DNA from: Lachnospiraceae bacterium | Lineage (GTDB): Bacteria; Bacillota; Clostridia; Lachnospirales; Lachnospiraceae | Reading direction: 5' to 3' | Assembly (NCBI GenBank): GCA_029068555.1 | Contig: JAIECJ010000093.1 | Span: 1 to 33,314 of the forward strand | Length of the DNA: 33,314 bases | Shown here: positions 1 to 33,314 of the stretch, in pieces | Layout of the letters: the number at the start of each line of letters is the position of its first letter | How positions within the stretch are numbered: position 1 is the stretch's first letter | Position numbers and translations under genes: made by a program | Notes under the pieces: model-generated | What the model was told of the DNA's origin: nothing | The model's input: only the letters and a program-made list of their open reading frames with translations | Databases searched by the model: none

Positions 1-652
1 CATTGTAAGACTGCCCAATCTGGAAGTAAATATAATCGTCCATCTCCTTGTTTTCACCTATAGAATTCAACAGCAGCTCCAGATTCCTCTGCTGCTTTTT
101 CAGCATTTCTTCCCTTGGAATATCGTAACCATAATGTTTTACCTTCACCGGCAGGTGAAAAGTCTCAAGCGTAACCGCATCATAGCTTACTGCCTTTTTG
201 GGTATAATCTGTTCATGAATCCGGAAACGATACTCGTAAAAGTTCTTATTGAAAAATCTGGGTACTTCATCTATCTGTATGATTTCTTTTCCATCCATAT
301 GATAGACATTTCTGATTTCCACCACACCTACATTTTTCGCATATTTCTGCATACAGACACGCAGCTTTGCAGCATCAATCTCCTGCACATACTCATCACA
401 ATCCAGTATCAAAATCCAGTTGTTTGATGCCTTGGACACTGCAAAGTTCCTCGCAGCGCTAAAGTCATCACACCATTCAAAATCAAAAAGCTTATCTGTA
501 TATTTTGCGGCTATCTCCTTTGTCCTGTCCGTGGAGCCTGTATCCGCCACTATGATTTCCATATTGTATTTCAAAAGCCGTTTGAGACACTGTTCTATAT
601 ATTTTTCTTCATTTTTTGCAATCATACAAACACTGACCGGTAATTTTGCCAT
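1..652 (-). CDS. Family 2 glycosyltransferase, N-terminal part (runs off left edge)
   Basis: The gene starts at the ATG at 652 and stays open to position 1, so about 217 N-terminal residues are visible and the C-terminus is missing. The start reads MAKLPVSVCMIAKNEEKYI, the usual beginning of GT-A fold family 2 glycosyltransferases. IIVADTGSTDRT (nucleotide-sugar binding) and LILDCDEYV (the DxD-type metal site) follow. Upstream, GAGGTGGGG gives a ribosome site. Such enzymes transfer a sugar from an activated donor; in motile Lachnospiraceae, relatives with this N-terminus often lie near flagellin genes, which makes flagellin or surface glycosylation a reasonable guess. That role is inference: the acceptor cannot be read from sequence. 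It is separated from flgE by a coiled-coil gene and two terminators, so it is probably not part of the flagellar operon transcript. Confidence 0.85.
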   Translation of the reverse strand, partial: MAKLPVSVCMIAKNEEKYIEQCLKRLLKYNMEIIVADTGSTDRTKEIAAKYTDKLFDFEWCDDFSAARNFAVSKASNNWILILDCDEYVQEIDAAKLRVCMQKYAKNVGVVEIRNVYHMDGKEIIQIDEVPRFFNKNFYEYRFRIHEQIIPKKAVSYDAVTLETFHLPVKVKHYGYDIPREEMLKKQQRNLELLLNSIGENKEMDDYIYFQIGQSYN

Positions 653-701
653 CTCCTACCCCACCTCTCTTATTTCATTTTCGCAGCTATTCCATTCTCT
701 C

Positions 702-714
702 CTGGAGCGTGTTT
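702..714 (+). repeat. AGCGTG-type short repeat, degenerate copy
   Basis: CTGGAGCGTGTTT here resembles CTAGAGCGTGTTT at 30548-30560 and 33188-33200. Only this core is shared, so membership of the same repeat family is tentative. Confidence 0.35.
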
Positions 715-731
715 TCAGTCATTCAAAAATA

Positions 732-754
732 CAGGGCGGTCTTTTACCGCCCTG
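732..754 (-). terminator. Rho-independent terminator after the coiled-coil gene
   Basis: A perfect 9-bp stem (CAGGGCGGT / ACCGCCCTG) encloses a 5-nt loop. On the minus strand it is followed by TATTTTTGAAT. It lies 20 bp beyond the stop codon of the coiled-coil gene and ahead of the glycosyltransferase start. Confidence 0.85.
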
Positions 755-773
755 ATATGTCCGGTTACTGTCC

Positions 774-1160
774 CTAACGTACCGGCAACAGTTCCCTGTA
801 TTCAAGGATTTTGACAACTGTAGCGCCCTGATCCTCCAGCTTTTTAATCTGATGTTTCGTCTTGTAAAATCCATTTGCCACTTCGCTTGATATCTCACGC
901 ATATCCGCATCCAATCTTTCATAATTATCCTGCAGCTTATCAAGCTTCAAATCCATCATACCAAGTCTTGCATTAACCTTGTCAAGTTCGGATTCCTTGA
1001 TAATCTTCTCAATACCTGTCACCCTCGCATCGAGCTCTGTCACCTTTGCATCGAGCTCTGTCACCTTCGCATCGAGCTCCGTCACCTTCGCATCGAGCTG
1101 ATCCAACCTTGTATTGATTTTTGCAAATTCAGCCATAATTAATTTCATGTTTTCATCCAT
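774..1160 (-). CDS. Small coiled-coil protein with 7-residue repeats, function unknown
   Basis: 128 residues starting MDENMKLIMAEFAKINTRLD. The start at 1160 is chosen because a strong Shine-Dalgarno (AAAGGAG, 8-nt spacing) precedes it. Residues about 20-45 contain three tandem LDAKVTE heptads, one perfect coiled-coil turn unit each, followed by further heptads (VNARLGMMDLKLDKLQDNYERLDADM) and a basic tail ending ELLPVR. The reading frame stays open upstream to a GTG at 1370 and would add about 70 residues: a hydrophobic segment (LFAVFVFSLILICVILSIWICYY) and an acidic linker with a tandem EIEDNT repeat. A membrane-anchored longer form is therefore possible, but the GTG lies inside a repeat element and has no usable ribosome site. 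I do not recognise a characterised family. Terminators lie on both sides, so it is probably monocistronic. Confidence 0.7.
   Translation of the reverse strand: MDENMKLIMAEFAKINTRLDQLDAKVTELDAKVTELDAKVTELDARVTGIEKIIKESELDKVNARLGMMDLKLDKLQDNYERLDADMREISSEVANGFYKTKHQIKKLEDQGATVVKILEYRELLPVR
1027..1100 (-). repeat. 21-bp tandem repeat encoding LDAKVTE heptads
   Basis: Three nearly identical 21-bp units (1027-1047, 1048-1068, 1069-1089) plus a partial fourth. Each encodes seven residues of coiled coil, so copy-number change keeps the frame. Confidence 0.85.
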
Positions 1161-1168
1161 ACACTTTT

Positions 1169-1175
1169 CTCCTTT
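1169..1175 (-). promoter_or_regulatory. Shine-Dalgarno deciding the coiled-coil gene start
   Basis: AAAGGAG on the minus strand, 8 nt before the ATG at 1160. The longer in-frame start (GTG at 1370) has GAGG only one base away, too close to work. Confidence 0.7.
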
Positions 1176-1180
1176 TTCGG

Positions 1181-1216
1181 TGTTATCTTCAATCTCAGTG
1201 TTATCTTCAATCTCCA
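1181..1216 (-). repeat. Two 18-bp tandem units in frame upstream of the coiled-coil start
   Basis: Units 1181-1198 and 1199-1216 differ only at their last two bases. In the open upstream frame they encode the repeated acidic hexapeptide EIEDNT. Confidence 0.7.
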
Positions 1217-1358
1217 TCTCATTTGATGTCTCATTATCCACCCCTGCCTCTACTGTAATATCCTCACAATAATAACATATCCATATTGACAGTATAACAC
1301 ATATCAGAATTAATGAAAAGACGAACACAGCAAAAAGAAAAGGTAATCGTTGTTTGCT

Positions 1359-1421
1359 GTTACAATTCACACCTCAATAACTTATAAGCTGATGAAAACT
1401 GGCGTTGGTGTGAATTGTAAC
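1359..1421. mobile_element. 63-bp palindromic MITE-like element, copy 1
   Basis: A perfect 15-bp inverted repeat (GTTACAATTCACACC at 1359-1373, its complement at 1407-1421) encloses a 33-bp centre. It is flanked directly by GTTTGCT on both sides (1352-1358 and 1422-1428). A second copy at 33020-33082 differs at only two positions in the left arm and has different 7-bp flanking repeats. Terminal inverted repeats plus copy-specific flanking duplications are the signature of transposition. There is no coding capacity, so any transposase would act in trans. A hairpin-forming regulatory repeat is the alternative reading. Confidence 0.75.
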
Positions 1422-1440
1422 GTTTGCTAAAATAAAATCA

Positions 1441-1456
1441 GGCAGGTTCCCCTGCC
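1441..1456 (-). terminator. flgE: Rho-independent terminator after flgE
   Basis: A 6-bp GC-rich stem (GGCAGG / CCTGCC) with a 4-nt loop is followed on the minus strand by TGATTTTATTTT. It lies 22 bp past the flgE stop codon and marks the end of the flagellar transcript here. Confidence 0.75.
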
Positions 1457-1478
1457 CGATTTATTATTAGTCTGTCAT

Positions 1479-3539
1479 TTATCTCTTAAGGTTTACGAGT
1501 TCCTCAAGCAGCGTATCTGATGTTGTGATGATTCGGCTGTTTGCCTGGAATCCTCTCTGGGTTGTAATCATGTCTGTAAACTGCTGTGAGAGATCTACAT
1601 TTGACATCTCGAGGATACCGCTGTTGATGGAGCCGATACCTTCTGCCTTGATATCCACAACAGAAGCGTCACCGGAGCTTGCTGTTGTCTGATAGAGGTT
1701 ATCTCCTGCGTTCTCAAGTCCCATGGCATTCGCAAACTTCGCCACGCAAATCTGGCCGAGTGTTGCTGCCATACCATTGCTGTAGCTTGCTGTAATAATA
1801 CCGTCTGTTCCGACAGAAACACCGAGCAGTTTTCCGACCTTACGTCCGTCAACTCTCACACCGTCTACGGTGTTCTTCTTCTCGTTATCTACATTTGAGG
1901 TCTCTGACATATCGACAGTCAGATTCTCAAATTTTGTGTCAAGAGAGGATAAGTTCAAGGTAAAGGAAGACTCTCCCTCTGCACCTACATAGCTGAACTG
2001 TCCGTCATCTTCATTATACTTGATTGTCCATGACGTTGTACCGCCATTCCTCAATGCATCTATGTTTACTTCTGCCTTGTTGGTATCGGTAATTCCTAAC
2101 AGACTGATTTTGAACTCTCCTTTTATAACTTGTGAGGAAATCTGTGGCGTGTCAGTCATAAACGTATTTGTCTTGTCGCCCTTTGATCCCATACTGAGCA
2201 GCTTCATAATCGCTTCACCATAAGCGCTTCCTGCACTTACCTGGGTTCCGCTTCCATTATCTGCATTGATTATAGTTCCTGGTGCTGCTCCATACTTAAA
2301 TTCATATTTCGTTACCGAATCACCATTATCATCTGTATATGTTTGTTTAACAGATGTTATCGTTCCAGTCGTTCCACCAGCCACACCATAATTATATGTT
2401 ATTGTTCCATCTGTATTTGTTGCACCAGCAGTATAAAATGCAGCAACAGCCTCTTCAGGAATCACAATCGCATCTGTCACAGGGAACGATGTAGGCTGCG
2501 CCTTAACAAAACCTGTTCCTCCGGAGAAGTTGACTGTAAGTGTCATACCTCTCAATTCACTGTTGGTAAGAACTTTACCATCCAAATCTGCATCGCTGCC
2601 AATAAATGCACCCAGATCAACAGTTGCCCAGTCACCTGCTGCACCCATTGTATGTGTACCTGTCGTTGTAATACCTGCAAGAGACGACGTACCTCCATTA
2701 ACCACTTTCCGGACTTCTGTCTCCAGCTTTTCAAGCAGTTCAGGCGGCATCTCAGATGATTTCAGTGTTTTCTCACCATCAGCTGTCTGATATTTAAATG
2801 AAAGCTTTGATGTATCAACTTTATATATTGTATTTGAAGGTGTCCATTCATTCTCCGTGTTGAGTGTCGACCTTACCGTTGTCTGTTCAGAAGTTGCGGG
2901 AAGAATGCCAAACTGTACATTATAGGTATATCCAGCCTTATCATACACTGGAACATTTACCACCCTGCCGTTTTCATTCTGAAATTCAGAACTGTTAGAA
3001 TCAAGAATACCACTGATCCTGCCCCGTGTTGTGGCATCTGCTTCAAACACATCCACAGCCCTTGTATTAATCGGTCTCAGTGTTCCTTTTTGAACATCCC
3101 CATTCGCATCAACTCCCCAGCCCTGCACAATATAGCCAGTGCTTGCCATACAGAGGTTTCCGGCATCATCCACATCAAAGGAACCATCTCTTGTATAATA
3201 TGTACTTGTACCATCACTTACCACGAAAAACGCCTCGCCTGAAATCTTCAGGTCAAACGGATTTCCTGTTGACTGGTTTGCACCTTCCTGTGTAATGGTT
3301 GTATTAATCGCTGCTGCCTTTACACCAAGACCAATCTGTCTCGGGTTGGTACCACCTGTATTGTTTGCCGAATTTGCACCTGTGGCAGCCTGTGTCGTCT
3401 GGTACAGCATATCGGAGAAGTTCATCTGCTTTGCCTTGAATGCTGTTGTGTTTACGTTTGCAATATTGTTACCAATAACGTCCATTCTTGTCTGGTGTGT
3501 CCTTAAACCTGATACACCAGAGAAAAGTGATCTCATCAT
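1479..3539 (-). CDS. flgE: Flagellar hook protein FlgE
   Basis: 686 residues. The N-terminus MMRSLFSGVSGLRTHQTRMD followed by VIGNNIANVNTTAFK is the conserved rod/hook D0 segment. The C-terminus SNVDLSQQFTDMITTQRGFQ, then ANSRIITTSDTLLEELVNLKR, is the matching C-terminal D0 helix. FlgE polymerises outside the cell into the curved hook that joins rod to filament, after export by the flagellar type III apparatus. It is much longer than the roughly 400-residue enterobacterial protein; the extra length lies in the threonine/glycine-rich middle (about residues 230-560), which would be surface-exposed. A strong site (TAGGAGGT) lies 9 nt before the first of two adjacent ATGs; the second ATG is also possible. 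It is the last gene of the operon here, followed by a terminator. Confidence 0.96.
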   Translation of the reverse strand: MMRSLFSGVSGLRTHQTRMDVIGNNIANVNTTAFKAKQMNFSDMLYQTTQAATGANSANNTGGTNPRQIGLGVKAAAINTTITQEGANQSTGNPFDLKISGEAFFVVSDGTSTYYTRDGSFDVDDAGNLCMASTGYIVQGWGVDANGDVQKGTLRPINTRAVDVFEADATTRGRISGILDSNSSEFQNENGRVVNVPVYDKAGYTYNVQFGILPATSEQTTVRSTLNTENEWTPSNTIYKVDTSKLSFKYQTADGEKTLKSSEMPPELLEKLETEVRKVVNGGTSSLAGITTTGTHTMGAAGDWATVDLGAFIGSDADLDGKVLTNSELRGMTLTVNFSGGTGFVKAQPTSFPVTDAIVIPEEAVAAFYTAGATNTDGTITYNYGVAGGTTGTITSVKQTYTDDNGDSVTKYEFKYGAAPGTIINADNGSGTQVSAGSAYGEAIMKLLSMGSKGDKTNTFMTDTPQISSQVIKGEFKISLLGITDTNKAEVNIDALRNGGTTSWTIKYNEDDGQFSYVGAEGESSFTLNLSSLDTKFENLTVDMSETSNVDNEKKNTVDGVRVDGRKVGKLLGVSVGTDGIITASYSNGMAATLGQICVAKFANAMGLENAGDNLYQTTASSGDASVVDIKAEGIGSINSGILEMSNVDLSQQFTDMITTQRGFQANSRIITTSDTLLEELVNLKR

Positions 3540-3647
3540 AATTAAGTGACCTCCTAAATCATATTACCGTCTCTATCTTTTCCCCATCCGTCATTCCGGG
3601 GTATTCAAGCCTCCTTAAAAGGTCCGGCTCTGTCTCACATCCTGTAT

Positions 3648-4055
3648 TTAGATAATTACGGCGCCATCAATATTTGTATAAATATTTTCGTCTGCTTCTG
3701 TCTGATCCATCGCTGTGATTACTGTGTTGCTCTTGGTATTTACGATAAATGCAAGCTGGTCTACCAGTACCAGTGAATCCCTGATTCCTTTTTCGCCTGC
3801 CTTTTTCGTACCGTCATTCAGCCTTTCCAGTTGTTTGTCGGTCAATTCAATGTTTCTGTCATTGAGCCTGTTTGCCGCATGCTTTGAAAATTTTACATTA
3901 TCCGCAGTCTGCTGCTTTCGTACCTGCTGCTTGTGGAGAATCTCTTCAAAGCTCATGCCTTGAGGCGATTTACTGCCCGAATTAACCTTCTGCTGTTTTA
4001 GATACTGATCCTGTAGCTGTTCAATGGAAAGGAACTGACTGTTATTAATATTCAT
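3648..4055 (-). CDS. Flagellar operon protein, TIGR02530 family
   Basis: 135 residues. It matches the small protein found between flgD and flgE in many firmicutes (TIGR02530, flagellar operon protein). The diagnostic part is KFSKHAANRLNDRNIELTD followed by a conserved C-terminal half (RDSLVLVDQLAFIVNTKSNTVITAMD). The N-terminal 45 residues are glutamine-rich and probably disordered. The ribosome site is AGGGGGG, 8 nt before the ATG. The position after flgD suggests a part in hook assembly, but the exact function of the family is not known to me. About 110 bp without obvious signals separates it from flgE. Confidence 0.85.
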   Translation of the reverse strand: MNINNSQFLSIEQLQDQYLKQQKVNSGSKSPQGMSFEEILHKQQVRKQQTADNVKFSKHAANRLNDRNIELTDKQLERLNDGTKKAGEKGIRDSLVLVDQLAFIVNTKSNTVITAMDQTEADENIYTNIDGAVII

Positions 4056-4108
4056 TCTACATTCCCCCCTGCTATAAAGTCTTTTTGATTGGACATCCTT
4101 TTATACCG

Positions 4109-4942
4109 CTATGCAGTTTCTGTATTGCTGCTCTCATCATCTTTATTCTGGCTGCTGTCATCAGACTCTGACCCCTTGTTTTCTGTCAGCAGGTTCAGTT
4201 TGTCGATAATCGCATTCATCTTTGTATTGAAACTCTTCAGTATATCATCAAGCGAAGCCTTATCATCCTCATTTGCCGCAGTGTCCTCGAACTTGACACC
4301 CAGCTTTTCAAGCTCAAGCTTCCACTCCCCAAACTTCACGAACTGGTCGTAGCCATATGTCTTCATGTAATTCTTCTCATAATCATTCATAGTGTTATAA
4401 AAATCAAGCGCGCCCTGAATAACATTCTGATATGATTTATCCGCAAAAGATATATCCGGAAGTCCGTCAATCATTGCCTTGAATGTACTGTACTTCTCAT
4501 ACGCCTTAGAGTAATCTTCACTGACAACTGTATCCAAATCACTGATAGAATACTTATTATCATCAATGACAAGTAATGGTTTTCCATTCTCCATAACGAC
4601 ATAGTCAACAGTGCCCTGTTTGTAAGTTGTCTCACCTGTCTTTTCACTTGTTACCTTCATGATAACTTCCTTGCCAATCAGTTCGTTCGCACGCAGCATG
4701 TCGACAGACTCTGCCATCTCGCTCATCTTCTGAACCTGTGTGAACGTCGCATACTGTGAAACCCACTCGGTATTGCTGGTCGGCTCTAGGGGATCCTGAT
4801 TCTGCATCTCGGCTACCAGAAGTGTCAGAAACATATCACTGTCCACCGTGTTTTTATTTTTACCTTTTTGTGTGAGGGAATCACCTGACGCAGTCTTTGT
4901 CTGTAATTTTCCGTCCTCACCAACCGGTGCCATTATACTCAT
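4109..4942 (-). CDS. flgD: Flagellar hook assembly (hook cap) protein FlgD, atypical C-terminus
   Basis: 277 residues. The N-terminal 90 residues carry the FlgD scaffold motif: DMFLTLLVAEMQNQDPLEPT followed by SNTEWVSQYATFTQVQKMSEM. FlgD caps the growing hook and is needed for FlgE to polymerise. After the motif comes a short beta-rich stretch (LIGKEVIMKVTSEKTGETTYKQ...) typical of the FlgD Tudor-like part. The rest (about residues 135-277) is predominantly helical and charged and ends in a Ser/Asp/Glu-rich tail (SESDDSSQNKDDESSNTETA); I see no FnIII-like FlgD domain. The start ATG at 4942 follows GAGGTGG by 4 nt. It lies 39 bp after fliK and 53 bp before the TIGR02530 gene, as in Bacillus. 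Confidence 0.93.
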   Translation of the reverse strand: MSIMAPVGEDGKLQTKTASGDSLTQKGKNKNTVDSDMFLTLLVAEMQNQDPLEPTSNTEWVSQYATFTQVQKMSEMAESVDMLRANELIGKEVIMKVTSEKTGETTYKQGTVDYVVMENGKPLLVIDDNKYSISDLDTVVSEDYSKAYEKYSTFKAMIDGLPDISFADKSYQNVIQGALDFYNTMNDYEKNYMKTYGYDQFVKFGEWKLELEKLGVKFEDTAANEDDKASLDDILKSFNTKMNAIIDKLNLLTENKGSESDDSSQNKDDESSNTETA

Positions 4943-4981
4943 ATTTCCACCTCTCTTTTCATAATATAAATGTCTTTCTCA

Positions 4982-6493
4982 TTATGCCAGTAAATCCATC
5001 GTATTTCCGTTCGCTGCCATCATTTCCATGGCAATCCTTGTCGCATCATCTGCACCTGACATTTCCTGCTCAAGTTCTCCGTCTTCTCCCAACGCTCTAA
5101 GATTGATGCTCCGTCTGCGTGTTCCTTGAATCCGCTCTGCCCGCTGTTCCTCTGACTGCTGCTGCCCGCTTCCTTCCTTGTCAAGATTTCGCTCCATCTC
5201 GTGACTTGCCACTGACACCTCAATAGCTTCAATCTTGACACCCTGTTCCTCAAGGTTTGTCTGAAGCTGTGACGCCTGTGCCTCTATCGCGGCTTTTACT
5301 GCTTCGTTCTGTGTCGTAAACTGTGCTGTCACGACTCCTCCCTTTGTTGTCAATGATACATTCACCGTGCCCAGACTTGCGGGATGAAGCTGCAATTCCA
5401 TCTCGGTAAGATTCTCGTTTTTAACAATCTTTACCATGTCTGCAAGCTGCCTCAAAATGTTTTCTGTACTTTCGGAAGTAAACTTTTCAACTCCCTCCGC
5501 TACTGTGCTGCCTGCTTCATTCACATTGTTCTGTAGGTTCTGCGATGCATTGTTCTGTCCAAAATTCTTTGATTCCTTGTTGTCATTGTCCCTTGTGTCA
5601 CGTCCAGTGTTCCGCGTCCGATTGTCTGTCAATGTCTCCATAGGATTCTCCTGCTGGTTTTCCGGAAGTGAATCGTATTTTTTCGCTGACTGCGTATTAT
5701 CTTCCTTAATAACAACCGGCTGCTTTGGAATCTGCCCCGCATCTGCCTGTTCCATGTCCGGATCTTCCTGACTGTCAGACGGCACTATTTCTGCATCTCC
5801 CATCTGCTCTTCCAGTTTCTGACTTTCAAGTTCCTGTAGCTTTTGAAGCACTGCATCAAGCTCCTCGCTTGTCAGACCTGTGTTTTCAAGTAGGTCATTT
5901 ACCTTTGCATCCACCATTTCTGTGATGTCCTGCAATGCTGTATAGAGTTCTTCGTCCGCCACAAGACTGATGACTGAATCCTCTCCGGAAACTGCTGTTA
6001 CCAGCTGTGCCATATTATCGGAATTCATCAGGTCAAGCGGTTTCATATTCAGATCTTCCATTCCACTGAGCAGTTCCTCGTCTGTAATGTCAAGGATTTG
6101 CTTTATCTGCTCAATAATTTGCTCCAACGCATTCGCAATCTCGTCAATGGTCATTTCATCAACTGGTTCCTCTGCTTCGGAAATTTCTGTCGTAGATTTT
6201 TCTGTCTGGGTCACATCTCTGACTTGCGTTGTTTCTTCCTCTGCCATTGTCTCTGCATAATCTGCTGCTGCGTCTTCTCTCGCCGGCTCTGCATCCTTTG
6301 GCTCTGTAACAGCCTTCTTATCAGACTGCTGTACGGATGCCTTTGTGCTGCCTGACTGTTCAAGCTTTTGCGCTGTCTTTCCAAGTACATCTCCAAAGTC
6401 CTGTGTCTTCCCTGTTACTTTTTTCGTATTCACTACTGCATTCACAACCGGATTTCTGTCAAGGACTGTGCTGTTTAGGGTTGTACCCGTCAT
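4982..6493 (-). CDS. fliK: Flagellar hook-length control protein FliK
   Basis: 503 residues from the second of two close ATGs. The first, at 6499, lies 1 nt from GGAGG, whereas the ATG at 6493 has a 7-nt spacing. The long N-terminal two thirds are low-complexity, acidic and glutamine-rich, as in FliK molecular rulers. The conserved C-terminal switch domain begins about residue 360 with ELQLHPASLGTVNVSLTTKGG and continues with VVTAQFTTQNEAVKAAIEAQ. FliK is secreted during hook growth, measures its length and, through FlhB, switches export from hook to filament substrates. The gap upstream of it (6500-6733) is the largest inside the operon and holds two hairpins. Confidence 0.93.
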   Translation of the reverse strand: MTGTTLNSTVLDRNPVVNAVVNTKKVTGKTQDFGDVLGKTAQKLEQSGSTKASVQQSDKKAVTEPKDAEPAREDAAADYAETMAEEETTQVRDVTQTEKSTTEISEAEEPVDEMTIDEIANALEQIIEQIKQILDITDEELLSGMEDLNMKPLDLMNSDNMAQLVTAVSGEDSVISLVADEELYTALQDITEMVDAKVNDLLENTGLTSEELDAVLQKLQELESQKLEEQMGDAEIVPSDSQEDPDMEQADAGQIPKQPVVIKEDNTQSAKKYDSLPENQQENPMETLTDNRTRNTGRDTRDNDNKESKNFGQNNASQNLQNNVNEAGSTVAEGVEKFTSESTENILRQLADMVKIVKNENLTEMELQLHPASLGTVNVSLTTKGGVVTAQFTTQNEAVKAAIEAQASQLQTNLEEQGVKIEAIEVSVASHEMERNLDKEGSGQQQSEEQRAERIQGTRRRSINLRALGEDGELEQEMSGADDATRIAMEMMAANGNTMDLLA

Positions 6494-6499
6494 CTTCAT

Positions 6500-6733
6500 T
6501 CCTCCTTTCTTTTAATTATCAAAGTACTTAAATCTATTTAACTTAACAAATTAACCAAATTTGTACAAAAATTCAGTCAATTTGAAAGTTACACAATTAA
6601 GCCGAGTACACACGTACTGTAAACAGTGCGTAGCGTACTCGACTAGCAAAAAGCTTCTGCTTTTTTTCCAAATGATTTACACTGCTGCATTTTCTGATTA
6701 CATAACATATATCGGATAAATTATCAGAAAACT
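6500..6733 (-). other. 234-bp intra-operon gap with two hairpins
   Basis: No coding sequence is seen. A 39-nt near-palindrome lies at 6603-6641: outer stem CGAGTAC/GTACTCG and inner stem ACGTACTGT/ACAGTGCGT with one G-T pair. A second hairpin lies at 6648-6665 (AAAAAGC, loop, GCTTTTT). Between the hairpins and fliK the DNA is AT-rich, with a TTGACT at 6573-6578 but no convincing -10. Possible roles are mRNA processing, partial termination or a repeat insertion. Confidence 0.6.
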
Positions 6734-7612
6734 TTAGTTCCCTGGATTCATTATCTTGGTTATTCTTGCGGCTACAGCCGGATCCATCTCTCCCATAATC
6801 GCACCTCTTGTGGCTGCTGGAAGATTTGACAATATATCTGCTGCCAGATTCAGATTATCAGTCATGGCTCCGAGAATGCTTGCTGCTTTTGCGGCGTCCA
6901 TGTTGCTGTATGTTGCCACATAATCCTTCATCTTGTTGTTGACTGCCTCCTCCTGAATAACCTGTTTATAAAGCGCCTCTGCCGTTGTAGGATCCATCTC
7001 CTCATAATATGCCCGGTATTCAGCTGCCCCAGGTCCATTTTCAGCGTAGACAACTTCCTCGTAGAACTGTTCCTTGATTTGCTGGAATGCTACCTGATTT
7101 TTCTCAAATGTCTGCAAGCGCTGCACTTCAGCTTTAAGAGCATCTATTTGTTCTGCATATGCAGTGTTCGTATTCTGTGCCTGCTCAAGTTTCTTTTCAA
7201 GCTCTGTTATATATTCCACGGCATCCTTAATACTATTGTAACCACCGTAAGCGTTCTCCTTTGTCGACTCTATCGTTGACTCTGTCGGAAGAATCTTGTT
7301 TATCACAGGTATATCTTTCAGCATTGGCGTCAATACATTGGATCCGAACCCTCCGACATCCATTTTCACAAGCAGACATAGTATGCCAAGCCATATCACA
7401 ATAATAAATATCGTGACAACCACTACAGAAGCATTTGTACCGTCTATCTGCTCATCTAATTCCCTCTCCTGATTTTCCAGCTCTTTTGCGCGTTTCCTAG
7501 CTTCCTTTTTCTGATTCTTCTGCTCCTTTTTAAACGCCTTCTGACTTTCCCTTAGCTGTTTCAGCTGCATCTCCGGTGCGTCGGGGCTTAAATTTTCGTC
7601 CTTACGTGCCAT
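6734..7612 (-). CDS. MotE/YlxF-like flagellar membrane protein with MgtE-N-type domain
   Basis: 292 residues. The order is: a highly charged cytoplasmic N-terminus (residues 1-58, rich in Lys/Glu), one transmembrane segment (61-82, ASVVVVTIFIIVIWLGILCLL), a coiled coil (about 125-175) and a C-terminal helical domain. The latter contains AAKAASILGAMTDNLNLAADILSNLPAATRGAIMGEMDP, the pattern of the MgtE intracellular N domain also found in MotE and Bacillus YlxF. Proteins of this type sit between fliJ and fliK; MotE is a chaperone-like stator partner in other bacteria, so a stator or export role is inferred. The ribosome site is weak. The gene follows fliJ by 34 bp. Confidence 0.85.
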   Translation of the reverse strand: MARKDENLSPDAPEMQLKQLRESQKAFKKEQKNQKKEARKRAKELENQERELDEQIDGTNASVVVVTIFIIVIWLGILCLLVKMDVGGFGSNVLTPMLKDIPVINKILPTESTIESTKENAYGGYNSIKDAVEYITELEKKLEQAQNTNTAYAEQIDALKAEVQRLQTFEKNQVAFQQIKEQFYEEVVYAENGPGAAEYRAYYEEMDPTTAEALYKQVIQEEAVNNKMKDYVATYSNMDAAKAASILGAMTDNLNLAADILSNLPAATRGAIMGEMDPAVAARITKIMNPGN

Positions 7613-7646
7613 AATCGCTAACCATGCCTTTCCATAGATTTATAGG

Positions 7647-8117
7647 TTAAGAGCTTCTTATCTCATGCTCCTCCATCAATTTCTGTCCATATGTATATGA
7701 CGTAAGCTGGTCAATTTCCTTGCTCTCCGCTGCCAGCTCATCCTTCATAAATTCCTCAAATGCGTTCTCCTTGAGCTTTTCATGCGCCTTGCGCTCCTGC
7801 ATAAGCTCCTGTAATGCCGCCCTTGCCTTCTCGACTGCCTTGGCTGCGCGGGCAACCTCTTTCATCTGATCTGCTATGTATTCATCCATCTTGAGAACTG
7901 CCATTTTATTCTCCCGGATTTTCCTCACATCAATCAGTTCTGTGCGAAGCTTCACGCCCTCCTGCATGTAGTAAAGCTTTCTGGCATGCAGCTCATCAAG
8001 CTTTTTCTTCTCTGCGTCAAGCCGCATATTTGCTTCCGCAAACTCCTGCTTCGCCCTGTCTTCTAGTTTTTCCTTGATATCAAGAATTCCCTGCATCTTA
8101 TAACGGAAAACTGCCAT
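7647..8117 (-). CDS. fliJ: Flagellar export protein FliJ
   Basis: 156 residues, essentially one long antiparallel coiled coil. It starts MAVFRYKMQGILDIKEKLED, typical of FliJ, and is rich in Glu/Lys/Ala throughout. FliJ is the central stalk of the FliH-FliI ATPase complex and recycles export chaperones. The ATG at 8117 is preferred to a TTG two codons upstream because AAAAGGGTGG lies 6 nt before it. It lies 14 bp after fliI, which places it in the same transcript. Confidence 0.88.
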   Translation of the reverse strand: MAVFRYKMQGILDIKEKLEDRAKQEFAEANMRLDAEKKKLDELHARKLYYMQEGVKLRTELIDVRKIRENKMAVLKMDEYIADQMKEVARAAKAVEKARAALQELMQERKAHEKLKENAFEEFMKDELAAESKEIDQLTSYTYGQKLMEEHEIRSS

Positions 8118-8131
8118 TAACAACCACCCTT

Positions 8132-9457
8132 TTAATTGTCAGAAAACATCTGTTCTAATTGTTCTACTGTCTCCTCAAAGCTAATTTTCTCATCTGTCGC
8201 CTGAAGCAAGTATTCATTCACCTCGTCAATCTTGCTAATCGCCCTGTCAATATTCGGATTACTTCCTCGCTTGTAGGCGCCGATGTTAATCAAATCCTCA
8301 GCCTCATTGTATGTAGCCATAATATTTTTTAATTTACCTGCTGCTGCTTTATGCTCACTCGAAGCAATCATCGACATACATCTCGATATACTCTGCAGCA
8401 CATCAATCGCCGGATAATGATTTCTGTTTGCAAGCTTTCTTGTCAGCATAATATGTCCGTCAAGAATACTTCTGGCTGTATCCGTAATCGGTTCGTTGAA
8501 ATCTTCACCTTCTACAAGAACGGTATATAAGCCTGTAATAGAACCGCTTTCTGCACAACCTGCACGTTCAAGAAGCTTAGGCATCTCCGAATATACACTA
8601 GGCGGATATCCCCTCGTCACAGGCGGCTCTCCTGTTGCCAGGCCAATTTCCCTCTGCGCCATCGAAAAACGTGTCAGCGAATCCATCATCAGCAGGACAT
8701 CTTTTCCCTGATCCCGGAAATATTCCGCTATAGCTGTAGCTGTCTTTGCTGCCTTATTTCGCTCAAGAGCCGGTCTGTCGGAGGTTGCCACAACCACAAT
8801 GGAACGGCGCATTCCCTCCTCACCTAAATCGCGCTCTATAAACTCCCTGACCTCACGGCCACGCTCACCTATCAGTGCTATTACATTGATGTCAGCTCTT
8901 GTATTTCTCGCAAACATACCCATAAGAGTCGATTTTCCTACACCGGATCCCGCAAAGATTCCGATACGCTGTCCTTTTCCTACCGTTATCAGCCCGTCAA
9001 CCGCTTTTACCCCGAGCGATAGAACCTCACTGATTATCGTTCTGCTCATCGGATCAGGTGGTGTCGCCTCCAGCGGATATCGTTTCACGGTTGTCGGTTC
9101 CGGCACATAGCCATCAATACACCTGCCCAATCCGTCAAGCGTCTTTCCCAGAAGACTATCACCCACTGATACACTGAGCGGATAATTCATATTCTCAACA
9201 ATACATCCCAATCCGATACCCTCTGTATCTTCGTAGGGCATCAGCAGCGTCTTTTTATCCTTAAATCCAACCACCTCTGCCAAAATCCCATGCTGTTTTT
9301 CTGAGTCAGTATATATTTTACACATATCACCCAGCTTTGCATCCGGTCCTGATGATTCAATGGTAAGACCAACCACATTTTCCACTTTTCCAAGCTTTTT
9401 AAAAAAACTTTTATTCAGTACTGTCTGATATTTTCCAAAGGAAATCCCCATTTCCAT
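8132..9457 (-). CDS. fliI: Flagellum-specific export ATPase FliI
   Basis: 441 residues. It is an F1-beta-like ATPase that drives flagellar protein export. Walker A is GSGVGKST at about residues 170-177, followed by LIGERGREVREFIERDLGEE and the Walker B region DVLLMMDSLTRFSMAQREIG. The catalytic core and the C-terminal helical domain are complete. The frame is open 16 codons further (GTG at 9505), but the ATG at 9457 has GGGGGA 7 nt upstream and gives the normal FliI length. Two 8-bp hairpins lie in the gap to fliH, just upstream of this start. Confidence 0.97.
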   Translation of the reverse strand: MEMGISFGKYQTVLNKSFFKKLGKVENVVGLTIESSGPDAKLGDMCKIYTDSEKQHGILAEVVGFKDKKTLLMPYEDTEGIGLGCIVENMNYPLSVSVGDSLLGKTLDGLGRCIDGYVPEPTTVKRYPLEATPPDPMSRTIISEVLSLGVKAVDGLITVGKGQRIGIFAGSGVGKSTLMGMFARNTRADINVIALIGERGREVREFIERDLGEEGMRRSIVVVATSDRPALERNKAAKTATAIAEYFRDQGKDVLLMMDSLTRFSMAQREIGLATGEPPVTRGYPPSVYSEMPKLLERAGCAESGSITGLYTVLVEGEDFNEPITDTARSILDGHIMLTRKLANRNHYPAIDVLQSISRCMSMIASSEHKAAAGKLKNIMATYNEAEDLINIGAYKRGSNPNIDRAISKIDEVNEYLLQATDEKISFEETVEQLEQMFSDN

Positions 9458-9488
9458 GCTTAATCCCCCATGCTGCCAACAATCCGTG

Positions 9489-9538
9489 AATTTGTGTGCC
9501 TGCACAAATTTGCCGATTGAAAAATATCTGATTTTTCA
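9489..9538 (-). other. Two tandem hairpins between fliH and fliI
   Basis: AATTTGTG/CACAAATT (9489-9496 with 9503-9510, 6-nt loop) is followed by TGAAAAAT/ATTTTTCA (9518-9525 with 9531-9538, 5-nt loop). Both stems are perfect. They lie in an otherwise tightly packed part of the operon, directly before the fliI ribosome site. Confidence 0.7.
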
Positions 9539-9540
9539 TT

Positions 9541-10464
9541 CTATCCTTCATATGACAGAAGTCTCAGCTCCTCATTCAGCGCCTCGAGCTGTGTACCCAG
9601 GCTGCAGTCAAACACACCGTTTCCGGTTTCTATCATACACTCATTTTTGTTTAGAGTAACATCCTCAAGAAGCTCCACATTCTCAATCGCAATATTCGTC
9701 CCCTTGATGAGCTCTTTTTTCTGCATGCTTGCAAAGGGATAATCCTCCTTTGACACATGTATCAGATAGGTACTTCCGCTCTCAATGTTCCTCATGGTAT
9801 TCTGTATGAGATACACGATAAGCTCCCTTGAATTTTTGAGACTGACATGAAAAATATGCTCATAAATTCCAGTAAGTGTATCAATAAACAAGGGTTCCAC
9901 TTCCTTAAATTTCTGCTGGTATTCCTCCTCAAGCTGCACACTTTTCATCTCCAAATCCGCCAAGGCATGTTCCCGTTCTTCTGCCACACTGTCAAGTCCA
10001 TCCTGATGCCCCTGGGCAAAGCCTTCATTCTGCCCCTGTTCAAACCCTTCCTGATATCCTTGGTTTCTGCCTTCTTCTATTGCCTGAAGTTTCGCCTGCT
10101 CTATCTCTGCGAGCGCCTCCTGCCGCATAGCTTCAATCTCAGCCTGCGCGTCAGCAATCAGCTCCTCCCTCATCGCCTCATGCTGCTCTGATGCCGCATT
10201 ATCCGTTCCCTGCATTCCGTCATCAAAATCCTGCTCAGACCTGATGACATTTTCTCCATCGTCATGTATCAGTTCCGACACTTCCACTGCACTGATTCCC
10301 TGCGTAAACCCTTCCGCAAAGTCCGGCTCCTCACCGCACTGCCGCGCAAGCTCTATCGCAAGTTCCTTGAGTTTTGCCTCTGCGCGGGCATTGGAATCTA
10401 TAATTCTTGTATTGGCTGGGTTCACTACAACCCAGCCTGATTTTAATATGCCACCATTAGACAA
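9541..10464 (-). CDS. fliH: Flagellar assembly protein FliH
   Basis: 307 residues. FliH binds and restrains FliI and brings it to the export gate. After an acidic N-terminal half there is the glycine-spaced FliH helix (GRNQGYQEGFEQGQNEGFAQ, about residues 137-156, then GHQDGLD), a family hallmark. The C-terminal domain (ISLKNSRELIVYLIQNTM-like stretch, then GVFDCSLGTQLEALNEEL) follows. The start is a TTG at 10464 that overlaps the end of fliG by 8 bp; GGAGGT lies 10 nt upstream, inside fliG, so the two genes are translationally coupled. No ATG gives a comparable start. Confidence 0.92.
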   Translation of the reverse strand: MSNGGILKSGWVVVNPANTRIIDSNARAEAKLKELAIELARQCGEEPDFAEGFTQGISAVEVSELIHDDGENVIRSEQDFDDGMQGTDNAASEQHEAMREELIADAQAEIEAMRQEALAEIEQAKLQAIEEGRNQGYQEGFEQGQNEGFAQGHQDGLDSVAEEREHALADLEMKSVQLEEEYQQKFKEVEPLFIDTLTGIYEHIFHVSLKNSRELIVYLIQNTMRNIESGSTYLIHVSKEDYPFASMQKKELIKGTNIAIENVELLEDVTLNKNECMIETGNGVFDCSLGTQLEALNEELRLLSYEG

Positions 10465-11464
10465 CTAACTCGTCACCTCCGCCTCTAGAAATAACGATCT
10501 CAGCAGAATCTTCAAGTTTTCTGATAATATTAACAATCTTCTGCTGTGCTTCCTCAACATCCTTCATTCTGACAGGTCCCATGAATTCCATGTCTTCCTT
10601 TATCATCTCAGCAAGACGCTTTGACATATTACTGAAGATTGCGTTCTGCACTTCCTCTGTAGAACCTTTACATGCGATAGCAAGGTCATTGTTATCAACA
10701 TCCCTGAGTACACGCTGAATAGCACGATCGTCGAGAAGCAGGATATCCTCGAATACGAACATCTTCTTTCTGATCTCGTCTGCAAGTTCTGGTTCTTCCA
10801 CTTCGAGTGTCTCCATGATGTGTTTCTCTGTTCCTCTGTCTACTGTATTCAATATCTCTACAACTGCATCCACACCGCCAATAATTGTATAGTCCTGATT
10901 TACCAGTGATGAGAGCTTTGACTCAAGCACACGCTCTACTTCCTTGATAACATCCGGGCTTGTTCTGTCCATTGTCGCGATACGTCTCGCCACCTCAGCC
11001 TGTTTCTCAGGTATCAATGCCCCGAGAATAGTAGCTGCCTGCCCCGCTGAAAGATAAGAAAGTATCAGCGCAATTGTCTGTGGATGCTCATCCTGTATAA
11101 AGTTCAACAGCTGTGAAGCATCCGTTTTCTTGACGAATTCAAATGGTTTTACCTGCAATGATGCTGTCAGTTTTCCGATAACATCCATTGCCTTGTCTGC
11201 ACCAAGCGCCTTTTCCAGAAGTTCCTTGGCATAACCGATACCGCCCTCCGCAATATACTGCTGTGCCAGACACACTTCATAAAATTCATTGATTACTTTC
11301 TCTTTTACCTGTGGCGTAACGCTTTTGGTATTCGCAATCTCAAGTGTCAGGTCTTCAATTTCTTCTTCCTTTAAATGTTTGAATATCAGGGAAGATTTCT
11401 CAGGTCCTAATGCAATCAGCAGGATTGCCGCCTTCTGTATCCCCTTTAACTCTTCACTAGCCAT
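10457..11464 (-). CDS. fliG: Flagellar motor switch protein FliG
   Basis: 335 residues, the normal length. FliG forms the C-ring layer that attaches to FliF and generates torque against the MotA stator. The middle-domain EHPQTIA signature is present (QDEHPQTIALILSYLSAGQA, about residues 127-146). The C-terminal torque helix region (FEDILLLDDRAIQRVLRDVD) keeps the alternating charged residues. The start has GGGGGTAAC just upstream. It lies 6 bp after fliF. Confidence 0.97.
   Translation of the reverse strand: MASEELKGIQKAAILLIALGPEKSSLIFKHLKEEEIEDLTLEIANTKSVTPQVKEKVINEFYEVCLAQQYIAEGGIGYAKELLEKALGADKAMDVIGKLTASLQVKPFEFVKKTDASQLLNFIQDEHPQTIALILSYLSAGQAATILGALIPEKQAEVARRIATMDRTSPDVIKEVERVLESKLSSLVNQDYTIIGGVDAVVEILNTVDRGTEKHIMETLEVEEPELADEIRKKMFVFEDILLLDDRAIQRVLRDVDNNDLAIACKGSTEEVQNAIFSNMSKRLAEMIKEDMEFMGPVRMKDVEEAQQKIVNIIRKLEDSAEIVISRGGGDELVV
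10475..10480 (-). promoter_or_regulatory. fliH: Shine-Dalgarno for the TTG start of fliH
   Basis: GGAGGT inside the last codons of fliG, 10 nt before the TTG at 10464. It supports the unusual start codon. Confidence 0.7.
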
Positions 11465-11470
11465 TACAAG

Positions 11471-13087
11471 TTACCCCCAATCCTCATCAAGCCAATTTCT
11501 TAAAAGCGTAGCCACCGCTTCCGGATTTTCCTCCACAAAGCTCTCTATCAATTTTCTGGCTTCAGACTTCTGCTCTGTCTCAATGCTCTCAAGCTCATCA
11601 ATATTGGACTGCAGCAAGTCTTCCACTGCAAGTTCTTCTTCCTCCTCGACCTCTCTCTTGGTTCTCAGACTCATGATTACCACAAAGGCCAAAAGTGTAA
11701 GGATAATAACAATTAACACAATCTGAATAATATCTTTGATTTCTACAGAAGACCGAATCGTATCAATAAACTGAACCTCTTCGTAAGCCACAAGGCTTAC
11801 ATTTCTGGTCGGTATGCCCGTCGCATTTGCCACCATACCCACTAAGTCTTCATCTATCTCAAGCTTAACCCGCTCATTATTGGCAAGCTTATATTCTTCC
11901 CATGAAATGCCATCCAGTAATCCCTGAAGCTTTACGTCTTCCTCTCTTACCACACGATATCTCACTGCCGCTACAGATATAGAACTATCATTGTATACAA
12001 TTGTTCCTGTAGCTGCTGTTGTCTTGGTGATTTTCTCATTTGGAAGATAATCACTCTTTCTTTCATATGAACTGGTTTGCGTTCCTGTTGATTCATCAAT
12101 CATGTAATCTATCTCCGAATTGGAGTCTGTTCCAGGTACACCGTTCAAACCATCATTCGCAGTTGACTGATATACTTCCTCATGAGCAAGCAGTCCCTGA
12201 TCATGCGCATCATCTGGTGTTGAGTAATTGTGCTCTGTGATCTCTCTCTGTGAGAAATCCATCGCAACATTTGCTCCAACCTCAATCTGATTAAACTCAT
12301 TTGTGCCGAAAAGAACCTGTCTTACTTCATTCTTAATCAGGCTTTCCGCTTCCTGCTTGAGCATCATCATATTGTCAGCTTTTTCTATTGAAGAGTAGGT
12401 TTCCTCTACCGGGAACCAAATTTTTCCGTTGACATCTGTAATTGTCACATTGTCTGTACTATCATTTCCAAGTCCTGTTGCCACCATTCTTGCAATGGCT
12501 GCTGCATTTTCTTCTGTAAACTGTGCATTGTCATTGAGTTCCAGAAGAACACTTGCATAAGTCTCAAGGTTCTGTGCGATTAATGTACCATTGTCCTCAG
12601 GAATCGTAAGCTGGCAGGAAGCCGTCTTTACTGCTTTCATGTTTTCAACATCTTCCTCAATCTGTTCTTCCATAAAAAGCTTGTATCGCTTCTGCTTGTC
12701 TGCCTCTGTTGTAGAAAAACTTCCTTTCAGCACATCATCAATCGTATACGCCGCTGTCGGTATATTGTTTGCTCCAAGTAAAAGGTTTGCATCAGACTGC
12801 TGCTCCCTCAGAATGTCAAAGTGCAAACCATCCGATGATATTTCGTAATCAATATTCTGTGCGTCAAGCAATTCCTTCACAGCAGCTGCTTCCTTGGTAG
12901 ACTCACAATTTACGAAATCCTTTATGTACTGCTTTTTCGTAAGCACTGCCACCAGTATTGCTATGGCAAGCAAAATCACAACACCGATTCCGATAATCAG
13001 CGTTTTCTGTTTTGGCTGGAACTTATTCCACCATTCCTTGATTCGTTCAAATAGCTTTTTCCCAAAATCCAATACCTTGTCAACCAT
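11471..13087 (-). CDS. fliF: Flagellar MS-ring protein FliF
   Basis: 538 residues. FliF builds the MS ring in the cytoplasmic membrane, the foundation of the basal body. It has two transmembrane segments, at about residues 29-50 (TLIIGIGVVILLAIAILVAV) and 450-475 (IIQIVLIVIILTLLAFVVIM), which bracket the ring-building domains. The cytoplasmic C-terminus (LRNWLDEDWG) is the FliG-binding end. NVAMDFSQREITEHNYSTPD matches the conserved ring-building region. A gap of 76 bp separates it from fliE. Confidence 0.97.
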   Translation of the reverse strand: MVDKVLDFGKKLFERIKEWWNKFQPKQKTLIIGIGVVILLAIAILVAVLTKKQYIKDFVNCESTKEAAAVKELLDAQNIDYEISSDGLHFDILREQQSDANLLLGANNIPTAAYTIDDVLKGSFSTTEADKQKRYKLFMEEQIEEDVENMKAVKTASCQLTIPEDNGTLIAQNLETYASVLLELNDNAQFTEENAAAIARMVATGLGNDSTDNVTITDVNGKIWFPVEETYSSIEKADNMMMLKQEAESLIKNEVRQVLFGTNEFNQIEVGANVAMDFSQREITEHNYSTPDDAHDQGLLAHEEVYQSTANDGLNGVPGTDSNSEIDYMIDESTGTQTSSYERKSDYLPNEKITKTTAATGTIVYNDSSISVAAVRYRVVREEDVKLQGLLDGISWEEYKLANNERVKLEIDEDLVGMVANATGIPTRNVSLVAYEEVQFIDTIRSSVEIKDIIQIVLIVIILTLLAFVVIMSLRTKREVEEEEELAVEDLLQSNIDELESIETEQKSEARKLIESFVEENPEAVATLLRNWLDEDWG

Positions 13088-13163
13088 TTCAAGTGTCTCC
13101 TTCTCCCAAAAATCCCTTGTAATCCTTTACCCTTTTTGAATGACTGTCAGCTTCCGCCACCCA

Positions 13164-13499
13164 TTAAATCTGTATCTGCATAATCTCCTTGTATGATTCC
13201 AAAAGCTTATCCCTAAGTGCAATCGTATAGTCAAGCGCTGTCTGTGCTTTTCCAACTGCTATTGTCAGGTCATGCGTATTCTCCGAGATACCCATTGCCC
13301 ACTTCAATATTTCATTCTCCTGATTTGACAATGCATTATTCGTGTCATTGATGTTGCTTACTGCCGCATCAAAAATTGATCCAAAAAGATTTGTCGGCTG
13401 CTCACTGCTGTCAGTGTTCGTGCCATACAAGCTGTTTCTGACTGCATCCGAACCAATTTTATAAAAACTATTAATATCATTTGCTGCTGTTACTGTCAT
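13164..13499 (-). CDS. fliE: Flagellar hook-basal body protein FliE
   Basis: 111 residues. The C-terminal part (ENTHDLTIAVGKAQTALDYT followed by IALRDKLLESYKEIMQIQI) is the conserved FliE helical pair. FliE is the junction between the MS ring and the rod and is the first export substrate. A GGGGGGAATCAC stretch supplies the ribosome site. The position between flgC and fliF is the standard one. Confidence 0.95.
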   Translation of the reverse strand: MTVTAANDINSFYKIGSDAVRNSLYGTNTDSSEQPTNLFGSIFDAAVSNINDTNNALSNQENEILKWAMGISENTHDLTIAVGKAQTALDYTIALRDKLLESYKEIMQIQI

Positions 13500-13542
13500 T
13501 GTGATTCCCCCCTATACTCCTTCAATCCCCGTTTATTTTCAT

Positions 13543-14037
13543 TTAAAAATTCATCTCTAACCCTTTGCTCGCCATCGCCTTTGTCGCTTCAAACGCTGCC
13601 TGATTTGCCTCATAGCCGCGGCTTGCATCAATCATGTTCGTCATTTCTGTTATCACATTCACATTCGGATAGTGAACATACCCATTCTCATCCGCATCAG
13701 GATGCTCTGGGTCATATGTCATGACTTCCTCTGTCCATGTATCCTCATACACGCCCCTCACCTTGACTCCTGTTCCAGGGCTTGACAGTTCTGCCGAATT
13801 GGTACATCCAAGCGGTCTGCCGCTCAGATTACTGAATGCGGTATCAAGCATATGTGAGAATTTTCTGTTCTTGGTATCTGTCTTTTCCTGAAATGTGACA
13901 ACCTTTCTGACGTACGGCGTACCGTCCTCAGTTCTTGTTGAATGTGCATTTGCCATATTCTGCGAAATGATATCCATTCGGTATCTCTCGGCCGACATTC
14001 CCGATGCACTAATGTCAAATGAATCAAATATTCCCAT
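13543..14037 (-). CDS. flgC: Flagellar basal-body rod protein FlgC
   Basis: 164 residues. The N-terminus MGIFDSFDISASGMSAERYR followed by MDIISQNMANAHSTRTEDGT is the proximal rod signature, and the C-terminus (NVITEMTNMIDASRGYEANQAAFEATKAM) is the paired D0 helix. FlgC is a proximal rod subunit. The ribosome site is GGGGGG. It lies 12 bp after flgB. Confidence 0.97.
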   Translation of the reverse strand: MGIFDSFDISASGMSAERYRMDIISQNMANAHSTRTEDGTPYVRKVVTFQEKTDTKNRKFSHMLDTAFSNLSGRPLGCTNSAELSSPGTGVKVRGVYEDTWTEEVMTYDPEHPDADENGYVHYPNVNVITEMTNMIDASRGYEANQAAFEATKAMASKGLEMNF

Positions 14038-14049
14038 TTAGCATCCCCC

Positions 14050-14442
14050 CTATTTCATTACTGATTTTAACTGTGTGAAATTCCTATTGAGCAAATCCAT
14101 CATTCCATTGTACTTGATACTATTCTTCGCAAGTATTGCCTGCTCATTGTTGATATCCACATTGTTTCCGTCATACCGGAAAGAAAGCTCCGCATAATCT
14201 GTGTAAATCTCTGGGGTGAGCGCTTCCAAATCAAGATTCTTTACTCTTGCATCCACTGTATCTTCACTCGACCTTGCAAACGCATGCTTGAGCTCTGTCT
14301 CAAAGCGGATATCTTTTCTCTTGTAATTTGGAGTGTTTATATTAGCGATGTTGTTATTAATAATGTCATTCCTTGTTGCCGCTGCATCCAATGAAGTTCC
14401 CAGAACGTTAACGTAATCAAACACACCTGAACTATTTAACAT
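14050..14442 (-). CDS. flgB: Flagellar basal-body rod protein FlgB
   Basis: 130 residues. AATRNDIINNNIANINTPNYKRKD is the typical FlgB N-terminal motif, and NVDINNEQAILAKNSIKYN with the following LLNRNFTQLKSVMK is the C-terminal one. FlgB is a proximal rod subunit. It is the first gene of the flagellar operon, and the ATG follows AAAAGGAGG. A SigA promoter with an overlapping CodY-box-like sequence lies about 105-130 bp upstream. Confidence 0.97.
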   Translation of the reverse strand: MLNSSGVFDYVNVLGTSLDAAATRNDIINNNIANINTPNYKRKDIRFETELKHAFARSSEDTVDARVKNLDLEALTPEIYTDYAELSFRYDGNNVDINNEQAILAKNSIKYNGMMDLLNRNFTQLKSVMK

Positions 14443-14483
14443 TTCTACTCCTCCTTTTATTCATGTGCTTTTGCACTTTACGT

Positions 14484-14517
14484 AACCCCTATGTAAACCA
14501 TTATTCTTTCGAATAAA
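14484..14517 (-). other. flgB operon leader with short stem-loops
   Basis: On the minus strand TTATTC GAAA GAATAA forms a 6-bp stem with a GAAA tetraloop, and TTTAC...GTAAA follows. No known riboswitch consensus was recognised. Confidence 0.4.
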
Positions 14518-14546
14518 TTTACATAACTTATTACCTTTCTTATTCT

Positions 14547-14574
14547 ATTATAGATTATTTTCAGAATATTTCAA
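14547..14574 (-). promoter_or_regulatory. flgB: SigA-type promoter of the flagellar operon
   Basis: -35 TTGAAA at 14569-14574, 16-bp spacer, and perfect -10 TATAAT at 14547-14552, reading toward flgB. Transcription would start near 14540, giving a leader of about 100 nt. No SigD-type (GCCGATAT) promoter is seen, in line with an early-class operon. Confidence 0.8.
14556..14570. promoter_or_regulatory. Candidate CodY box in the flgB operon promoter
   Basis: Read on the minus strand, AATATTCTGAAAATA matches the CodY consensus AATTTTCWGAAAATT at 13 of 15 positions. It overlaps the last two bases of the -35 and fills most of the spacer, so bound CodY would block RNA polymerase. codY itself is the next gene upstream. 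CodY repression of fla/che is established in Bacillus subtilis; here it is inferred. Confidence 0.7.
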
Positions 14575-14662
14575 GTATTTTTTTCATTATTTTGTAATAT
14601 TATGTGAATTTGGCGGCTTTTATTATGTAAATTTATTATTTTTACCCCGCAAAACAAAAAAA

Positions 14663-14706
14663 GAACTTATCTTTTCTCAATAAATGAGTGAGATAAGCTC
14701 TTTGTT
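14663..14706. terminator. codY: Bidirectional-looking terminator after codY
   Basis: An 11-of-12-bp stem (AAAGAACTTATC with GATAAGCTCTTT) has an inner CTCA/TGAG pairing. A T-rich run follows on both strands (minus strand: TTTTTTTGTTTTG). It would end the codY transcript and insulate the flgB promoter. Confidence 0.8.
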
Positions 14707-14774
14707 GTGTTTTTTTATTCTTTTTATATTATTCAGACAATTTACATTTTCCCAATGCCGGAACGTATATGTTC

Positions 14775-15560
14775 TTACTTATTTAACTGTCGTTTCAGTG
14801 CTTCCACTTCCTCAAACACAACGTCATTCAAAACCTTGATATAAGTTCCTTTCATACCTGACGAACGTGACTCAATAACACCTGCACTCTCAAATTTGCG
14901 GAGCGCATTGACAATAACACTTCTCGTAATACCAACACGATCTGCTATCTTACTGGCGACAAGTATGCCCTCCGTCCCGTTCAGTTCATCGAAAATGTGT
15001 GTAATTGCCTCCATCTCTGAAAAGGAAAGCGTGGATATCGCAGACTTGACAACTGCCACCTTGCGGCTCTCCTCCGCATTCTCCTCGCTCACAGCGCGGA
15101 GCATCTCAAGACCTACCACTGTCACACCATACTCGCACAGAATAATATCGTCAATATCGTACTGTTCATTGCACTTATATATAAATAATGTTCCCAAACG
15201 TTCCCCGGCAATCTCAATCGGTGTAATAACCGCCTGGTATTTACGGATATCCTCGCTCTCAAATCCAAGCGTTGCAAGGTTTACGTTCTCTTTTGTCGAC
15301 AGCACGCTGAGAAGCCTTTCGTTTAACATCGGATCAATAAAACCGCCCACATTATCCTCGACAAGCTCCTTCAGTTCGTCCACTCCTTCACAATTTCCGA
15401 CGCCCAGAACTTTTCCCTTTTTGCTGATTACCAAAACATTTGAATTGACAATGTCCCGAATTACTTTGCAGATATCATTAAAAACCACCTTACTGGAGTT
15501 ATTATTGTGTAAAAGTTTTCCTATTTTTCTCGTTTTGTCTAATAATTGAACACTACCCAT
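14775..15560 (-). CDS. codY: GTP/branched-chain amino acid sensing transcriptional repressor CodY
   Basis: 261 residues, near the 259 of Bacillus subtilis CodY. The N-terminal GAF domain (about 1-155) binds isoleucine, leucine and valine in known members, with GTP sensing in many. The C-terminal winged helix is almost unchanged from the family: VASKIADRVGITRSVIVNAL followed by RKFESAGVIESRSSGMKGTY. CodY represses starvation, transport and motility genes in rich medium. The ATG at 15560 (MGSVQLL) follows TTGGAGG by 6 nt and is preferred to a TTG two codons upstream. It has its own promoter and terminator and lies immediately ahead of the flagellar operon, as in Bacillus. Confidence 0.97.
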   Translation of the reverse strand: MGSVQLLDKTRKIGKLLHNNNSSKVVFNDICKVIRDIVNSNVLVISKKGKVLGVGNCEGVDELKELVEDNVGGFIDPMLNERLLSVLSTKENVNLATLGFESEDIRKYQAVITPIEIAGERLGTLFIYKCNEQYDIDDIILCEYGVTVVGLEMLRAVSEENAEESRKVAVVKSAISTLSFSEMEAITHIFDELNGTEGILVASKIADRVGITRSVIVNALRKFESAGVIESRSSGMKGTYIKVLNDVVFEEVEALKRQLNK

Positions 15561-15669
15561 AGCCAACCTCCAAGTTCTTTTTGCAATTTTCTTACGCTTT
15601 CAAACGGACCTTACCGCAAGCGCAAAGCCCCGACCTGAATTGCTACACTAAAATCCATTTATAAGGAAA

Positions 15670-15698
15670 ATTTTAACACAGAACAGCTTATTTTTCAA
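15670..15698 (-). promoter_or_regulatory. codY: SigA-type promoter of codY
   Basis: -35 TTGAAA at 15693-15698, 17-bp spacer, and -10 TAAAAT at 15670-15675, giving a leader of about 100 nt. I see no convincing CodY box here: the best match, at the -10, has only about 9 of 15 positions. Confidence 0.65.
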
Positions 15699-15784
15699 TA
15701 GTTGCGGTCAATAAATAAAAGAACCTTTACAATTTAATAATATTTTAATAAATGAAAGATAATATATTTTTTTCAAAAATTTAC

Positions 15785-15822
15785 AAAAATATCGGCATAA
15801 CTATCATTATGCCGATATTTTT
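15785..15822 (-). terminator. topA: Strong terminator after topA
   Basis: A perfect 16-bp stem (AAAAATATCGGCATAA at 15785-15800, complement at 15807-15822) with a 6-nt loop ends in a run of T on either strand. The stem begins inside the topA stop codon, an unusually tight placement. Confidence 0.92.
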
Positions 15823-17908
15823 ACTGTGCTGCCTTCTGACTCTCTTCTATCTTTTTCACAAATCCACACTGCTCATCAGCACAAACAAGTTTGCTGCCCT
15901 TCACAAGCATAATGCCGCCGCACCGGTCACATTTCTCCTTAGACGGCTTCTGCCATACCATAAAATCGCACTCTGGTATTGCCTCGCATCCGTAATATTT
16001 TCTTCCCTTTTTCGTCTTTCTGATCACGACCTCCTTGCCACATTTCGGACAGGTAACGCCAATCTTTTCAAAATAGGGCTTGGTACTTCTGCACTCCGGA
16101 AACCCAGGACATGCAAGAAACTTTCCATGGGGACCATACTTGATAACCATATTCCTGCCGCAAACGTCACATAGTTCATCTGACACCTCGTCCGCTATCT
16201 CCACCTCGTCAAGCTCATTTTCCGCTTTCTTCACCGCCTCATCAAGATCGGGATAGAAATTTGCCACTACCGTTTTCCAGCTGACAGCGCCATCCTCTAC
16301 CTTATCCAGCAGCGCCTCTAAATTTGCAGTAAAATTCACATCCACAATTGTCGGGAAGGCATCTTTCATCATGCTATTTACAACTTCGCCGAGCTCAGAC
16401 ACATAAAGGTTCTTATCTTCTTTGACCACATAGCGCCTCGCCATAATCGTTGTAATCGTTGGTGCATAGGTACTAGGACGCCCTATTCCCAGCTCCTCAA
16501 GCGCCCTCACAAGCGACGCTTCCGTATAATGAGCCGGCGGCTGTGTAAAATGCTGTTTCGGGTCAAAGGATTCCAGGGTGAGCTCCGTGTCCTTTGTAAT
16601 CTCCTTCAAAAGTGTATTTGACTCTGTCTTCTCATCATCCGCTTCCTTGTAAACACTCATAAACCCATCAAAGTCCAGCTTGGACGCTGATACAGTAAAC
16701 CGATGTCCCTTTGCATCAATTTTCACTGATGTTGTTTCATACTTTGCCGGCGTCATGCGGCTTGCCGTAAAACGCTTCCAGATAAGCTGGTACAGCCGGA
16801 ACTGATCTCTGCTCAGCGACTCCTTTAAATCTGCGGGAGTGTTGCTAATATCTGTCGGTCGAATCGCTTCGTGCGCATCCTGAATCTTCTGTTCTTTTTT
16901 CTTTTCAGCTGCGACATCCGCCGCATATTCTGCTCCATAATTTTTTGTAATATATTCTTTCGATGCAGCCACCGCCTCATCGGACACTCTGGTAGAATCC
17001 GTTCGCAGATAAGTTATGATGCCGACCGTTCCCTGTCCTTTGAGTTCTACGCCCTCATAAAGCTGCTGTGCCAGACGCATTGTCTTTTGTGTCGAAAAAT
17101 TTAGCGCTTTGCTTGCTTCCTGCTGCAGTGTAGATGTCGTAAATGGCAGTGGTGATTTTTTAATGCGTTCGCCTTTCTTGATTTCGGCCACTGCAAACGC
17201 TGCCTGCTCAAGTTCCTTTATTATCTTATCCATGTCCTCCCTGGAATGAATTTCCGCTTTTTTGTCACCCATGCCATGGTACTTCGCCACCAGGGGCTTC
17301 TTCTCTCCCTTGATTTTCAACGCCGCATCCAGGGTCCAGTATTCCTCTGGGATAAATGCATTGATTTCATCCTCTCTGTCACAGATAATGCGCAGTGCCA
17401 CTGACTGGACTCTTCCCGCACTCAGTCCCCTCTTGATTTTTGCCCAGAGAAGCGGGGAAATACGATATCCTACCATTCTGTCGAGCATGCGCCTTGCCTG
17501 CTGTGCATCCACCAGGCTCATATCAATTTCCCTCGGATTTTTCAGGGATTCCTTTACCGCATTTTTTGTAATTTCGTTGAATGTGATGCGATATACTTTT
17601 TTCTCCTCTAGTTTTAGGGCGATATACAAATGCCATGAGATAGCCTCCCCTTCACGGTCAGGGTCGGTCGCCAGATAAATCTTTTCCGCTTTTTTTACTT
17701 CCTTTCTGAGTTTTGCCAGAATATCTCCCTTGCCGCGAATGGTAATATATTTGGGTTCGTAATTATTTTCCGCATCAAATCCCAGCTGGCTTTTCGGCAT
17801 ATCGCGAACATGACCGTTACTTGCCAATACTTCATAATTCGCACCCAGAAATTTCTTGATTGTCTTTACCTTTGCGGGCGACTCCACAATTACTAAATAC
17901 TTTGCCAT
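15821..17908 (-). CDS. topA: DNA topoisomerase I (type IA)
   Basis: 695 residues. It relaxes negative supercoils by single-strand passage. The N-terminal Toprim domain shows MAKYLVIVESPAKVKTI and the metal-binding TDPDREGEAI (residues 81-90). The catalytic tyrosine is Tyr300 in ITYLRTDSTR. Three four-cysteine zinc ribbons form the C-terminus (starting CDVCGRNM, CPKCGKEV and CDRCGGIM). The ribosome site is GAGGT, 6 nt before the ATG. It lies downstream of dprA, the conserved firmicute order. In Bacillus, trmFO, xerC, hslV and hslU come between topA and codY; none is present here. Confidence 0.97.
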   Translation of the reverse strand: MAKYLVIVESPAKVKTIKKFLGANYEVLASNGHVRDMPKSQLGFDAENNYEPKYITIRGKGDILAKLRKEVKKAEKIYLATDPDREGEAISWHLYIALKLEEKKVYRITFNEITKNAVKESLKNPREIDMSLVDAQQARRMLDRMVGYRISPLLWAKIKRGLSAGRVQSVALRIICDREDEINAFIPEEYWTLDAALKIKGEKKPLVAKYHGMGDKKAEIHSREDMDKIIKELEQAAFAVAEIKKGERIKKSPLPFTTSTLQQEASKALNFSTQKTMRLAQQLYEGVELKGQGTVGIITYLRTDSTRVSDEAVAASKEYITKNYGAEYAADVAAEKKKEQKIQDAHEAIRPTDISNTPADLKESLSRDQFRLYQLIWKRFTASRMTPAKYETTSVKIDAKGHRFTVSASKLDFDGFMSVYKEADDEKTESNTLLKEITKDTELTLESFDPKQHFTQPPAHYTEASLVRALEELGIGRPSTYAPTITTIMARRYVVKEDKNLYVSELGEVVNSMMKDAFPTIVDVNFTANLEALLDKVEDGAVSWKTVVANFYPDLDEAVKKAENELDEVEIADEVSDELCDVCGRNMVIKYGPHGKFLACPGFPECRSTKPYFEKIGVTCPKCGKEVVIRKTKKGRKYYGCEAIPECDFMVWQKPSKEKCDRCGGIMLVKGSKLVCADEQCGFVKKIEESQKAAQ

Positions 17909-18049
17909 ACTGTTACCTCATCTTTACATTTTATTCCAATCCACATTCCTCAATAGGAAGTGGCAGCTGTGACCTTTGACTTACGTTCACCACTATAACC
18001 CAATTTTTAAATCGTGGCAAGTAATATTTTCAAAATATGTCAAATATTT

Positions 18050-19219
18050 TTAATTTGTTTTGGCTGGCAGCAACTTATACAGCCTGTTTTGGCTGGCAGC
18101 AACTCCCTTGATCTCGAGCTCTACAAGTCCCTGGCATATCTGCGGCACTGTCAAGGTACACCTGTTTTTGCGGAGTCTGGCAACAATTTCCTCCTGTGTT
18201 ACAGGAATGCTGTCAAGAACAACATAGATTTCTTTTGCTGTCTCCGAAATTTTCTTGTCCATCAATCCGTTGTCTGCACTCCCACTCCGGTCTGTCTGAT
18301 GTTCCCAATGCATATCACTGATAATGTCGTCAGGCGAAACCGCTATCAGGGCTCCCTGTCTCAACAGCCTGTTGCATCCCATACTCAGCACGTCTGTGCA
18401 CCTTCCCGGCAGCGCATACACTTCCTTTCCCTGCTCTAGCGCCATATCAACCGTAATCAGTGTGCCGCTTTTTTCGCGCGCTTCCACTACGACCACCACA
18501 TCGGCAAACGCACTGATAATCCTGTTCCTTGGCGGAAAAAGAGCAGGCCGCGGCTCCATCCGAGGCGGATATTCCGACAAAACGCCGCCTTTCTTCTGAA
18601 GCTGCCTATAGAGCGGTTCATTTGCCTTTGGATAGACAACATCCACACCGCAGCCAAGAACCGCAAAGGAACTGCCGCCTGCCTTCAGTGCCACACGCTG
18701 GCTTATCCCGTCGATGCCATGCGCCATACCGCTTATGACATCAACGCCAGCTGCTGCAAATCCCGCTGCAAACATTTCTGCCATATATTTGCCGTATTCG
18801 CTGCATTTTCTAGAGCCTATGACTGCAACTGCAGGAACATTTTCCTCAGGCAGCTTTCCTTTATAAAAGATGCCAAATGGCGGGTCTGGAATATCCGCAA
18901 GTTTTTGTGGAAAATCTGCTTCCCGACAATACGTATAGCTTATACCGTTTCCTTTCACATAATTCCACACTTTCTGCGGATGATACTGTCTTTTGTGCTG
19001 CATAAGGCGTTCACATGCCTTCTCCCCTACAACAGATGCTATATGCCGCTCTGACATCAAATAGACATCTCTTGCCGTTCCTGCCGCTTCAAGCAGTCTA
19101 TATTTCGCCCCTCCTGCAAGCCAGTATATAGTGTCCAGCCAGCACGCATATATTTTACATTCCTCTTTTTCCTTCCATTCTACTTCTGTCTGATATAAAT
19201 TATTCCTATTTTCATCCAT
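18050..19219 (-). CDS. dprA: DNA-processing protein DprA (Smf)
   Basis: 389 residues. DprA binds incoming single-stranded DNA and loads RecA during transformation. The Rossmann-like core is present: AVIGSRKCSEYGKYMAEMFA, VISGMAHGIDGISQRVAL, VLGCGVDVVYP, and FPPRNRIISAFADVVVVVEA with SGTLITVDMALEQGKEVYAL after it. A C-terminal winged-helix region follows (about residues 310-389). The N-terminal part has a SAM-like stretch (ILWL-type helix, RLLEAAGTARDVYLM). The very end contains a 20-bp direct repeat read in two different frames, so the last residues (LYKLLPAKTN) may be a late addition. It lies between yifB and topA. Confidence 0.95.
   Translation of the reverse strand: MDENRNNLYQTEVEWKEKEECKIYACWLDTIYWLAGGAKYRLLEAAGTARDVYLMSERHIASVVGEKACERLMQHKRQYHPQKVWNYVKGNGISYTYCREADFPQKLADIPDPPFGIFYKGKLPEENVPAVAVIGSRKCSEYGKYMAEMFAAGFAAAGVDVISGMAHGIDGISQRVALKAGGSSFAVLGCGVDVVYPKANEPLYRQLQKKGGVLSEYPPRMEPRPALFPPRNRIISAFADVVVVVEAREKSGTLITVDMALEQGKEVYALPGRCTDVLSMGCNRLLRQGALIAVSPDDIISDMHWEHQTDRSGSADNGLMDKKISETAKEIYVVLDSIPVTQEEIVARLRKNRCTLTVPQICQGLVELEIKGVAASQNRLYKLLPAKTN
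18056..18104. repeat. 20-bp exact direct repeat at the 3' end of dprA
   Basis: 18056-18075 and 18085-18104 are identical (core TTTTGGCTGGCAGCAACT) with a 9-bp spacer. The period of 29 bp is not a multiple of three, so the copies are translated differently (VAASQN versus LLPAKTN). Confidence 0.8.
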
Positions 19220-19257
19220 ACAATGTCATCCTGTGTTTTCTACGATTCGAATCTGTA

Positions 19258-20799
19258 TTAATTCCAATAATCCCTGTCACTCATTCTGTAGCATACCGCT
19301 TCACTCAGGTGCGCAATACTGATATCATCCTTACCGTCCAGATCGGCAATTGTCCGCGCGACTTTTATTACCTTATGATACGCTCTCGCCGACAGATTCA
19401 TAATGGTAAATATTTCCTCCATCATAGCCTGTTCCTCTGTCCCAAGCGGACAGTATCGTCTGATGTCACCCGAGCCAAGTTCCGCATTAAAATGATATCT
19501 TGTTCCTCGATATCGACTTTTCTGACGTTCTCTTGCCCCCATCACGCGCACCTTGATGTCTGCACTGCTTTCGTTGTGCATCGCGGAGGACAACTGCCTG
19601 ATATCCACTCTTGGAGCCTCTGTAATGACATCAATCCTGTCCAGTATAGGACCTGATATACGTGAAAGATATTTTCTTACTTCCGTCTCGGAACAAGTAC
19701 ATCTGTTTCTGTCCGGAAAATGACCACAGGGACATGGATTCATCGCGGCCACAAGCATAAAATCCGCAGGGTATACAAAGCTTCCATAAGTTCTTGCTAT
19801 ATGGATGCGCTTATCCTCAAGAGGCTGCCTTAATATCTCAATCGTGCCGCGCCGGAACTCTGGAAGCTCGTCCATAAAAAGTACACCTCTGTGAGCCAGC
19901 GATACGGCTCCGGGCTTTGGTATGCGCCCTCCGCCGGCAAGCGCCTGCACAGAAATGGTATGATGCGGATCAAGAAACGGTCTTTTCGTTATCAACGCCT
20001 TCCTGTCATCAAGTTGTCCTGCTACACTGTATATCGTAGAAACCTCCAGACTTTCCTCCATGGATAAATCAGGAAGTATCGTCGGTATCCGCTTTGCTAT
20101 CATAGTCTTGCCGGAACCGGGCGGCCCTATCATCAGTATATGGTGAAATCCTGCCGCCGCTACCTCCACTGCACGCTTTACAGCCTCCTGACCATTTATT
20201 TCCGCAAAGTCTAAATCCTTATCCGGTTCATTGTTGTTATTCATCAAAGTCTGCTGCGCCGGCGCTATCAACCGTGGCTTGCAGTCCTCATGTTCTCTCA
20301 AATATTCTATGGTTTCCAAAAGTGTAGACACACCTATAATTTCAATATTGTCTATTATCGCGCCTTCCCTCACATTTGCTGTCGGTACGATACACCTTTT
20401 CACCCCTTCCTTCTTTGCCCTTTGCACAATGGGCAGCACCCCTTTTACCGTCCGGACTGCTCCATCAAGCCCAAGTTCCCCTACAATAAGGGTGTTGGTG
20501 ATGCCCTCCTCCGGTATCAGTCCCAGTGAGACAAGAATACCTATCGCTATCGGCAAATCATAGGATGCCCCTTCTTTTCTCATTTCTGCCGGTGATATAC
20601 TGACTGTTATCCGCATGGGTGGTATTTCAATAGATGCGTTCTTCAACGCCACCCTGACACGCTCTTTTGCCTCCCTCACTTCATTATTTAATTGTCCGAC
20701 CATCTCAAAGCCCGGCATACCTTTTGACGCATCCACTTCGACTGCTGCAAGCATACTTTCAATGCCGTTTATGGCACCGGTTACTACTCTGCTGTACAT
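19258..20799 (-). CDS. comM: YifB/ComM family Mg-chelatase-like AAA+ ATPase
   Basis: 513 residues. The N-terminal lon-protease-like/ChlI domain begins MYSRVVTGAINGIESMLAAV, typical of the family. The AAA+ core has Walker A GPPGSGKTMIAKRIPTILPD and sensor/finger sequences such as HRGVLFMDELPEFRRGTIEI and AAMNPCPCGHFPD. The cysteine-containing CPCGHFPDRNRCTCS insert and the C-terminal helical lid (ARAYHKVIKVARTIADLDG) are complete. In naturally competent bacteria ComM is a helicase that extends integrated donor DNA; in other firmicutes the role is less clear. Adjacent dprA fits a DNA-uptake or recombination role. AAAGGAG lies 9 nt before the ATG. Confidence 0.93.
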   Translation of the reverse strand: MYSRVVTGAINGIESMLAAVEVDASKGMPGFEMVGQLNNEVREAKERVRVALKNASIEIPPMRITVSISPAEMRKEGASYDLPIAIGILVSLGLIPEEGITNTLIVGELGLDGAVRTVKGVLPIVQRAKKEGVKRCIVPTANVREGAIIDNIEIIGVSTLLETIEYLREHEDCKPRLIAPAQQTLMNNNNEPDKDLDFAEINGQEAVKRAVEVAAAGFHHILMIGPPGSGKTMIAKRIPTILPDLSMEESLEVSTIYSVAGQLDDRKALITKRPFLDPHHTISVQALAGGGRIPKPGAVSLAHRGVLFMDELPEFRRGTIEILRQPLEDKRIHIARTYGSFVYPADFMLVAAMNPCPCGHFPDRNRCTCSETEVRKYLSRISGPILDRIDVITEAPRVDIRQLSSAMHNESSADIKVRVMGARERQKSRYRGTRYHFNAELGSGDIRRYCPLGTEEQAMMEEIFTIMNLSARAYHKVIKVARTIADLDGKDDISIAHLSEAVCYRMSDRDYWN

Positions 20800-21051
20800 T
20801 ACATATTACTCCTTTGTTGTCTAAAATCCTTTGCCATATACTGACATCACCACAAGTAAAAGTTGGTGTTTCGAAATATCATGCACACAAAATGCAAAGG
20901 ACGCATTTTGGCGCGTATACGGAGTCCGCAGCAAGTGCGTACTCCTGTTTACAAATTAAAGGACTTATACAGTAACGTCCAAAGTCATATATAGCACAGA
21001 TAGGATGCTGTTACAATGCAAATGTAAAAATTAGCACTCGAAATGTAAAAA
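20800..21051 (-). other. 252-bp intergenic region sigK-yifB with tandem hairpins
   Basis: No gene is seen. One hairpin lies at 20888-20910 (CAAAATGC / GCATTTTG, 7-nt loop) and another at 20921-20945 (GGAGT + CGCA / TGCG + ACTCC with one mismatch). Neither has a following T-run, and both lie in the leader of the predicted yifB promoter, so they are more likely repeat elements or leader structures than terminators. Confidence 0.55.
20988..21016 (-). promoter_or_regulatory. Candidate promoter for yifB-dprA-topA
   Basis: -35 TTGTAA at 21011-21016, 17-bp spacer, and -10 TATATA at 20988-20993, about 190 bp before yifB. The -35 is imperfect (4 of 6). Confidence 0.45.
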
Positions 21052-21058
21052 TTAGCAC
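21020..21058. repeat. 18-bp direct repeat at the end of sigK (IS21-end-like)
   Basis: AAATGTAAAAATTAGCAC occurs at 21020-21037 and 21041-21058 with a 3-bp spacer. The second copy includes the sigK stop codon. Multiple about 20-bp repeats of the form TGTGCTAATTTTTACATTT are typical of IS21-family termini. No transposase or second end is present in the window. Confidence 0.6.
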
Positions 21059-21711
21059 AGTTTTTCCTGCTCCAGGCCAGCCTTCAGTTTCCCCAACGCT
21101 TTTTTTTCTATACGCGAGACGTAGCTTCTGGAAATTCCAAGCAGACATCCAATGTCCCGCTGTGTCATTTCTTCTCCTGTAAAGCTTTTTCCCGTCACTC
21201 CATACCGCATTTTAATAATTTCCCGTTCCCTGTCATCAAGCTGTTCTTCGATCAGTCGTGATAGACATTTCAACTTTTCCACCATATCCATGTCATCAAC
21301 CACATCACGTTGTTCCTGTTCGCATACATCAATCAGATTTATCTCGTTTCCTTCCTTATCTGTTCCTATCGGCTCATACAAAGATACTTCACGCGTGACT
21401 TTTTTTCTTGCCCGAAACATCATCAAAAGCTCATTATCAATACATTTCGCAGCATATGTGGCAAGCCTGCTGCCCTTCTCTGCCTTGAAGGTATTTACTG
21501 CTTTTATAAGTCCGATGGTGCCTATAGATATCAAATCTTCCATATCCTCCCCGCACCCCATGTATTTCTTGGACACATGCGCCACCAGACGCAGATTTCT
21601 CTCTATCAGGGTCTGCCTTGCCATATGGGCTGCTTCCAAATCCTCGCCGTTCATTATTTCCAGATACTCATTCTCCTCCTTGGCGGATAAAGGTTGCTCA
21701 AAGGTCTTCAA
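21052..21711 (-). CDS. sigK: Sporulation sigma factor, sigma-K type
   Basis: 219 residues. Region 2 is NLRLVAHVSKKYMGCGEDMEDLISIGTIGLIKAVNTF. The stretch LATYAAKCIDNELLMMFRAR, followed by SLYEPIGTDKEGNEINLIDV, is closest to Bacillus sigma-K ([20 protein letters not shown]). Region 4 has TQRDIGCLLGISRSYVSRIE. Sigma-K drives late mother-cell genes in sporulation. The protein begins KTFEQPLSAKEE, where the mature Bacillus protein begins, so the about 20-residue inhibitory pro-sequence is absent, as in Clostridioides difficile. The start is a TTG at 21711 with GGGGG 6 nt upstream; no earlier in-frame ATG/GTG/TTG occurs before a stop. The gene is whole, with no skin-type interruption. Confidence 0.9.
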   Translation of the reverse strand: MKTFEQPLSAKEENEYLEIMNGEDLEAAHMARQTLIERNLRLVAHVSKKYMGCGEDMEDLISIGTIGLIKAVNTFKAEKGSRLATYAAKCIDNELLMMFRARKKVTREVSLYEPIGTDKEGNEINLIDVCEQEQRDVVDDMDMVEKLKCLSRLIEEQLDDREREIIKMRYGVTGKSFTGEEMTQRDIGCLLGISRSYVSRIEKKALGKLKAGLEQEKLC

Positions 21712-21717
21712 GAAATG

Positions 21718-21722
21718 CCCCC
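21718..21722 (-). promoter_or_regulatory. sigK: Ribosome site supporting the TTG start of sigK
   Basis: GGGGG, 6 nt before the TTG at 21711. An out-of-frame ATG at about 21727 opens a 7-codon frame (MSPGGIS) whose stop overlaps the TTG. Confidence 0.5.
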
Positions 21723-21737
21723 GGGACTCATTTATTC

Positions 21738-21765
21738 TATTGTATGAACCTGATTCTCTTTAAGT
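21738..21765 (-). promoter_or_regulatory. sigK: Sigma-E/sigma-K-type promoter of sigK
   Basis: The -10 CATACAATA (21738-21746) fits both sigma-E (CATACAnT) and sigma-K (CATAnnnTA). A sigma-K-like -35 'AC' (21764-21765, in GGCAC) lies 17 bp upstream. Transcription would start about 20 nt before the TTG. No SigA promoter is evident. Confidence 0.65.
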
Positions 21766-21834
21766 GCCTTTCCAACTAAAAAAAGACACGCCCCTATGTC
21801 GTATCTAAAAAATGCAATAGCAAAATTCACCATC

Positions 21835-21865
21835 TGCCTGCTTTAAAGCGTGCTTGAAAAATCAT
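21835..21865. repeat. AGCGTG-type intergenic repeat, copy between sigK and ppdK
   Basis: 31 bp that match 33180-33210 at 27 positions; all four differences are transitions. The flanks TTCACCATC... and ...CAGGATGGTGAA pair to form a longer hairpin around it. Confidence 0.65.
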
Positions 21866-21906
21866 ATAAATCAGGATGGTGAAGTGCCTTTTTCGCACTA
21901 TCCAAA

Positions 21907-21930
21907 ATGGAGAGACAAACGTCTCTCCAT
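21907..21930 (-). terminator. ppdK: Terminator after ppdK
   Basis: A perfect 10-bp stem (ATGGAGAGAC / GTCTCTCCAT) with a 4-nt loop is followed on the minus strand by TTTTGG. It lies 27 bp beyond the ppdK stop. The T-run is short. Confidence 0.75.
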
Positions 21931-21956
21931 CTCAGTAAATGCTATTTCTTTATTTC

Positions 21957-24593
21957 CTATTTGCTGGCAATTGCTGCCTGTGCTGCTGCAAGGCGGGCAA
22001 TTGGCACTCGGAATGGTGAACATGATACATAATCCAGTCCAATCTTATGGCAGAACTCTACAGAAGAAGGATCTCCGCCATGCTCTCCACAGATGCCTAC
22101 GTGAAGCTTCGGATTTACAGGTTTGCCCAGCTTCAAAGAAAGCTCCATCAGCTTGCCTACACCTGTCTGATCAAGCTTTGCAAACGGATCGTTCTCAAAA
22201 ATCTTTGTGTCGTAATAAGCATTTAAGAACTTGCCTGCATCATCTCTTGAGAAGCCAAATGTCATCTGTGTCAGGTCATTTGTTCCGAAGCAGAAGAAGT
22301 CAGCTTCGGAAGCAATTTCATCAGCTGTAAGAGCAGCTCTCGGAATCTCAATCATGGTACCTACTTCATATTCTAACTGAATACCTGCTGCTGCAATTTC
22401 GGCGTCTGCTGTCTCAACAACAACTTTCTTTACAAATTTAAGCTCTTTCACTTCACACACAAGTGGAATCATAATCTCAGGCTTAACATTCCAGTCAGCA
22501 TGAGCCTTCTTTACCTCGATTGCCGCACGGATAACAGCCTTTGTCTGCATCTTGGCAATCTCAGGATACGTTACAGCAAGACGGCATCCTCTATGCCCCA
22601 TCATCGGGTTGAACTCATGAAGGGAAGCAATAATATTCTTGATTTCTTCTACAGACTTGCCCTGTGCATTCGCAAGTTTCTCAATGTCAGCTTCCTCTGT
22701 AGGAACAAACTCATGAAGAGGCGGATCGAGGAATCTGATTGTAACAGGATTTCCTTCAAGAGCCTCATACAGTGCCTTGAAGTCACTCTGCTGATAAGGA
22801 AGAATCTTCTCAAGCGCTGCTTCTCTCTCCTCAACAGTGTCAGCACAGATCATCTCGCGGAATGCTGCGATTCTGTCCTCCTCAAAGAACATATGCTCTG
22901 TACGGCAAAGACCGATACCCTCTGCGCCGAGCTCTCTCGCCTTCTTTGCATCTGCCGGTGTATCTGCGTTTGTTCTAACCTTTAATGTTCTATACTTGTC
23001 AGCCCATGCCATAACTCTGCCGAACTCGCCAGCAATCTGCGCATCAACTGTCGGAATCTGACCATCATAAATATTTCCTGTTGTACCGTCGATAGAGATG
23101 AAATCTCCCTCATGGTACTCTTTTCCTGCCAGTGTAAACTTCTTGTTCTCCTCGTCCATAGCGATGTCACCGCATCCAGATACACAGCATGTACCCATAC
23201 CACGTGCAACTACAGCTGCATGTGATGTCATACCACCGCGGACTGTCAGGATACCCTGGGAAGCCTTCATACCAGTAATGTCTTCCGGTGATGTCTCAAG
23301 ACGTACAAGGACAACCTTCTCGCCTCTTGCATTCCAGTTCTCAGCATCTTCTGCTGTAAATACGATCTTACCGCATGCAGCACCCGGTGAAGCGCCAAGT
23401 CCCTTTCCAGCCGGTGTTGCAGCCTTCAGTGCAGCTGCATCAAACTGAGGGTGCAGTAAAGTATCAAGATTACGAGGATCGATCATAGCAACTGCCTCTG
23501 CCTCAGTCTTGTGTCCCTCATCTACTAAATCACAGGCAATCTTCAAAGCAGCCTGTGCTGTCCTCTTACCATTGCGGCACTGTAACATATAGAGCTTCTT
23601 ATTCTCAACAGTGAACTCCATATCCTGCATATCATGGTAGTGGTTCTCGAGTGTCTCACAAACCTTAATGAACTCTGCATAGGCCTCTGGGAACTCCTGC
23701 TCCATCTGAGCAATCGGCATCGGGGTACGAACACCGGCAACAACGTCCTCGCCCTGTGCATTCTTTAAGAACTCACCCATGAGCTTCTTCTCACCTGTAG
23801 CCGGATCACGTGTAAACGCAACGCCTGTACCAGACTCATTGTTCAAGTTACCGAATACCATCGGCATTACGTTAACTGCTGTACCCCATGAATAAGGGAT
23901 ATCATTGTCACGACGGTATACGTTTGCACGGGGGTTGTCCCATGAACGGAATACAGCCTCGATGGCAAGCTTTAACTGCTCTACCGGATCGGAAGGGAAG
24001 TCCTTACCAAGCTGATTCTTGTACTCAGCCTTGAACTGTTCAGCCAGTGTCTTTAAGTCTGCAGCTGTGAGATCTACATCATACTGAACGCCCTTCTCCT
24101 CTTTCATCTTGTCAATCAACTGCTCAAAATACTTCTTACCAACTTCCATAACGACATCTGAGAACATCTGAATGAATCGTCTGTAAGAGTCATATACAAA
24201 GCGCTCAAATGCCGGATCCGGATTGCCCTTGATCATCGCATCAACCACTTCGTCATTTAAACCAAGGTTCAAGATAGTATCCATCATACCAGGCATGGAT
24301 GCACGCGCACCGGAACGTACAGATACAAGCAAAGGATTCTTCAGATCTCCAAATTTCTTTCCGTTTACTTCCTCCATCTCTTTTACGCCGTCCATAGCCT
24401 GAGCCATGATCTCGTCGTTGATTTTACGTCCGTCTTCATAATACTGTGTACAAGCTTCTGTTGTGATTGTGAAGCCCTGTGGTACAGGAAGTCCGATGCT
24501 TGTCATCTCTGCAAGGTTGGCACCCTTTCCGCCGAGAAGATTACGCATGCTCATGTCGCCTTCTTTAAATGAATATACCCACTTTTTACTCAT
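21957..24593 (-). CDS. ppdK: Pyruvate, phosphate dikinase
   Basis: 878 residues, the full family length. It interconverts pyruvate + ATP + Pi and phosphoenolpyruvate + AMP + PPi; in anaerobic gut clostridia it commonly works in glycolysis or gluconeogenesis with PPi. The N-terminal ATP-grasp begins KWVYSFKEGDMSMRNLLGGK. The swinging phosphohistidine is His458 in TVRGGMTSHAAVVARGMGTC, with the regulatory threonine (Thr456) two residues before it. The C-terminal PEP/pyruvate barrel includes GIGLCRTEHMFFEEDR, MMGHRGCRLAVTYPEI and FFCFGTNDLTQMTFGFSRDD. Close similarity to the Clostridium symbiosum enzyme (His455) is clear. The ATG follows AAAGGAG. It has its own promoter and terminator. Confidence 0.98.
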   Translation of the reverse strand: MSKKWVYSFKEGDMSMRNLLGGKGANLAEMTSIGLPVPQGFTITTEACTQYYEDGRKINDEIMAQAMDGVKEMEEVNGKKFGDLKNPLLVSVRSGARASMPGMMDTILNLGLNDEVVDAMIKGNPDPAFERFVYDSYRRFIQMFSDVVMEVGKKYFEQLIDKMKEEKGVQYDVDLTAADLKTLAEQFKAEYKNQLGKDFPSDPVEQLKLAIEAVFRSWDNPRANVYRRDNDIPYSWGTAVNVMPMVFGNLNNESGTGVAFTRDPATGEKKLMGEFLKNAQGEDVVAGVRTPMPIAQMEQEFPEAYAEFIKVCETLENHYHDMQDMEFTVENKKLYMLQCRNGKRTAQAALKIACDLVDEGHKTEAEAVAMIDPRNLDTLLHPQFDAAALKAATPAGKGLGASPGAACGKIVFTAEDAENWNARGEKVVLVRLETSPEDITGMKASQGILTVRGGMTSHAAVVARGMGTCCVSGCGDIAMDEENKKFTLAGKEYHEGDFISIDGTTGNIYDGQIPTVDAQIAGEFGRVMAWADKYRTLKVRTNADTPADAKKARELGAEGIGLCRTEHMFFEEDRIAAFREMICADTVEEREAALEKILPYQQSDFKALYEALEGNPVTIRFLDPPLHEFVPTEEADIEKLANAQGKSVEEIKNIIASLHEFNPMMGHRGCRLAVTYPEIAKMQTKAVIRAAIEVKKAHADWNVKPEIMIPLVCEVKELKFVKKVVVETADAEIAAAGIQLEYEVGTMIEIPRAALTADEIASEADFFCFGTNDLTQMTFGFSRDDAGKFLNAYYDTKIFENDPFAKLDQTGVGKLMELSLKLGKPVNPKLHVGICGEHGGDPSSVEFCHKIGLDYVSCSPFRVPIARLAAAQAAIASK

Positions 24594-24624
24594 TGTTACT
24601 CTCCTTTACTGAATTGGTTACTTT

Positions 24625-24660
24625 ACATCGGTGCCGCTGTCATACTAAAAAATCCGATGT
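24625..24660 (-). other. Stem-loop in the ppdK leader
   Basis: ACATCGG and CCGATGT (7 bp) pair across a 22-nt loop, between the predicted start site and the ribosome site. No known leader class was recognised. Confidence 0.4.
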
Positions 24661-24682
24661 CAATGGCACATTGCATGTATAA

Positions 24683-24711
24683 ATGATAAACATAATATGG
24701 GTAATTGTCAA
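24683..24711 (-). promoter_or_regulatory. ppdK: SigA-type promoter of ppdK
   Basis: Perfect -35 TTGACA at 24706-24711, 17-bp spacer, and -10 TATCAT at 24683-24688. The leader is about 85 nt. The strength fits a highly expressed central-metabolism gene. Confidence 0.75.
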
Positions 24712-24793
24712 TAATTTATCAAGGAATTTTTAAAAAATTTACCTTTTTTTCCAAATATTCTCTTTTTAAGCTGCACAGGAAATATTCCCTGTC

Positions 24794-25711
24794 CTACAGT
24801 CTGACAATTTTCTCTTTTTCTTTGTCAAATAAATATAGAGAATATGACAATATTTCCTCCATCTTTACTTGTGTATCATTGATTTCCCTTATCATGCTTT
24901 TTATGTCTTCACTCTCATTGGTATTTTTGACAGGCAGCAGCAGTAATTCATGTATAGATGACGGAATGATATACAGGCTGCTCCCTAGCGCCTTTGCAAA
25001 ATCCTTTATCAAATCAGGATACAGCATACAGGCTGCCCCCTCTACCCTGCTTTTATTACTGAGGACATACATTGGGACGCTGTCCGCAAATTCCGCCATG
25101 CAGTCATCATAATCAAATTCCTCCACCGCATCTTCCTCCATGATTTCACATATCACATCATTTATTCCCTTAATCTCATATCCCTGGATTCTCTGAGTGT
25201 TTTCCTTCGCCGCCCTGAAAAGCTCCATAATCGAAATATCCCACAGCTTCATGTGTGCATTATGGATTAATATAGATGCCGTCCCAAAACATTCCTTTGC
25301 CACCAGACACTGAAAGACAATAGACAAATCAAGAAATTCCACATGTGGTATATCTTTAAGCAGCTCCATGTTTTTCTCAGTGTTAACCAGCTTGTAAATA
25401 ACGTGCTCCCTCACACATGCATAATTCATCAAATAACGCATATCTACACTCTGGTTCACCTTGTTTCTGTGATAAGTATCCATCACATCATTTACTACGT
25501 TAACCAGCGTTGCCTCACCGTTTTCATATGCCTCATAATAATTGTTGAGATATATTGTAGGTGAAATATTGCTGTCATCCTGCATCACCGTGAGTCCCCG
25601 CAGTATGACTCCATTATTTTTTCTGACATCATTAATCCTGACTTTGTAACTTTCCCCTGCTCTTTTCTCTACCTCATCCCTTATTAATGTTGTAAAACTT
25701 GTAAATTCCAT
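24794..25711 (-). CDS. DUF5688 family protein, function unknown
   Basis: 305 residues. The pattern fits DUF5688, which I know mainly from Lachnospiraceae: MEFTSFTTLIRDEVEKRAG, NNGVILRGLTVMQDDSNISP, TIYLNNYYEAYENGE, then a mixed alpha/beta region and a C-terminal part with LYIIPSSIHELLLLPVKN. No signal peptide or membrane segment is seen, so it is cytoplasmic. Several paralogues per genome are usual in gut Firmicutes, and no function has been assigned to my knowledge. AAAGGAG lies about 12 nt before the ATG. It is separated from ppdK by the ppdK promoter region and shows no operon partner. Confidence 0.75.
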   Translation of the reverse strand: MEFTSFTTLIRDEVEKRAGESYKVRINDVRKNNGVILRGLTVMQDDSNISPTIYLNNYYEAYENGEATLVNVVNDVMDTYHRNKVNQSVDMRYLMNYACVREHVIYKLVNTEKNMELLKDIPHVEFLDLSIVFQCLVAKECFGTASILIHNAHMKLWDISIMELFRAAKENTQRIQGYEIKGINDVICEIMEEDAVEEFDYDDCMAEFADSVPMYVLSNKSRVEGAACMLYPDLIKDFAKALGSSLYIIPSSIHELLLLPVKNTNESEDIKSMIREINDTQVKMEEILSYSLYLFDKEKEKIVRL

Positions 25712-25909
25712 TAATTCATTCTACTCCTTTTCATTCATCTCTTCTATCTTTTCATCCCTCCCTTGCCGTCTTTTTCGCACATACAGGAAAACAACATTCC
25801 ATCTCCGTCCACCGCGCAGCGCACAGACAAACAAAAAAGACAACAAGAATCACTTTACATAAAATAAAATCATTTCCCATTGTCTTTAATTTCTAATATC
25901 TATTATCAA

Positions 25910-26467
25910 TTAAACCCTTGACAGATATTCGCCTGTTCTGGTATCAATCTTGATGACGTCGTTTGTTTCTACAAACAGCGGAACATATACTGTAGCGCCC
26001 GTCTCAACCGTAGCCGGCTTTGTGGCGCCTGTAGCAGTATCACCCTTGAAACCAGGCTCTGTGTCCGTGATAGCAAGTTCAACAAACAAAGGCGGCTCAA
26101 TCGCAAATACATTGCCATTGTGCGAACAGACCTTAACCATCTCGTTCTCTTTCACAAACTTGAGCGCATCGCCTATCTTGTCCGCATTGAGACCAATCTG
26201 CTCATAATTCTCTGTATCCATAAAATAAAACAAATCGCCATCCTCATACAAATACTGCATCTCTTTTCTGTCAATGCGTGCCTGTGGGCATTTCTCCGTC
26301 GGTCTGAATGTCTTCTCAACAACACCGCCGCTGATGATATTCTTAAGCTTTGTTCTGACAAATGCTGCCCCCTTACCAGGTTTTACATGCTGGAATTCGA
26401 TAATCTGATAGATGCTGTTTTCATACTCTATCGTAATACCATTTCTGAAATCTCCTGCTGATATCAT
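25910..26467 (-). CDS. efp: Translation elongation factor P
   Basis: 185 residues, standard length. EF-P relieves ribosome stalling at proline runs. The N-terminal KOW-like domain has the loop [16 protein letters not shown], in which Lys32 is the position modified in many bacteria. PFRPTEK-like [20 protein letters not shown] and the C-terminal OB domains with [20 protein letters not shown] follow. The C-terminus ([13 protein letters not shown]) is canonical. It is the last gene of the aro-efp group, 82 bp after aroQ. No clear hairpin terminator is seen in the 198 bp that follow. Confidence 0.97.
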
Positions 26468-26549
26468 AAAAACTATTCCTCCTAATATTCACTTTTCACG
26501 TTTACAATCCGTTAACCATTTTATAACAAAATGAACAATATTTCAACCA

Positions 26550-26987
26550 TTATTTTTGACATTTCGCAAGAATAAAGTCAACTGCTTTCAAATATCCGTC
26601 CAGTCCCTGTCCATATATCTGGTGGTCACATACTTCTTTTGTTACAGAAACACGCCGGAACGCTTCCCTCTGCGTAATATCTGAAATATGAATTTCCACC
26701 TTAGGAACCATAATACTTGCCAGCGCATCCCGTATCGCGTAGGAATAATGTGTATATGCACCGGGATTAATAACAATGCCCTCTGTGCCGTCGAAATAGG
26801 ACTCCTGTATCCGGTCAATGATTGCCCCCTCGTGGTTCGACTGAAAGCATTCAATCTCACATCCTGTCTCTTCCGCTTTATTCTGTATCATATTAAGAAG
26901 ATAATTATAGTCCTGTGTTCCATATATACCCTTTTCCCTGATTCCAAGAAAATTCAAATTAGGTCCGTTTATTACTAAAAGCTTCAT
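26550..26987 (-). CDS. aroQ: 3-Dehydroquinate dehydratase, type II
   Basis: 145 residues, the size of the dodecameric type II enzyme. It catalyses the third step of the shikimate pathway. LLVINGPNLNFLGIREKGIY gives the start with catalytic Tyr22. FQSNHEGAIIDRIQES, INPGAYTHYSYAIRDAL (catalytic His) and VEIHISDITQREAFRRVSV complete the active site. It lies downstream of aroK and aroE in the same direction. Confidence 0.96.
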   Translation of the reverse strand: MKLLVINGPNLNFLGIREKGIYGTQDYNYLLNMIQNKAEETGCEIECFQSNHEGAIIDRIQESYFDGTEGIVINPGAYTHYSYAIRDALASIMVPKVEIHISDITQREAFRRVSVTKEVCDHQIYGQGLDGYLKAVDFILAKCQK

Positions 26988-27023
26988 TTACCGACTTATC
27001 CTTTCCAGTTTTTATTCGTGATA

Positions 27024-27539
27024 TCATTCCGTTATACACATGCTTATTATTTCGCTGGCAGCCTCCGACTGTCTAAGTCCGTCCACATTCACAACAACAT
27101 CGGCTCCCGCTTCATATAAAGGTCCCCTGACCGCAAGCATTTCCTCAATCCGTTTCATAGGGTCTTCGCACCGCAAAAGCGGTCGGTCAGTGTCCCCCTT
27201 AACTCTGCCATAAATTGTTTCCGGACTTGCTTTCAGATACACTACCCTGCCAAGCGCAGCTAAAAGCTGTCTGTTTTCTTCCCTGACGGGCATCCCCCCC
27301 CCTGTCGATATTACCAAATGGCTGCTTTTACTGGCTGTCAGTTGTTCTAGCAGTTTCGTCTCCATAAGCCGGAACGCCGTCTCTCCGTCATCGGCAAATA
27401 TTTCATTAATACTCCTGTGCTGCTGCTCCACAATCATCTCATCTGTGTCGACAAATGTATACCCCAAAATCTTTGCAATGTTTTTTCCAACTGTCGTCTT
27501 TCCACATCCCATATAACCTGTCAATATTATATTTTCCAT
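27024..27539 (-). CDS. aroK: Shikimate kinase
   Basis: 171 residues. It phosphorylates shikimate at the 3-hydroxyl. Walker A is GYMGCGKTTVGK (residues 8-19). The shikimate-binding acidic pair is Asp31/Asp33 in FVDTDEM, Arg57 lies in TAFRLME, and the glycine motif is STGGGMPV (GGG 80-82). The lid has GDTDRPLL. The GGG motif is written as nine consecutive G bases, a long homopolymer for a coding gene. It lies 3 bp after aroE, so the two are probably translated together. Confidence 0.95.
   Translation of the reverse strand: MENIILTGYMGCGKTTVGKNIAKILGYTFVDTDEMIVEQQHRSINEIFADDGETAFRLMETKLLEQLTASKSSHLVISTGGGMPVREENRQLLAALGRVVYLKASPETIYGRVKGDTDRPLLRCEDPMKRIEEMLAVRGPLYEAGADVVVNVDGLRQSEAASEIISMCITE
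27294..27302 (-). repeat. Nine-base G homopolymer inside aroK
   Basis: G9 on the coding strand encodes the three glycines of the conserved shikimate-binding motif. Slippage by one base would frameshift the gene. Confidence 0.85.
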
Positions 27540-27542
27540 CCG

Positions 27543-28436
27543 TCATCCCCTGCCTTTACATTCCTGTCCAAGCTTCCCGCAGAGTTTCCCATAAACCTTA
27601 TCCGCAGTTTCATCCGTCACCTTACAGTCATTCCACAGTTCAAACGCATCAATTCCCTGATATAGAAGCATTTTAAGTCCATTATATGCCATGCCGCCGT
27701 TCGCCTTTACAAGCTTCATAAATTTTGTTTCCCATGGCGAATAAATAAGGTCATACCCGTATTTTATATAATGATAAAAGTCACCATCCTCGATGACCAC
27801 ATTGTCTGCATCTGGCGCGAGCCCTACGCTTGTACACTGTATTGTAACATACCTGTTTTCCGTCCCGGTTAATAGCTTCTTATAATCAGACAGCGCCATT
27901 GGTGTCACACAATCTGTTATGAGCTCCTTGTTTACCTCCGCAGCTACAGCTTCGGCTTTTGCGGCATTTCTATTCAAAAGATATACCTTGTGTGCTCCAT
28001 TCGCAGCACACATATATGTGACGGCACGCCCTACGCCGCCTGCGCCAAGTATAATGATTTCCTCGTCTTTTATCGACACGTCATCACTTTTCATGGCTCT
28101 CAAAAGTCCCGTAATATCTGTATTGTACCCTTTATATCCCCTGTCTGTGCGCACCAGCGTGTTAACCGCCCCGATTTTTTTCGCAAGACTATCCATATCA
28201 TCCAGATATGCAATCACATCATTTTTGTAAGGCACCGTAACATTCATGCCCAATATATTCAGACCAAAAGCACCATTAACCGCCGCTTCCAGCTGCCCGT
28301 TATCCACAAGAAATGGCACATATGTCATATTTATCCCCATCTCATGCGCAAGTGTATTGTGTATCACTGGCGACTGTGTGTGTTCCACTGGATTGCCGAC
28401 TAGTCCGCATACCCTTGTCTTTCCGTTTACTACCAT
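27543..28436 (-). CDS. aroE: Shikimate dehydrogenase
   Basis: 297 residues. It reduces 3-dehydroshikimate with NADPH. GLVGNPVEHTQSPVIHNTLA binds substrate, the catalytic lysine is Lys71 in NVTVPYK, and GYNTDITGLLRAM follows. The nucleotide site is IILGAGGVGRAVTYMCAANG with LLNRN after it. The start ATG overlaps the stop of the preceding HAD gene (TGATG), so translation is coupled. Slightly longer than the E. coli enzyme (272), as is common in clostridia. Confidence 0.96.
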   Translation of the reverse strand: MVVNGKTRVCGLVGNPVEHTQSPVIHNTLAHEMGINMTYVPFLVDNGQLEAAVNGAFGLNILGMNVTVPYKNDVIAYLDDMDSLAKKIGAVNTLVRTDRGYKGYNTDITGLLRAMKSDDVSIKDEEIIILGAGGVGRAVTYMCAANGAHKVYLLNRNAAKAEAVAAEVNKELITDCVTPMALSDYKKLLTGTENRYVTIQCTSVGLAPDADNVVIEDGDFYHYIKYGYDLIYSPWETKFMKLVKANGGMAYNGLKMLLYQGIDAFELWNDCKVTDETADKVYGKLCGKLGQECKGRG

Positions 28437-28954
28437 CAGCTTATTCCCCCGCTTTTTCTTTTATCTCTAAAATAATAAAACAGTACAATTTTTTCAAGAC
28501 ACCGCTTCAGCACAATCTGAATTTCTTCCTTTGGATGAATGGGTTTTACAAGTATCGAGTAGATTCCTGCTTTGTTTGCCCCCCACACATCCGTAAAAAT
28601 CTGGTCGCCCACAAACAGGGTATTTTTCTCATCTGTACCCATTTTTTTCATTGCCGCCCTGTAATTCCCAGGATTCGGCTTGCCTGCCTTGTAAATATAT
28701 GGCTCACCGACAGCATCACAGAACATTTTTACACGCGGCTCCTTGTTATTAGAGAGCATTGTAACATTATAACCGATGCTTTTTAACCGCTTAAACAGCG
28801 CAATCGCACGCTCGTCCGCCGGAAGTCCGTGTGGCACGAGCGTGTTGTCAATATCAAAAATTATTCCCCGGTAACCTTGTCCATACATTTTTTCAAAATC
28901 AATCAGATACGTTGAATCCAAATACTCGTTTGGATAAAAGCATCGAAACATCAA
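28436..28954 (-). CDS. YqeG family HAD-type phosphatase
   Basis: 172 residues. The HAD nucleophile motif is GIIFDIDNTLVPHG (DxD). Motif II is VTMLSNNKEPRV, and KAGKPNPGNYRAAMKKMGTD with NTLFVGDQIFTDVWGANKAG gives motifs III and IV. This is the YqeG subgroup (phosphatidylglycerophosphatase-like / IIIA class), which in Firmicutes frequently neighbours aroE and yqeH-type genes. A phosphatidylglycerophosphate substrate is possible but not shown. It overlaps aroE by one base and follows the ABC ATPase gene by 14 bp. Confidence 0.92.
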   Translation of the reverse strand: MMFRCFYPNEYLDSTYLIDFEKMYGQGYRGIIFDIDNTLVPHGLPADERAIALFKRLKSIGYNVTMLSNNKEPRVKMFCDAVGEPYIYKAGKPNPGNYRAAMKKMGTDEKNTLFVGDQIFTDVWGANKAGIYSILVKPIHPKEEIQIVLKRCLEKIVLFYYFRDKRKSGGIS

Positions 28955-28968
28955 AATTTACCCTCCGT

Positions 28969-29724
28969 TCAGATATTTGCCGCCTCAAGCAGAAGCTTCG
29001 TGTAATCCGTTTTGGGGCTGCTGTAGATATCCTCCACATTTCCCTGTTCCAGTATCTCCCCATTTTTCATAATCATCACCCTGTCACACATCTGATACAC
29101 AACGCGCAAATCGTGCGAGATGAAAAGTATGGATATTCCAAGCTCCTTATGCAATTTTAAAAGAAGTCTGATAATCTGCGCCTGTATGGTCACATCAAGC
29201 GCCGACACTGGTTCGTCCGCTATCAAAAAATCCGTGTCACACAAAAGTGCAGCTGCGATTGCAATGCGTTGTCTCTGACCGCCAGACAGCTCTGTGGGGC
29301 GGTGTTCCTTTAGTTTCACGTCAAGTCCCACACGCACAAGCATTTCATCGACTCTCCTCCCCCGTTCCTGTTTTGCGATATTGCGCTTCATACGAAGGGG
29401 TTCCTCAAGAATCCATTTGATTTTCTTTGAGGGATTCAGCGAGCTGTACGGATCCTGAAACACCATCTGCGGGTTCGGACAGTCAAGCACAATCTCACCG
29501 TCATACTGCTTCTGTATGCCAAGAATTGCTTTTGCAAGTGACGTCTTACCACAGCCGCTCTCGCCGACAAGCCCCAGTATCTCTCCCTTTTTCATCTCAA
29601 AGCTTACATTTTTCAACACTTGCTGCACCGCATTCTCTTTTTTTATGAAGAAACGCATCAGTGGATTTTCTCTATTTCTGTAATATACATTTAAATTGTG
29701 CACATTTAGAATATTTTCCATCAT
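28969..29724 (-). CDS. Peptide/nickel-type ABC transporter ATP-binding protein (OppF/DppF/NikE-like)
   Basis: 251 residues. Walker A is GESGCGKTS, the signature is [11 protein letters not shown], Walker B is [13 protein letters not shown], and the H-loop is [24 protein letters not shown] is typical of the Opp/Dpp/Nik subfamily. It lacks most of the C-terminal extension of about 60 residues of OppF/DppF; its length is nearer NikD/NikE. The ATG overlaps the stop of the partner ATPase gene (ATGA). With its partner it would form a heterodimeric import motor, but no permease or binding protein gene lies in the window. Confidence 0.9.
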
Positions 29725-30533
29725 TCAATATCCTTTATTTTTTCAAGTTTTGGTATGGATCCAATGAGCTCCCTTGTATAGTCCGCTTTTGGATTGCAGA
29801 ATATTTCGTTTGTCCTGCCGGTCTCCACCACACTGCCATCCTTCATTACAATTACCCTGTCGCACAAACGTTTCACCAGACTAAGGTCATGCGAGATAAA
29901 TAGGACTGCCATTTTTTTCTCTTTATTCAGCCGCTGCAGAAGCTTCACAATCTGCAGCTGTATTGTCACATCAAGCGCTGTTGTCGGTTCATCCGCTATC
30001 AGAAGCTTTGGCTCACAGATAATTGCCGAGGCAATCATCACGCGCTGCCTCATACCGCCGGAAAGCTCATGTGGGTATTTTTTATAAACAAGCTGTGGGT
30101 TTGTGAGCTCTACCTGTTCAAGCGCTTTTACCGCGCGCTGCCAGCGTTCCTCTTTTCCCATTTCTGGTCTGTGTATGCGAAGGCTTTCTTCCACCTGCCA
30201 GCCAATGCGCTTTACCGGGTTCAATGATGTCATGGGCTCCTGAAACACAATGCCTATATCGTTTCCCTGAAGCTGGCGAAGCATTTTACGGCTTGCATGT
30301 AGAAGCTCTTTTCCTTCAAATAAGATTTTTCCCTCCGCTGTCATATCATGACGCCGCAAAAGCCCTGCAACTGCCATCGCTGTCATGGATTTTCCTGACC
30401 CAGACTCTCCGACAATACCCAGAATCCCCCCCTGTTCCAGCTGAAAGTCCAAATGCTTTACAACGCATTCCGGCGCGTCATGGTCATGGAACGCTATGTT
30501 CAGATTTTCCACTTTTAACAATATATTGTCCAT
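29721..30533 (-). CDS. Peptide/nickel-type ABC transporter ATP-binding protein (OppD/DppD/NikD-like)
   Basis: 270 residues from the ATG at 30533, chosen because AAGGAG lies 4 nt upstream; an earlier ATG at 30575 has no ribosome site. Walker A is GESGSGKSM, the Q-loop is [20 protein letters not shown], the signature is [12 protein letters not shown], Walker B is [13 protein letters not shown], and the H-loop is [11 protein letters not shown]. The order D-type then F-type ATPase is normal, but the genes that usually precede them (binding protein and two permeases) are replaced by a short AGCGTG-type repeat and an unrelated module. It appears to be the first gene of the operon that continues to efp. 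Confidence 0.9.
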
Positions 30534-30543
30534 CTGTCTCCTT

Positions 30544-30560
30544 CGCTCTAGAGCGTGTTT
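30544..30560. repeat. AGCGTG-type repeat with 12-bp palindrome, upstream of the ABC genes
   Basis: CGCTCTAGAGCG (30544-30555) is a perfect palindrome, and CTAGAGCGTGTTT (30548-30560) is identical to 33188-33200. It lies just before the ribosome site of the D-type ATPase. Confidence 0.5.
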
Positions 30561-30622
30561 CTTTAATACTGGCATACTGATATGTTCTTTATTCTATCAC
30601 AGTGCACGTCAAAAATCCATCT

Positions 30623-31447
30623 TTATTCTGCATTTCTATAATTGAGCTTCAGGCTTCCCATGCTGGTGCTGGCCTCAAGCTTACCAGCGTCACCCGTCTG
30701 GCGGTACTTTGTTCCCTCATTGTGACCATTCACTTTCACATTGCCCATTCCTGATTCCAACTCTATTTGACACTTGTCAAGGTTTTGCTCCGCATCAATT
30801 GATATATCTCCCATGGAGTTGTCCGCACTCAGATTGTCAAAGGTACTCCGTTCGACAATAATTGTTCCCATATCATTGTCGAGCTCCGCCTCCCCCAGAT
30901 GCGTATCCTTTACGGTAATCTCTCCCATATTAGTGCAGATATCCGCCTCGTCAAAATTGCATTCATCGAACGTACAGTTCCCCATGCTGGTCTGCACTTC
31001 ACAGTCTGATGACGTGATCCCCTCCACATCAATATTGCCCATAGCAGTCCTGATATCCAAGAAATCCATCACTTTCCCTTCCGGCACTGTCAGCGTCACG
31101 TTGCAGCTCTCACTCCTCATTCCTCCCCATAATGCTTTTTTGGGGAGTCTCTGCTTGATGTAAAGTATCCCATCCTTTACTTCATACTCAAACATCAGCC
31201 CGTCTGTATATCTTCCATTGAGATAAAATTTTTCCCCCGATTCAATTGACAAATCTATCATATCTGCATCTACATTGACAGCATAAAACGCCTCCAAATC
31301 TGAGTCTGCACTTGTCAACCGACCTTCTCCAAAACGAAAACCATTCCGGAATCCAAAGATACCATAATAATGAAATGTGCCGCCAACTACACAACAGGCT
31401 GTAATAACTGTAAGTACTGCCATCCATATGTTTTTCTTCATAATCAT
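30623..31447 (-). CDS. DUF4097 family protein, membrane-anchored
   Basis: 274 residues from the ATG at 31447, which follows CAGGAGG by 5 nt. One N-terminal transmembrane segment (about residues 5-26, NIWMAVLTVITACCVVGGTF) is followed by an extracytoplasmic part made of short repeats around a Met-Gly motif (AMGNIDVEG, SMGNCTFDE, NMGEITVKD, DMGTIIVER, SMGDISIDA, GMGNVKVNG, SMGSLKLNY). These repeats form the DUF4097 beta-solenoid. Function unknown; such proteins are often under PadR or stress-response control. It follows the membrane protein gene by 41 bp. Confidence 0.85.
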   Translation of the reverse strand: MIMKKNIWMAVLTVITACCVVGGTFHYYGIFGFRNGFRFGEGRLTSADSDLEAFYAVNVDADMIDLSIESGEKFYLNGRYTDGLMFEYEVKDGILYIKQRLPKKALWGGMRSESCNVTLTVPEGKVMDFLDIRTAMGNIDVEGITSSDCEVQTSMGNCTFDECNFDEADICTNMGEITVKDTHLGEAELDNDMGTIIVERSTFDNLSADNSMGDISIDAEQNLDKCQIELESGMGNVKVNGHNEGTKYRQTGDAGKLEASTSMGSLKLNYRNAE

Positions 31448-31488
31448 ATTGTCCTCCTGAAACCAAATCTTTTCAATCCGCCATAAAT

Positions 31489-32454
31489 CTACCAAATTGC
31501 ACGAATCAGCTGCTGTATAACGGCGGCAGCCACCCACACAATCCATGTGATATGCCAGTCAAAGCTCAGAAAACTCCAACACAGATAAATGCAGGTCACA
31601 GTCGGCCAGTAAACAGACATTATCTGAGATATTGTATTGTTTTTATAGCTTACCTGCTTCTGAGACGGCACAAAACTGCCTCCCATTGTATCTCTTTTAT
31701 TTAATGAAAGAATAGTCGTAAATCCTGCACTGACATTTCCCGCAGCTACAAGCAGAAAAACACCAATTCCGATAAACACAAACATCAATACCGTACCAAA
31801 GCCACTCCCCCACGAAAACAGACTGGTCACGATTAACATCGGAATCACACTCAAAATACATAAAATGACACCAATTGTAATCATCATCGCATGTGTCACA
31901 CGAAAACTTTCCCGCCGGTTGTGGATATATTCTGCCGTCGCAAAATCAACACTGCATCCCTTTTGCTTCATAAATTTCCATTTTCCCATGACAAAACCCG
32001 AAAACATAAACAGTCCAACCGCTGTCGCAATCATCAAAAACATAAAACACATAGCATAGACTCCACCACGCCAGCTCCAGCTAACATCCACCAAATATCC
32101 GCAGCAACTGACAATACACAAAAATACACCAAGTGCCACCATATAAGCAGAACGCGTCTTATCATGCAAATAGTCCTTGGCCTCTGCGAGCGTGACACTC
32201 CGAAAACCCGCAGCTGATTTCTGGTTCTCCTGTATTACAAATTCGCTGATGCCAAGCTCATCCGCAAGCTCATCGAGTTTTCCAAACTCAGAAATGACAA
32301 TGCCGATCGCCTCATTTTCCGTTTTCCCCTCCTTGATTAATTCTGTATATTTGTCCTCCATCATCTGCCATAATTCATTTTTTGCCTTCTGCACCTCAAA
32401 TGTAGCAGGAAGCCTTGCAAACATTGTTTCCAGATAATTCCTGATTGTCTCCAT
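31489..32454 (-). CDS. HAAS/DUF1700-like domain membrane protein
   Basis: 321 residues from the ATG at 32454 (GGAGAGG 9 nt upstream, inside padR). Residues 1-75 form the helical domain that accompanies PadR regulators (METIRNYLETMFARLPATFE, EFGKLDELADELG), described as HAAS/DUF1700 or permease prefix domain. About six transmembrane helices follow, starting at residues 103-123 and 131-155 and including two at the C-terminus. In known pairs this domain is thought to bind the PadR partner and couple it to the membrane; that is inference here. The start lies 4 bp after the padR stop. Confidence 0.82.
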   Translation of the reverse strand: METIRNYLETMFARLPATFEVQKAKNELWQMMEDKYTELIKEGKTENEAIGIVISEFGKLDELADELGISEFVIQENQKSAAGFRSVTLAEAKDYLHDKTRSAYMVALGVFLCIVSCCGYLVDVSWSWRGGVYAMCFMFLMIATAVGLFMFSGFVMGKWKFMKQKGCSVDFATAEYIHNRRESFRVTHAMMITIGVILCILSVIPMLIVTSLFSWGSGFGTVLMFVFIGIGVFLLVAAGNVSAGFTTILSLNKRDTMGGSFVPSQKQVSYKNNTISQIMSVYWPTVTCIYLCWSFLSFDWHITWIVWVAAAVIQQLIRAIW

Positions 32455-32458
32455 ATTT

Positions 32459-32803
32459 TCATACCTCTCCGTCCTGCTTGATAAATTTTTCCACAACTTC
32501 CTTGGTCAGTGTCCACTCCGCACATTTCTCGCGGTAGTACTGCCTTCCCTGTTCCGTAATTCTATAGTATGTCCTGCGTTTTCCGTTGATTGTAATATTC
32601 TCGGAAAAAGATTCAATAAATCCATTTTTTTCCAGCCGTGTAAAGGCGGAATAGAGCGTTGTCTCTTTTATCACGTACTTTTCCTCCGACAGGCTCTTGA
32701 TTCGCTTTGAAATCTCATACCCATATGATGGCGCATCCCACAGCAGATATAGAATTATCGTATCATTGTACCCGCGTATAATGTCGCTGCTGATACTACT
32801 CAT
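32459..32803 (-). CDS. PadR family transcriptional regulator
   Basis: 114 residues. The winged helix is complete: TIILYLLWDAPSYGYEISKR followed by IKSLSEEKYVIKETTLYSAF, TRLEKNGFIESF and GKRRTYYRITEQGRQYY, with a short C-terminal dimerisation helix. PadR proteins usually repress their own operon and respond to small molecules or envelope stress. The ribosome site is GGAGGG, 5 nt before the ATG. It is first in a three-gene operon with the HAAS membrane protein and the DUF4097 protein, a recurrent module in Firmicutes. A large palindrome at its promoter is the candidate operator. Confidence 0.93.
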   Translation of the reverse strand: MSSISSDIIRGYNDTIILYLLWDAPSYGYEISKRIKSLSEEKYVIKETTLYSAFTRLEKNGFIESFSENITINGKRRTYYRITEQGRQYYREKCAEWTLTKEVVEKFIKQDGEV

Positions 32804-32903
32804 AAAAACCCTCCTTCCTTACATCTATATGACATCTATAATCGACACGCCCTCTGCAAAATACCTGTTGACAGACGCATTTTGCAAGCTCCTCCTATAG
32901 AAG

Positions 32904-32948
32904 CTACGACAAACAATGCAACGTCTATCGTTGCTACGTTTGTCGTAG
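32904..32948. promoter_or_regulatory. 45-bp interrupted palindrome at the padR promoter (candidate operator)
   Basis: The outer arms CTACGACAAAC (32904-32914) and GTTTGTCGTAG (32938-32948) are perfect 11-mers. The inner arms GCAACG/CGTTGC (32918-32923, 32929-32934) are perfect 6-mers. The right arm covers the expected transcription start. It does not match the classical PadR half-site spacing, so the binding protein is uncertain. Confidence 0.6.
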
Positions 32949-32952
32949 TATT

Positions 32953-32981
32953 AGCATAGCACAAAACAATTATACTGTCAA
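32953..32981 (-). promoter_or_regulatory. SigA-type promoter of the padR operon
   Basis: Perfect -35 TTGACA at 32976-32981, 17-bp spacer, and -10 TATGCT at 32953-32958. A second overlapping pair exists: TTGACA at 32990-32995 with a perfect TATAAT at 32969-32974, but only 15 bp apart. Confidence 0.65.
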
Positions 32982-33019
32982 CAGATTCCTGTCAAAAATC
33001 GGGCAGGGAAAAGTTTACC

Positions 33020-33082
33020 GTTACTGTTCACACCTCAATAACTTATAAGCTGATGAAAACTGGCGTTGGTGTGAATTGTAAC
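33020..33082. mobile_element. 63-bp palindromic MITE-like element, copy 2
   Basis: Same length and orientation as copy 1 at 1359-1421, with the 33-bp centre and right arm identical and two changes in the left arm (GTTACTGTTCACACC). It is flanked by GTTTACC at 33013-33019 and 33083-33089, a 7-bp duplication different from that of copy 1. Confidence 0.75.
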
Positions 33083-33117
33083 GTTTACCCATACTTCCCC
33101 TGCACAGGTCTGGGCAT

Positions 33118-33155
33118 AAAAAAAGAGAAACAACCTGAAATATCAGTTATTTCCC
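33118..33155 (-). terminator. Terminator for a gene right of the window
   Basis: An imperfect long stem (33125-33155, inner CTGA/TCAG) is followed on the minus strand by seven T (33118-33124). It implies a minus-strand gene entering from beyond the right edge. Confidence 0.6.
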
Positions 33156-33179
33156 TGCTTTATCATTGCACTATGAAAT

Positions 33180-33314
33180 TGCCTGCCCTAGAGCGTGTTT
33201 GAAAAATCATTCCCACCACCTGCATAACGACGCCAAAGCGTCGTATTCACCACTTTGCGTGATATTTGCACCAAATTCAGTCAACATAAGGCATTGCCCT
33301 TTATGCCTTTGACC
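33180..33314. repeat. Long AGCGTG-type intergenic repeat (reaches the edge)
   Basis: Its first 31 bp match 21835-21865 at 27 positions. The remainder is rich in short hairpins and has no coding potential. The right end is not visible. Confidence 0.55.

Follow-up and report, generated by a model that had tools for sequence, protein, structure and literature searches.

The flgB promoter in a 33,314-nucleotide stretch of Lachnospiraceae DNA (hereafter ‘the window’, meaning the whole stretch that was analysed) contains a CodY-type box that is conserved in most of the genus (26 of 33 promoters) and lies beside the gene for a CodY protein with the recognition segment of structurally solved CodYs. 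The same motif recurs at fixed positions in the promoters of motA, cheV and flagellin genes. From these sequence comparisons we consider it probable that the neighbouring CodY uses the flgB site as its operator and that the site belongs to a motility regulon that extends across the genus. An initial annotation of the window, which had proposed a nutrient-responsive CodY switch on the flagellar operon, was right in kind; it was too broad (the pattern holds for one genus), too certain of the ligand, and too sparing in its targets, since the motA, cheV and flagellin promoters share the box.

The locus is read on the minus strand in the order codY, a probable terminator, the promoter (14574–14547) and flgB, which heads a long flagellar operon (Table 1). 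The promoter is of the SigA type (TTGAAA, 16 nt, TATAAT), with a match at 11 of 12 hexamer positions. The box, TATTTTCAGAATATT (minus strand AATATTCTGAAAATA), differs from the consensus AATTTTCWGAAAATT at two positions; it starts at the fifth base of the −35 hexamer, stops 3 nt short of the −10 hexamer, and fills the gap between the two. The consensus scan and the promoter scan agree on this arrangement, as had been proposed. The assignment of the adjoining upstream gene as codY also held, the product matching the Pfam families CodY (2.1e-36) and HTH_CodY (5.5e-30) and, in a phmmer search, solved CodY chains (8.9e-67). The terminator hairpin overlaps below-threshold Rfam matches and is absent from the output of the promoter scan. 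The motA gene of the same genome, with a box of its own, lies on a different contig (G000:C200), close to its start.

Table 1. Features of the codY–flgB locus, with positions numbered from the first base of the window.
Feature	Position	Strand	Basis or remark
codY	14775..15566	−	TTG start as listed; ATG 6 nt downstream
Probable intrinsic terminator of codY	about 14662..14713	−	Hairpin then T-run; read by eye
−35 hexamer TTGAAA, flgB promoter	14569..14574	−	Promoter scan
CodY-type box AATATTCTGAAAATA	14556..14570	−	13 of 15 to consensus
−10 hexamer TATAAT, flgB promoter	14547..14552	−	Promoter scan
Dyad TTATGTAAA...TTTACATA, flgB leader	14490..14526	−	Second conserved element, separate from box
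flgB, first gene of flagellar operon	14050..14442	−	Pfam Flg_bb_rod; FlgB name by position
Gene for FlgC-type rod protein, second gene	13543..14037	−	Pfam Flg_bbr_C, Flg_bb_rod
fliE, third gene	13164..13499	−	Pfam FliE
FlgE-type hook gene, near far end of window	1479..3539	−	

Taken by itself, the single box in the window is mildly unusual and constitutes weak evidence, because a site with two or fewer mismatches also appeared in 34 of 2000 dinucleotide shuffles of the 332-nt gap between codY and flgB. Across the window as a whole we counted eight sites with three or fewer mismatches; 100 shuffles gave 3.1 on average, and two of them reached eight. The weight of the argument is carried by comparative data rather than by the lone flgB site.

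Within the GTDB genus to which the window belongs, a search with FlgB at E ≤ 0.001 gave a match in 37 of 38 genomes, other rod proteins accounting for some of the matches; 33 upstream regions were read (30 from this FlgB search and three from another). The promoter form TTG-N3-N16-TATAAT is kept in all 33. At the register of the box, 22 promoters have two mismatches to the CodY consensus and four have three, giving 26 of 33 with three or fewer; the remaining seven, with four or more, have decayed boxes (L022, L026, L027, L028, L031, L066 and L067). Mean column identity is 0.93 across the box, 0.995–1.0 in the hexamers, and 0.60–0.69 in the outer flanks. Promoter spacers normally vary freely, and the identity of this one therefore points to a protein binding site, although neighbouring stretches are conserved too (0.83 for the A-tract before the −35 element and 0.89 for the 8 nt after the −10 element).

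Beyond the genus, we compared flgB loci from elsewhere in the family, 77 in all and nearly always one per genus, using up to 500 nt of upstream sequence (two regions were shorter, at 212 and 66 nt). The best match to the CodY box had three to six mismatches in 76 loci and two in one (L097), where the site lies 142 nt upstream and the promoter at 52. In none of the 77 did the best site fall inside the flgB promoter at three or fewer mismatches, a result that rules out a strong CodY box at flgB across the family. Among 48 named flgB loci (one labelled Roseburia and none Agathobacter), the box lies in the promoter of L158 alone, and L146 is without it; both are taken as members of the genus, because the FlgB of each is identical to one in the genus set. 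Another locus, L153, has a two-mismatch site far from its promoter, and the Roseburia locus (L225, from a metagenome-assembled genome) keeps the promoter, with a best site at four mismatches. The expectation that the box would be conserved upstream of flgB in other genera failed in those sampled, which retain the promoter but show no strong box in it, the outcome that the initial annotation had named as refuting its proposal. As the box is kept in 26 of 33 promoters inside the genus, we take this outcome to limit the claim to the genus.

In many other genera the flgB promoter has a common form, consisting of TTGTNTTTTT, four free bases, AAAT and TATAAT; this combination of T-run, AAAT and 16-nt gap is widespread in family loci L069–L133. 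An exact TTG-N3-N16-TA(T/G)AAT, in which TTG is followed by the T-run and AAAT precedes the −10 element, occurs in 41 of 65 family loci, the 24 loci with other spacings being dropped from the mismatch count. At the box register those 41 have 4–11 mismatches to the CodY consensus (12 of them at four or five), with a mean of 6.6 against 9.2 for shuffled spacers. As many as five mismatches are compatible with a functional CodY site (PMC10415144, as described in the accessible part of that report), so that weak CodY control may exist in other genera. The genus promoter aligns on the family-wide form, which suggests that the box is an older spacer sharpened at the level of the genus. Five of six flagellated genomes of other genera that have no codY match retain the T-run, and part of the spacer pattern is therefore independent of CodY. 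A comparison of box loss with codY loss in other genera was abandoned, as only two of the six codY-less flagellated loci have the exact promoter form, too few for the purpose.

These family-wide features raise the question of whether the flgB site might be a by-product of the promoter spacer, with its T-run and AAAT, and its likeness to a CodY site incidental. The number of family loci that share the exact form, their lower mismatch count relative to shuffled spacers, and the alignment of the genus promoter on that form all favour such an origin. It would nevertheless leave unexplained why 26 of the 33 genus promoters stand at two or three mismatches and why the same motif appears at unrelated promoters (those of a sigma-28 flagellin gene, motA and cheV), and we regard it as very improbable.

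The box also occurs elsewhere in the window's own genome. The perfect site (15 of 15) precedes motA-motB; intergenic sites matching at 14 of 15 precede a flagellin gene with a sigma-28 promoter, cheV, and (by 127 nt) an ftsH-like gene labelled by eye; and sites with two mismatches precede flgB, a second flagellin gene, and a gene taken as flgN by position (for which Pfam returned nothing useful). Among the products encoded behind these boxes, Pfam confirmed MotA, MotB, the flagellin and, for cheV, a CheW domain with a receiver domain. At two or fewer mismatches the genome contains 88 sites, against 26 for the reversed motif. Fifty of the 88 were examined, and the survey of further metabolic targets extended to these 50; 18 of the 36 in one batch lie inside genes, and others front apt-like, guaB-like and further genes (labels by eye).

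We extended this count to the 38 genus genomes using the near-perfect motif WATTTTCWGAAAATW, which gave 83 forward sites and six for the reversed-motif control (summed by hand). Of these, 75 were listed and examined, the other eight belonging to genomes G033, G034, G036 and G037. Forty-seven of the 75 front motility or chemotaxis genes, two front an unnamed gene pair, 17 are in other intergenic positions, and nine are inside genes. The 47 comprise fliC (15), motA (15, one of which was moved by hand from the coding class on the evidence of the ortholog test below), cheV (8), fliD-like (6), and one each for flgN-like, fliK and chemoreceptor-like genes; the flgN label was given by eye, the chemoreceptor label represents Pfam matches below the cut-off, and FliD-like and FliK come from a domain search. 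Because orthologs share ancestry, these sites cannot be counted as separate events. What does stand as independent is the finding of the box at a minimum of six kinds of motility gene (at least flgB, motA, cheV, flagellin, fliD-like and fliK).

Orthologous upstream regions gave a similar picture. Of 30 genus motA loci, one has no upstream DNA; the other 29 include 13 perfect boxes, seven at one mismatch, three at two and six at four or five, so that 23 of 29 have two or fewer (0.7% for shuffled upstream regions). Thirty cheV loci comprise nine at one mismatch, 13 at two, six at three and two at four or five, with 22 of 30 at two or fewer (0.2% for shuffled upstream regions). Three further genomes for motA and five for cheV lie outside these sets. 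The strength of the box at flgB and at motA is correlated across 26 genomes (Spearman 0.78, with no correction for kinship): 18 genomes have good boxes at both, four have poor boxes at both, and four are mixed (Fisher p 0.013, likewise uncorrected). Outside the genus, none of 29 motA loci (from 29 of the 76 matching genomes) has a box at two or fewer mismatches within 300 nt. From the whole of this evidence the pattern looks like a genus-wide motility regulon, as predicted from sequence.

In 150 family genomes, including the window's own, there are 20 perfect forward sites in 18 genomes and two control sites; of the 19 that lie in other genomes, 17 were read, and they have no single theme. Single genomes in other genera have perfect boxes before motA (L303, in genome G153, about 297 nt upstream), a FliD-like gene (L319), a FapA gene (L314) and a RelA/SpoT-type gene (L309). 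At six loci (L454, L452, L465, L470, L472 and L240) a near-perfect box precedes a gene for a short protein beginning MNINSSRN, which carries a FliD C-terminal match where tested (L454); in four of the six, the box lies 33–34 nt before NCGATAT. Two other near-perfect boxes (L261 and L267) are found 247 and 315 nt before a phenylacetate-CoA ligase-like gene, labelled by eye.

The boxes are placed at two recurrent spacings relative to the promoter elements. Flagellin boxes stop 3 nt before NCGATAT in 14 of 15 cases (4 nt in the other), and flgB boxes stop 3 nt before TATAAT. Those at motA (two or fewer mismatches) stop 1 nt before TTGCAA in 23 of 23 cases, and those at cheV (three or fewer mismatches) stop 1 nt before TTG in 27 of 28. 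The fliD-like, flgN-like and fliK sites show neither spacing. Such a pair of registers, recurring at promoters read by two different sigma factors, would be expected of one operator used in two ways.

We infer that the protein reading the box is CodY and that it acts, at least in part, as a repressor. An active CodY dimer would bind the 15-bp dyad; at flgB (SigA) and at the flagellin genes (sigma-28) it would sit between the −35 and −10 elements, ending 3 nt before the latter, and should block RNA polymerase, because the box fills the gap between them. At motA and cheV the box stops 1 nt short of the −35 element, and CodY bound there could either repress through overlap or influence the polymerase from an upstream position. 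The register between the hexamers should thus repress, and the upstream register could do either. A variant of this scheme, compatible with it, is that CodY activates some targets (motA and cheV) and so balances the parts of the motility system; the place just before the −35 element is an activator-like one and is held at motA and cheV almost without exception, unlike the place between the hexamers at flgB and flagellin genes. Repression from that same place is equally possible, however, and we judge activation unlikely.

The codY gene product was compared with CodYs of known structure and with 110 CodYs of close relatives (the top 30 loci of one search and 80 of another). Its 21-residue recognition segment is identical to that of the three solved CodY chains shown in the phmmer alignment, and within the 110 it is invariant except at R210 (arginine in 96). 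The positions matching Ser215 and Met237, whose roles are described in the accessible part of PMC10415144, are invariant in all 110. The same source lists Val22, Phe24 and Glu153 as guanine contacts, Ser43, Arg44, Arg45 and Lys47 as phosphate contacts, and Arg61 as holding the isoleucine carboxylate. The guanine contacts are kept (valine in 108 of 110, with phenylalanine in two; phenylalanine in 110; glutamate in 110), and the basic phosphate-contact positions align as lysine or arginine. It is therefore plausible, as far as residue conservation can indicate, that the CodY of this genus senses GTP.

Sensing of isoleucine is uncertain and should not be assumed. The position aligned with Arg61 is glutamate in the window and is glutamate in 52, serine in 31, threonine in 9 and proline in 9 of the 110 CodYs, with a nearby two-residue insertion that makes the alignment unsure. 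Residues 58–79, around Bacillus Arg61, are rebuilt, with G74 and D78 invariant in 110 of 110; a different ligand pocket is possible. Among targets, no box at two or fewer mismatches was found upstream of leuB-ilvD in ten regions (one of which, L439, ends 685 nt before leuB at a contig end), and four of the ten have intergenic sites with three mismatches, one of them (L441) in the gap before leuB. Upstream regions of ilvD gave 0 of 29 at three or fewer mismatches; as ilvD (labelled by eye) lies behind leuB, these do not form a clean CodY control, and the longer leuB-ilvD regions were used instead. The proposal that branched-chain amino acids keep the operon off is thus uncertain on two counts, namely that the Arg61 position is glutamate, serine, threonine or proline in 101 of 110 proteins and that leuB-ilvD is not preceded by a strong box.

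Several of these observations would also suit a different reader of the box, namely another motility regulator with a CodY-like site, codY being merely a neighbour. The sites are mostly at motility genes, with none that is strong at leuB-ilvD. Their architecture is also unusual for CodY: a typical CodY site is a 24-nt double site of two boxes overlapping by 6 nt, which is typical and not required (PMC10415144, in the part accessible). An overlapping second box at ±9 is absent here (mean mismatch 6.2–8.6 in four gene classes), and weaker second boxes are found at −30 in flagellin genes (mean 4.4) and at +11 at motA (mean 4.1, partly self-overlap). Since the overlapping double site is missing, we file the site as a predicted single-box variant of the CodY operator. 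Box and codY are also not always found together. The gene is kept in four genomes whose flgB and motA boxes are both poor (G009, G019, G030 and G037). Conversely, G035 (97% complete) retains a cheV box at two mismatches with no match for flgB, motA or codY, a joint loss that may be one deletion, as codY adjoins flgB; and perfect motA boxes accompany the lack of a codY match in G020 (97% complete, with a contig break 319 nt before flgB), G011 (66%) and G028 (76%). In G014 (78% complete) there is no match for codY, motA or cheV.

The cases of G020, G011 and G028 can, however, be explained by contig breaks or incompleteness. Other observations speak directly for CodY: the sites match its consensus at up to 15 of 15 positions, the DNA-recognition residues of the protein are intact, 28 of the 33 genus flgB loci also carry codY (a codY match being found in 33 of the 38 genomes), and G035 lacks matches for flgB, motA and codY together. 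No other candidate regulator came up, in a search for one that was unsystematic. On balance, a regulator other than CodY seems to us improbable, and we retain CodY as the preferred reader of the box.

A second conserved element is found near the flgB promoter. The dyad in the flgB leader (Table 1) is drawn as a hairpin in many relatives by single-sequence folding, and RNAalifold gave no consensus structure for the leader. A c-di-GMP riboswitch was considered for this leader and set aside, as Rfam gave three below-threshold matches only, none of that kind. Two copies or near-copies of the element (TTATGTAAA / TTTACATAA) lie upstream of the flgB promoter, at 14600–14608 and 14623–14631. The dyad and its copies suggest another motility regulator or a form of leader control. 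By eye, the motif TGTAA-N6-TTACA is seen just downstream of the sigma-28 −10 element at flagellin loci (including L001, L263, L449 and L462), and TTTATGTAACCTTACAG is seen within the spacer of many motA promoters (loci L320–L349); both possibly reflect the same second regulator as the leader dyad.

MogR is a motility repressor, and its site (TTTT-N5-AAAA) differs in spacing from the TTTTC-W-GAAAA found here. In Listeria, MogR represses flagellar and chemotaxis genes, and it is otherwise known only in the B. cereus group (PMC7793685, in the part accessible). Other close parallels involve CodY itself. Binding of Bacillus subtilis CodY to the flgB and hag promoters has been reported, as cited in the accessible part of PMC4793158; that same text records a dispute, in which a codY deletion had no effect on motility and a genome-wide map had no CodY site controlling flgB. 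The fla/che precedent invoked in the initial annotation is therefore disputed in print. The boxes of the genus studied here differ from that system in being near-perfect at motA, cheV and the flagellin genes (13 of 15 at flgB), conserved, and fixed in position. In four Eubacterium and Roseburia species codY is beside flgB-fliA, and in a fifth it is fused to a topoisomerase gene (PMC3720852, in the part accessible); the authors already raised CodY control of motility. The gene order is the same here; the accessible text of that report names no operator, and the non-genus loci that we examined have a flgB promoter without a strong box, unlike the window's genus. A CodY regulon predicted by bioinformatics in Synergistetes possibly takes in genes for motility and chemotaxis in one of the species (PMC9318921, in the part accessible); it belongs to a different phylum and has a different, extended consensus. 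In a literature search of partial coverage that took in few subscription journals, we met no description of CodY boxes in the flgB, motA, cheV or flagellin promoters of Lachnospiraceae.

A possibility that reaches further than the predicted genus-wide CodY-type motility regulon, which we put forward tentatively and as something short of likely, is that the CodY of this genus, originally a global amino-acid regulator, is now devoted mainly to motility and acts at three tiers at once (the SigA basal-body operon, the stator and chemotaxis genes, and the sigma-28 flagellin genes) through single near-perfect boxes at two fixed registers, and that its altered branched-chain amino acid pocket may answer another signal. 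Gut Lachnospiraceae have flagellins that are strong antigens for innate immunity, and little is known of how the onset of flagella is controlled in these bacteria. A defined motif at flgB, motA, cheV and flagellin promoters turns a 2013 speculation, based on the position of codY beside flgB (PMC3720852), into precise predictions. Swimming may be tied to nutrient state in this gut genus, and the pattern raises the question of whether a nutrient sensor with global reach can turn into a specialist for motility.
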